From Bryoerythrophyllum caledonicum (Eukaryota > Streptophyta > Bryopsida > Pottiales > Pottiaceae), in contig OZ020518.1 of the NCBI GenBank assembly GCA_963971425.1, positions 31,564,770 to 31,628,769 of the forward strand: a DNA stretch of 64,000 bases, written 5' to 3'. The notes beneath the pieces were generated by a model. The model saw only the letters and a list, made by a program, of their open reading frames with translations. It ran no database searches and was not told the origin of the DNA. The position numbers and the translations under genes are program-made. The stretch's first letter is position 1; every line of letters starts with the position of its first letter. Below are positions 1-64,000 of the stretch, piece after piece.

Positions 1-59
1 CTTTGAAGATTGTAATTGATTTGAACCGCCCCGTTTGATGTGATGGTGCTGTTTCGCAG

Positions 60-1046
60 GTTCCTCATGATGTCCCTGGGATGGCAGTTTATGGGACTGG
101 CAAAGTTGTTGTTCCTCTGGCGGACGACAGCATCTCGGACTTGGTGGTGAGCTTTCCTCTTATCTAGAGTATTTACTTTCGCCAATCGCCTCTTTTCCAT
201 ACCAGAAGCTCTGGACGCTTCTGGTGTGGACGTCCGGATGGTCCCAGTGGGTGACATTTTGGTGTACTGTGCAACTTTCAGTGGATTCAAAATTACTCCA
301 GATGACTGTATTTACGTCTATACACACTGTGGTTTGACGTGACAAGTCCATGTTGCCTTTGTTAGAAATTGGGGTTAGAGGTTGTTTACTTCATGCATAC
401 GTGCTTTGTCACACTAGTCATGTACATCCTCAATTCTTCAAAAATTTAGAAACCAACATATTTTAAAATTCGACTCTAAACACGTTTGGTTAAAATATTT
501 CTGAAAAATAAGAATTGGTATCGAGACCTCTCGAAAATACTGGGCCTAGTGTATATAGTCAATATACAACAGTATGTAATGCTTTCTCTTCTCAACGCTT
601 CGCTGATGTGTGCTTGCGTGCCCACCGCTCTGTTCTGCAGAATGATGCCGAGTGGGTCAACCTTCGGGACGAGTCTCCTACGAGTGTAGCTTATCGATTG
701 GCAGTTTTAAGAATTCCGAATGGTGAATACTTTGGAGTGTTGGCTGACGACCCGGCGGATTGCGAGGTGAGTTTCTTTAATGATCGACCGTATCCTTGGT
801 CTTTCCATTCCAGATCTGGTCATCCAACTTTGGCAACATTACTCTGTTGTATTGGTGCAGATCAGCTTGACGGCAGAACCATCTCTCAGGATTGTCGGAC
901 AAGCTCCGTTCGCAGTCATCACGTTTGGACCGTTTCCCACAGCACAAGCGCTCGAGGCTGCACTTGGAATGTACGCCCGCGATTACGGTAATATGCTGGC
1001 CTATACTGAACCTCTGCAATCAACAGATCGACGATGGGATACGTAA
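60..1046 (+). CDS. Gene A copy 1 (exon 1 lies left of the window), unrecognised protein
   Basis: The visible coding exons are 60-146, 641-766 and 861-1046. Each starts after an AG acceptor, the internal ones end at GT donors, and all junctions are phase 0. Exon 1 is off the window but is seen in copy 2. The visible part encodes about 132 residues and ends at a TAA at 1,044-1,046. An AATAAA at 1,222-1,227 fits as the polyadenylation signal. I recognise no domain. The exon-3 product has mixed acidic and hydrophobic character, and exon 4 reads like a globular beta-rich segment ending in a polar tail. The exon-3 acceptor was chosen because a pyrimidine-rich CTGCAG precedes it and the frame then stays open. 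A splice out of exon 4 at a GGTAAT near 990 is possible but gave no better frame. Confidence 0.55.
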
Positions 1047-1236
1047 AATTACTTTCTTCGAATCCAATAGTTGTTATCAAGCCCGCACGCTGATGGGTAT
1101 TACCGTGGCAGGTCCAAGTTTGCAATTGCCCTCAAAGCTTCCAGATTTTCATCAACGCGGACTCAGTGAAACTCCAGCACGTGAGGTACAACGCCAGTAA
1201 TCATTACAGTTCTTTCGCAGTAATAAAGCTTTGTTG

Positions 1237-1427
1237 CCGTAGGCACATAGCAGGATCGTCACATCGCTGACGAATAATTTATTTTTCAAAAATAAGGTTT
1301 GTCAAGACGAATGTTCTCCAGAAACCCATGTTTTCCCGCAAATTTTTGTTTTTGAAAAATAATTTCCCAAAAATTTCATGATTTATTTTCAGAATTAATT
1401 GGTGATGAACCTGCTATGTGGCTACGG
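1237..1427. mobile_element. Small inverted-repeat element (MITE-like), copy 1
   Basis: The 191-bp segment has imperfect terminal inverted repeats of about 27 bp (1,237-1,263 against 1,401-1,427), both carrying CACATAGCAGG or its near match. A second, inner inverted repeat lies in its AT-rich core (TTATTTTTCAAAAA against TTTTTGAAAAATAA). It sits about 10 bp after the AATAAA of gene A. No clear target duplication is visible. A 28-bp direct repeat with two mismatches flanks it at 1,174-1,201 and 1,468-1,495. Confidence 0.55.
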
Positions 1428-1495
1428 TTCTTGCGTCAAAAAGAAAAAGAAAAAGGAAAATGAGAGCCCAGCACCTGAGGGACAACGCCAGTAAT

Positions 1496-3271
1496 GGATC
1501 CAGCTACACTACTGTACTGTACTTCTGAAAGAGAATGTAGAGATAGTCCACTCTTGTACACAACATTATCACCCCACCCTGGATCCCTCACTACACGAAC
1601 TCTCTTGATCAGATTCCTTGTTTTCATTGAATTGGGTCTGCGGAATAATACTACAGGATATTGCGCTTGGAGATGCTGAACCGCAAGCAGCAGGTTTACC
1701 GATGGCAGCTGATGGTCTAAATTGTGGAGACAAAGCTAGGTAAGCAGAACGTGTTAGAGTTCAAAGAGTTTCACATGTATACACGTACGTCAAGTTGCAC
1801 AATGGGAGTTGCAGTACTGTACGATCATAGCTTGTTGTGCATCATTTGCTTTTTTGTCAAAAATCTTTCTCCCTAATCTAATTCATGAGCTAATTGATGA
1901 CAGTTTCAACTGATAACGACTAACCAGTTGACAGCTTCAACTAATTGTTCAAAGATTTCATTTGAAACACATGAATTTTTATGAGTATCCTTTTAGTGAA
2001 AAGTTAATGCGGGTATATGGAGAATATGTCCCATGATTCTCATATTTTTGCAATTTTGAGTTGAGTCCCAACCTGAACTATCTAAATTATTGCAATCATG
2101 CATGAATCTGAAGCAACTTGAATCTTCATTTATATTGTCTAGAAAATAAACTTACATAACAAGTGCTTCATGTTAATAGAAACCATGTGAATAGAAAGTG
2201 ATATTGCTATTCTGAAATTACTGCACGAACTTTGTGCAGCACTAAAATTTGATTGGAATAAGGTTGGTATATGATACCAAAGCTTCTGAATTCCACAAAA
2301 ACAAGGAAGTGTGATTACATTCAAATAAATATGGATGCGGGGAAATATTATTTTCCTAGCTAAAAGCTAACATCGGTTTTGGTTTCAAGGGTATAAGTTT
2401 CATCTACGTCTCATTTTCCTGTTACCTTGAGTTCATCTGTTTTTTGGACACTGAAGCTTGAGATATGATTTTTATTCAATAATTATTAAAAAAAAATCTA
2501 TTTATTTATTTTAACAATTTGCTTGGGTGTGGAAGACTTGTATAGAAATCAGATTATGAATGAGCTTCTTGGATTTGACCTGACAGTGCTTCGGGGGCGC
2601 CGGAAGATGAAGTTAAGCACCCATTGATTGAAGATCACCAGGTATTTCTTACTCTGCTAGAGTGCGGAGCAATGACGACCTTGTAATGCACCGATATAGT
2701 TTCATGTGCAACGTTCTACTTCTCTTCCAACCTTAAATTTATTGGCTATTAGCATCACATCAACAAGCATGTTTCGTGTCAGAATGATATAGGGTGCAAT
2801 GTCACGATGATAAGTGTCAAGTTCATGTGGGATATAACACATGTATAATGACAATTTCAATGTCAGCTTAATACCATAAGTAGAGAGCAAGGTAGTCAAG
2901 TCTCCGATGAAATTACTACTTCCACATAGAATTTTTGAAGTCTCAAGGTGGCATGTGTTGCTTTTTGTTGAAGAAATAAATCATTTTATGATGAACTTGC
3001 TTCCTACTCATTGTATTTGTGACGATGGAATGAATATGATATGAAAATGACATAAAAAGGACAATTCCTTCGAAATGATATTAAAATGAAATGCAATCAA
3101 AGTGACATAAAATGGCATAGAATCTGAATGACGTTAATTTCCAATATCCAAGTGAATGACCAGAGAGTGGTTGGATCATTTCCAACTACGAAATATGTTG
3201 TAGGGAAAAGGGTAACTGTCCCCCCATTGCTTGTTGCTTGTTTCTAACGAAATATTTATCTGTACGTGCAG
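1496..3271. other. Intergenic stretch between genes A and B
   Basis: No supported gene. It holds short AT-rich runs. A 100-bp GC-richer patch around 2,580-2,690 carries a GAAGTTAAGC string loosely like the A-box region of 5S rRNA but otherwise does not match. It probably includes the promoter and any non-coding 5' exon of gene B. The same holds for 26,763-28,538 in copy 2. Confidence 0.5.
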
Positions 3272-5473
3272 CTGGGAAGTGTCTGTGGTTGCGAATTAGG
3301 GGAGCTGGACGGAGGATTATGTATGCATAGTTGGCCTGATTTAGTTTCGAGTCAGACGGGCATGCCTGACCCGCCTGAGCAGGTGGTATTTTTCATCTGA
3401 TGCTAGTCTGAAATGTAGATGTTTGGTAAATGCATGATCCCTTTTCAAGAAGCTTTGCTGTTTGTAACGTAATGATATTCAATGCATTCTCGGGCTTGCT
3501 TATGTTTTGCTCTTGTCTTACATCTCGTTTAGAGTGCGAGCCATTGCCTCGGAAATGTCGCACTTGCACCCCATGACAACTTGAGCTGAAATTGTTTTCA
3601 GATTCTGCTTGAAGACAATTTTGACTGGACCTACGAACTTCAGGATTCCGCTCAACACCAACCATCTTCAGATCTCCCATCTCAAGTGCGATCTTGGGTT
3701 CGGGAAAGCACGTCACGTGTTCGTCATGACTGGAAAACTTCAACCTTGGACGAATTATGTCAAGCAAATATTTATCCGCCTCCCGCTCCGCGTCCTGCAA
3801 GCTCTAAAGGTGACTCTTGCCCGGAGCTTTCCAACTCAAATCTTGTGGACCACGACATTGCCTTAGTCGCAGTTTGCGGAGAAAGTGCAGACCGGCTGGT
3901 TTGTTTCTGTGTTGGGAACAACTCAGGCCATTTAGAACTGCGCATGGAAAATCCCGCGGGCAAGGTCTTTCGACATCTGCTACCTTCAATATACTGCATA
4001 AGCCGTGTGCAGCTTATGAACCTCAGGCTGGACGCTGGAGAAGATTACAAGGTTTTTCTTGTTGGAAGTACCTCCCAAGGCAAGGTCATAACCTTAGAAT
4101 ACAGTTCAGAGTCCGGTGTATTTGCTCCCTTGCCGGATCCACCAACACATTTTTTGTTCTCTGGTTACCAGAACGGCGCGTACTACAAGGATCCCGAAGG
4201 TAGTGAATTCCTGTTTTGTGTTGCTAAACACCCGGGCACTGAGTATATAGTTTTGAAACATGACCTTCTACAGGAAGCGTGGGAGGGAATTTCCCTACAT
4301 CGTGCAAGAATTAGAATTCACGACACCATCTCTCGCATCACCAATGCACATTTCGTGCAGTGTGGCGGGTCTGTCTATCTACACAGCGAACAGGAGGTGC
4401 CCAACGTCGAGGTCATCGAGAAGGGGGTTAACAAGAAGAAGAACAAGCAGAATTTCAGTGTCATCCACAAACTGAATCTGGATCACTTGAAACGTGTTAA
4501 GTGGGAGGAGGAAAAGCTAGACAAGATAAAGAATCACAGGGATAAGAAGTGGGGCGCGGAGGAGATCATGACTCTTTTGAAGGTGACGATAGAGTCACTG
4601 CAGAACCAGCCGACAGATGGCCGTACTAGACGCATAAAGTGGGCCGAAATTTCTGATGTCCTTCGAAACAGATACAATATTAACAGAAGCTCTGGGGCAT
4701 GTCAGAGGAATTGGGATACACTGCAGAGAAGGACAAACGAAGTGGACAATTATGTTAAGGTGAACAATATCTCTGGGACAAGTAGCAGCTGGGCTATTTG
4801 GGATATGAGTGATGGGGACAGATCCAGGAATAAACTGCCACCGTGTAAAGAGTACACCCAGGACACCTATGATACATTCAAGTCGATTCGGGATCTGAAA
4901 TCTAGACAGCAAATTGATGAGAAACCCAAACAGGAGAAGCCATTGCCATCACAGGATACAAGCGCTGCACCTTACTCATTTTCTCTTCAAAGCGATTCAA
5001 CTTGTACAACAAACGCTGGAGCTTTCACATCTTCTCTTCTCAACAATTCAGCGATTACACCAATTACTCCTTCCCGGACCCCTTGGTCATCTCGTCCTGG
5101 GGCTTCGACAAGCCAGTTGTATGAAGTTGCACTAAGTGAATTGGAGACTGTTGTGGGGGAGAAGGCAGACACAAACAAGTTGATCGCACACTGCGCAGAG
5201 GACAAAATCCAGCTTTTACGCGTCAATCATAACCAGCAGGATGAGGATAAAGACGAGGAAGACGAGAAGACGAAGAATGAGCTCTGGCATAAGTTCTGGG
5301 AGGAGGGTGAGAAATTGAGGAGGCATAGGAAGGATCTCAAGACGAAAATAAAGGACCCAAGTAACAGTTTGGCGTTGAAGCGTGAGTACAGGACAGATCT
5401 GGATGAAGTGCGGAAAGAGAAGAAGAAGATCAAGAGGGAACTGGAGCGGCTCGAGGAGAAGAACAAGACGTAA
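3272..5473 (+). CDS. Gene B copy 1: Myb/SANT-like DNA-binding protein with C-terminal coiled coil
   Basis: Two coding exons are supported: 3,272-3,382 (acceptor TGCAG, donor AG|GTGG, first ATG at 3,323) and 3,602-5,473 (acceptor TTTTCAG), joined in phase 0 to give about 643 residues from that ATG. Earlier coding exons are possible because the frame is open from 3,272. The N-terminal half (to about residue 320) has alternating hydrophobic strands like a beta-rich domain I do not recognise. Residues about 334-433 form a trihelix-like Myb/SANT domain with spaced tryptophans (KKWGAEE, IKWAEIS, RNWDTLQ, SSWAIWD). A Ser/Thr/Pro-rich linker follows. The last 70 residues are a charged heptad-like coiled coil with EDKDEEDE and REKKK stretches. 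A nuclear DNA-binding role is inferred. The domain type is also common in Harbinger-associated proteins, so domestication is possible. Confidence 0.75.
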
Positions 5474-5547
5474 CTTCCGAAGCAGCGTGCACTTTGACAG
5501 TTGCAGGTACCATACCATTCTAAAGCGAAGCTTTTTGTACCCCTACT

Positions 5548-5553
5548 AATAAA
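5548..5553 (+). terminator. Polyadenylation signal of gene B copy 1
   Basis: A canonical AATAAA lies 75 bp after the gene B stop codon and is repeated in the other two copies (30,815-30,820; TTTATT at 61,828-61,833). Confidence 0.6.
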
Positions 5554-5559
5554 GCTACA

Positions 5560-8032
5560 TCATAGACACTTTGATTCTTTTGTGTTCATAGGATTGACTA
5601 ATAGTTATTTTATTGGGATATGAAGTACGGTATACCGAGGGGCATATACAGCACTAAGCTTCAAGGTTGTGAATGATCACAGGCGGCTTTGGAGGGGCTT
5701 GCTGCACTGTCGCAGACGTTTCCGCCACTTCGCCGACAGGTTTTGAGGACCTTGCATTCTTTCAAGATTATGTGCAATGCCTTTCACAGTTTCTTTGATC
5801 CAGGCTGATTGCAATCCTTGTTGCCTATTCCTCCCCAAGGGCTTTGGTCATTGTAAGTTGCTACCTACATGAAGTGATACTTCAGTGGCCAAGGTAGGCC
5901 ACTTCAGTGATATGATGTATTGTATCATATTACAGCTCATGAAAGTTTTGATTAGGCTATTGTCAAGCGAAGGGGAGGTGCACAATACCGGTATATGAAG
6001 CTGGACGAAAGTTGTTACAGAATATTGTTAGATATTTTCGTTTCATGCATGTGCAGGGATCATGATATGAATTACTCGTAGCCTGTGCTGGGGAATCCAT
6101 CATCCCTTGTATTTTTTGAGTGTACAATGATTAGTACGTTTGTCCACCAGTTCATTCAGAATCTGCAGAAGATTTCATCAACCTCATGAACAAGTCAAAG
6201 TGGAGGACGTTGTGCTTGTAGTGCAGACAGGCTAGATGTCACTTTCCAGTTCCTAAAAGGATCCAGTAGATTGCATTCGACAAGCAGCTGTAAGTTGGTC
6301 GCAATTCACAGTATCATTATGCAATATATTGAAGCGGAGCACCTGAATGAGTCATTCTCTTGCAGAAAAAATTAGCATAAGTCCTTAGCTATACGGTATT
6401 CAACATCGACACGAGCTTGCCTGAATGGCAGCTGAACATGGACTGCCTAGCTTTCTCAGGAATGGCCCATGCCAGCACTTTTTTCCAGAGAAAAACCACC
6501 ACCTCTGCTCTACCAAACCAAGTACTCGGTAAACATTGCCCACTTGAACTACAATAATGGAGGGTGGGAAAACTAAGCTGAAGCCTTGCCATCCATTCTG
6601 ATACTCAATTCCCTTACTAATTGACCCTGTGCAAGCCTTCTAAAAGTCAAATCTCATTGCGTCAAAAATGGCTCATTGCTCTCTTGTCTATACACTTTGT
6701 TAGACCCCTATCTCCTCTATTCCAAAATTCAATAACTGATTGCACACTTGATTGGAGCATCAGTCAACTAGCTTGAGGTAAGAGAATCCGACCTCTTTGA
6801 TAGTCAGAATGCCAGATCATGTAACAAGCATGGGTTCTACCAGCCCACATCGAGGAGCATGCTCAATTCTATAAGGATTATCAACCCATTTCGTGTCGAT
6901 TTTCAATGAAACACTACTTTTCAACTACACCGTTTTTGGCTAATAGTGCGTGTGGTACTGATTCCAAATACACATTCTATTTTGCAAAACCACGAAATCA
7001 GTGAGGGCTGAGTGTGTAAATGTAGAGATTGATTAGATTTCTAAAATTACTCTCACCATCATTAGTTCCCCCATTCACTAAATCCACCCTCTCTATTAGC
7101 CAGAAAGAATGTAGTTTACAACTTCAAAGGGAAATGCATTCAACCAAGAAGTTTTAGCCTCTGTATTCTAATTTCTATTTCAAAATCCTAAAAGTTATTA
7201 AAATTACAAATGTTATGGCACTTTGAAGTTCCAAAACCTAGAGTTTAAAAATACACTATGGAACATGATTGTCTATCAAGTTTCTTTCTATATAAGTACA
7301 ATGAACATGCTAATTTCCCAAACATGCATATTATGTTTATATTTCTTTTTCTTGAAAATTTCATGCGAAGTTGTGCATTTTTGTAATTATCATGATTTTT
7401 CAAAATCTTTATCTTTGGAAAAATATGGATTTTAATCTTATAATAAAATTGTTTAAGATTCACATTAAGATAGAAGACATGAAGAAGTACTTGCATAAAA
7501 TATTTACAAAATAAAAAGAAAAATTTGATATAGAAAATTGAGGGTGGAAGGCCAAATACGGCTTTTCTAAGATGGCATATCTCTTAAAGGGTTAAAAGGG
7601 ATTAATGTTGTCCAAGACAGGTTCCATGAGTAGTGTTTTCTCAACCTCCATGGCTTTAGTTTGTTGCATGTCTTCATTGGGGTTTCCATTGCTTGGACCA
7701 CGGCATGCTTGAAGTGGATCCAAAGACTTGTAGAGTGGCTTCTTTAAAGTACGAAAATAGTTCCACTTTTGCACATTGCCGCTTCTCCTTCTGAGTGAGT
7801 ACCTTAAATGTGTCAATAGCGTCGAGCGTGAAGTCCGTAAGAACTCCTCTAGAGTAGAAAACCAATGCACTTCACTAAGGTCTACAGGCTTCCTCTTCCC
7901 TAGCAGATTCTCTCAAATAGTAAAAATTAGCCTCCAAATCCAAAAATACTCACATTCCCTAAATTCTAGTATAGCTGAATAAATATGTGGTTCTATGCTT
8001 TGTATGAGAAGTTATCTTCAAAGGTGGGCCAA
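5560..8032. other. Intergenic AT-rich stretch, no supported gene
   Basis: Nothing here reads as a gene. Short open frames near 6,389-6,592 and 7,592-7,870 lack splice context, codon character or recognisable motifs. The part at 7,200-7,600 is loosely similar to 22,900-23,020 and 23,600-23,780 and looks like an old dispersed repeat. The same content is at 30,827-33,299 in copy 2. The inverted third copy (60,603-61,820) covers about the first half of it. Confidence 0.5.
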
Positions 8033-8618
8033 CTACACCGTTCACTGAATATAGTGTGGAGGTATAGGTAATGTGGATGAAAATTGATGTGGACCACATC
8101 AATTCTAGTTTTGGATGAAAATTGAGGTAGACCACATCAATTTTGGTTATTGTATATAATATTAATATGTTATTATTTTATGTTATTATTATGTTATTAT
8201 GTTATTATTTTATTATTTTATTATTTTATTATGTTATATTCTTATGTTATTATTATTTTATGTTATATTATATTATAATATTATGTTAATATTCTAATGT
8301 TATATTCTTATGTTATAAAATAATATTATTATGTTATATTATGTTCTTATGTTATTATTTTATTATGTTATTATTTTATTATGTTATTATGTTATTATCA
8401 TGTTATTATATTATAATTTTGGTTTTGAGTACAATTTGTAAAAACTTATCCACATCAATTCCTGTGTGTTTTATTTTGAAACAAGCCACACTATTTCTAA
8501 TGGACATGATTTGATGTGGATGGAAAATTGATGTGGACCACTTTAATTTGCGTTTAATGAAATTACTGTAGGAAATTTCAAATAGTCTAGTCTACACTAT
8601 ATTCAGTGAACGGTGTAG
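8033..8618. mobile_element. MITE with perfect 25-bp terminal inverted repeats, copy 1
   Basis: The ends at 8,033-8,057 and 8,594-8,618 are perfect inverted repeats of 25 bp (inner part CACCGTTCACTGAATATAG). Each end begins with CTA, so a TA dinucleotide just inside each end could be the target duplication, as in Tc1/mariner-type MITEs. Inside, short blocks containing GATGTGGACCAC and its complement repeat in both orientations around an AT-rich core. No coding capacity is present. A related piece starts near 14,860. Confidence 0.75.
8157..8424. repeat. TTATTATG-type AT microsatellite inside the MITE
   Basis: About 270 bp of irregular TTATTATG, TTATTATT and TATATTA units form the loop region of the MITE. 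Copy 2 has the same tract at 33,424-33,691 with no visible length change. Confidence 0.85.
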
Positions 8619-9211
8619 TATGGATCACTATCATGCATAGCTTTGTATAGTCAGTTGAGGATGAACACAACCAAAAGAGTTGGTGCCACCCTAATAAAGT
8701 GATTTTCCATAGTATGGTTGTAACTTTGACTGCTTAAGAATTATTGATTGCTTATTGTTAGCATTTTAATCTATATTTTTGGTTTAAAAAAAAAGAAAAA
8801 AGGACACCAAAATTAATTTAATAAATCAATAAATGAAGCTTAAAAATCAAATAACAAATAAAAAATCTGCATTATATGTCATTATTAAAACCAAAAATAA
8901 AAAACCATAAATAATAATTAAAAATGAAGACACATTCTAAATTCTAACTTATTCCAACAAGAGTGGTTCTTCATTTTTGTGAGACGATGATTCATCTCCA
9001 AACCGAATCTTTGCGTCTCACTGATCACCAGGGTTATGTTTGGAGCCTCGTCGAGAAGGCTATGGCGAGTACGTTTCCAGTCCTTGGCAGCACTCCGCTT
9101 GACTGATTTGTTTGGCGCCCCTGCCCACCGTTTCATTACATTGCAGCTTGCAGCTGCTGTTAATTTCTCTCCTCACCGCCTTGCGGCAGGGTCCACAACC
9201 AGGCCGTCGTC

Positions 9212-9516
9212 ATGGAGCTCGTTCGGTCTGGCGCCTTTCCTGCTTTCTTTTGAAATCCCGATTTGATTTAGGGTTTGTGATTGTGCTGTCGCTTTGACTG
9301 GTTTCTGATTGTGACTGCTCTGCATCATGCAATGGGCTTGGAAGACCAAGAAGTTTTTCTTTTTAATCCCACTTGCGTGGTTTCTAGTTTCTGTGGGAGT
9401 GACCACGGTTGAATTTTTTGCTGTGCTGGGGGGGTTCAGATTTTTGAAGAAACTGAACAATGAGACGGTGTCAATAGAGCTTAAAACTGGGACCATCGTG
9501 CGCGGCACTATCACAG
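9212..9516 (+). pseudogene. 5' fragment of SmD1 (exons 1-2 only), copy 1
   Basis: SmD1 is a core subunit of the Sm ring of spliceosomal snRNPs. Exon 1 (9,212-9,225) encodes MELVR up to a split codon and ends at CG|GTCTGG. Exon 2 (9,440-9,516) starts after TTCAG and reads FLKKLNNETVSIELKTGT then IVRGTITG, ending at ACAG|GTGCAT. This matches the SmD1 start (MKLVRFLMKLNNETV...HGTITG) and its usual second intron position. The rest of the Sm fold and the C-terminal RG tail would follow, but the next kilobase shows no such exon, only an insert with a TTC tail and then a Copia fossil. I read it as a truncated gene. A very distant downstream exon outside what I can recognise is the alternative. Confidence 0.8.
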
Positions 9517-9714
9517 GTGCATTATTGCAATCACTCTTTCATCATCTTTTTGTCCTACATATGCTACAATATCCTAATTCTGTAATTATGAATAATGTAG
9601 CTCGGAGTCGCAATCATCTCAGCTCCTGCGTTTGGAATGCGCCTGCGATTTGATACATGTCTTGTTGCAAGTCACGTGCGGAATAGAGCTTGTCGAATTT
9701 CTAGGGTTATAGGT

Positions 9715-9803
9715 TTTGGTCATCCGAATTCACGCCGGTCCCCTTCGGGAACCGGCGTTCTTCTTCTTCTTCTTCTTCTTCTTCTTCTTCTTTGGTCATC
9801 CGA
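9715..9803. mobile_element. Short insert with 13-bp flanking duplication, hairpin and (TTC)11 tail, copy 1
   Basis: A 13-bp direct repeat TTTGGTCATCCGA (9,715-9,727 and 9,791-9,803) brackets 63 bp. The insert contains a GC-rich hairpin (CGCCGGT against ACCGGCG, 9,733-9,757) capped by a C(TTCG)G tetraloop and ends in eleven TTC units. A target duplication plus a simple-repeat 3' tail is the signature of target-primed retroposition, so this may be a 5'-truncated SINE or a small retroposed RNA. The body is too short to assign a family. Confidence 0.5.
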
Positions 9804-10539
9804 GATGAGCCTTGCACCCTAGTCTTACCACTAGGATTTGAAAATCTGCTGTTGAGGTTGTACCTGTTGGGGTTCTGAAAGCCATGACCATCACATGCTG
9901 AAGCTTTGTTGAGACTTAATTAGGGTGTTTGGAAAGAAGTTCCGTTGGACTTCATTTTACCGGTTGTACCAGCTTGAATCTCGACACGCTTTGTGTAGAT
10001 GATACACCTTGCATGAAGGCCAAGAATCCTGTCGCATGTAAATAAATGTGTAACTAATTCCTAGCCAAGCGTCTTCTCTAGCATATTTGTTTGCTAGCTT
10101 CATTCCTTGACTGGCTGGGAGAGTCGGATCGTAGGATGCATATTATTACACCGTGCATGTCAGAACTCACGGTTTGAGGTTGAGCCGATACAGAGCCTGG
10201 ATGTTGTTCAGCACATTCATGCAAGATTTTGTAATTTCCTGTCATGAATGCTTTTATGCCCGGTCAGTGCCTGATTTGTCCATGTTCACTTACAAACTCT
10301 GTAAGTCTAGCCGGTCAGACTGATGAGCTCTACACATTTCTTGAAGCCTATGTATAGCATAAAAAATTCAGGTCATGAGTCCTGTCGGCCAAGTTTGTTT
10401 TAGTTGCTTGGCTATCCTCTAATGTGTGAGTTCTATGTAAGATCTTTTGACTTTGAGACAGGTCAAACTTGCAGTACTAAACTTCTATTCCAAAGAGATT
10501 TAATGCTAATCACGGTGTTTCAGGAAATTTCATTGGAAA
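9804..10539. other. Intergenic, no supported gene
   Basis: No reading frame with family resemblance is visible. It separates the SmD1 fragment and its insert from the decayed Copia element and could include that element's unrecognised 5' part. Confidence 0.45.
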
Positions 10540-12463
10540 CTTTCCATGCTCCACATGTGTCAACTGGAGCACCGTCAATGGTACATTCATTTAGTGCTTG
10601 ACCCATCAGGAAAGTTGAAGACTCTCCAAAAAGAGCAAGCTAATACAGCAAACAAGAACGATTGCGAAAAGAAGGATGATTTTGTCTTTGTAGTTGTGCT
10701 ATCTGCCACTATAAGTGACAAAGAGTGGTACATCAATCCCGGTGCTTCTCAAAACATGACAAGAAATTGGAGTTAATTTTTAAATTATAAAAATCTGCAC
10801 TAGGCGGTAAAGTTTATTTAGGTGATGCCACTAGACTTGTCATCAGAGGGAAGGATAAGATCTCTTTCCAACCTCTAAACAACATTCAAAAGAAATGTGC
10901 ATGACATCTTGTATGTTGAAGGATTGACCAAGAATTTTCTCTGTGTTAATAAAATTACGGACCAAGGTTATGAAATAAGTTTCAAGGCTAACAGTGCATG
11001 TCTTATGGAACGAGACAACATTGTCATCAATGTTGTTAGACATTTTGATGTACCTTGGCAGTACATTGGATGAACCATTGATGATGAATGCACTAATCAT
11101 ATTTGACATGGCTAGTGTGTAAAAAGAAGATGGGAGTTAGACAATCCCTATTGGATAAGAAGAGCACTAAAGTTAGACAACTCCAAGTGGAAAACATGTG
11201 CAATAGAGTTAGATAGCTCCATGTTTAGAAAAAATGCATTGGAGTTAGACAACTCCATATTTGATGCAAGGAAGTCAGACAACTCTACATCTAGTGGCAA
11301 AGGTTGATCGCTTTGTCACCATTGATGGAAAGTAACAAATTATCTTTAAAACTCGGAGATAGCTTGAGGAAGCAAATGGTCAGCGAACTAAATTAGAATT
11401 GAGAAGTGAAGCTAAAGTAAAAGGCATAGTCAAAGGAGACTATATAAGATAAGGTTGAGGGAGAGAAGGCATCTTATTATGGGCTCTTCTTTATAGGTTG
11501 GATGGTTAGCTAAGATTAAGCTCCAGAAGCTTGATTTGTTGTTATTGAATATTTTGAAGTAAATGAGTTTCTTAACTCAAAAGCTTTGTATTCTCTATAT
11601 AATAAATTGTGAGAAGAAGTGGATTTAGAAGAGTTTTTTATTGGTCTATCTCTGGGAGAAGTACGTAACAGGCATGGAGGCTTAAATGAGCTGAGAAGAT
11701 CTTTGGATGAAGGCAAGAAGACTTCACTTATTACAAAGACAAAAAAAGACAATGGACAAGGTTGATTTTGGCATCAGTGATTTGGTCATCTCGGCATTTC
11801 CGGCTTGAAGAAGCTACAAGCAGATGATATGGTTACTCATATGGACCGTAGCAAGCATGCAGAGTTAGAGTTTTGAAAAGGATGTGTTTATAGCAAACAA
11901 TATCGTGATGCTTTTTCAATGATAGGTGGGACTCGTGAAACAAAATTCTTGGAATTGGTACATTCCAATGTAAATGGTCCAATGAAGACTACATCTTATG
12001 GAGGAGCAAAATACTTTGTTACTTTCATCGACGATTTTCAAAAAAGACTTTTGTTTATTTCATGAAGCAAAAGTTGGAAGTCTTGGAAAAGTTTAAGATT
12101 TTTGAGGCTCTAATTGGAAAAACAAATAGGCTTGGTGATTCAAAAATTTCATAGCAACAATGGTGGTGAATATGCATCCAAGGCTTTAAAGCAATTTTGA
12201 GAGGAGCGTGGCATTGAATGACGAATGTCTACACCTTACACATTTCAACAAAATGGAGTTGCAAAATGCAAGAATTGGACATCATTTGAAAGTACAAGGT
12301 GCATGTTACAGCAAAAACGATTTTCTAATGCATTTTAGATAGAAGCCATCAACATGGCAAAATATGTCCTTAATTGAGCTCCAACTATAGCTATGGAAGG
12401 GAAAACACCTGAAGAAGTTTGGTTAGGCATGAAACCTTCACTTCAACATCTTCAAATATTTAG
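10540..12463 (+). mobile_element. Decayed Copia (Ty1) LTR retrotransposon, internal part, copy 1
   Basis: Parts recognised in order on the plus strand: an aspartic-protease-like motif (EWYINPGASQNMT, near 10,720-10,775), a tandem-repeat segment (11,129-11,300), a GAG_pre-integrase-like segment near 11,780-11,850, an integrase core with a YFVTFIDD-like motif near 12,010-12,040, and an integrase end with GKTPEEVWLGMKPSLQHL near 12,393. The element is broken by many changes and has no recognisable LTRs here. It is cut at 12,463 by another Copia-type element. It is clearly old relative to the segmental duplication, which carries it in both copies. Confidence 0.75.
11129..11300 (+). repeat. 36-bp tandem repeat inside the Copia fossil, copy 1
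   Basis: The core AGTTAGAC recurs at 11,135, 11,171, 11,207 and 11,243 (exact 36-bp period), with a fifth, variant core (AGTCAGAC) at 11,273. Several units contain a small palindrome GGAGTTAGACAACTCC. The 36-bp period is 12 codons, and one frame gives a repeated LDNS-type motif, so this was probably a repeat in the polyprotein. Confidence 0.75.
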
Positions 12464-14519
12464 CTTGTCCAAACAAGTAGCCAACTTTATACACCTTCGA
12501 GATAGAACTCATTTGTATCAACTCAATTTATTATTTTGCCAACGTTTCCTGTCCACAACCCTGCACGCATGCACGGTGGCATAATTTAGCCAACGGCATC
12601 TTTTGCTGCTACATGGGTTTCAGTTGAGGATTCAAGGACATCCTCCTCTCTAACAACTACACCGTGTGCTCCACTCAGTCCCTGAGCTGCAATGACATGA
12701 GTTGTTTGGAGTGAAATCAAACAATAATTGTGCCGGAGCCTTGCTTGTTAGGAGTGGAAGAGCATTGAGCAACAAGAAATTATAGTTAGTTAGGTATACA
12801 GTAGTTAGTACTTCAAGAGTATTTTTGGAATTTTTATGGCAGCATATGATGTAACTCTCACCGCGTGGTCCTCATGGCAGTGATGAAAGGCAAAATGCTG
12901 CTCTTGGCATACATGCTTGGCTCATCCTTTAGTGCTTCTTGAAGCACCCATTGATGTGACAGGTTGAGAGCGTCCATGCCTTACATAATTAGGTGTATAA
13001 GGTGTAAAGAATTTAGGAGATGTGACTCAATTACGATTTATTATTTTCCCCCACATACTTGCACAACATTATGAAAATTGAAATTTACACTCACATACTA
13101 TTTTCTTGTTGGAGCTTGGATATGTTTTCCATCTTAGAAGAACCATGTATGATTTGCCAACCCAGGTATTTGTTAAATCCTTTAGAGCCTAGAGGTGTTT
13201 ATGGAGGTAAGCAGATTTTCATTGAGTTTTTGATTTGATGCGAGCTCCCAAGAATTAGGAACCCAAGGAGTAGGAACTTTGAACAATGAGTCAAATTGTA
13301 CAATATTGTAGCCAAGTCAAGTGGTGAGATTACTTGGAAAAATGGACTATATTTATTGCTTTTGCAAGTATGAGATTAAAAAAATGTATATGAAGTTGTC
13401 TAAAAATGCCATTTTTTAGGAGGTTGTTATGAAGTTAAATAGAATCTATCATGATTTTTTCTACAATCTTAAAAAATATGGTTTAGCTTTAGGATATGTT
13501 GTGGACTTTCCAAAAATATATAGTATCATTTGTAGAAAATTTACTATGATGTTTAAACCACTATCTATGCTTTACTTTTACAGTAGATACATATGAACTT
13601 AAATACAAAATTGTAGAGGAACTCACAAATTTGATAATTATTTTGCAATTTGACAAAAGGATATCAATCCAAGGCAAAAACTTAACTTTCCAAAATCTCT
13701 TGCATCCTCGACTTTTTTTCCTCCTTGGGTTGCGCTGAAGTTTCCACATAGAGTTTCTGGCAACCTATTCCCTTCAGCCCATTCCCGACAATCTATTCCC
13801 AACAGCCCTTTCTCGGCAATCTATAGCACTGTTGAGACTATGTACTGATCGTGAGCAAAGCACAAGTTGTGAGCAGGTTGTGAGCACAACAAGGACTGTG
13901 GGCAAGGTTTCTTGGAGCTCCAATGCTCTCTTGATTTCTTATATTGCTTCTAACAAAAGCTACCAAAAGAATAATTAAACTTCCTCAAAGGTGATTGAAA
14001 GACCATGTTCTTCTAAACAACCTCACACATACACTCAATCTGCAAATGGCAATTCAAGAGCACCAAGCTTTCATACCATGTGATAAAATACGAGGGAAGT
14101 GTATTGCTGGAATAGAAGTATAATGATGTGAATACAAATGAGCTCACCACCCAACCATGGAGGATTCAAGAAAACTAACCGCTTTGAATGATCCTCTCCC
14201 TTCAATTCTTATATAGCAAAAGTCCATGGTCTAGCAACATGGACTTTCTAATGCAAACACACTAACAATAAGTCCCACTATTGACATGTGGGTATTTGAC
14301 TTATTAGTCCACATAACGGCTTGGTAGACTACGACAGTTGTGACGGCTTGGTAGACTATTCAACTATGTGTTGACTACCATTCAAGATATATGGCTACAA
14401 GTTGTCAATTGTCCATTACCACATAATGTCTAATAGGAGTTATCCATGTATGTAAATATTATTTTAACACAAATTACCACAAATTTTCAAAGTAGAAAGT
14501 AGTTTTTGACATTTTCATG
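12464..14519 (-). mobile_element. Copia-type LTR element fragment, minus orientation, copy 1
   Basis: This is the inverted counterpart of 50,699-52,757, nearly identical over about 2.05 kb. In minus orientation it begins with an LTR (14,519 down to about 14,081; TGAAAATGTC ... TATCACA), followed by a tRNA-Met-type primer site TGGTATGAAAGCTTGG, then about 1.6 kb without recognisable gag or pol. No second LTR is seen. It interrupts the Copia fossil to its left. It is broken or non-autonomous. Confidence 0.7.
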
Positions 14520-16477
14520 AAACACAAATCCTTCTACTACTACATTGTGTTGTATCAAAACCACCAGTACCCAAAACCACCAACTTTTGCTTCCTTGTTT
14601 GGCATGCCATCGGTGGACTTGATCCTTTATTCCTGTTGAGAATAGTGAAATGTAGCGGTTTTGAGTTAAGAGAAGGATAGGCTTGTTCCCTTTATGTCCT
14701 TGCTTCTAGGGGTGTTGGTGGATATAAGGCATTTAATTGTAACTACTGTAAGGTACTATTGATATTAGCCACTACTTTGCATGCGGTTTAGAGTGAAGAA
14801 AGAGATGGCAAATTCCACAATATTTGCACAAATATTGGCTCTCTTTTCAAAATTCCTTGGTATAGGTATATAGGTAAGGTGGTTGAAAATTAATATGGAC
14901 TACATCAATTTAGGTTTTGGAATCAAATAATTTGAATTATCTTCCAATTGCAAATGCAAATTCAAAATTGAAGTGACCTATAGGATAATGCATATACATG
15001 AATTAATGTAGAATTTTAGCTTTAGTTTGATGTGCATTGTATAATAAAGTAAATGGTACAGTAGTGGTAGGTAGGATTTTGACAAGTGTTGATTTGTATA
15101 GACAATTTAGTGTTAATGGATGTACCACCACCATGACCATTACAACATTACTTATTATGTAAATATCAATTCATCCACAAAAAGATATCCATCTAAAGGT
15201 TGGTTCAATAAATCGACTATATTATATCACTATACCAACATGTAGTGGTATTTTAATGATACCACTACCATTTCCAAATACTACTAACTTCTAATGAAAA
15301 AATCAATTTAATTACAAAAATTCATCCATCAAGGACTTAAAGAGTAGGTTCCATGAAATATTCATACACATGGCTCAACCAAAGTCTTATTGCTGCATCA
15401 TGCAAGGGACAAAGATAATATCAAATATATCTTGATTTGTGGTTTTTTAGATCATTAAATCATTATTTTGCTAAGTGATGAATTTGATGACTTTTGAATT
15501 GCAACGATAATAATTTTACCGTTCCACATAACTTTATGGTATAAATTATTATTGAGTATCATCCTTTCATTATCATTTATAAAATTATGTCACTTTTATT
15601 TATGAAATTAGAATTCATTGCAATAAATTTCATTAATCTCAAATAGTATTGAATACATTAACCAATAATGGTGCCAAATTTCATTTCTTGTAACCTTTGA
15701 TAACTAAAACTTCAAGGTGCCGAAGTTGTTTCTCCTTCAATACCAATCATAAGAAAAGAGTTGTTGAATAATAAAATCTATATAATGATTTGTTAGTATA
15801 TTGTCTCTAATATTTATCTATTATTGTCTCTAATCTTTATCTATAATTGTCCCAACATAAATTCACTAAGATTCATATCCAAACCAAATTTATGAAACAT
15901 TCACTTTCATCCAAGCATAGATTAAATTCATGACGACTTAACACCGAATCAATACTTATTTTATCACCAATTTATGGCTAATGCCCATATTTGGTATTTA
16001 TTTACTATTATACTGTAGGTGAAGGACGACTTCATCACTTTAGTGCCAAATAATTAACAAGGATTTTGAGTGACATATCATCTTTACCATGGTCTAAACC
16101 AATTAAATTGTGATACATGACACTTTCTTCCAAAAAATGAATCTTATGGTAAAGTTGTCTTTCAACTACAGTATATACTGCCTGTTGTCCTTTGGAGGAC
16201 ACACTATTGTGCTTATGATTTAAGTTTTATGGACATAGACAATGGAGGAATAAATAATTAGTTCACAAAATCATTTGAGTGTTGTTTGCTTGGGTTTTGG
16301 ATATGAAGAAATTTGTATGTTAATGATGGGTCATAAAATAATCTTCATTTTAAAAATTGTAGTAATTTCAATACTGGGAATAAAATCTTCAAAACTTTGC
16401 AATCCTCGTGAAAACTATCTTCCTACATGGGAGAAGATTTTTTCATTAAAAGCTGTAATTAAAATAACTAATATTTC
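14520..16477. other. AT-rich intergenic stretch with MITE-like pieces
   Basis: No supported gene. Around 14,860-14,930 the sequence resembles the inner blocks of the MITE at 8,033-8,618. A perfect 10-bp stem with a 7-base loop lies at 15,242-15,268 (GTAGTGGTAT against ATACCACTAC). A 24-bp unit based on TTGTCTCTAAT repeats twice near 15,792-15,850. Copy 2 has the same at 39,796-41,753. Confidence 0.5.
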
Positions 16478-17036
16478 TTAAGTTGGTGGTAATAGACTCT
16501 CCAACCATATTGTGAAGAACGGGGTATGTGTAGGAGGCAACGTGCACCATGGGCGCAAGTCTCGCTGGCCCATTTTGACAAGGCTTATGTGCTTGTCGGG
16601 TTCGTCGCCCCATAGTGAGGAGCAGTCGGACGAGAAACTCAGCCGATAGTGAAACTGTGGTGGGCCTCTCATCATAGTCATCTTTTCAAAACGTCTGCAT
16701 GGACTAACCGTCAAAGCATCCCGCAGTTGTGAAGCCACGGAGGGCTCAGTGAGGCAAGTTGTCATCTTATAAGTTAAGCTCCCTCCGAATGCTTTCTACA
16801 TCCGAATCCTCTCTCGATCTCGCCCGCTTCAGTTTACTTGCATTAGTTTGTATGCTGCATCAGATTGCTGCTTTGTCTCTCTCTTGCGTCTCCTGGCTTC
16901 TGTTTCCTGCTTCCGCTAGCTTCCGCTTCCGTGATTGTGAGGCCGCTGAACTCTTGCCAGCCCGCGTGGTCCTTAATTTTGGTTGAGAGGGATTATGAGT
17001 GGAAGACTATAATAGGCCGGTGTTGTCTACGCAGAG

Positions 17037-17609
17037 ATGAATTCCAGATTTGCCATTGATATTGCGTTGGAGCCCTTGAAATGCCCGATCAATTGTCGTA
17101 CATTGCCATCACTTGACGACAGCGAGGGCGAGGGCAAGGGCGAGCAGCCCCGTGTCGCGGCGCTGTGTCAGGGTTTGGGGAAGCGCGACGCTGGAGACGA
17201 ATGTTCGCATGACGCGTCGGAGAGCGAAGATGTACGTTTGAGAGGCGTCTCGTCGGGTACAGACGAATCTCAAGCGGAGGTTACAGGAGAGTGCCCTTGC
17301 CACGAAACCAACGCATATTATGCTGGCACATATTGGTCGACTGACCCCGTGGAAGAAGATAATCTCATGAGTAAACTAGCTCCGTTCATCAAGCAACAGA
17401 TGGAAGACGCAGTTAAGTCTACCGTTCTTCCTTTGATCTCGGTTCTGCGCAGCCGGGAGGTGGACGAGCAGAGGCATCGAAAGAAGATGCTGGCCCTAGA
17501 GAAACAGAAGCTGGCCCTGAAGCGGGAGAAATTGCTCTCCAAACGCCGCGGTGTTCGGCGATCCAGAACAGCGAGTCGGAGGAATCTCGTGGTGCCCCAA
17601 AAGGTCTAA
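17037..17609 (+). CDS. Gene C copy 1, unrecognised 190-aa protein with basic coiled-coil tail
   Basis: A single uninterrupted frame runs from ATG at 17,037 (context GCAGAGATGA) to TAA at 17,609, in a locally GC-richer patch that starts near 16,540, as expected for a real gene with its 5' leader. The N-terminal half is acidic (DDSEGEGKGEQ, ASESED). The middle (about residues 105-140) holds an amphipathic segment around KLAPFIKQQMEDAVKS. Residues about 145-175 are a charged helix (LALEKQKLALKREKLL). The end is Arg-rich (SKRRGVRRSRTASRR), like a nuclear localisation signal. I recognise no family. The helix style resembles C-terminal tails of Myb/SANT-type proteins, but no such domain is present. 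It ends about 220 bp before a reverse Copia fossil. Confidence 0.6.
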   Translation: MNSRFAIDIALEPLKCPINCRTLPSLDDSEGEGKGEQPRVAALCQGLGKRDAGDECSHDASESEDVRLRGVSSGTDESQAEVTGECPCHETNAYYAGTYWSTDPVEEDNLMSKLAPFIKQQMEDAVKSTVLPLISVLRSREVDEQRHRKKMLALEKQKLALKREKLLSKRRGVRRSRTASRRNLVVPQKV

Positions 17610-17834
17610 TGCAGCTAGTTTAGTGTGGTGCCAGTGTTCTTGTCGAAATCAATCAGCCACCTAGTCTTGGTTGTTTCAGTATTCTCTGTGGCTTCTGTCG
17701 TAGTCGGTCCACGCTAATTTGGGTAGATTAGTCTGTTATGGTCGGTATTTTGGCAATGTGGAGACTCCAGTTCCAGTCTAGACTAATGTAGTGTTACTTC
17801 TTTGTCAATTGTAGTGTACTTCTCGTTGAAATGC

Positions 17835-19582
17835 TCAATATAACATATCTAACACATAAACCAAATATTTTGATAACCTAAATCGTATATCGTCTAATGT
17901 ACCCGAACACTCACACGAAGATGAGAGCGTCGACGCGCAATAGAGATTTATATTGCACGTCAAAGGTGCACTGTAGATGTGGTCAGGATGAATAGACTTC
18001 ATGGAAGTCGTCACGTAGACAAGTTCGTCATGACCCGTCAACATCCCCCTGCACTTGGAGACTTCGATGATGAGAAGATCCGATCAATGGTCGAGGAAAT
18101 TGAATAGGAGACACACACAGAGAGAAAGCGGCAGGGCCAAGGATGGTCGACAGATGGCAGGAGCCGGAGATGTCGACGGTAAGTAACCAAGTTGGGTTGG
18201 TAAACGTGTGTACGATTAGGGTTGAAGAATAAATACTGATAGGAGAGGGTTTGCAGGCTTGTGTGATTTGGTTTGGCTTGTGGGCAGCATTGACGGTGTT
18301 GCACTGTATGTTGGATGCGCTATTGACCGTGGTTTCAGTCTGGGTTCATGTAGACGACAACTTCAACCACGAGAATAGCAACGTGGGAGAATCCATGATT
18401 CCCAATGGAGAGGTTGAGTCGTCGGAGATTAAGAGAGAAGGCATGTGCTACGCTGTCCGTAGGTGGCGAAGGCCAAGAATCTACAACAGTTGGCCGGAAC
18501 GTGACGTGCGAGTAATAGGGTTCAAAGGAGCCATCTTTACGAGCTTCAAATTGTTGAAAGAAGCTGAGAGGTTTGCCTACGAGGTTGAGAGGTTATGTGT
18601 TTTGTTTCCTAAAACTCTAATATACTAATATGTTGAATTCCGGTTTCATCCTTGAGCTTCGTGAATCTATGTTTGTCCAAGGGTTTTGTTAGTATGTCTG
18701 CAAGTTGTTTGCCAGTTGGGATGTAAAAGAGGTCCACAACACCAGTGAGTACATTTTTTTCTTACGTAGTGTAGCCATATCTCCATGTGTTTAGATCTGT
18801 CATGTCATACCGGGTTGTGTGCTGATTTGATGGTACTTTGATTGTCACATAATAGTGATATAGAATCAACCTCTTGTCCATGAATGCGAGACATCAATGT
18901 GCAAATCCAAATGGCTTCTCGTATACCTTCACCTAATGCTCTTGATTCAACACCAATTGATGATACAACCACGGTGTCTTGTTTCTTTTTATGCCCATGA
19001 AATTGGTCCACCTGCTGACTTATACAACCATCCTGGGATTGATTTCAAGTCAATGATACATTTAGCCCAGTCTAAGTCTGTGTAGCCGATCACTGTAGTG
19101 TTGTTGTTTTTGTAATAGGAAATGCCAAATTCTATTGTGCCTTTGATGTAGCGATTAACTTGATTTGCCGCCTGTAAGTGTGGGATTCGTGGGCTGTGCA
19201 TGAAGCGGCTAAGGGTCCCTACGGCAAATAATATCTCAGGTCTGGTATTTACTAGATAGATTAACATCCCAACTATTTTTTGAAAGTTTTAATGTCTACC
19301 ATTGGAAACTCTTCCTCGTGTCCAAGTTTGATGCCTTCAGCCATGGGAATATGGATGGCAGAGGCTCTTTGCATCATGAAGATCCCAATTGGTTTCCAAA
19401 TAAATTCCACTCCTAAGTAGAAGTGGATGTTTCTAAGGTCTGTCATTTCAAACCGATTCATGAGTTGGATTTTGATCCATGCCATTTTCCGTAAGTTTAA
19501 GCATGTCAGTAGAAGATCATCTACGTAGAGAACCAATAATACTACCCTCCCAGAATCTCGCAGGTAGTAGAGACTATAGTCC
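17835..19582 (-). mobile_element. Copia element, 3' part, minus orientation, truncated, copy 1
   Basis: Read on the minus strand: reverse transcriptase end with the YVDD catalytic motif (about 19,540), RNase H with a QDTVVVSSIGVESRAL segment (18,805-19,011), and the usual pol tail (GKQLADILTKPLDKHRF, near 18,670-18,720). Then comes about 580 bp without sense coding, a purine tract TGCAGGGGGA, and the start of the 3' LTR at 18,043 (TGTTGACGGG). The far LTR edge, near 17,830, is not sharply defined. It is cut at 19,582, the duplication breakpoint, whereas copy 2 continues. It has few breaks in this part and looks fairly young. Confidence 0.8.
18143..18628 (+). CDS. Antisense spliced frame with RNase H1-type hybrid-binding (Cauli_VI) domain, copy 1
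   Basis: Exon 1 is 18,143-18,178 (12 codons, ends GACG|GTAAGT). Exon 2 is 18,257-18,628 (after TTTGCAG). The 78-bp intron joins them in phase 0 for 135 residues. Residues about 13-45 are a hydrophobic, Trp-rich stretch that could span a membrane. Residues about 80-125 match the hybrid-binding domain of RNase H1 and the Cauli_VI family: MCYAVRRWRRPRIYNSW, then VIGFKGAIFTSFKLL and EAERF. In known proteins this domain binds RNA/DNA hybrids or double-stranded RNA. The frame lies wholly between the pol end and 3' LTR of the reverse Copia element, in the opposite sense, so a promoter in or near that LTR could drive it. A host gene fragment captured by the element is the alternative. Confidence 0.6.
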
Positions 19583-20598
19583 CAATCGAAAAAACCCAAT
19601 GAGAAGCCTCCATACGGGCAACTCAAAGCCTACTCTTTGGTCGGTACAATGATAAGCGTTCACATGGTCAATCGGTTGAAGAGCATCCACCACCACCCAC
19701 TACTATCCAATTAAATCCCTATCAAAAAAATATTTCTCAGCCACTTATCAACCAGCTAATGAAAATTCAAACTGATTCTCAACCGCAACATCAACACAAA
19801 CCAAACATTAACCACACTATAAACTAAACATAAATTAAACACAACCTAAACATAAATCACATATCAACCACGCCTTCACTAATATTAATCACAAGTATTT
19901 AATTAAGTATATCCACAAGACGGCCCACATCACGACACCGTAATCTTTGCCACCGAACAACAATTAGTCTTTGAAACAAAGTCTTGAAAAATTCACATTG
20001 GCCAAAAATCTTCAAATGGATTCTTCATCGTTGGAAAATAACGCCAATAAACATTTGCCCTTGAAATCACTACAAATTCTTGGAACTCGAGGATATATGT
20101 ATAAAAACTTTGAGTCCAAGTGTTGTCACGATGTGCATACTTGATATTATTGATATTGCCAATAATTTCATCCTCAGAAACTTCATCTCCATCCTCAATT
20201 TCTAACTCGTTTCTACTATCATTATGTGTGGACGAAGACTCAATATGAGCCCTTTATCAATGTTGAGCTAAAGTATGAAGTCTCCGACCACGAACGCTTC
20301 TAGGACCCAAGGTATACTGAGGTTTCAAAGTCGTCCCCACTCCATCATGCCCCACCTCAATTTCTTCATAAAATCCATAGTCCCTTGTCGAGGCCGTCTC
20401 TAGAAAACAAGCCCCTCCAACCAAGTCTAGAAAATGTTCACCTTGAAGAGAACCCCATTGTTCTCGATGTATTTGTTGCTTCCAAATGCTCCCAAAGCTC
20501 CCACCACTTCCTAAAGCTCTTAGTTGCTTCCCCCACTCCCGGAAGCTTCTCCTTGTTCTCCGCCGCTCCCAATAGCTTCATATTGCTCTCTGCCATCC
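19583..20598. other. Unique to copy 1, no supported gene
   Basis: This sequence starts exactly where the copies stop matching. On the minus strand, 19,990-20,330 reads for stretches like eroded coding sequence (acidic EIEDGDEVSEDEIIG), but I cannot assign it. The rest is low-complexity AT and AC-rich sequence near 19,780-19,870. Confidence 0.4.
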
Positions 20599-20985
20599 CT
20601 AGCCATTAGAGCCGTTGGAGTACTTGTCCCGCTTTGTTTTTGAGGAATATTGTCGGAGCTCTAGCGGCCACCATAAATCCTCTACAGACCTCAATTCAAG
20701 GTTAGAATATGGACCTTCATCAAACTCATCATCTTCCAAATCTTCACAGCTTGGAGCCCTTCCTTCCTCTTTGACTTCTTCGCTATCAAAATACTTCTCA
20801 TCAAAATGGCCAATACATTGAGTTTCATTATAGTGAGAATTGTCACTGACAAAAACTGGCGGCATAGGAAGAGGTGTTGGGTGCTCGAAAAGTACATCTG
20901 GAGCATTTGAAAATGTCGGACTTTCAGATGGTGGAGTGGTGGATGTTGTTGCAGATTGAGTAGACAATCTGCAACTCCATCGCAC
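20599..20985 (-). CDS. Hypothetical 128-aa frame, unrecognised
   Basis: The frame opens at 20,985 and ends at 20,599. It starts Ser/Thr/Pro-rich (TTPPSESPTFSNAPD), has an acidic centre (FDSEEVKEEGRAPSCEDLED), and ends with WWPLELRQYSSKTKRDKYS. It may be one exon of a longer gene, since an AG acceptor-like site lies just upstream near 21,010. There is no family resemblance and no neighbour to support it. Chance or an eroded transposon frame is quite possible. Confidence 0.25.
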   Translation of the reverse strand: MRWSCRLSTQSATTSTTPPSESPTFSNAPDVLFEHPTPLPMPPVFVSDNSHYNETQCIGHFDEKYFDSEEVKEEGRAPSCEDLEDDEFDEGPYSNLELRSVEDLWWPLELRQYSSKTKRDKYSNGSNG

Positions 20986-21882
20986 CGATAGCCCATCCCA
21001 TGCAAGCTACAAGAAAGCAATGAAACTCCATGTTATAATTAGATTAGCAATTTTCCACTTAAAGGAAGATTGGAAGGGACACACTTGTACCTCATTTCTT
21101 GAATGTGTTGCTTTCTTTCTAAGCATTTGCATTGATGATGAAGATAAAGAAAAGATGGAAATAGAGGTGTCTATCACAAGTTCGTACTCTTGTTAAAAAA
21201 AATATTCTTCATTCTCAAAGTGGCTAGCAAACAAGGGACACATTTCACGAAATGAGATAAGGTAACCCTATGGCAATCAACCAAAATTCATAACCAATAT
21301 TTATAAAATTAACCCTATATCCAACCCACTTCCATCTCAATATCACCCATTCAGCTCCAAATGAAGGTTGGCCATTAGGCAAGACCCCTTAGTTTTGATC
21401 AGCTTATGGGGGGTACCTATTGGCAGCCACCAGCTAAACATAGGAGTACACTTTGAAAATTCATAACTACTTCACATTTCATTGGAAAAATATAAAATCA
21501 CTTGGGTTGAAATTGTAATTCTATTGGGTATCACTGAAAAAGTTAATGTGTTATTATTTGTTCTCTCCATATATGCACATTCCTAACTTGTCGGCTATGG
21601 GGGGTTTACCTTAGTTGTGGCTTGAATTTACAGAGCTCACTTCAACTGACGCTAGAGTTTCTGTGAAACATGAGTCCGATTCAACCAAAACTATACAAGA
21701 AGCTTGTGCGCATGCCCACATCAGAATCAGAGGTGCGCTTTGCATCATACAACACCATGAGACTTTCCATGAGGAAATATTCAGGAAGGGAATTGTAAAC
21801 AATATTGTTTCCAAGAAATAGAAAATTCAAAATCATATCAAAACGCATAATAATGCACTAATTAGAACTGATGTGGTTTACC
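20986..21882. other. No supported gene
   Basis: Short frames exist on both strands around 21,611-21,820 but have no recognisable content. On the minus strand a fragment reading LPEYFLMESLMVLYDAKRT looks protein-like and could be a lost exon linked to the candidate at 21,883-22,377. Confidence 0.35.
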
Positions 21883-22377
21883 TCATGTTTGGAGAATACA
21901 AAGTGTTTTCAATCTACCAATCATTTGGAAAGAAGTAAGTTTTGTAGTATTTTCCCTACAAATTGAACTAGGTAATGATGACAATGCCTCCGATAAGCCA
22001 AACACATTCACATATGGATTTCTTTCATTCCAATACTGTGATAAAATCCATCCACGTGGAATGCACACCATCAAGCTGTTGAACTGCATGATAACCAAAC
22101 CCATGAGCATTGGTTGGCCCCCATCTTCAATATCCAATATTGTGTGCTTTCCAAATAACAACATAATTGAGTGTGATCACATGTAATTGGAGAACATGAG
22201 CCGAGCTGAGCGGAACATGAGGTATACCTGAGTTGGATAATAGACTCCTCGCAATTCAATTCCAGGAAAAGTCAGGGTTGAGTTTGGTTTAGGGAACGCG
22301 TAGGGAATTGATTGTAACCAAAAAGTTATGGAAAACTTGGCCTCCGCCGTCATGTGTCCCCACTGGTCAGACGCCAT
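21883..22377 (-). CDS. Possible two-exon gene, unrecognised
   Basis: The model reads from 22,377: exon 1 22,377-22,228 (50 codons, MASDQWGHMTAEAKFSITFW...GVYYPTQ, ends CAG|GTATAC) and exon 2 22,083-21,883 (after TCATGCAG; CIPRGWILSQYWNERNPYV... to TGA), joined in phase 0, giving about 116 residues. The splice sites are good, but another acceptor further upstream would keep more of the open frame. No domain is recognised. It lies only in copy 1. Confidence 0.3.
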
Positions 22378-23029
22378 CCGTATTTGACATCAATTCTCAG
22401 CCGCATCTGTTGACGTGCCACGATGTCGTGGCATGATGTTGTGGCCTGACAAAAGGCTTGCCTACTTTGTTGTTAGGCTTTCCTACCTGCCGTGGCCTAC
22501 AATTGCGGCAACGATCCCTCCCAACTACCCCGTTGCTAGTATTGAAACCCGTTGCTCCATAGTCCAAAACAAAACTTGCCCCAATTGACAGCCTAGCTAA
22601 AAATCAAAGAGATTCAACTTGCCCGTGCTGCCCTTTCTCCCCTAGTTTCCAAAAAAATCATCATAACTTCTCAATTGTCAATCAGATTTGGACAAAATTT
22701 ACATACCCGCAAAGCTCGTGAGACCCATTATCTCCAATAAATTTTTCAAAAAATCTTGCCTAAAATCAAAATCATAGGGACCTGCCCAAACCTTCAAGAG
22801 TCCCCCAGAGGGACTCTTGGGAATTTAGGGGTTAACCTAATTTTTGATTTCAAGTGTAAAAGCATCTAAATAAGAAGTTGTGACCCATGGAATCAAGTTC
22901 CTAGTGCACTTTGAAATTCTCAAAAGTTGTTACATTTACAAGAGCTACAACAATTTAAAGTTCCAAGATTTAGTGTTCCGAAAAATACATTACATAACAT
23001 GCTTTTCTATCGTATTTCTTTGTGTATAA
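22378..23029. other. Intergenic, old dispersed repeat
   Basis: The stretch 22,680-22,860 loosely matches 58,700-58,880 inside the Harbinger transposon, in the same order (CCTGCCCAAA-like block, then a GGGACTCTTGGG-like block, then TTAGGGGTTAA). This suggests a diverged relative of that element once lay here. No gene is seen. Confidence 0.4.
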
Positions 23030-23506
23030 GGGCCTATTTACACTAGAGGCCGAAGCCATGGGAAATTTTCTTCAGCCAATTACATTGGCCAAAATTGATA
23101 GGTCCCTAAAATTTGACTTTACATAAGACTTCTCAAATCCAAAAGTTGGATGAAGGCAAAATAAGGTGGACGGTAGTTTTTGCCTACATGGCAGCAATAG
23201 TGACGACCTTTAGAGGCTGCCGACTTTGCATCCAACCACGTCAAAGAAGTAAACCTAACAGAGAATCCAATGGTCCGTGATGCTAAACCACTATTTCCAG
23301 CCCAAAGGTGAGATTATGTGATTTCTTCAACATTTATTCACTACAATCCTTTAGTCAATGTGATTCATGGCCTCTTTTAAGTCCACACTACTTCCAAAAG
23401 CCATGGCTTCAAATGATTGGCTTCTCATTGAAAAGTCTTTCGAAGTTGGGACCTTGGCAAGACTTTTGGATTTTTGCAGCCTTTGGCTTCTAGTACAAAC
23501 AGGCCC
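23030..23506. mobile_element. Tourist-like PIF/Harbinger MITE with TAA target duplication
   Basis: The ends are inverted repeats: GGGCCTATTTACACTAGAGG on the left, and on the right the complement of GGGCCTGTTTGTACTAGAAG. They are flanked by TAA at 23,027-23,029 and 23,507-23,509, the 3-bp duplication typical of PIF/Harbinger. No coding capacity is present. Its left end resembles the left end of the autonomous-type Harbinger at 53,766 (both carry ATTTACAC, then GAG, then GGCCGAA or CCGAA), so the two probably belong to one family group. Confidence 0.75.
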
Positions 23507-24089
23507 TAAGTGCAAAAAATATACCAACTACAGTATAATGTTCATAATAATTTATTTATTTTCCATAAACATCTTATGGTAAGTTGAGCTTTTGTGATTA
23601 TTGTAAATTCTCAAGGGTCAAATCTTTGAAAAATCATAAAAATTTCATTTTGTAGCCAAAAATTATGAAAAATCCATGACAACTAGAAGACATTTGAGAA
23701 AAATATCAAAATATTAAAATTATGAATTTAGCAATGTAAAATTGAGGCTAGAAGGGCATGTTTGACTTTTTTGGAAATGACTAAATATAGATTTTTTGTT
23801 GAAGGGTTGATGGGCTGCTATTTATATTCTAATATGGACCATGGTCTGCTCTGGTCAACGCTCCAATTGTAGGGTCCTCTAGGAAAGGAAGTCCACGAAT
23901 TGGCCTTTGGGTTGTGTAAGACATTTTCCTCTTTGGCCTTGAATTTGGCCTAAATCTATTTTTGCTTCAGGTTGGTTTGAAGTTTGCTTGGCTCGTGGCC
24001 CCTCTGTAAAGCGCCCCTAAATTGTTCAATTATGAGAGCACATGTGCATTTTGTGAGCCCTCCGGTCACCCCAAAAGTATTCCATCAAC

Positions 24090-24520
24090 TATAACGTTTT
24101 AGAGCGTGGCTTTTTGCGTTCCATGCAAGAAGACGGTCTTTGACGAAGAAATGGCAAAGGCTCTTTCTTGATAATACATATCGATATCACGGTCTACCAG
24201 ACAATACTATTTTTGATCAAAGACCGTAGTGTATATCAAAATTCTACAAATCCATTTTTAAGATATTGAAGGTGGATATCAAATTATCTTCTAATTTCCA
24301 TCCTCAAACTAATGGTCAAACAAAATGAGTGAATCAAGTTTTGAAGTAGTATCTATAATGCACTATTAACTATCAACATGATGATTGGACTACATATTTA
24401 CCATCAGTGGAGTTTGCATATGATAATACTCTTCATGCTTCAATTCAACCAACATCATTTTATATCAACTATGATTATCATCCAACACATTATCATCAAC
24501 TGTGATGGCTAGGATTCTTA
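24090..24520 (+). mobile_element. Gypsy (Ty3) integrase remnant
   Basis: It is collinear with and clearly similar to 50,320-50,660 of the Gypsy element in the other flank (TTTCTTGATAAT block, TTTCCATCCTCAAACTAA block, ACTCTTCATGC block). Only this integrase piece remains, and it is broken and older than the Gypsy copy at 45,915. Confidence 0.7.
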
Positions 24521-24559
24521 AAAAACACTTCGCATTAAGTCTGGTAATGCTCTCGAGCC

Positions 24560-25020
24560 TCCGGCTACCTATTCTTTAGTCCCTTGGCAGGTCAAATTCG
24601 GAAAACGAGAACCCGTCAAGCCCTTATCTTTGCAGGGTCCGATTAACGCGAGCTCTAGCTGTGCAGAGAGTGCGATATTCAGCTGCGCGTTGTTTGGCAT
24701 CGGTTGCAGGTTGAGAGAGCAAGTCCCCGACAGTGCACCCGACAAGGGTTTCGAGGTTACTCTACGATGGCTCTCCACTGCAGAATTCGTTCGCATTCTG
24801 GGAGGAAATTGCATAGACGTACTAGTCATTGTTGGGCGCTGAAGCCCATCGTCGGGCGCTGCGCAAAATTCTGTGGAGATCCTGTGTGCTTGGATCGCCT
24901 TGGCTCAGATATGTGAACACACGGGGATGTCGCTACTAGGATGCGCGAAGGCGCTGTTACGCCGGTAGGTCGCTTCGAGGACGATCGAAGTTCCACTTTG
25001 CGGATCGCTCTCTAAGAAGA
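24560..25020 (+). promoter_or_regulatory. Upstream region of gene A copy 2
   Basis: Base composition becomes GC-richer about 450 bp before the gene A ATG, as expected for a leader and proximal promoter. No convincing TATA box is seen. Whether this lies inside the duplicated unit cannot be told, because the matching sequence for copy 1 is outside the window. Confidence 0.35.
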
Positions 25021-26313
25021 ATGGCGACTACTTCAGTTCTCAGCGAGTCAGTATTCCGCTTTCACGCTTCAGAGACTGCTTCGGAGGACGGTGTGGCCGT
25101 TAGGTGTTTTGTGCGTCCAAAGGTTGGTGAGCACGGTAATCCGTCGCAGAGTAACAAACCCAAGTGCACCCCATTATTCGACCTTGAGGGCTCACATCAT
25201 ACTGCTACTCTGAAGGTTAGCATTCTTCGCTTGATTTCTTTGGCTTCAATACCAAGGTTAATTTGAACTTTGAAGATTGTAATTGATTTGAACCGCCCCG
25301 TTTGATGTGATGGTGCTGTTTCGCAGGTTCCTCATGATGTCCCTGGGATGGCAGTTTATGGGACTGGCAAAGTTGTTGTTCCTCTGGCGGACGACAGCAT
25401 CTCGGACTTGGTGGTGAGCTTTCCTCTTATCTAGAGTATTTACTTTCGCCAATCGCCTCTTTTCCATACCAGAAGCTCTGGACGCTTCTGGTGTGGACGT
25501 CCGGATGGTCCCAGTGGGTGACATTTTGGTGTACTGTGCAACTTTCAGTGGATTCAAAATTACTCCAGATGACTGTATTTACGTCTATACACACTGTGGT
25601 TTGACGTGACAAGTCCATGTTGCCTTTGTTAGAAATTGGGGTTAGAGGTTGTTTACTTCATGCATACGTGCTTTGTCACACTAGTCATGTACATCCTCAA
25701 TTCTTCAAAAATTTAGAAACCAACATATTTTAAAATTCGACTCTAAACACGTTTGGTTAAAATATTTCTGAAAAATAAGAATTGGTATCGAGACCTCTCG
25801 AAAATACTGGGCCTAGTGTATATAGTCAATATACAACAGTATGTAATGCTTTCTCTTCTCAACGCTTCGCTGATGTGTGCTTGCGTGCCCACCGCTCTGT
25901 TCTGCAGAATGATGCCGAGTGGGTCAACCTTCGGGACGAGTCTCCTACGAGTGTAGCTTATCGATTGGCAGTTTTAAGAATTCCGAATGGTGAATACTTT
26001 GGAGTGTTGGCTGACGACCCGGCGGATTGCGAGGTGAGTTTCTTTAATGATCGACCGTATCCTTGGTCTTTCCATTCCAGATCTGGTCATCCAACTTTGG
26101 CAACATTACTCTGTTGTATTGGTGCAGATCAGCTTGACGGCAGAACCATCTCTCAGGATTGTCGGACAAGCTCCGTTCGCAGTCATCACGTTTGGACCGT
26201 TTCCCACAGCACAAGCGCTCGAGGCTGCACTTGGAATGTACGCCCGCGATTACGGTAATATGCTGGCCTATACTGAACCTCTGCAATCAACAGATCGACG
26301 ATGGGATACGTAA
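25021..26313 (+). CDS. Gene A copy 2, full four-exon model, unrecognised 197-aa protein
   Basis: Exons are 25,021-25,215 (ATG after AAGAAGA, ends AAG|GTTAGC), 25,327-25,413 (after CGCAG, ends GTG|GTGAGC), 25,908-26,033 (after TCTGCAG, ends GAG|GTGAGT) and 26,128-26,313 (after GTGCAG, ends TAA). All are phase 0, which strongly supports the model. The protein begins MATTSVLSESVFRFHASETA and has short hydrophobic strands (GKVVVPL, AVLRI, APFAVITFGPF) that suggest a compact beta-rich fold. I know no family with this pattern. An AATAAA at 26,489-26,494 fits the 3' end. Gene B follows 2.2 kb later in the same orientation, and a single larger transcription unit is possible but not required. Confidence 0.65.
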
Positions 26314-26503
26314 AATTACTTTCTTCGAATCCAATAGTTGTTATCAAGCCCGCACGCTGATGGGTATTACCGTGGCAGGTCCAAGTTTGCAATTGCCCTC
26401 AAAGCTTCCAGATTTTCATCAACGCGGACTCAGTGAAACTCCAGCACGTGAGGTACAACGCCAGTAATCATTACAGTTCTTTCGCAGTAATAAAGCTTTG
26501 TTG

Positions 26504-26694
26504 CCGTAGGCACATAGCAGGATCGTCACATCGCTGACGAATAATTTATTTTTCAAAAATAAGGTTTGTCAAGACGAATGTTCTCCAGAAACCCATGTTT
26601 TCCCGCAAATTTTTGTTTTTGAAAAATAATTTCCCAAAAATTTCATGATTTATTTTCAGAATTAATTGGTGATGAACCTGCTATGTGGCTACGG
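26504..26694. mobile_element. Small inverted-repeat element, copy 2
   Basis: This is the duplicate of the element at 1,237-1,427, just after the gene A polyadenylation signal. Confidence 0.55.
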
Positions 26695-28538
26695 TTCTTG
26701 CGTCAAAAAGAAAAAGAAAAAGGAAAATGAGAGCCCAGCACCTGAGGGACAACGCCAGTAATGGATCCAGCTACACTACTGTACTGTACTTCTGAAAGAG
26801 AATGTAGAGATAGTCCACTCTTGTACACAACATTATCACCCCACCCTGGATCCCTCACTACACGAACTCTCTTGATCAGATTCCTTGTTTTCATTGAATT
26901 GGGTCTGCGGAATAATACTACAGGATATTGCGCTTGGAGATGCTGAACCGCAAGCAGCAGGTTTACCGATGGCAGCTGATGGTCTAAATTGTGGAGACAA
27001 AGCTAGGTAAGCAGAACGTGTTAGAGTTCAAAGAGTTTCACATGTATACACGTACGTCAAGTTGCACAATGGGAGTTGCAGTACTGTACGATCATAGCTT
27101 GTTGTGCATCATTTGCTTTTTTGTCAAAAATCTTTCTCCCTAATCTAATTCATGAGCTAATTGATGACAGTTTCAACTGATAACGACTAACCAGTTGACA
27201 GCTTCAACTAATTGTTCAAAGATTTCATTTGAAACACATGAATTTTTATGAGTATCCTTTTAGTGAAAAGTTAATGCGGGTATATGGAGAATATGTCCCA
27301 TGATTCTCATATTTTTGCAATTTTGAGTTGAGTCCCAACCTGAACTATCTAAATTATTGCAATCATGCATGAATCTGAAGCAACTTGAATCTTCATTTAT
27401 ATTGTCTAGAAAATAAACTTACATAACAAGTGCTTCATGTTAATAGAAACCATGTGAATAGAAAGTGATATTGCTATTCTGAAATTACTGCACGAACTTT
27501 GTGCAGCACTAAAATTTGATTGGAATAAGGTTGGTATATGATACCAAAGCTTCTGAATTCCACAAAAACAAGGAAGTGTGATTACATTCAAATAAATATG
27601 GATGCGGGGAAATATTATTTTCCTAGCTAAAAGCTAACATCGGTTTTGGTTTCAAGGGTATAAGTTTCATCTACGTCTCATTTTCCTGTTACCTTGAGTT
27701 CATCTGTTTTTTGGACACTGAAGCTTGAGATATGATTTTTATTCAATAATTATTAAAAAAAAATCTATTTATTTATTTTAACAATTTGCTTGGGTGTGGA
27801 AGACTTGTATAGAAATCAGATTATGAATGAGCTTCTTGGATTTGACCTGACAGTGCTTCGGGGGCGCCGGAAGATGAAGTTAAGCACCCATTGATTGAAG
27901 ATCACCAGGTATTTCTTACTCTGCTAGAGTGCGGAGCAATGACGACCTTGTAATGCACCGATATAGTTTCATGTGCAACGTTCTACTTCTCTTCCAACCT
28001 TAAATTTATTGGCTATTAGCATCACATCAACAAGCATGTTTCGTGTCAGAATGATATAGGGTGCAATGTCACGATGATAAGTGTCAAGTTCATGTGGGAT
28101 ATAACACATGTATAATGACAATTTCAATGTCAGCTTAATACCATAAGTAGAGAGCAAGGTAGTCAAGTCTCCGATGAAATTACTACTTCCACATAGAATT
28201 TTTGAAGTCTCAAGGTGGCATGTGTTGCTTTTTGTTGAAGAAATAAATCATTTTATGATGAACTTGCTTCCTACTCATTGTATTTGTGACGATGGAATGA
28301 ATATGATATGAAAATGACATAAAAAGGACAATTCCTTCGAAATGATATTAAAATGAAATGCAATCAAAGTGACATAAAATGGCATAGAATCTGAATGACG
28401 TTAATTTCCAATATCCAAGTGAATGACCAGAGAGTGGTTGGATCATTTCCAACTACGAAATATGTTGTAGGGAAAAGGGTAACTGTCCCCCCATTGCTTG
28501 TTGCTTGTTTCTAACGAAATATTTATCTGTACGTGCAG

Positions 28539-30740
28539 CTGGGAAGTGTCTGTGGTTGCGAATTAGGGGAGCTGGACGGAGGATTATGTATGCATAGTTG
28601 GCCTGATTTAGTTTCGAGTCAGACGGGCATGCCTGACCCGCCTGAGCAGGTGGTATTTTTCATCTGATGCTAGTCTGAAATGTAGATGTTTGGTAAATGC
28701 ATGATCCCTTTTCAAGAAGCTTTGCTGTTTGTAACGTAATGATATTCAATGCATTCTCGGGCTTGCTTATGTTTTGCTCTTGTCTTACATCTCGTTTAGA
28801 GTGCGAGCCATTGCCTCGGAAATGTCGCACTTGCACCCCATGACAACTTGAGCTGAAATTGTTTTCAGATTCTGCTTGAAGACAATTTTGACTGGACCTA
28901 CGAACTTCAGGATTCCGCTCAACACCAACCATCTTCAGATCTCCCATCTCAAGTGCGATCTTGGGTTCGGGAAAGCACGTCACGTGTTCGTCATGACTGG
29001 AAAACTTCAACCTTGGACGAATTATGTCAAGCAAATATTTATCCGCCTCCCGCTCCGCGTCCTGCAAGCTCTAAAGGTGACTCTTGCCCGGAGCTTTCCA
29101 ACTCAAATCTTGTGGACCACGACATTGCCTTAGTCGCAGTTTGCGGAGAAAGTGCAGACCGGCTGGTTTGTTTCTGTGTTGGGAACAACTCAGGCCATTT
29201 AGAACTGCGCATGGAAAATCCCGCGGGCAAGGTCTTTCGACATCTGCTACCTTCAATATACTGCATAAGCCGTGTGCAGCTTATGAACCTCAGGCTGGAC
29301 GCTGGAGAAGATTACAAGGTTTTTCTTGTTGGAAGTACCTCCCAAGGCAAGGTCATAACCTTAGAATACAGTTCAGAGTCCGGTGTATTTGCTCCCTTGC
29401 CGGATCCACCAACACATTTTTTGTTCTCTGGTTACCAGAACGGCGCGTACTACAAGGATCCCGAAGGTAGTGAATTCCTGTTTTGTGTTGCTAAACACCC
29501 GGGCACTGAGTATATAGTTTTGAAACATGACCTTCTACAGGAAGCGTGGGAGGGAATTTCCCTACATCGTGCAAGAATTAGAATTCACGACACCATCTCT
29601 CGCATCACCAATGCACATTTCGTGCAGTGTGGCGGGTCTGTCTATCTACACAGCGAACAGGAGGTGCCCAACGTCGAGGTCATCGAGAAGGGGGTTAACA
29701 AGAAGAAGAACAAGCAGAATTTCAGTGTCATCCACAAACTGAATCTGGATCACTTGAAACGTGTTAAGTGGGAGGAGGAAAAGCTAGACAAGATAAAGAA
29801 TCACAGGGATAAGAAGTGGGGCGCGGAGGAGATCATGACTCTTTTGAAGGTGACGATAGAGTCACTGCAGAACCAGCCGACAGATGGCCGTACTAGACGC
29901 ATAAAGTGGGCCGAAATTTCTGATGTCCTTCGAAACAGATACAATATTAACAGAAGCTCTGGGGCATGTCAGAGGAATTGGGATACACTGCAGAGAAGGA
30001 CAAACGAAGTGGACAATTATGTTAAGGTGAACAATATCTCTGGGACAAGTAGCAGCTGGGCTATTTGGGATATGAGTGATGGGGACAGATCCAGGAATAA
30101 ACTGCCACCGTGTAAAGAGTACACCCAGGACACCTATGATACATTCAAGTCGATTCGGGATCTGAAATCTAGACAGCTAATTGATGAGAAACCCAAACAG
30201 GAGAAGCCATTGCCATCACAGGATACAAGCGCTGCACCTTACTCATTTTCTCTTCAAAGCGATTCAACTTGTACAACAAACGCTGGAGCTTTCACATCTT
30301 CTCTTCTCAACAATTCAGCGATTACACCAATTACTCCTTCCCGGACCCCTTGGTCATCTCGTCCTGGGGCTTCGACAAGCCAGTTGTATGAAGTTGCACT
30401 AAGTGAATTGGAGACTGTTGTGGGGGAGAAGGCAGACACAAACAAGTTGATCGCACACTGCGCAGAGGACAAAATCCAGCTTTTACGCGTCAATCATAAC
30501 CAGCAGGATGAGGATAAAGACGAGGAAGACGAGAAGACGAAGAATGAGCTCTGGCATAAGTTCTGGGAGGAGGGTGAGAAATTGAGGAGGCATAGGAAGG
30601 ATCTCAAGACGAAAATAAAGGACCCAAGTAACAGTTTGGCGTTGAAGCGTGAGTACAGGACAGATCTGGATGAAGTGCGGAAAGAGAAGAAGAAGATCAA
30701 GAGGGAACTGGAGCGGCTCGAGGAGAAGAACAAGACGTAA
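28539..30740 (+). CDS. Gene B copy 2: Myb/SANT-like protein with Gln-to-Leu change
   Basis: The exons are 28,539-28,649 and 28,869-30,740, as in copy 1. The one coding difference I see is at 30,178, where CAA (Gln) in copies 1 and 3 is CTA (Leu) here. It lies in the linker just after the Myb/SANT-like domain (sequence RQLIDEK). The frame is intact, so nothing suggests loss of function. Confidence 0.75.
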
Positions 30741-30814
30741 CTTCCGAAGCAGCGTGCACTTTGACAGTTGCAGGTACCATACCATTCTAAAGCGAAGCTT
30801 TTTGTACCCCTACT

Positions 30815-30820
30815 AATAAA
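30815..30820 (+). terminator. Polyadenylation signal of gene B copy 2
   Basis: The AATAAA lies 75 bp after the stop codon, identical to copy 1. Confidence 0.6.
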
Positions 30821-33299
30821 GCTACATCATAGACACTTTGATTCTTTTGTGTTCATAGGATTGACTAATAGTTATTTTATTGGGATATGAAGTACGGTAT
30901 ACCGAGGGGCATATACAGCACTAAGCTTCAAGGTTGTGAATGATCACAGGCGGCTTTGGAGGGGCTTGCTGCACTGTCGCAGACGTTTCCGCCACTTCGC
31001 CGACAGGTTTTGAGGACCTTGCATTCTTTCAAGATTATGTGCAATGCCTTTCACAGTTTCTTTGATCCAGGCTGATTGCAATCCTTGTTGCCTATTCCTC
31101 CCCAAGGGCTTTGGTCATTGTAAGTTGCTACCTACATGAAGTGATACTTCAGTGGCCAAGGTAGGCCACTTCAGTGATATGATGTATTGTATCATATTAC
31201 AGCTCATGAAAGTTTTGATTAGGCTATTGTCAAGCGAAGGGGAGGTGCACAATACCGGTATATGAAGCTGGACGAAAGTTGTTACAGAATATTGTTAGAT
31301 ATTTTCGTTTCATGCATGTGCAGGGATCATGATATGAATTACTCGTAGCCTGTGCTGGGGAATCCATCATCCCTTGTATTTTTTGAGTGTACAATGATTA
31401 GTACGTTTGTCCACCAGTTCATTCAGAATCTGCAGAAGATTTCATCAACCTCATGAACAAGTCAAAGTGGAGGACGTTGTGCTTGTAGTGCAGACAGGCT
31501 AGATGTCACTTTCCAGTTCCTAAAAGGATCCAGTAGATTGCATTCGACAAGCAGCTGTAAGTTGGTCGCAATTCACAGTATCATTATGCAATATATTGAA
31601 GCGGAGCACCTGAATGAGTCATTCTCTTGCAGAAAAAATTAGCATAAGTCCTTAGCTATACGGTATTCAACATCGACACGAGCTTGCCTGAATGGCAGCT
31701 GAACATGGACTGCCTAGCTTTCTCAGGAATGGCCCATGCCAGCACTTTTTTCCAGAGAAAAACCACCACCTCTGCTCTACCAAACCAAGTACTCGGTAAA
31801 CATTGCCCACTTGAACTACAATAATGGAGGGTGGGAAAACTAAGCTGAAGCCTTGCCATCCATTCTGATACTCAATTCCCTTACTAATTGACCCTGTGCA
31901 AGCCTTCTAAAAGTCAAATCTCATTGCGTCAAAAATGGCTCATTGCTCTCTTGTCTATACACTTTGTTAGACCCCTATCTCCTCTATTCCAAAATTCAAT
32001 AACTGATTGCACACTTGATTGGAGCATCAGTCAACTAGCTTGAGGTAAGAGAATCCGACCTCTTTGATAGTCAGAATGCCAGATCATGTAACAAGCATGG
32101 GTTCTACCAGCCCACATCGAGGAGCATGCTCAATTCTATAAGGATTATCAACCCATTTCGTGTCGATTTTCAATGAAACACTACTTTTCAACTACACCGT
32201 TTTTGGCTAATAGTGCGTGTGGTACTGATTCCAAATACACATTCTATTTTGCAAAACCACGAAATCAGTGAGGGCTGAGTGTGTAAATGTAGAGATTGAT
32301 TAGATTTCTAAAATTACTCTCACCATCATTAGTTCCCCCATTCACTAAATCCACCCTCTCTATTAGCCAGAAAGAATGTAGTTTACAACTTCAAAGGGAA
32401 ATGCATTCAACCAAGAAGTTTTAGCCTCTGTATTCTAATTTCTATTTCAAAATCCTAAAAGTTATTAAAATTACAAATGTTATGGCACTTTGAAGTTCCA
32501 AAACCTAGAGTTTAAAAATACACTATGGAACATGATTGTCTATCAAGTTTCTTTCTATATAAGTACAATGAACATGCTAATTTCCCAAACATGCATATTA
32601 TGTTTATATTTCTTTTTCTTGAAAATTTCATGCGAAGTTGTGCATTTTTGTAATTATCATGATTTTTCAAAATCTTTATCTTTGGAAAAATATGGATTTT
32701 AATCTTATAATAAAATTGTTTAAGATTCACATTAAGATAGAAGACATGAAGAAGTACTTGCATAAAATATTTACAAAATAAAAAGAAAAATTTGATATAG
32801 AAAATTGAGGGTGGAAGGCCAAATACGGCTTTTCTAAGATGGCATATCTCTTAAAGGGTTAAAAGGGATTAATGTTGTCCAAGACAGGTTCCATGAGTAG
32901 TGTTTTCTCAACCTCCATGGCTTTAGTTTGTTGCATGTCTTCATTGGGGTTTCCATTGCTTGGACCACGGCATGCTTGAAGTGGATCCAAAGACTTGTAG
33001 AGTGGCTTCTTTAAAGTACGAAAATAGTTCCACTTTTGCACATTGCCGCTTCTCCTTCTGAGTGAGTACCTTAAATGTGTCAATAGCGTCGAGCGTGAAG
33101 TCCGTAAGAACTCCTCTAGAGTAGAAAACCAATGCACTTCACTAAGGTCTACAGGCTTCCTCTTCCCTAGCAGATTCTCTCAAATAGTAAAAATTAGCCT
33201 CCAAATCCAAAAATACTCACATTCCCTAAATTCTAGTATAGCTGAATAAATATGTGGTTCTATGCTTTGTATGAGAAGTTATCTTCAAAGGTGGGCCAA

Positions 33300-33885
33300 C
33301 TACACCGTTCACTGAATATAGTGTGGAGGTATAGGTAATGTGGATGAAAATTGATGTGGACCACATCAATTCTAGTTTTGGATGAAAATTGAGGTAGACC
33401 ACATCAATTTTGGTTATTGTATATAATATTAATATGTTATTATTTTATGTTATTATTATGTTATTATGTTATTATTTTATTATTTTATTATTTTATTATG
33501 TTATATTCTTATGTTATTATTATTTTATGTTATATTATATTATAATATTATGTTAATATTCTAATGTTATATTCTTATGTTATAAAATAATATTATTATG
33601 TTATATTATGTTCTTATGTTATTATTTTATTATGTTATTATTTTATTATGTTATTATGTTATTATCATGTTATTATATTATAATTTTGGTTTTGAGTACA
33701 ATTTGTAAAAACTTATCCACATCAATTCCTGTGTGTTTTATTTTGAAACAAGCCACACTATTTCTAATGGACATGATTTGATGTGGATGGAAAATTGATG
33801 TGGACCACTTTAATTTGCGTTTAATGAAATTACTGTAGGAAATTTCAAATAGTCTAGTCTACACTATATTCAGTGAACGGTGTAG
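33300..33885. mobile_element. MITE with perfect 25-bp inverted repeats, copy 2
   Basis: This is the duplicate of 8,033-8,618, including the AT microsatellite core. Confidence 0.75.
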
Positions 33886-34478
33886 TATGGATCACTATCA
33901 TGCATAGCTTTGTATAGTCAGTTGAGGATGAACACAACCAAAAGAGTTGGTGCCACCCTAATAAAGTGATTTTCCATAGTATGGTTGTAACTTTGACTGC
34001 TTAAGAATTATTGATTGCTTATTGTTAGCATTTTAATCTATATTTTTGGTTTAAAAAAAAAGAAAAAAGGACACCAAAATTAATTTAATAAATCAATAAA
34101 TGAAGCTTAAAAATCAAATAACAAATAAAAAATCTGCATTATATGTCATTATTAAAACCAAAAATAAAAAACCATAAATAATAATTAAAAATGAAGACAC
34201 ATTCTAAATTCTAACTTATTCCAACAAGAGTGGTTCTTCATTTTTGTGAGACGATGATTCATCTCCAAACCGAATCTTTGCGTCTCACTGATCACCAGGG
34301 TTATGTTTGGAGCCTCGTCGAGAAGGCTATGGCGAGTACGTTTCCAGTCCTTGGCAGCACTGCGCTTGACTGATTTGTTTGGCGCCCCTGCCCACCGTTT
34401 CATTACATTGCAGCTTGCAGCTGCTGTTAATTTCTCTCCTCACCGCCTTGCGGCAGGGTCCACAACCAGGCCGTCGTC

Positions 34479-34783
34479 ATGGAGCTCGTTCGGTCTGGCG
34501 CCTTTCCTGCTTTCTTTTGAAATCCCGATTTGATTTAGGGTTTGTGATTGTGCTGTCGCTTTGACTGGTTTCTGATTGTGACTGCTCTGCATCATGCAAT
34601 GGGCTTGGAAGACCAAGAAGTTTTTCTTTTTAATCCCACTTGCGTGGTTTCTAGTTTCTGTGGGAGTGACCACGGTTGAATTTTTTGCTGTGCTGGGGGG
34701 GTTCAGATTTTTGAAGAAACTGAACAATGAGACGGTGTCAATAGAGCTTAAAACTGGGACCATCGTGCGCGGCACTATCACAG
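34479..34783 (+). pseudogene. 5' fragment of SmD1 (exons 1-2 only), copy 2
   Basis: Exons are 34,479-34,492 and 34,707-34,783, the same as copy 1. It again ends at the second donor with no downstream SmD1 exon. The truncation therefore predates the segmental duplication. Confidence 0.8.
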
Positions 34784-34981
34784 GTGCATTATTGCAATCA
34801 CTCTTTCATCATCTTTTTGTCCTACATATGCTACAATATCCTAATTCTGTAATTATGAATAATGTAGCTCGGAGTCGCAATCATCTCAGCTCCTGCGTTT
34901 GGAATGCGCCTGCGATTTGATACATGTCTTGTTGCAAGTCACGTGCGGAATAGAGCTTGTCGAATTTCTAGGGTTATAGGT

Positions 34982-35079
34982 TTTGGTCATCCGAATTCAC
35001 GCCGGTCCCCTTCGGGAACCGGCGTTCTTCTTCTTCTTCTTCTTCTTCTTCTTCTTCTTCTTCTTCTTTGGTCATCCGA
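34982..35079. mobile_element. Short insert with 13-bp flanking duplication and (TTC)14 tail, copy 2
   Basis: It has the same hairpin and the same flanking TTTGGTCATCCGA repeats as copy 1, but fourteen TTC units instead of eleven. This 9-bp change accounts for the whole offset shift between the two duplicated blocks. Confidence 0.5.
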
Positions 35080-35815
35080 GATGAGCCTTGCACCCTAGTC
35101 TTACCACTAGGATTTGAAAATCTGTTGTTGAGGTTGTACCTGTTGGGGTTCTGAAAGCCATGACCATCACATGCTGAAGCTTTGTTGAGACTTAATTAGG
35201 GTGTTTGGAAAGAAGTTCCGTTGGACTTCATTTTACCGGTTGTACCAGCTTGAATCTCGACACGCTTTGTGTAGATGATACACCTTGCATGAAGGCCAAG
35301 AATCCTGTCGCATGTAAATAAATGTGTAACTAATTCCTAGCCAAGCGTCTTCTCTAGCATATTTGTTTGCTAGCTTCATTCCTTGACTGGCTGGGAGAGT
35401 CGGATCGTAGGATGCATATTATTACACCGTGCATGTCAGAACTCACGGTTTGAGGTTGAGCCGATACAGAGCCTGGATGTTGTTCAGCACATTCATGCAA
35501 GATTTTGTAATTTCCTGTCATGAATGCTTTTATGCCCGGTCAGTGCCTGATTTGTCCATGTTCACTTACAAACTCTGTAAGTCTAGCCGGTCAGACTGAT
35601 GAGCTCTACACATTTCTTGAAGCCTATGTATAGCATAAAAAATTCAGGTCATGAGTCCTGTCGGCCAAGTTTGTTTTAGTTGCTTGGCTATCCTCTAATG
35701 TGTGAGTTCTATGTAAGATCTTTTGACTTTGAGACAGGTCAAACTTGCAGTACTAAACTTCTATTCCAAAGAGATTTAATGCTAATCACGGTGTTTTAGG
35801 AAATTTCATTGGAAA

Positions 35816-37739
35816 CTTTCCATGCTCCACATGTGTCAACTGGAGCACCGTCAATGGTACATTCATTTAGTGCTTGACCCATCAGGAAAGTTGAAGACTC
35901 TCCAAAAAGAGCAAGCTAATACAACAAACAAGAACGATTGCGAAAAGAAGGATGATTTTGTCTTTGTAGTTGTGCTATCTGCCACTATAAGTGACAAAGA
36001 GTGGTACATCAATCCCGGTGCTTCTCAAAACATGACAAGAAATTGGAGTTAATTTTTAAATTATAAAAATCTGCACTAGGCGGTAAAGTTTATTTAGGTG
36101 ATGCCACTAGACTTGTCATCAGAGGGAAGGATAAGATCTCTTTCCAACCTCTAAACAACATTCAAAAGAAATGTGCATGACATCTTGTATGTTGAAGGAT
36201 TGACCAAGAATTTTCTCTGTGTTAATAAAATTACGGACCAAGGTTATGAAATAAGTTTCAAGGCTAACAGTGCATGTCTTATGGAACGAGACAACATTGT
36301 CATCAATGTTGTTAGACATTTTGATGTACCTTGGCAGTACATTGGATGAACCATTGATGATGAATGCACTAATCATATTTGACATGGCTAGTGTGTAAAA
36401 AGAAGATGGGAGTTAGACAATCCCTATTGGATAAGAAGAGCACTAAAGTTAGACAACTCCAAGTGGAAAACATGTGCAATAGAGTTAGATAGCTCCATGT
36501 TTAGAAAAAATGCATTGGAGTTAGACAACTCCATATTTGATGCAAGGAAGTCAGACAACTCTACATCTAGTGGCAAAGGTTGATCGCTTTGTCACCATTG
36601 ATGGAAAGTAACAAATTATCTTTAAAACTCGGAGATAGCTTGAGGAAGCAAATGGTCAGCGAACTAAATTAGAATTGAGAAGTGAAGCTAAAGTAAAAGG
36701 CATAGTCAAAGGAGACTATATAAGATAAGGTTGAGGGAGAGAAGGCATCTTATTATGGGCTCTTCTTTATAGGTTGGATGGTTAGCTAAGATTAAGCTCC
36801 AGAAGCTTGATTTGTTGTTATTGAATATTTTGAAGTAAATGAGTTTCTTAACTCAAAAGCTTTGTATTCTCTATATAATAAATTGTGAGAAGAAGTGGAT
36901 TTAGAAGAGTTTTTTATTGGTCTATCTCTGGGAGAAGTACGTAACAGGCATGGAGGCTTAAATGAGCTGAGAAGATCTTTGGATGAAGGCAAGAAGACTT
37001 CACTTATTACAAAGACAAAAAAAGACAATGGACAAGGTTGATTTTGGCATCAGTGATTTGGTCATCTCGGCATTTCCGGCTTGAAGAAGCTACAAGCAGA
37101 TGATATGGTTACTCATATGGACCGTAGCAAGCATGCAGAGTTAGAGTTTTGAAAAGGATGTGTTTATAGCAAACAATATCGTGATGCTTTTTCAATGATA
37201 GGTGGGACTCGTGAAACAAAATTCTTGGAATTGGTACATTCCAATGTAAATGGTCCAATGAAGACTACATCTTATGGAGGAGCAAAATACTTTGTTACTT
37301 TCATCGACGATTTTCAAAAAAGACTTTTGTTTATTTCATGAAGCAAAAGTTGGAAGTCTTGGAAAAGTTTAAGATTTTTGAGGCTCTAATTGGAAAAACA
37401 AATAGGCTTGGTGATTCAAAAATTTCATAGCAACAATGGTGGTGAATATGCATCCAAGGCTTTAAAGCAATTTTGAGAGGAGCGTGGCATTGAATGACGA
37501 ATGTCTACACCTTACACATTTCAACAAAATGGAGTTGCAAAATGCAAGAATTGGACATCATTTGAAAGTACAAGGTGCATGTTACAGCAAAAACGATTTT
37601 CTAATGCATTTTAGATAGAAGCCATCAACATGGCAAAATATGTCCTTAATTGAGCTCCAACTATAGCTATGGAAGGGAAAACACCTGAAGAAGTTTGGTT
37701 AGGCATGAAACCTTCACTTCAACATCTTCAAATATTTAG
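35816..37739 (+). mobile_element. Decayed Copia LTR retrotransposon, internal part, copy 2
   Basis: This is the duplicate of 10,540-12,463 with the same parts and the same decay, including the 36-bp tandem repeat (36,405-36,576). It is broken. Confidence 0.75.
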
Positions 37740-39795
37740 CTTGTCCAAACAAGTAGCCAACTTTATACACCTTCGAGATAGAACTCATTTGTATCAACTC
37801 AATTTATTATTTTGCCAACGTTTCCTGTCCACAACCCTGCACGCATGCACGGTGGCATAATTTAGCCAACGGCATCTTTTGCTGCTACATGGGTTTCAGT
37901 TGAGGATTCAAGGACATCCTCCTCTCTAACAACTACACCGTGTGCTCCACTCAGTCCCTGAGCTGCAATGACATGAGTTGTTTGGAGTGAAATCAAACAA
38001 TAATTGTGCCGGAGCCTTGCTTGTTAGGAGTGGAAGAGCATTGAGCAACAAGAAATTATAGTTAGTTAGGTATACAGTAGTTAGTACTTCAAGAGTATTT
38101 TTGGAATTTTTATGGCAGCATATGATGTAACTCTCACCGCGTGGTCCTCATGGCAGTGATGAAAGGCAAAATGCTGCTCTTGGCATACATGCTTGGCTCA
38201 TCCTTTAGTGCTTCTTGAAGCACCCATTGATGTGACAGGTTGAGAGCGTCCATGCCTTACATAATTAGGTGTATAAGGTGTAAAGAATTTAGGAGATGTG
38301 ACTCAATTACGATTTATTATTTTCCCCCACATACTTGCACAACATTATGAAAATTGAAATTTACACTCACATACTATTTTCTTGTTGGAGCTTGGATATG
38401 TTTTCCATCTTAGAAGAACCATGTATGATTTGCCAACCCAGGTATTTGTTAAATCCTTTAGAGCCTAGAGGTGTTTATGGAGGTAAGCAGATTTTCATTG
38501 AGTTTTTGATTTGATGCGAGCTCCCAAGAATTAGGAACCCAAGGAGTAGGAACTTTGAACAATGAGTCAAATTGTACAATATTGTAGCCAAGTCAAGTGG
38601 TGAGATTACTTGGAAAAATGGACTATATTTATTGCTTTTGCAAGTATGAGATTAAAAAAATGTATATGAAGTTGTCTAAAAATGCCATTTTTTAGGAGGT
38701 TGTTATGAAGTTAAATAGAATCTATCATGATTTTTTCTACAATCTTAAAAAATATGGTTTAGCTTTAGGATATGTTGTGGACTTTCCAAAAATATATAGT
38801 ATCATTTGTAGAAAATTTACTATGATGTTTAAACCACTATCTATGCTTTACTTTTACAGTAGATACATATGAACTTAAATACAAAATTGTAGAGGAACTC
38901 ACAAATTTGATAATTATTTTGCAATTTGACAAAAGGATATCAATCCAAGGCAAAAACTTAACTTTCCAAAATCTCTTGCATCCTCGACTTTTTTTCCTCC
39001 TTGGGTTGCGCTGAAGTTTCCACATAGAGTTTCTGGCAACCTATTCCCTTCAGCCCATTCCCGACAATCTATTCCCAACAGCCCTTTCTCGGCAATCTAT
39101 AGCACTGTTGAGACTATGTACTGATCGTGAGCAAAGCACAAGTTGTGAGCAGGTTGTGAGCACAACAAGGACTGTGGGCAAGGTTTCTTGGAGCTCCAAT
39201 GCTCTCTTGATTTCTTATATTGCTTCTAACAAAAGCTACCAAAAGAATAATTAAACTTCCTCAAAGGTGATTGAAAGACCATGTTCTTCTAAACAACCTC
39301 ACACATACACTCAATCTGCAAATGGCAATTCAAGAGCACCAAGCTTTCATACCATGTGATAAAATACGAGGGAAGTGTATTGCTGGAATAGAAGTATAAT
39401 GATGTGAATACAAATGAGCTCACCACCCAACCATGGAGGATTCAAGAAAACTAACCGCTTTGAATGATCCTCTCCCTTCAATTCTTATATAGCAAAAGTC
39501 CATGGTCTAGCAACATGGACTTTCTAATGCAAACACACTAACAATAAGTCCCACTATTGACATGTGGGTATTTGACTTATTAGTCCACATAACGGCTTGG
39601 TAGACTACGACAGTTGTGACGGCTTGGTAGACTATTCAACTATGTGTTGACTACCATTCAAGATATATGGCTACAAGTTGTCAATTGTCCATTACCACAT
39701 AATGTCTAATAGGAGTTATCCATGTATGTAAATATTATTTTAACACAAATTACCACAAATTTTCAAAGTAGAAAGTAGTTTTTGACATTTTCATG
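37740..39795 (-). mobile_element. Copia-type LTR element fragment, minus orientation, copy 2
   Basis: This is the duplicate of 12,464-14,519. The window therefore holds three copies of this 2-kb sequence, the third being inverted at 50,699-52,757. Confidence 0.7.
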
Positions 39796-42312
39796 AAACA
39801 CAAATCCTTCTACTACTACATTGTGTTGTATCAAAACCACCAGTACCCAAAACCACCAACTTTTGCTTCCTTGTTTGGCATGCCATCGGTGGACTTGATC
39901 CTTTATTCCTGTTGAGAATAGTGAAATGTAGCGGTTTTGAGTTAAGAGAAGGATAGGCTTGTTCCCTTTATGTCCTTGCTTCTAGGGGTGTTGGTGGATA
40001 TAAGGCATTTAATTGTAACTACTGTAAGGTACTATTGATATTAGCCACTACTTTGCATGCGGTTTAGAGTGAAGAAAGAGATGGCAAATTCCACAATATT
40101 TGCACAAATATTGGCTCTCTTTTCAAAATTCCTTGGTATAGGTATATAGGTAAGGTGGTTGAAAATTAATATGGACTACATCAATTTAGGTTTTGGAATC
40201 AAATAATTTGAATTATCTTCCAATTGCAAATGCAAATTCAAAATTGAAGTGACCTATAGGATAATGCATATACATGAATTAATGTAGAATTTTAGCTTTA
40301 GTTTGATGTGCATTGTATAATAAAGTAAATGGTACAGTAGTGGTAGGTAGGATTTTGACAAGTGTTGATTTGTATAGACAATTTAGTGTTAATGGATGTA
40401 CCACCACCATGACCATTACAACATTACTTATTATGTAAATATCAATTCATCCACAAAAAGATATCCATCTAAAGGTTGGTTCAATAAATCGACTATATTA
40501 TATCACTATACCAACATGTAGTGGTATTTTAATGATACCACTACCATTTCCAAATACTACTAACTTCTAATGAAAAAATCAATTTAATTACAAAAATTCA
40601 TCCATCAAGGACTTAAAGAGTAGGTTCCATGAAATATTCATACACATGGCTCAACCAAAGTCTTATTGCTGCATCATGCAAGGGACAAAGATAATATCAA
40701 ATATATCTTGATTTGTGGTTTTTTAGATCATTAAATCATTATTTTGCTAAGTGATGAATTTGATGACTTTTGAATTGCAACGATAATAATTTTACCGTTC
40801 CACATAACTTTATGGTATAAATTATTATTGAGTATCATCCTTTCATTATCATTTATAAAATTATGTCACTTTTATTTATGAAATTAGAATTCATTGCAAT
40901 AAATTTCATTAATCTCAAATAGTATTGAATACATTAACCAATAATGGTGCCAAATTTCATTTCTTGTAACCTTTGATAACTAAAACTTCAAGGTGCCGAA
41001 GTTGTTTCTCCTTCAATACCAATCATAAGAAAAGAGTTGTTGAATAATAAAATCTATATAATGATTTGTTAGTATATTGTCTCTAATATTTATCTATTAT
41101 TGTCTCTAATCTTTATCTATAATTGTCCCAACATAAATTCACTAAGATTCATATCCAAACCAAATTTATGAAACATTCACTTTCATCCAAGCATAGATTA
41201 AATTCATGACGACTTAACACCGAATCAATACTTATTTTATCACCAATTTATGGCTAATGCCCATATTTGGTATTTATTTACTATTATACTGTAGGTGAAG
41301 GACGACTTCATCACTTTAGTGCCAAATAATTAACAAGGATTTTGAGTGACATATCATCTTTACCATGGTCTAAACCAATTAAATTGTGATACATGACACT
41401 TTCTTCCAAAAAATGAATCTTATGGTAAAGTTGTCTTTCAACTACAGTATATACTGCCTGTTGTCCTTTGGAGGACACACTATTGTGCTTATGATTTAAG
41501 TTTTATGGACATAGACAATGGAGGAATAAATAATTAGTTCACAAAATCATTTGAGTGTTGTTTGCTTGGGTTTTGGATATGAAGAAATTTGTATGTTAAT
41601 GATGGGTCATAAAATAATCTTCATTTTAAAAATTGTAGTAATTTCAATACTGGGAATAAAATCTTCAAAACTTTGCAATCCTCGTGAAAACTATCTTCCT
41701 ACATGGGAGAAGATTTTTTCATTAAAAGCTGTAATTAAAATAACTAATATTTCTTAAGTTGGTGGTAATAGACTCTCCAACCATATTGTGAAGAACGGGG
41801 TATGTGTAGGAGGCAACGTGCACCATGGGCGCAAGTCTCGCTGGCCCATTTTGACAAGGCTTATGTGCTTGTCGGGTTCGTCGCCCCATAGTGAGGAGCA
41901 GTCGGACGAGAAACTCAGCCGATAGTGAAACTGTGGTGGGCCTCTCATCATAGTCATCTTTTCAAAACGTCTGCATGGACTAACCGTCAAAGCATCCCGC
42001 AGTTGTGAAGCCACGGAGGGCTCAGTGAGGCAAGTTGTCATCTTATAAGTTAAGCTCCCTCCGAATGCTTTCTACATCCGAATCCTCTCTCGATCTCGCC
42101 CGCTTCAGTTTACTTGCATTAGTTTGTATGCTGCATCAGATTGCTGCTTTGTCTCTCTCTTGCGTCTCCTGGCTTCTGTTTCCTGCTTCCGCTAGCTTCC
42201 GCTTCCGTGATTGTGAGGCCGCTGAACTCTTGCCAGCCCGCGTGGTCCTTAATTTTGGTTGAGAGGGATTATGAGTGGAAGACTATAATAGGCCGGTGTT
42301 GTCTACGCAGAG

Positions 42313-42885
42313 ATGAATTCCAGATTTGCCATTGATATTGCGTTGGAGCCCTTGAAATGCCCGATCAATTGTCGTACATTGCCATCACTTGACGACAGCG
42401 AGGGCGAGGGCAAGGGCGAGCAGCCCCGTGTCGCGGCGCTGTGTCAGGGTTTGGGGAAGCGCGACGCTGGAGACGAATGTTCGCATGACGCGTCGGAGAG
42501 CGAAGATGTACGTTTGAGAGGCGTCTCGTCGGGTACAGACGAATCTCAAGCGGAGGTTACAGGAGAGTGCCCTTGCCACGAAACCAACGCATATTATGCT
42601 GGCACATATTGGTCGACTGACCCCGTGGAAGAAGATAATCTCATGAGTAAACTAGCTCCGTTCATCAAGCAACAGATGGAAGACGCAGTTAAGTCTACCG
42701 TTCTTCCTTTGATCTCGGTTCTGCGCAGCCGGGAGGTGGACGAGCAGAGGCATCGAAAGAAGATGCTGGCCCTAGAGAAACAGAAGCTGGCCCTGAAGCG
42801 GGAGAAATTGCTCTCCAAACGCCGCGGTGTTCGGCGATCCAGAACAGCGAGTCGGAGGAATCTCGTGGTGCCCCAAAAGGTCTAA
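42313..42885 (+). CDS. Gene C copy 2, unrecognised 190-aa protein
   Basis: The frame is identical to the copy at 17,037-17,609 as far as I can see: acidic first half, amphipathic middle, charged helix and Arg-rich tail. The frame is intact in both copies. Confidence 0.6.
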   Translation: MNSRFAIDIALEPLKCPINCRTLPSLDDSEGEGKGEQPRVAALCQGLGKRDAGDECSHDASESEDVRLRGVSSGTDESQAEVTGECPCHETNAYYAGTYWSTDPVEEDNLMSKLAPFIKQQMEDAVKSTVLPLISVLRSREVDEQRHRKKMLALEKQKLALKREKLLSKRRGVRRSRTASRRNLVVPQKV

Positions 42886-43418
42886 TGCAGCTAGTTTAGT
42901 GTGGTGCCAGTGTTCTTGTCGAAATCAATCAGCCACCTAGTCTTGGTTGTTTCAGTATTCTCTGTGGCTTCTGTCGTAGTCGGTCCACGCTAATTTGGGT
43001 AGATTAGTCTGTTATGGTCGGTATTTTGGCAATGTGGAGACTCCAGTTCCAGTCTAGACTAATGTAGTGTTACTTCTTTGTCAATTGTAGTGTACTTCTC
43101 GTTGAAATGCTCAATATAACATATCTAACACATAAACCAAATATTTTGATAACCTAAATCGTATATCGTCTAATGTACCCGAACACTCACACGAAGATGA
43201 GAGCGTCGACGCGCAATAGAGATTTATATTGCACGTCAAAGGTGCACTGTAGATGTGGTCAGGATGAATAGACTTCATGGAAGTCGTCACGTAGACAAGT
43301 TCGTCATGACCCGTCAACATCCCCCTGCACTTGGAGACTTCGATGATGAGAAGATCCGATCAATGGTCGAGGAAATTGAATAGGAGACACACACAGAGAG
43401 AAAGCGGCAGGGCCAAGG

Positions 43419-43904
43419 ATGGTCGACAGATGGCAGGAGCCGGAGATGTCGACGGTAAGTAACCAAGTTGGGTTGGTAAACGTGTGTACGATTAGGGTTG
43501 AAGAATAAATACTGATAGGAGAGGGTTTGCAGGCTTGTGTGATTTGGTTTGGCTTGTGGGCAGCATTGACGGTGTTGCACTGTATGTTGGATGCGCTATT
43601 GACCGTGGTTTCAGTCTGGGTTCATGTAGACGACAACTTCAACCACGAGAATAGCAACGTGGGAGAATCCATGATTCCCAATGGAGAGGTTGAGTCGTCG
43701 GAGATTAAGAGAGAAGGCATGTGCTACGCTGTCCGTAGGTGGCGAAGGCCAAGAATCTACAACAGTTGGCCGGAACGTGACGTGCGAGTAATAGGGTTCA
43801 AAGGAGCCATCTTTACGAGCTTCAAATTGTTGAAAGAAGCTGAGAGGTTTGCCTACGAGGTTGAGAGGTTATGTGTTTTGTTTCCTAAAACTCTAATATA
43901 CTAA
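43419..43904 (+). CDS. Antisense spliced frame with hybrid-binding (Cauli_VI) domain, copy 2
   Basis: The exons are 43,419-43,454 and 43,533-43,904, the same as the copy at 18,143-18,628, with the frame and splice sites kept in both. It sits between the pol end and the 3' LTR of the reverse Copia element. Confidence 0.6.
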
Positions 43905-45609
43905 TATGTTGAATTCCGGTTTCATCCTTGAGCTTCGTGAATCTATGTTTGTCCAAGGGTTTTGTTAGTATGTCTGCAAGTTGTTTGCCAGTTGGGATGT
44001 AAAAGAGGTCCACAACACCAGTGAGTACATTTTTTTCTTACGTAGTGTAGCCATATCTCCATGTGTTTAGATCTGTCATGTCATACCGGGTTGTGTGCTG
44101 ATTTGATGGTACTTTGATTGTCACATAATAGTGATATAGAATCAACCTCTTGTCCATGAATGCGAGACATCAATGTGCAAATCCAAATGGCTTCTCGTAT
44201 ACCTTCACCTAATGCTCTTGATTCAACACCAATTGATGATACAACCACGGTGTCTTGTTTCTTTTTATGCCCATGAAATTGGTCCACCTGCTGACTTATA
44301 CAACCATCCTGGGATTGATTTCAAGTCAATGATACATTTAGCCCAGTCTAAGTCTGTGTAGCCGATCACTGTAGTGTTGTTGTTTTTGTAATAGGAAATG
44401 CCAAATTCTATTGTGCCTTTGATGTAGCGATTAACTTGATTTGCCGCCTGTAAGTGTGGGATTCGTGGGTTGTGCATGAAGCGGCTAAGGGTCCCTACGG
44501 CAAATAATATCTCAGGTCTGGTATTTACTAGATAGATTAACATCCCAACTATTTTTTGAAAGTTTTAATGTCTACCATTGGAAACTCTTCCTCGTGTCCA
44601 AGTTTGATGCCTTCAGCCATGGGAATATGGATGGCAGAGGCTCTTTGCATCATGAAGATCCCAATTGGTTTCCAAATAAATTCCACTCCTAAGTAGAAGT
44701 GGATGTTTCTAAGGTCTGTCATTTCAAACCGATTCATGAGTTGGATTTTGATCCATGCCATTTTCCGTAAGTTTGAGCATGTCAGTAGAAGATCATCTAC
44801 GTAGAAAATCAATAATACAACCCTCCCAGAATCTCGCAGGCAGTAGAGACTATAGTCAGCTTCAATTCGAGAGAGATCATGGGCATCTAGATTGTCATTG
44901 ATTTTCTCAAACCATGCTCGAGGAGCTTGCTTGAGACCACACAAAGATTTTCTAAGTTTACAAACTAGATCTTGATTGGATGGGGTGTGAAAGCCTTCAA
45001 GTATCTCCGTGTAAACCACCTCTTGTAAGTCTCCATTAAGGAAAGCGGATCGTATGTTGAAGTGAAGGATAGGCCAACCATTAGTTGTGGCTAGTGATAG
45101 AATCGAGCGAACTGTCTTGGATTTGGCGACATGTACAAATACCTCGTCAAAATCAAGATCCTCGGTTTGTTAAAACCCGCGGCTACCAAGTTGCGCTTTG
45201 TACTTGTCGGGTTGTCCATGTGCTCCGAGTTTGGTTTATAGATCCATTTGGCGGTGACAACATGAGTGTCAAGAGGAAGAGTATAGAAATCCGATGTGTG
45301 GTTCTTGATGATGGAGTCTTGTTTCTATTTCATTGCTTGACGCCATTGTGGATGTTGGGTGGCTTCTGTATTTGTTACTAGATTCTGAAGGTTCATCCAT
45401 GATTCCAAAAAACAATCTAGCGCAAGTGGTTGGGTTCGAGAGGGCAATTGGTGGAGTGCAGAGAATGTAACACTATTTTGGAGGCGTGTAGATGGGGCAC
45501 ATGTGCATGAGGGAGAATGTTGGTCGCTGGGTAGATGGACGAGGAGATTGACGGTAGCACAACTAGAGGTTCTAGTTGAACATGTGTCGGGGACAAGTAT
45601 GGGATCCAA

Positions 45610-45705
45610 ACTAAGATATGGGCTAAGCTGTAGGCTGAGATGTGGGATGAGCTGTAGGCTGAGATGTGGGTTGCGATGTGGACTAAGGTGTATTATGTTG
45701 ACCAG
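45610..45705. repeat. Short tandem repeat in the Copia linker region
   Basis: Units of GAGCTGTAGGCTGAGATGTG and variants repeat about three to four times. In the Copia sense this would encode a Pro/Thr/Ser/Gln-rich linker repeat. Confidence 0.6.
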
Positions 45706-45914
45706 TTGACGCTAGTGGTACAGCTAGTGAGGCGTCGTGGAGCGCCAAGTCAGGGATCATGGGATGTTGATCTGACAACTTAGATGGATTCGGCGGAATG
45801 CCAGTTGTCTAACACCTTGGCGGAACTCCAGTTACTATCTTAAGTTTGAATATGCTAGATTCATCGAACTTGACGTTTCTGGAAATCACGAGTTTGTACT
45901 TCAATAGGATCCAG

Positions 45915-46230
45915 TGTTAGGGACATGACCTTTGGAACCTTCTAGTTCCTTTTACTTTAAATTAGGTTTTTACTTTAGAAATCCTTTTACTTTGCTTTTA
46001 CTTTAGGAATCCTTTTACTTTAGATTAGGTTATATATAGGGTTCGAGGCTGAAGAAATCCTCAATCTCAACAACGCATCTATTGGAGCCATTGCTCATCC
46101 CTCTTGTTGTTCGTGTGCTCATCTTATTAATCCAAATTCATATAAGTTCGAGTTCATATCAGTTTCCGATCTTCTAGTTCTTTAGGGTTCTAGTTCTTGT
46201 CAGGTATTCTTGTATCCTATGTCCGTGACA
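45915..46230 (+). repeat. Probable 5' LTR of the Gypsy element
   Basis: It starts TGTTAGGGACATG and ends ATGTCCGTGACA, an imperfect inverted repeat with the TG...CA ends expected of an LTR. A TATATA box-like string lies near 46,029. A tRNA-Met-like primer string (TATCAGAG) follows only about 25 bp later, so the 3' edge could lie slightly further right. Confidence 0.6.
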
Positions 46231-47701
46231 GTTTGTCGAGACTGACCTCACTTGAGTATCAGAGTTAGGACCCTTCTTGAAGTTGCGGTTTATCCCCTCT
46301 TTTTTGAAGGTGTACTAGCAATTATAGAGGTTGCGGTTTACCCCCTTTTAATCTGATATCTCCATTTGTCACAACATTTGAGTCTTGTTCTTCTTGTGAG
46401 AGCAGCGGACAATCCCTCCTTGAACGTTTGAAGGTTTAGAGGTTGCAATTTATCCTCCACTGAGCCAAAATTTTATTTTCGGATATTCTCGTCTTTTATA
46501 GTATGGCTGGGACTCAGGACTATATTAAGCCTAAATCCGCCGAGGCTAAGTTAGAGGCTATCCTTAATGCTATCAACACGTTATCGGTCCAGACCACAAC
46601 GATTGAAGGAGTCATTGGTGGTATCAATCTCCCGCGAACCTGGAGGGAGGAACTCTGTCTGTGATTCGACAAGATGCACCACCACAACGGAAAGAACCTC
46701 GTGTAAGCCTGCCTGAGAAATTCGATGGCATGCGCTCCAAGTTTCAAGGGTTTGTCAATCAAATTCGGTTGATAATTGCCTTGCAATTGGAGCGCTATCC
46801 AACATAAGAATCACGAGTCGGATTGATTGAGACGTTGCTTACGGGACAAGCTTTATCATGGTTTGCTTCCTTATTTGAGAAAGGTTCATCCATCATGAAC
46901 AACTTTGACACTTTTTTGGAGGCCTTTACGGAAGCATTTGGGAATCATGACAAGGCTCGTTGGGCAACACCAAAGATTTGGTCTCTAGAGCAAGAGACAC
47001 GTTCTGCATCGACTTACGCCTCAAACTTTAGACAACTTCGTGTGACATGACTTTGGAAAAAGCAGTATATAAGAGCCAATTTTATTGGGGCTTGAAGGAT
47101 ACTGTGAAGGATTTGTTGTTGTCATTCCCCGACCTGCAAACGCTCAATGAGGCAACTAGTCAACTGGTTAAGTGCGACAACCGACTCTTTCAACGTCATC
47201 AGGACCAAAGCTCATGGACTTTATTAAGAGAGCTGACGATCCGATAGACCTAATCCATGTCAGCGAGCAGTCCGAGTTTTCATTTGAAGATTGGAGATAT
47301 GCAAATCGATGCAATACATGTCAAACATCTTACTCCGCAAGAGAAGAAGCGTCGGATAGAAAAAAGACTATGCTTGTATTGTGGCGAAGGAGGTCACAGA
47401 GTCCCCAATTGCCTGAAAAAGCCGAATCAACGTATTATCAAGACCAAAGCTTCAATAGTCTAGGATAACAAAAATGCCCAGCTACAATAGGAACCACGCG
47501 GTTGGACAGTTCAATTTTACAACAACATTTAGGTTCCTCTCTTTCCGCTCAACCTGCACCTTGTTTTACAATTCCATTGACTTTAGGTCTTCAAAAACTT
47601 TAAATCACTATTTTGTTAGATTCAAGAGCATGTGCTTATTTTCTAGATGATGAATTTGTCAAGAGTCACGAATTCCCTCTAGTTCAAAACAAGGTTGTTC
47701 C

Positions 47702-47966
47702 GCCGTCCGTCCGTCCGGTAGTGTCCGTCTGTCCGGCTGTCTGTCCGATAGAGGCTGTTGTCCGTCCGATAGAGGCTGTTGTCCGTCCGATAGAGAATAT
47801 TCTAGAATATTCGGGTATATTCAGGTATATTTGGATATATTCCTATAGATTTTAGGCATATTCTCTAGAATATTCTAGGCATATGTCCAATAAGGGTGTT
47901 GTCCGTCCTGTCCGACTGTCCAACTATCCGTCCGTCCGCTGTCTTTGGGCCCCTGTCCGTCTATGT
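47702..47966. repeat. GTCCGTCC-rich minisatellite inside the Gypsy element
   Basis: Tetranucleotide-like GTCC/GTCCGTCC runs frame three units of a 21-bp repeat (TCCGTCCGATAGAGGCTGTTG, the last one partial), then an AT-rich patch with AGAATATTCT palindromes, then more GTCC runs. It lies between protease and reverse transcriptase, where Gypsy elements do not normally have such sequence. Confidence 0.75.
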
Positions 47967-50698
47967 AGACAACCCTGGTTCAGAAATTTCAGCCCGTCCA
48001 TGTAGAAGTAATAATGAACGACCTTTGTCCTTAGGCAGTGTTACACATGAAACGATGCCTTTAGAAGTGACATTGGAAGGCTGTAGTAGCCAAATTATCT
48101 TCAATGTCATTAGAACCCAATCAAACCTTGTTATTCTTGGTCTCTCTTCGTTAGAAAAATACAACCCATCTGTAGACTGGAAGTTGTAAAAGATGACTTT
48201 CTCCTTTCCTTTGGAACATCTAGACAATAACCCTCTTACCAAACTTGTTAGCAAACGTGTTAGAAAATCATGGATGGAGAAATCCCTCTTTAGTGGAGCA
48301 AGGGCATTGGTAAGATCGTCCAAGAAAGGCACTTCATTTGTCATCTATGTGGCTCCAACTAGCAAAGATGAGACCTCATCAGCCAATATTCCGGAGCACC
48401 ATAAGGATTTTGAAGATCTGTTTTTGAAGAAGAATGCCGACATACTCCCAGAGCACCGTCCATATGATTGTGCAATTGATTTGGAAGAAGGAGCGCAATT
48501 GCCCTTTGGCCCGATCTACAACCTATCGCAAACGGAGTTGGCAGAATTACAGAAGTATATTGACGAGAATCTGGCCAAGAACTTCATTCACCACTCCAAG
48601 TCACGAGCTGGAGCGCCTATTCTATTTGTGAAGAAGAAGGATGGCTCATTACAAATGTGCGTAGATTTTCAACAGGGTGACAAAGAAGAATCGCTATCCA
48701 TTGCCCTTGATTTGTGGACTTTTGGAACAACTCAGGAGTACAAAGGTCTGTACTAAGATTGACCTACGCAGAGCTTATAACCTTGTACAAATCAAGGAAA
48801 GAGACGAATGGAAGACAACTTTTTATACAAGATATGGTCATTTTGAGTACAATGTCATGCCTTATGGCCTTACAAATGCCCAAGCAGTTTTCCAGCACAT
48901 GATGAATGACATTTATTCGGGAGCACCTTGATGACTTTGTTGTCATTTATTTAGATGATATTCATATATTTTCCAAGAATGAAGAAGATCATCGAAAGCA
49001 TGTTTGCTTGGTCCTTGAAAAGTTACGCGAGCGAGGACTCTACGCCAAGCCAGAGAAGTAATTATTTCACCAAACCGAGATCGAAATTTTTGGGATTTAT
49101 CGCAACTACGGAAAGCTTGAAGATGGACCCGAAGAAAGCTGAAGCTATAGTGTCTTGGGAAGTTCCGAAGACGGTTCAAGATGTACGGTGTTTTCTTGGC
49201 TTTGCTAACTTCTATCGGATTTTCATCAAGAATTATTCATTAGTGGCTATTCCACTTACACGGTTGACATGCAAAGACAAGCTTGATTTGGGGTCGTCAG
49301 CAGAGAAGGCATTTCAAGATCTTAAGACGTCAGTTACAACTAAGCATATCTTGGTGCACCCGGATTTTACGAAGACATTCTATTTGGAGACTGATGCCTT
49401 GGATTTTGCTTTGGGAGTTGTACTTTCACATATAGGGGAAGACGAGAAGCTTCATCCAATTGCGTTTTACTCTCGCAAGTTTTCTGCTGCCAAGATTAAT
49501 TATGAGATCCATGATAAGGAACTTTTTGCTATCGTGGATTCTTTTGAAGAGTGGCGTCATTTCCTTAAAAGAGCTATCCATTCAGTGACTGTATATACAA
49601 ATCACAAGAATTTGGAGTATTTCAAGTCATCTCGTGTTTTGAATTGGTGCCAAGCTTGATGGAATATGTAACTATCCCAGTTTGATTTTGTTATCACTTA
49701 TTGACCGGGAAAGCAACAAGGACTATCTGATGCTCTATCAATGAGATCGTATCTTGTGCCCAAGGCTGGAGAAGCAGCATTTGATAAATAGTGTAGAATT
49801 TTGTTGAAGCCAGAGCTATTTCACCTTTGCGCCACTATTATGCTAGCACCAATTGATGTTGACTTCATCAATCAGGTGCATGTTGCAACCAATGGAGATC
49901 TTGTGGCCCTTGATATCAAGCTTGGCCTCGGTAAAGACAACAAATTTAAGGTAGAGGGAGATTTGTTTTACTTTGAAGATCGTTTATTCATCCCAGAAGG
50001 TCCGACACGCTTCGAGTTCTTTAATCCCGCCATAACTTCCCAGCTGCGAGTCATTCTAGATACAACAAGACTTTGAAAGTTCTTTCTAGAGATTTTTGGT
50101 GGCCTAAAATGTAGAAGGATGTGAAGAATTTTGTTACTTATTGTGACATTTGTCCAAGGTCCAAGAATCCTCGGCATCGCCCTGATGGTTTCTTACATCC
50201 ATTGCCTATTCCACGTTGGCCATGGTCTTTGGTCTCTATGGACTTCATTACAGATTTGTTGTCATCAAAATAATTTGCCACATTTTTATTGTGGTGGATC
50301 GGTTTATAAAGATGGCACACTTTGTTCCTTGCAAGAAGTCTTCGTCAAGTAAAGACACGGCAAGACTATTTCTTGATAATGTGTATCGATATTGTATCTG
50401 ATCGAAGATCTCAATTAGTAACGAAGCTTTGGAAATTTGTTTTTGAGATATTGAGAGTAGATATCAACATCTCTTCAACTTTCCATCCTCAAACTAACGA
50501 TCAAACAGAACGGGTTAATCAAGTTCTTGAGCACTATTTACGATATAGTATCAACTATCAGCAAAACAACTAGACGACATACTTGTCGCTAGCGGAGTTT
50601 CCTTACAACAATACTCTTCATCCTCCAACTCCGCAAACGCCATTTTATTCCAAATATTGTTATCAATTATTGATATCAATTATTATTAATATATATGA

Positions 50699-51137
50699 TG
50701 AAAATGTCAAAAACTACTTTCTACTTTGAAAATTTGTGGTAATTTGTGTTAAAATAATATTTACATACATGGATAACTCCTATTAGACATTATGTGGTAA
50801 TGGACAATTGACAACTTGTAGCCATATATCTTGAATGGTAGTCAACACATAGTTGAATAGTCTACCAAGTCGTCACAACTGTCGTAGTCTACCAAGCCGT
50901 TATGTGGACTAATAAGTCAAATACCCACATGTCAATAGTGGGACTTATTGTTAGTGTGTTTGCATTAGAAAGTCCATGTTGCTAGACCATGGACTTTTGC
51001 TATATAAGAATTGAAGGGAGAGGATCATTCAAAGCGGTTAGTTTTCTTGAATCCTCCATGGTTGGGTGGTGAGCTCATTTGTATTCACATCATTATACTT
51101 CTATTCCAGCAATACACTTCCCTCGTATTTTATCACA
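50699..51137 (+). repeat. 5' LTR of the Copia-type element
   Basis: It begins TGAAAATGTC and ends TATCACA. A TATATAA string near 51,000 could be its promoter. The matching LTR in minus orientation is at about 14,081-14,519. Confidence 0.75.
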
Positions 51138-51153
51138 TGGTATGAAAGCTTGG
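51138..51153 (+). other. Primer-binding site of the Copia-type element
   Basis: TGGTATGAAAGCTTGG starts directly after the LTR and resembles the plant initiator-tRNA-Met site (TGGTATCAGAGC) used by many Copia elements. Confidence 0.65.
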
Positions 51154-52916
51154 TGCTCTTGAATTGCCATTTGCAGATTGGGTGTATGTGTGAGGTTGTT
51201 TAGAAGAACATGGTCTTTCAATCACCTTTGAGGAAGTTTAATTATTCTTTTGGTAGCTTTTGTTAGAAGCAATATAAGAAATCAAGAGGGCATTGGAGCT
51301 CCAAGAAACCTTGCCCACAATCCTTGTTGTGCTCACAGCCTGCTCACAACTTGTGCTTTGCTCACGATCAGTACATAGTCTCAACAGTGCTATAGATTGC
51401 CGAGAAAGGGCTGTTGGGAATAGATTGTCGGGAATGGGCTGAAGGGAATAGGTTGCCAGAAACTCTATGTGGAAACTTCAGCGCAACCCAAGGAAGAAAA
51501 AAAGTCGAGGATGCAAGAGATTTTGGAAAGTTAAGTTTTTGCCTTGGATTGATATCCTTTTGTCAAATTGCAAAATAATTATCAAATTTGTGAGTTCCTC
51601 TACAATTTTGTATTTAAGTTCATATGTATCTACTGTAAAAGTAAAGCATAGATAGTGGTTTAAACATCATAGTAAATTTTCTACAAATGATACTATATAT
51701 TTTTGGAAAGTCCACAACATATCCTAAAGCTAAACCATATTTTTTAAGATTGTAGAAAAAATCATGATAGATTCTATTTAACTTCATAACAACCTCCTAA
51801 AAAATGGCATTTTTAGACAACTTCATATACATTTTTTTAATCTCATACTTGCAAAAGCAATAAATATAGTCCATTTTTCCAAGTAATCTCACCACTTGAC
51901 TTGGCTACAATATTGTACAATTTGACTCATTGTTCAAAGTTCCTACTCCTTGGGTTCCTAATTCTTGGGAGCTCGCATCAAATCAAAAACTCAATGAAAA
52001 TCTGCTTACCTCCATAAACACCTCTAGGCTCTAAAGGATTTAACAAATACCTGGGTTGGCAAATCATACATGGTTCTTCTAAGATGGAAAACATATCCAA
52101 GCTCCAACAAGAAAATAGTATGTGAGTGTAAATTTCAATTTTCATAATGTTGTGCAAGTATGTGGGGGAAAATAATAAATCGTAATTGAGTCACATCTCC
52201 TAAATTCTTTACACCTTATACACCTAATTATGTAAGGCATGGACGCTCTCAACCTGTCACATCAATGGGTGCTTCAAGAAGCACTAAAGGATGAGCCAAG
52301 CATGTATGCCAAGAGCAGCATTTTGCCTTTCATCACTGCCATGAGGACCACGCGGTGAGAGTTACATCATATGCTGCCATAAAAATTCCAAAAATACTCT
52401 TGAAGTACTAACTACTGTATACCTAACTAACTATAATTTCTTGTTGCTCAATGCTCTTCCACTCCTAACAAGCAAGGCTCCGGCACAATTATTGTTTGAT
52501 TTCACTCCAAACAACTCATGTCATTGCAGCTCAGGGACTGAGTGGAGCACACGGTGTAGTTGTTAGAGAGGAGGATGTCCTTGAATCCTCAACTGAAACC
52601 CATGTAGCAGCAAAAGATGCCGTTGGCTAAATTATGCCACCGTGCATGCGTGCAGGGTTGTGGACAGGAAACGTTGGCAAAATAATAAATTGAGTTAATA
52701 GAAATGAGTTCTATCTCGAAGGTGTATAAAGCTGGCTACTTCTTTGGACAAGTCGGAGTCGTCCACTTTCTCTGCCCTCAAAGTAATATTTTGCACGTAA
52801 CCTGCAAAACCATCACCGTCCATTCTCCTGCTGTTCCATACCCTTTCTCCCAAGAAAAGAGGATTAAAGAATCAATTTCGTGCCATTTCCTCGCACTCGT
52901 TTGCTTCAGACAAATG

Positions 52917-53190
52917 ACATCTGAGGACAAAGAAAGCTCTATGCCTCCAGAATCATGTGTTACCAGTCCACCAAGACAAAAGAAGAAATTTTCCGCCAGA
53001 TTTGACGTAGTGCAGGAGAAGGGTTTAGAGCTCTAGCAGGCTGGTGAAAACACCAACTTGTTCAACTAGCGTGGTATCCACCACCACATATGCTACCTAG
53101 AAGGCAAATTGCAAGTGACAGAAGCACGAATAAGAGAAATGGAAGCAGAGAGAAAGGTGAAGGTTAGGTACCTATGCATGTACATGCAAT
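52917..53190 (+). pseudogene. Broken coding fragment with coiled coil, unrecognised
   Basis: The stretch starting at ATG 52,917 reads MTSEDKESSMPPESCVTSPP, then a Lys-rich RQKKKFSARF segment. Further on, in the same frame, comes a helix-like LEGKLQVTEARIREMEAERK. The frame is interrupted between them. It may be a remnant of a host or transposon protein of the Myb/SANT-with-coiled-coil type, but the family is not recognised. It partly overlaps the DnaJ-type gene on the other strand. Confidence 0.35.
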
Positions 53191-53665
53191 GCACTTGCTA
53201 ATCACTTCCTTGCCTCGTTTCCGGTAGAAGCTGACCTCCCCTGTCCCTTGACATCTTGAGCACTTGGCCGTCCACTTGTACACGGGGTCCTTGCAGTACT
53301 GAAATTGCAACGCACGCAAGAATTCAGGCGAACTGGAGCAGTTCAAGACCTAATTTATTTCTAAACTGTGAAAATTCTCTTCAATGTTCAGCAGTGGGAG
53401 GAGGCTACGCAAAATCCTGGAAGCATGTGCACTCGTGCTAACTTTTTAGCACGGCGAGACTGACCTCTTCATCGGGATCGCAAGTAGACATGGCGTATGT
53501 CTCTTTCTTTGTCGCAGGCGTCATCCTTGAATAAGCCAGGGGCAGCGACAATGGCGAGTCTCCGCTCAGCGCACTCTTGTTGTGCTTGGACCACTTCTCC
53601 TTCGCACCGGCTTTTGCCTCGCCTCTCGTCTCCGTCTCGCCTTGACTCCGTCCGTGCCCATCCAA
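53172..53665 (-). CDS. DnaJ-type cysteine-rich zinc-finger protein (plastid BSD2/SSUH2-like group), 3' end uncertain
   Basis: Exon 1 runs 53,665-53,465 (67 codons, ends CCCGATGAAGAG|GTCAGT). Exon 2 runs 53,298-53,172 after TTTCAG, joined in phase 0, and ends at a donor ATAG|GTACCT. Exon 2 reads [20 protein letters not shown], then [18 protein letters not shown], the paired CxxCxGxG zinc-binding motif of DnaJ cysteine-rich domains without a J domain. The second motif has Cys where the usual first Gly is. Plant proteins with this context are mostly plastid assembly factors, so chloroplast action is inferred. The N-terminus is polar and Lys/Glu-rich, and no clear transit peptide is seen. A short last exon at 53,096-53,062 (to TGA) is possible but conflicts with coding-like sequence on the other strand. 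The Harbinger transposon begins 100 bp upstream of the ATG. Confidence 0.6.
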
Positions 53666-53762
53666 GGCAACTGAAACTCTCCCTAGTCCGGCTGCTCATT
53701 CCGGAGCGCGGGATCCAAAGCGGCGACTAATCGGCACGGGCCCTTCTGCTTTCTCCATCCGC

Positions 53763-53782
53763 TGAAGGGTCATTTACACGTG
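53763..53782 (+). repeat. Target duplication and left terminal inverted repeat of Harbinger
   Basis: TGA (53,763-53,765) followed by the 17-bp repeat. A related motif CATTTACACTTGAGG recurs about 95 bp further in, near 53,857. Confidence 0.85.
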
Positions 53783-54417
53783 GAGCGGCCGAACCCACTT
53801 CTGCACCCATGTTTCTGCCCCCGCTCTCTCCACCCTTGTATTAAGCACCATTTTTCATTTACACTTGAGGTAGCCGCACTAGGGGCGGAAGGGTGAGTTT
53901 TTCAACAAGGAATACAGGATTAAATTGAAAGAATGATATGAAAATTAAGATTTGGTTTGTGGTCAACCTCTAAATGAAAGTAGAAATATTGGAAACAACA
54001 TAAGTGTGTTGTAATATGTGAATTTGGGGTCTTAAATAAAAACCTTTATAGCGAATGTATTTTATAAAAATATGTTATCAACACACACATGTTTTTTAGA
54101 ATTGAGAGAAAATTGTGTTTTTAATTGGAGATAATTAAGATTGGATGAAATTAATTCATGCACTACATAATAAAGGAAATGATTCTTAAAAAACATGCAA
54201 TTATTTCACGAAAATTGTGAAATGAAGACTACCATGGCATCGTTGATGCATTTTTCTTCAAATTTTTTTTTAAAACGGAATTTTGTTGAAAATCATTCTT
54301 TTATATTCAAGTAATATGAAATGAAACACTAATTTCTTATTTCAAATATAAAATATAGATGATTTTTTATTAAAAATATAAAATGGGCCAACATCTTTAT
54401 AGCCTTTTGATTAAATC

Positions 54418-54996
54418 TCATAATACAATCTTAGGAAATGGTATCATCTTCCTTTTCAAAATACAACTATACAAATGCGCACGCATTTGTGTCAACTTAT
54501 AACTTGCATTCTCAAAATCATTAAAGTATGCTATATCCACTGCTAAGGCAATGACATACAATCCACAAGATGACAAATCAGCTTGTTGTTGTACATGAAT
54601 GTACTTATATTCTATATTTTCAGGAATACCAAATCTACTCAAAATTTTAAAATCAATATCATGTCTACCCAAAGTGTCATATACATGACATTGATGAAAG
54701 AGATCGCTAGTGGGATTAAAGTATATTAACATCCAATGTATACCTTCTTTGTGATGAAAAAATTGGAGACAAGGTTTTAGCAATGGTGGTCTTGGCTTCT
54801 TCAAGTTGCCGTCAAAGCAAGTTTCATGAGGATGAAATCCTCTATGTACTAAAATATCATCATATAATATTTTAAACGCAACATCCATTATTGAAGTACT
54901 TAGCCATCCATCTTTTGACATCAAGATTTCTTGGTCTTCACTTGTCAAAATGGCTCCATCCACCAAATTCCTGTTAATCATGTTTAGTAAGACCAT
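54418..54996 (-). CDS. Ulp1/C48-like cysteine protease encoded by the Harbinger element
   Basis: The frame of 192 residues carries the C48 catalytic pattern in order: His87 in IHWMLIYF, Asp107 in HVYDTLG, Gln138 and Cys144 in QQQADLSSCGLYV, with Gln six residues before Cys as in Ulp1-type SUMO/deubiquitin-like proteases. The segment before His (DGWLSTSIMDVAFKILYDD) matches the start of such domains. The upstream ATG is uncertain: an acceptor-like TTACTAAACATGATTAACAG lies just inside the frame, so it may be a 3' exon of the preceding Myb/acidic gene, though the nearest donor (55,083) does not give a matching phase. The frame is intact to its stop. Proteases of this family occur in some MULE and Ginger transposons; for Harbinger it is unusual to my knowledge. 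Confidence 0.75.
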   Translation of the reverse strand: MVLLNMINRNLVDGAILTSEDQEILMSKDGWLSTSIMDVAFKILYDDILVHRGFHPHETCFDGNLKKPRPPLLKPCLQFFHHKEGIHWMLIYFNPTSDLFHQCHVYDTLGRHDIDFKILSRFGIPENIEYKYIHVQQQADLSSCGLYVIALAVDIAYFNDFENASYKLTQMRAHLYSCILKRKMIPFPKIVL

Positions 54997-55052
54997 ACGT
55001 CAGTACATTATGTTTAATATTTGAAAGATATACAAAACAATATGTATATATA

Positions 55053-56027
55053 TTATGGAAAAGTAGATTTATCACATGTTTTACCTTTCTCTTTTTTAAT
55101 GTCTGTATGTTTTTCTTCAATGTTTTTTTCTTTTTTAAGGTTGTCTCCAATAATTTGCACTTCTTCATCTATTAAAATTGTCTCTTCTTTATTTGTTGGA
55201 ATTCCACTTAATGCATAAATTAAACTTTGCATTCGTTTATCTTCCCGATCTTCTCTGATAGCCGCAACTTCCTTGTATGCAGCTACAAAAGAGTTTAAAT
55301 AATCATCTGACATCTCTGGATTTGTTTTCCTTCTTTTCCCTCTCCTTTTTTTTTGAGACAATTTTTGTCCAATAATTCCACGTGTTTCCTTTTGCAACAA
55401 CGAAGAACTCTCAGATTTTTCATTTACACCTTCTTTATCTCCAACTTCTCTATCGTCAACATTAATTTCCTCAATTTTTTCTTCTTCTTCTTCTCCTTGT
55501 TGTTGTTGTTGTTCTTCTTCATCTTTTCCTTCTATTTCAATTTCTTTACTTTCTTTTTCCATTTCTTCATTTGAATCCATTATTTTTTAAAATCTCATTG
55601 GTGAAGATTGTCCAGTGTCTTTGCCTCCAGGTATTCCAATAATTTTAGGATTAGATCTAATAATATCATCCATCCTTGAAAACAAATCCCAAGACGATTT
55701 CACACCCCCTGTTTGATTCTCCCCACTTCGCTCAGTTATATATCTGCGTGACAATGATTTCCATTTTGATTTGCATTGCTCCGCTGTTTTCAACTGACGA
55801 TCAATGATATTTTTACCTTCATTTACAACTATAGAACATTCCTGCCAATGGCGTTTTTTAAAATTTCCCATGTTAAGGTTTAAAAATTTATCATTATAAT
55901 ATGTCAAAAGAAGATTGATTTCTTGAAGGGTCCATATAGCTATGTCAGTTTTTCCTACTTTTTTACGACCCTCTGTAGGGCCTTTTTTGATGCCTTCTTT
56001 AATACTAACATCTTTTGAAGAAGCCAT
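55053..56027 (-). CDS. Harbinger Myb/SANT-like DNA-binding protein with acidic tail, split by one in-frame stop
   Basis: Residues about 27-125 of the first frame (56,027-55,587) form a trihelix-like Myb/SANT domain with tryptophans at 32, 61, 89 and 113 (IWTLQEINLLL, RHWQECS, KSKWKSLSRRY, SSWDLFSRMD). PIF/Harbinger elements normally pair such a protein with the transposase to bring it to the nucleus and to the element ends. One TAA follows residue 146, and six bases later an ATG reopens the same frame (55,580-55,053): a Glu/Gln-rich acidic stretch (EEEQQQQQGEEEEEK), a basic KKRRGKRRK patch and a helical tail. I read the TAA as a disabling change. Re-initiation at the nearby ATG is the alternative. 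Confidence 0.7.
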
Positions 56028-56426
56028 GAATTATAATGATATATTAAATAGGTGGATAAATAGGTAATCAATTATATTGGAATAATACCAAGAATATAAT
56101 CTCATGTATGTTTTTTATATAAATAATAAATAAATAAAATACTTACATGGTTTATATACTTTCAAATTTTTGAAATGAAAGTAAAATGAAATCTAAAATT
56201 ATAATATCTTTTACCAAAAAGTAAAATGAAATTTAAAATTAAAATTAAAATATTTTTTGCATAAAAGTAAAATGAAATGTGAAATTAAAATATCGTTTAC
56301 ATAAAAGTTACGGAGGTGCCCATAATCTAAAATCACAATACAAATGTATATTTAATATCTCTTAGTAAACTAAGAGAAAATCTCTAGAGCCATGAGCTCG
56401 ATTACAATGTTATAGTGGTGACAATT

Positions 56427-57761
56427 TCATTTTTTTTTTGCTATATTTTTCTTTGCCAATTGTCTTTTCAACTTCAAGCTTTCACTTTTGTATTTGTGTA
56501 TAAGCCAATTCTCAAATAAGACTTCCCTATTTTGCTTAGCGATATTTTCTGATATTTTTTCAACCTCTAGAATGAATTTTGAGGGTATGGCTTTAGTAGA
56601 ATTAAGTTCGTTATCAAAGTCATCGCTACCAACATCTCCTTCTTCAATTAAGAAGTTATGGAGTATACAACAAGTTGTGACTATTGTTGGAGCATATTCT
56701 AATTTAACATTCATATTTTTTAATATTTGAAACTTCATTTAAAGAATTCCAAACGCATTTTCAATTTTAACTCTACCAGCTCTCCACTTCCTATCAAATA
56801 AATCTTTTTTTGGATCTCCACTTTTAGTAGTATTATAACATTTCATTAATCCGTTCCGTAGAGGATATGCAGAGTCTCCAAGCAAATATGGTTGGATGTT
56901 TTTCCCATTTACTTTGTAAACTTGATTATGTGGAAGCTGGTCTGATTGAAGCATTTTCCACAATAAAGACGATCGAAGGTGGACAGCATCATGGCAACCT
57001 CCAGGTGCTTGTACACAAACATTTAAAAATCGCCGCCTATAATCACAAACACCTTGTAATAATATCGAGTGAAATTTCAAACGATTAAAATAGTCGGCAG
57101 GAATTTGTTGTGTAGTTGGTTTTCTAGCCAAGCGTATATGACTTCCGTCAATTGCTCCCCACATATACGGTATTCCAGTTAAATTTTCAAAACCCATCAT
57201 AATGTCTTGTAATTCATCACCTTCTGGAATACGGATGTAACGATTATGAAATTGGTTCACTAAAACTTGACAAATTTTATGGGTGAACTTGGATGTGGTT
57301 GCAGCCGATACACCCAAGTAATGACCACCAATGTATACAGAGCCACCATATGCCAATCTATGCAAAACAATAGCTAGAACTTTATCATTGGGAATTGGGT
57401 CCCTCATATCTGTCTTTTGTTTGGTGATGAATGGAGACAACATTTCGACAAGTTTATAAAATTGCCTATGAGTCATTCTAAACTCTTTTGTCCAACGGCT
57501 ATCTAAAAGATCCCCTCTACGCATCCACTCTTTTGTGCAAATTTCTTCCCATAATACTTTTTGCCAATAGTCCAACCACATAGTTCTATTTGGAAGATAA
57601 TATCGTGGTTTTGGAATAGATGAGAATGGAGATAAAAATAAGAGAAATATGAGCACATAAAATCCATCATTGTCATCTGAGACTCTTTTTTGTCTTCCTC
57701 TCAAATATATGTTAATCAATTGTTTGCAATGTTTAAATCTAGGTGTACTAATTCTTGCCAT
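56427..57761 (-). CDS. Harbinger DDE transposase (DDE_Tnp_4 family), split by one in-frame stop
   Basis: The start at 57,761 (MARISTPRF) was chosen over an upstream ATG at 57,842 because the first 27 residues are a hydrophobic run typical of translated AT-rich leader, with an AG acceptor-like site just before. The three catalytic acids are present: Asp205 in WGAIDGSHI, Asp296 in LLGDSAYPL and Glu334 in KIENAFGIL. The N-terminal helix-turn-helix region (RMTHRQFYKLVEML) and the ATTSKFTHKICQVL segment match HARBI1-like transposases. A TAA after FGIL is followed at once by ATG in the same frame and the normal C-terminus (APTIVTTCCILHNFLIEEGD), so a single nonsense change splits an otherwise complete 444-residue protein. 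Confidence 0.85.
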
Positions 57762-57842
57762 TGCCACCAATGTTTTAGATTCTAAGAAAATAAAATAAAA
57801 TCCAATATATTTAGTGAATATAACAAATATAACATTGCACAT

Positions 57843-59039
57843 TTATAATATTTATATTGGTCATAGAAGTAAAAGAGTCGATTTTATACTTAATTTCCAT
57901 TCACTTTATAAAATTAGAATTTAAAATTGATTACTTTTAATTTAGACCATTTAATCTTAAAGTAAAAAACTTTTACTTTGTATTTTTAATTTAATAAAAT
58001 TGTTAAAATATGAACTTGATAAGACTTATCATGTTGTAATTGTGTCCTTTTTACTTTAAGGCAACTTTCAAATTTTCCAGTCGTATTTTTTTAAACTTGC
58101 AACTCATAGAGTCAAAATTATAATTGAATTTAAAAAATTTTGAAATGGAGTTTAACCCCCAAAGGACCACGACCACTTTCGCTCTAAAACGAGTCCAAAA
58201 CTACAACTGCCAAAAAGAGACATGAAAATCACATTTTAAAGTGAATTTTGGATTTTCAACCATAAGATCGTAAAATAGACTTCTATATAAACATGCCATA
58301 AAATTTTGGTTGCATTCCACCGCACAGATTGATAGATTTTAGTGTATAGAGTCAAAACAATTTCACGTTTTATTTTTTTGTGAACTACGTATGTATTCAA
58401 ATGATAATCCAAACGGTCAATAAGAAGGTTTTCACCACATATTGTTGTTGAAAAAATAAAAAGTTAAAAGTATGAAGATCTCTAGGTTTTATGTAGAAAA
58501 AATGATTTTTTTCCCCCCGTTGCTCGAAAATGTGTGAAAATGTTTGACTTGGAATAAAATGCCTTTCTACACTAAAGACAATTTTTTTTGGTAAATTTCC
58601 AAAAACAAGAATATTCTTTATATGTGTGAAAAATCTCAATGTCAATAGAAACTTTTGTCAAAAATATTGGAGGTGCCCGGAGTCCCCACTTTTGGCTATA
58701 AGTGGTACTAACTTTCAAACAACAAATCCAAAAGTTAAAATTAAAATATATCCACGAAGCTCTTATCAAAGGATATCTTGTATAAAATTTTCAATTAAAA
58801 AGAATTTTTTTTCGAATCGTAGGTACATGCCCAAAATCCAATTTGACCCCGGGGGGACGTTGGGTCCCTTAGGGGTTAAAGTAATCTTGCTATTGAAAGT
58901 AGTAAATAAGAGTCCCCTCAACCTTACCGCACCCACTTCGTTGCACCCGCACCCACTCTTGCACCCGCTTGCCGCCCCCTCCTACAAACTTGGAGACTAA
59001 AAAAAGTAAACCCTCTTGCACCCGCACCCTCTTCTGCCT
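57843..59039. other. Non-coding right arm of Harbinger
   Basis: No gene. It probably holds the transposase promoter and subterminal protein-binding motifs (GCACCC repeats at 58,930-59,030). The piece 58,700-58,880 has a diverged match at 22,690-22,860. Confidence 0.5.
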
Positions 59040-59059
59040 CACGTGTAAATGACCCTTGA
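59040..59059 (-). repeat. Right terminal inverted repeat and target duplication of Harbinger
   Basis: A perfect complement of the left repeat followed by TGA (59,057-59,059). Motifs of the form TTGCACCCGCACCC recur near 58,950, 58,965 and 59,020. Confidence 0.85.
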
Positions 59060-59128
59060 GAGCGAATTGCGACCACAACACACCTCCATTTAGAGGCGTC
59101 TCCGTGCCACGACCCAGTGACAACGTGT

Positions 59129-60402
59129 TGTTAATACAGAATCCTAGTGTCACCATTGTACAGTAAACACTTTCATTTGGTTAGGTTTAGATCTAGATCG
59201 TACATCGTGTTGCAGTGCCTCCGCTGCCCTTTGACTTTTAGCTCCACCCTTATTGCATTGAAGGACTTTGCTTCTCTGGCATTATTATCTTCTCTATTGC
59301 ACAATCTATCATGGTATCAGAGCGCAGGTTCTGGCTCTCACCTAGTGTGTAAGTAGATCTAGATCTGTAGTGCACATCTAGCATGGCGAACTCTGAGGAG
59401 AGCAACAGGGTCGTTGAAGAATCGTCAGAGCTAGGCACTAACCTCCCACCATACACCACTCCTAGGAGAGACATAGAAATCACGATTCCAAAAACCAGTA
59501 GATTGGATGGACGTGTGAACTATCAGGTGTGGTCTTATAGGCTAAAGCGCTTACTAGAGAGGAACAAAGTGTGGATCTATTGCACCGAATTTAGATCTAG
59601 AAATGCAGTTGCAGTAGAAAAAGAATGGAGAAATATCGCTTTGTAGGTGATCACAGACTCAGTCAAGGACTCCGTGATACCTATTGTATGCAGATTTGAA
59701 GATCCACATCTCTCGTGGAAGGCGCTCGAGGACCGCTATCAATCCAATTCTAGATCACGGAGGCTCATGCTGCTGCGAACATTGGTGTCACTGCGGAAGG
59801 AAGATGGCACAAGCATGGAGCAATATGTTACTGAGGTCAAGGATGTTATGGACCAGCTTAAAGGTATGGAGGTAGAAATTCCTGAAGATCTACGCACCTT
59901 GTTACTGCTAAACTCTTTGTCATCCGAATACAAGTTATTCTGCAGGACACAGACAGGAAGAGACACCTTACCATCTTTTTTGGAGATAGAGTTAGGCGTG
60001 CTTGATGAAGAGATGCAGCCGAGAATGGACGCACAAGCCTTGGTATTCAAGAAACAATTACGACATCAAGGAGATAGAACAAAGAGCGGCGGAGGAGCGC
60101 AGGAGCAAGACAACAGAGCGCGAGAGCAAGATGGAACGTGGGCACAAGGCGGCGCAACACATGTGAAAGGCGGCGGAGCACAAGGGCGAGACAACAGAAG
60201 ACGTGGGGGTAGTCGACGCCTCCCTACTCGAAACCCTACCACGAGTGGCGCCCGTGACTACAGTAGGTCCTACGACCGTGGACATGGCCGCGATGGACAT
60301 GGCCGAGGGCATATCACAGGAGGATACTCCAGTGAAGAGGGACAGGAGTGCCACTACTGTGGTGAGCCTAGGCACATTGCCCGGGAGTGCATTAGGAAGG
60401 CC
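59129..60402 (+). mobile_element. Copia element, 5' LTR and gag, running into the N gap
   Basis: A short probable LTR (59,129-59,311, TGTTAATAC ... CTATCA) is followed by a primer site TGGTATCAGAGCGCAGG (59,312-59,328) complementary to initiator tRNA-Met. Gag starts near 59,383 (UBN2-type gag with SRLDGRVNYQVWSYRLKRLL and RYQSNSRSRRLMLLRTL), has an Arg/Gly/Gln-rich linker and a CCHC knuckle (CHYCGEPRHIARECI, near 60,350-60,395), and is cut by the N run. The visible part has very few breaks, so it is fairly young. It begins only about 70 bp from the Harbinger target site. Confidence 0.85.
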
Positions 60403-60602
60403 NNNNNNNNNNNNNNNNNNNNNNNNNNNNNNNNNNNNNNNNNNNNNNNNNNNNNNNNNNNNNNNNNNNNNNNNNNNNNNNNNNNNNNNNNNNNNNNNNN
60501 NNNNNNNNNNNNNNNNNNNNNNNNNNNNNNNNNNNNNNNNNNNNNNNNNNNNNNNNNNNNNNNNNNNNNNNNNNNNNNNNNNNNNNNNNNNNNNNNNNNN
60601 NN
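60403..60602. other. Assembly gap, 200 N
   Basis: Exactly 200 undetermined bases separate the Copia gag from the inverted third copy of the duplicated block. The fixed length suggests a placeholder gap, so the order and orientation across it are not proven. Confidence 0.98.
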
Positions 60603-61827
60603 CCTCAAGCTAGTTGACTGATGCTCCAATCAAGTGTGCAATCAGTTATTGAATTTTGGAATAGAGGAGATAGGGGTCTAACAAAGTGTGTAGACAAGAG
60701 AGCAATGAGCCATTTTTGACGCAATGAGATTTGACTTTTAGAAGGCTTGCACAGGGTCAATTAGTAAGGGAATTGAGTATCAGAATGGATGGCAAGGCTT
60801 CAGCTTAGTTTTCCCACCCTCCATTATTGTAGTTCAAGTGGGCAATGTTTACCGAGTACTTGGTTTGGTAGAGCAGAGGTGGTGGTTTTTCTCTGGAAAA
60901 AAGTGCTGGCATGGGCCATTCCTGAGAAAGCTAGGCAGTCCATGTTCAGCTGCCATTCAGGCAAGCTCGTGTCGATGTTGAATACCGTATAGCTAAGGAC
61001 TTATGCTAATTTTTTCTGCAAGAGAATGACTCATTCAGGTGCTCCGCTTCAATATATTGCATAATGATACTGTGAATTGCGACCAACTTACAGCTGCTTG
61101 TCGAATGCAATCTACTGGATCCTTTTAGGAACTGGAAAGTGACATCTAGCCTGTCTGCACTACAAGCACAACGTCCTCCACTTTGACTTGTTCATGAGGT
61201 TGATGAAATCTTCTGCAGATTCTGAATGAACTGGTGGACAAACGTACTAATCATTGTACACTCAAAAAATACAAGGGATGATGGATTCCCCAGCACAGGC
61301 TACGAGTAATTCATATCATGATCCCTGCACATGCATGAAACGAAAATATCTAACAATATTCTGTAACAACTTTCGTCCAGCTTCATATACCGGTATTGTG
61401 CACCTCCCCTTCGCTTGACAATAGCCTAATCAAAACTTTCATGAGCTGTAATATGATACAATACATCATATCACTGAAGTGGCCTACCTTGGCCACTGAA
61501 GTATCACTTCATGTAGGTAGCAACTTACAATGACCAAAGCCCTTGGGGAGGAATAGGCAACAAGGATTGCAATCAGCCTGGATCAAAGAAACTGTGAAAG
61601 GCATTGCACATAATCTTGAAAGAATGCAAGGTCCTCAAAACCTGTCGGCGAAGTGGCGGAAACGTCTGCGACAGTGCAGCAAGCCCCTCCAAAGCCGCCT
61701 GTGATCATTCACAACCTTGAAGCTTAGTGCTGTATATGCCCCTCGGTATACCGTACTTCATATCCCAATAAAATAACTATTAGTCAATCCTATGAACACA
61801 AAAGAATCAAAGTGTCTATGATGTAGC
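60603..61827. other. Intergenic sequence of the third copy, no supported gene
   Basis: This is the reverse complement of 5,554-6,778, which also holds no supported gene. Confidence 0.5.
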
Positions 61828-61907
61828 TTTATTAGTAGGGGTACAAAAAGCTTCGCTTTAGAATGGTATGGTACCTGCAACTGTCAAAGTGCACGCTGCT
61901 TCGGAAG

Positions 61908-64000
61908 TTACGTCTTGTTCTTCTCCTCGAGCCGCTCCAGTTCCCTCTTGATCTTCTTCTTCTCTTTCCGCACTTCATCCAGATCTGTCCTGTACTCACG
62001 CTTCAACGCCAAACTGTTACTTGGGTCCTTTATTTTCGTCTTGAGATCCTTCCTATGCCTCCTCAATTTCTCACCCTCCTCCCAGAACTTATGCCAGAGC
62101 TCATTCTTCGTCTTCTCGTCTTCCTCGTCTTTATCCTCATCCTGCTGGTTATGATTGACGCGTAAAAGCTGGATTTTGTCCTCTGCGCAGTGTGCGATCA
62201 ACTTGTTTGTGTCTGCCTTCTCCCCCACAACAGTCTCCAATTCACTTAGTGCAACTTCATACAACTGGCTTGTCGAAGCCCCAGGACGAGATGACCAAGG
62301 GGTCCGGGAAGGAGTAATTGGTGTAATCGCTGAATTGTTGAGAAGAGAAGATGTGAAAGCTCCAGCGTTTGTTGTACAAGTTGAATCGCTTTGAAGAGAA
62401 AATGAGTAAGGTGCAGCGCTTGTATCCTGTGATGGCAATGGCTTCTCCTGTTTGGGTTTCTCATCAATTTGCTGTCTAGATTTCAGATCCCGAATCGACT
62501 TGAATGTATCATAGGTGTCCTGGGTGTACTCTTTACACGGTGGCAGTTTATTCCTGGATCTGTCCCCATCACTCATATCCCAAATAGCCCAGCTGCTACT
62601 TGTCCCAGAGATATTGTTCACCTTAACATAATTGTCCACTTCGTTTGTCCTTCTCTGCAGTGTATCCCAATTCCTCTGACATGCCCCAGAGCTTCTGTTA
62701 ATATTGTATCTGTTTCGAAGGACATCAGAAATTTCGGCCCACTTTATGCGTCTAGTACGGCCATCTGTCGGCTGGTTCTGCAGTGACTCTATCGTCACCT
62801 TCAAAAGAGTCATGATCTCCTCCGCGCCCCACTTCTTATCCCTGTGATTCTTTATCTTGTCTAGCTTTTCCTCCTCCCACTTAACACGTTTCAAGTGATC
62901 CAGATTCAGTTTGTGGATGACACTGAAATTCTGCTTGTTCTTCTTCTTGTTAACCCCCTTCTCGATGACCTCGACGTTGGGCACCTCCTGTTCGCTGTGT
63001 AGATAGACAGACCCGCCACACTGCACGAAATGTGCATTGGTGATGCGAGAGATGGTGTCGTGAATTCTAATTCTTGCACGATGTAGGGAAATTCCCTCCC
63101 ACGCTTCCTGTAGAAGGTCATGTTTCAAAACTATATACTCAGTGCCCGGGTGTTTAGCAACACAAAACAGGAATTCACTACCTTCGGGATCCTTGTAGTA
63201 CGCGCCGTTCTGGTAACCAGAGAACAAAAAATGTGTTGGTGGATCCGGCAAGGGAGCAAATACACCGGACTCTGAACTGTATTCTAAGGTTATGACCTTG
63301 CCTTGGGAGGTACTTCCAACAAGAAAAACCTTGTAATCTTCTCCAGCGTCCAGCCTGAGGTTCATAAGCTGCACACGGCTTATGCAGTATATTGAAGGTA
63401 GCAGATGTCGAAAGACCTTGCCCGCGGGATTTTCCATGCGCAGTTCTAAATGGCCTGAGTTGTTCCCAACACAGAAACAAACCAGCCGGTCTGCACTTTC
63501 TCCGCAAACTGCGACTAAGGCAATGTCGTGGTCCACAAGATTTGAGTTGGAAAGCTCCGGGCAAGAGTCACCTTTAGAGCTTGCAGGACGCGGAGCGGGA
63601 GGCGGATAAATATTTGCTTGACATAATTCGTCCAAGGTTGAAGTTTTCCAGTCATGACGAACACGTGACGTGCTTTCCCGAACCCAAGATCGCACTTGAG
63701 ATGGGAGATCTGAAGATGGTTGGTGTTGAGCGGAATCCTGAAGTTCGTAGGTCCAGTCAAAATTGTCTTCAAGCAGAATCTGAAAACAATTTCAGCTCAA
63801 GTTGTCATGGGGTGCAAGTGCGACATTTCCGAGGCAATGGCTCGCACTCTAAACGAGATGTAAGACAAGAGCAAAACATAAGCAAGCCCGAGAATGCATT
63901 GAATATCATTACGTTACAAACAGCAAAGCTTCTTGAAAAGGGATCATGCATTTACCAAACATCTACATTTCAGACTAGCATCAGATGAAAAATACCACCT
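61908..64000 (-). CDS. Gene B copy 3 (inverted): Myb/SANT-like protein, 5' exon off the window
   Basis: The large exon is 63,779-61,908 with the stop at its low-coordinate end, identical to copy 1 as far as I can see, including Gln at the site where copy 2 has Leu. The upstream exon would begin at 63,999 and lies outside the window except for its last two bases. The polyadenylation signal is TTTATT (plus strand) at 61,828-61,833. Confidence 0.75.

Follow-up and report, generated by a model that had tools for sequence, protein, structure and literature searches.

A PIF/Harbinger-like transposon family with a candidate Ulp1-like protease in Bryoerythrophyllum caledonicum

Results

Structure of the element

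The window analysed in this study is a stretch of 64,000 nucleotides from Bryoerythrophyllum caledonicum (assembly GCA_963971425.1, contig OZ020518.1, positions 31,564,770 to 31,628,769 of the forward strand), and all coordinates given below without a contig refer to it. It contains an element with the following features:

53763..53765, no strand: target-site duplication, left copy (TGA)
53766..53782, plus strand: left terminal inverted repeat, 17 bp, AGGGTCATTTACACGTG, recurring genome-wide
53803..53808, plus strand: single GCACCC near the left end
53855..53873, plus strand: inner near-copy of the inverted repeat, TCATTTACACTTG... (89% repeat pair)
54418..54970, minus strand: ORF1 exon 2, putative Ulp1-like protease (His 54736-54738, Asp 54676-54678, Gln 54583-54585, Cys 54565-54567)
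54971..55084, minus strand: putative intron, 114 nt, GT...AG, AT-rich, with TACTAAAC ahead of the acceptor
55085..56027, minus strand: ORF1 exon 1, Myb/SANT domain (55662-55934) followed by a charged linker
56427..57761, minus strand: DDE transposase with matches to DDE_Tnp_4 and Plant_tran (Asp 57147-57149, Asp 56874-56876, Glu 56760-56762)
58929..59029, plus strand: six GCACCC directly inside the right end, candidate binding sites
59040..59056, minus strand: right terminal inverted repeat, 17 bp, exact reverse complement of the left one
59057..59059, no strand: target-site duplication, right copy (TGA)

The original prediction, which was made from the letters alone, had named perfect 17-bp inverted repeats with a TGA duplication, a DDE transposase with three catalytic acids, a Myb/SANT protein and a frame with the C48 pattern His-Asp-Gln-x5-Cys, and each of these was recovered. 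In profile searches against Pfam, the transposase matched DDE_Tnp_4 (E 4.5e-12) and Plant_tran (E 2e-10) with a complete catalytic triad (D232-90-D323-37-E361), and the Myb/SANT domain matched PF13837 (E 4e-13). The transposase found no match in a plasmid collection, as expected of a plant-type element. The C48-like residues H88, D108, Q139 and C145 lie in the minus-strand frame 54418-54999.

The ends define a family. The exact 17-mer of the inverted repeat occurs 37 times in the genome versus zero times for the reversed control, and the left 135 bp of the element have 40 genome matches at 93-100% identity. Among family copies with both ends, the 3-bp flanks are identical in 11 of 15. Of 45 family ends, 41 show TGA or TCA as the target duplication and one shows TAA; with both ends read towards the element, C precedes the duplication at 28 of the 45, which is a preference and not a rule.

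The copy in the window is defective in both genes. Its transposase has an in-frame stop at 56739-56741, and in its ORF1 another one (55587-55589) separates the Myb frame from the charged frame. The frame of the protease exon is shifted by a 4-bp deletion near the exon start. Other copies do not support these stops as genuine gene ends: of 20 distinct copies compared at the position of the transposase stop, 14 read a sense codon there, three have a stop and three an indel.

Superfamily placement

The element combines a DDE_Tnp_4/Plant_tran-type transposase and its D, D, E residues with short terminal inverted repeats (17 bp) and a short target duplication (3 bp). Judged by these features, 53766-59056, a defective copy, belongs to the DDE cut-and-paste transposons of the PHIS superfamily (PIF/Harbinger-like). 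Like the PIF/Harbinger group sensu stricto, it has a Myb/SANT ORF1 in addition to a transposase that matches the same Pfam families; that group differs by its defining TWA duplication and is described with two plain ORFs and no protease in the cited source (PMC4482050). Because the duplication in the present family is TGA/TCA (TSA) and not TWA, the element does not belong to PIF/Harbinger in the strict sense.

By its target duplication, the family resembles NuwaII of the PHIS superfamily. Shared are a TNA duplication that C precedes and G follows (here as a preference), a DDE transposase gene together with a Myb/SANT gene, and a terminal inverted repeat in the range of 13-46 bp (PMC4482050). 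In contrast to NuwaII, the middle base of the duplication is G or C almost always. A possible further difference is the start of the repeat, which follows the 3 bp with AGGG here and begins with GG in most NuwaII families. NuwaII is also described without mention of a protease, the words “protease” and “peptidase” being absent from the main text of its description (PMC4482050).

Coding structure of ORF1

Of 21 distinct copies, 14 are open at the site of the window stop, with the Myb frame reading through into the charged linker, four have a stop and three a frameshift. Exon 1, with a length of 314 codons, is free of stops in three of 12 copies. The linker ends at a GT donor which is present in 17 of 18 copies. 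A branch-like string, CTTACTAAA, is conserved in 19 of 22 copies, and the acceptor is AG in 14 of 22, after which the protease exon is in phase in copies without indels. Since the Myb frame thus enters the linker, reaches a GT donor and is followed by an in-phase protease exon after an AG, two genes, one of them coding for a Myb-linker-protease fusion, are more likely than three, with splicing predicted from these conserved sites. None of the 12 ORF1 copies that were spliced in silico was fully open.

The protease exon

The frame was examined with the strict pattern HW-x(13-26)-D[ST][LM]-x(20-70)-Q-x5-CG, which did not appear in any of 20,000 shuffles of the window protein or elsewhere in the window within 111,218 residues of six-frame open stretches. 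The spacing of His, Asp, Gln and Cys agrees with that of Ulp1, SENP2 and the C48 fragments of the same genome. A profile comparison with these proteins aligns all four residues and beats 99 of 100 column shuffles. The probabilities given by hhalign were low, at 5.8% and 12%. When 15 members of the family were compared with 24,736 Pfam models, the top families were peptidase C5 (eight members) and C48 (two members). Peptidase families C5 and C48 both belong to clan CE. No match of the protease exceeded its Pfam cut-off; C48 reached a best E of 0.15 in its two members, and the window protein had no C48 match at E <= 1. Sequence searches of the PDB did not retrieve a protease, and a single-sequence structure model had a mean pLDDT of 36.5 and was unusable. 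On the basis of the motif, the weak profile matches and the modest past constraint described below, the data suggest that the exon encodes a Ulp1-like member of clan CE.

Association of protease and transposase across the genome

The protease has 70 matches in the genome, grouped into 48 clusters, which rules out a capture at the window locus only. In the transposase listing, 111 of 944 candidates were scored, so that numbers given for the family are minimum values and the 69 other Harbinger-type transposases are a part of the whole. Among the matches listed, the protease lies within 6 kb of a family transposase at at least 30 of 34 loci, on the same strand in 28 of 30, and is missing from the neighbourhood at the other four; some deletion derivatives are without it. 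Among the 69 other Harbinger-type transposases listed, two have the protease within 10 kb, and both of these sit beside a family copy, beyond its ends. Older decayed relatives (L060 and L062) have Myb, linker and protease in that order.

The original prediction had called for a search for further copies with the same ends, and many such copies in this genome hold the protease between the same inverted repeats. It had also named two outcomes that would speak against it, other copies without the protease and a host gene captured at one locus, and neither occurred. Of the “three-gene Harbinger lineage” that it proposed, the protease as a standing part has held up, as seen at the listed loci and in the older relatives. 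The number of genes is less likely to be three than two, and by its target duplication the lineage falls within PHIS but outside PIF/Harbinger sensu stricto.

Selection

Within the family no signal of selection was found, N/S being near or above neutral in all four regions. This does not single out the protease, since transposase and Myb are equally neutral. In the older relatives, the pooled pN/pS of the protease is 0.58 versus 0.71-0.77 in 18 neutral simulation settings, the comparison being made with simulations because HSPs picked by protein similarity push the ratio below 1 even without selection. A pN/pS of 0.65 or less was obtained for seven of eight HSPs, which are few and not all independent, versus 17-32% of simulated HSPs. 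By eye, the catalytic residues in these relatives appear no better conserved than their neighbours. Taken together, the ratios suggest modest past constraint on the protease.

Discussion

Ulp1-like proteases recur in unrelated transposons such as MULE, CACTA and Crypton elements. A parallel is offered by the Ulp1-carrying VANC (KIU) proteins of Arabidopsis Vandal MULEs, which are likewise a transposon's own accessory proteins; they are described as sequence-specific anti-silencing factors that induce hypomethylation of related elements, with the function of the Ulp1 domain itself called unknown (PMC13317346). Vandal elements differ in belonging to the Mutator superfamily and in having no TIRs (PMC13317346). 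In a text search, two primary VANC papers did not mention Ulp. VANC is not known to be a Myb/SANT protein. In grapevine, ULP1 domains are found inside MULE and CACTA elements, which are again DNA transposons of other superfamilies, and the PIF elements there hold other captured sequences, ULP1 not being among those reported in that source (PMC2528002). CryptonF and CryptonS also carry a C48-type peptidase, but are tyrosine-recombinase elements of oomycetes and diatoms (PMC3212892). A literature search, with most subscription papers and Repbase outside its scope, retrieved no report of Harbinger or PIF elements with Ulp1, C48, SUMO or a cysteine protease.

From these observations we propose that the functional form of the element has two genes on one strand. 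One would code for the DDE transposase; the other, ORF1, would code for a Myb/SANT domain with a charged linker and, beyond a single intron of about 114 nt, a cysteine protease of the Ulp1-like type joined to them. The Myb/SANT part would bind the element's own ends and bring the protease there, where it would remove SUMO or a similar modifier from the transposase complex or from host silencing proteins and thus act as an accessory or anti-silencing factor. To this proposal as a whole we would give an even chance. The mechanism is proposed by analogy with PIF/Harbinger ORF1, which is required for DNA binding (PMC12595863), and with the Ulp1-carrying VANC proteins described as anti-silencing factors (PMC13317346). 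In a narrower version, the Myb/SANT domain would recognise the element's own ends, perhaps through GCACCC, and the protease fused to it would remove SUMO or a related modifier from silencing proteins at these ends. This would amount to an independent invention of the possible VANC role and is unlikely in this specific form. If protease and DNA-binding protein of the element do form one polypeptide, a role of the protease on the transposon's own DNA would be indicated, and a protease-bearing ORF1 might aid transposon movement or escape from host silencing. The superfamily, for which a transposase plus either Myb/SANT or YqaJ genes are described (PMC4482050), would also gain a protease.

The two-gene structure has to be weighed against three genes, in which case the transposase would be accompanied by a Myb-linker protein that ends a few codons past the GT (about 325 residues) and by a separate protease that starts from an ATG in its own exon (about 180 residues). 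Such an ATG does exist in the protease frame soon after the acceptor, and the unspliced Myb-linker frame closes about 10 codons past the donor, with open frames of 325 residues in several copies. The acceptor is not AG in eight of 22 copies (AA in five, AT in three). C-to-T changes occur at CG and CHG sites four times as often as at CHH sites, a decay that together with the content of the sequence points to plant DNA; because a CAG acceptor is a CHG site, such decay can account for the five AA acceptors but not for the three AT. Against separate genes stand the conserved donor and branch-like string and the agreement in phase, and stops sit immediately upstream of the acceptor. Moreover, in the older relative L062 the three residues preceding the first Met of exon 2 match, whereas the Met itself is replaced by Ile. 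With regard to the splice sites of older relatives, both are altered in L062, and L059 keeps the GT and has lost the acceptor, which favours neither two nor three genes. On balance, we consider three genes somewhat unlikely.

The protease exon could also be passive cargo, acquired once by the ancestor of the family and carried along without function. Functionless capture is common in plant elements (PMC2528002, PMC13317346), and the neutral N/S within the family, the deletion derivatives and the four listed loci without a protease would fit. Against this stand the equal neutrality of transposase and Myb, the arrangement common to the older relatives and the pN/pS of their protease below the neutral simulations, so that we regard mere cargo as doubtful. 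More improbable still is that the C-terminal domain of ORF1 resembles the Ulp1 pattern by chance and is not a protease, as the Pfam matches below cut-off, the PDB searches without a protease and the unusable model might imply: peptidase C5 and C48 are the models matched most often, the residue spacing is that of genuine Ulp1-type proteins, and just one of 100 column shuffles scores higher. We continue to prefer the Myb-linker-protease fusion.

The genome also contains host-like C48-Myb genes (L067 and others), which share with ORF1 the combination of a C48 protease and a Myb domain, a canonical C48 end and Myb_DNA-bind_4 lying in one exon. They differ by having C48 first, by a canonical QxNGxDCG and by their arrangement in tandem clusters, and they show no sequence match to the transposon protease. 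Host C48 genes were rejected as recent donors, since no family transposase among the matches listed has any of the 25 PF02902 matches within 10 kb. As a separate observation, another Harbinger transposase (C6:19527029) has one PF02902 match in the same 10-kb range.

A transposon family carrying a probable protease

The window maps to C6:31564770-31628769 (contig and coordinate) of the 437-Mb genome. As originally noted, perfect 17-bp inverted repeats and a TGA duplication delimit the element, and its transposase possesses all three catalytic acids (D232, D323, E361). The minus strand harbors this DDE_Tnp_4/Plant_tran transposase, a Myb_DNA-bind_4 frame, a charged frame and a candidate protease frame. 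Both genes of the window copy are broken by two in-frame stops and one 4-bp deletion.

Features in the window
53766-59056: element; perfect 17-bp inverted repeats at its ends, TGA flanking both
56739-56741, minus-strand gene: in-frame stop in the transposase
55587-55589, minus-strand gene: in-frame stop between the Myb and charged frames
Close to the protease exon start, window copy: 4-bp deletion
59371-59646 and following frame, plus strand, just right of the element: presumably Copia-type gag-like, with a zinc knuckle (judged by eye)

The transposase stop is a sense codon in 14 of 20 distinct copies, the second site is open in 14 of 21, and the deletion is absent from all 19 other aligned copies. 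The exact 17-bp repeat occurs 37 times in the genome, versus zero for the reversed control, and the left 135 bp gave 40 matches (93-100%). Transposase matches listed numbered 112 (111 of 944 candidates scored) and family counts are therefore minima: at least 43 of the 112 belong to the family (67-100% identity), in at least 34 clusters. A protease lies within 6 kb in 30 of the 34 listed family clusters, on the same strand in 28 of these 30. Thus, it is shared by further copies, as had been proposed, and was not captured at a single locus. The four clusters lacking it within 6 kb are C4:20515393, C9:2389099, C9:15277683 and C10:5128257.

Among the 69 other transposases listed (34-41%), a family-type protease was present within 10 kb at two, both times outside the ends of an adjoining family copy. 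L066, a locus with a non-family transposase, gave no match when searched for the protease, and its Myb frame and transposase are on opposite strands. Nineteen of 48 protease clusters have no listed family transposase within 6 kb; these include deletion derivatives and older relatives.

Target site and classification

The 3-bp flanks are identical in 11 of 15 copies having both ends and, read towards the element, are TGA or TCA at 41 of 45. One base further out, C is found at 28 of the 45 ends, compared with 17% C in the fetched loci. In the PHIS survey, TWA defines the PIF/Harbinger group and C|TNA|G defines NuwaII (PMC4482050). By target site, the element is therefore placed within the PHIS superfamily, with a target resembling that of NuwaII, and outside PIF/Harbinger sensu stricto.

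Gene structure

The original prediction was of a possible three-gene Harbinger. The protease does belong to the lineage, but two genes, a transposase and a putative ORF1 composed of Myb, linker and protease, appear more likely from the reading frames. The Myb and charged frames form a single frame in 14 of 21 copies. This exon 1 comprises 314 codons, is stop-free in 3 of 12 copies (C12:16245208, C3:29407426, C9:10964100) and, used as one query, gave several full-length genome matches. It ends in AAAG|GTAAAA; of the 18 copies that have this motif, 17 carry the GT. The protease exon starts at AACAG|G, preceded by CTTACTAAA in 19 of 22. The putative introns of 18 copies measure 91-115 nt with 74-79% AT, stops sit just upstream of exon 2, and the exons join in phase where copies are without indels. 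Counted against the fusion are an ATG early in exon 2 and the in silico splicing of 12 copies, none of which was free of stops or frameshifts.

The acceptor reads AG in 14 of 22 copies, AA in five and AT in three. Across the aligned stretches of the two genes, family copies show C-to-T change at 136/1779 CG, 140/1696 CHG and 354/16950 CHH sites. The change is thus about four times as frequent at CG and CHG as at CHH, which points to past methylation of the plant type in these copies. Since the CAG acceptor is a CHG site, such decay at methylated positions can account for the AA acceptors; it does not explain the three AT acceptors.

Identity of the candidate protease

The predicted Ulp1/C48 assignment holds in part. 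The pattern HW..D[ST]L..Q-x5-CG was found in none of 20,000 shuffles and nowhere else in the window. Profile matches among 15 aligned members are weak: Peptidase_C5 in eight (best E 0.016) and Peptidase_C48 in two (best E 0.15). Forced into full alignment with a profile of Ulp1, SENP2 and host C48 fragments, the family profile lines up at all four residues; the score of 21.8 was reached by 1 of 100 column shuffles, but the hhalign probability is 5.8% (12% against Ulp1 and SENP2 alone). PDB sequence searches and a single-sequence fold yielded nothing useful for the protease. Judged by sequence, it is Ulp1-like and probably of clan CE, short of a proven C48 member.

Host-like C48-Myb genes

PF02902 and PF13837 matches form same-strand pairs, 0.6-1.9 kb apart, at several loci. 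At L067, a canonical C48 end and a Myb/SANT-like domain lie within one exon. These genes are a clustered host-like C48-Myb family, with a domain order the reverse of the transposon's.

PF02902/PF13837 pairs
L067 (C8:23149000-23155500), 1316-2119, minus strand: C48-Myb pair
C4: 23807180/23807985, 23843351/23844165, 23911258/23913308, 27398132/27399716
C8: 23174096/23172493, 23217987/23216550, 24828496/24826875
C2: 37593332/37594116

A Myb match (C6:19523819), a transposase (C6:19527029) and a PF02902 match (C6:19534083) are also neighbours. This is the only non-family Harbinger-type transposase among the matches listed with PF02902 within 10 kb, either by chance or as a second protease-linked case.

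Age and constraint

Older relatives at L059-L063 and L065, all decayed, show about 31-59% protein identity over longer matches. L060 and L062 keep the order Myb, linker, protease; L063 retains linker and protease, and what remains in L065 is the protease with part of a transposase. When pooled, the protease of these relatives has a pN/pS of 0.58, below the 0.71-0.77 obtained in 18 neutral settings. Seven of the eight real HSPs do not exceed 0.65, compared with 17-32% of simulated HSPs, which suggests constraint before decay, on few data (8 HSPs, 6 loci). By eye, the old copies preserve their catalytic residues no better than the neighbouring ones. In the young family, all four regions (Myb, linker, protease and transposase) have N/S ratios close to the neutral value or higher.

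Possible function

The Myb part would direct the protease to the ends of its own element, where the target would be either the transposase complex or silencing proteins. The rightmost 130 bp contain six GCACCC repeats and a single one lies near the left end; these are possible binding sites. PMC2528002 and PMC3212892 describe Ulp1/C48 domains in elements of the MULE, CACTA and Crypton groups; none in PIF/Harbinger was found in the literature searched, which stops short of most subscription papers and Repbase. Some Vandal elements encode Ulp1-containing VANC proteins, described in PMC13317346 as inducing hypomethylation of related elements, with the role of Ulp1 given there as unknown. Searches within the primary VANC papers PMC5735166 and PMC10398659 returned no mention of Ulp.

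Deletion derivatives

The derivatives L068 and L069, each 1.7 kb long, share one internal deletion and have a mutual identity of 97.6%. They lack the second gene and have intact ends, a pattern that would fit non-autonomous elements mobilised in trans. Two 2009-bp derivatives, C14:4607315-4609323 (L022) and C3:22077572-22079580 (L016), have one common deletion junction and retain the protease exon, with transposase and Myb gone; hence a protease-only derivative seems to have been mobilised in trans. Further exact inverted-repeat pairs 1.4-1.8 kb apart occur at C8:13595941-13597689, C14:18023981-18025698 and C1:3152359-3153726.
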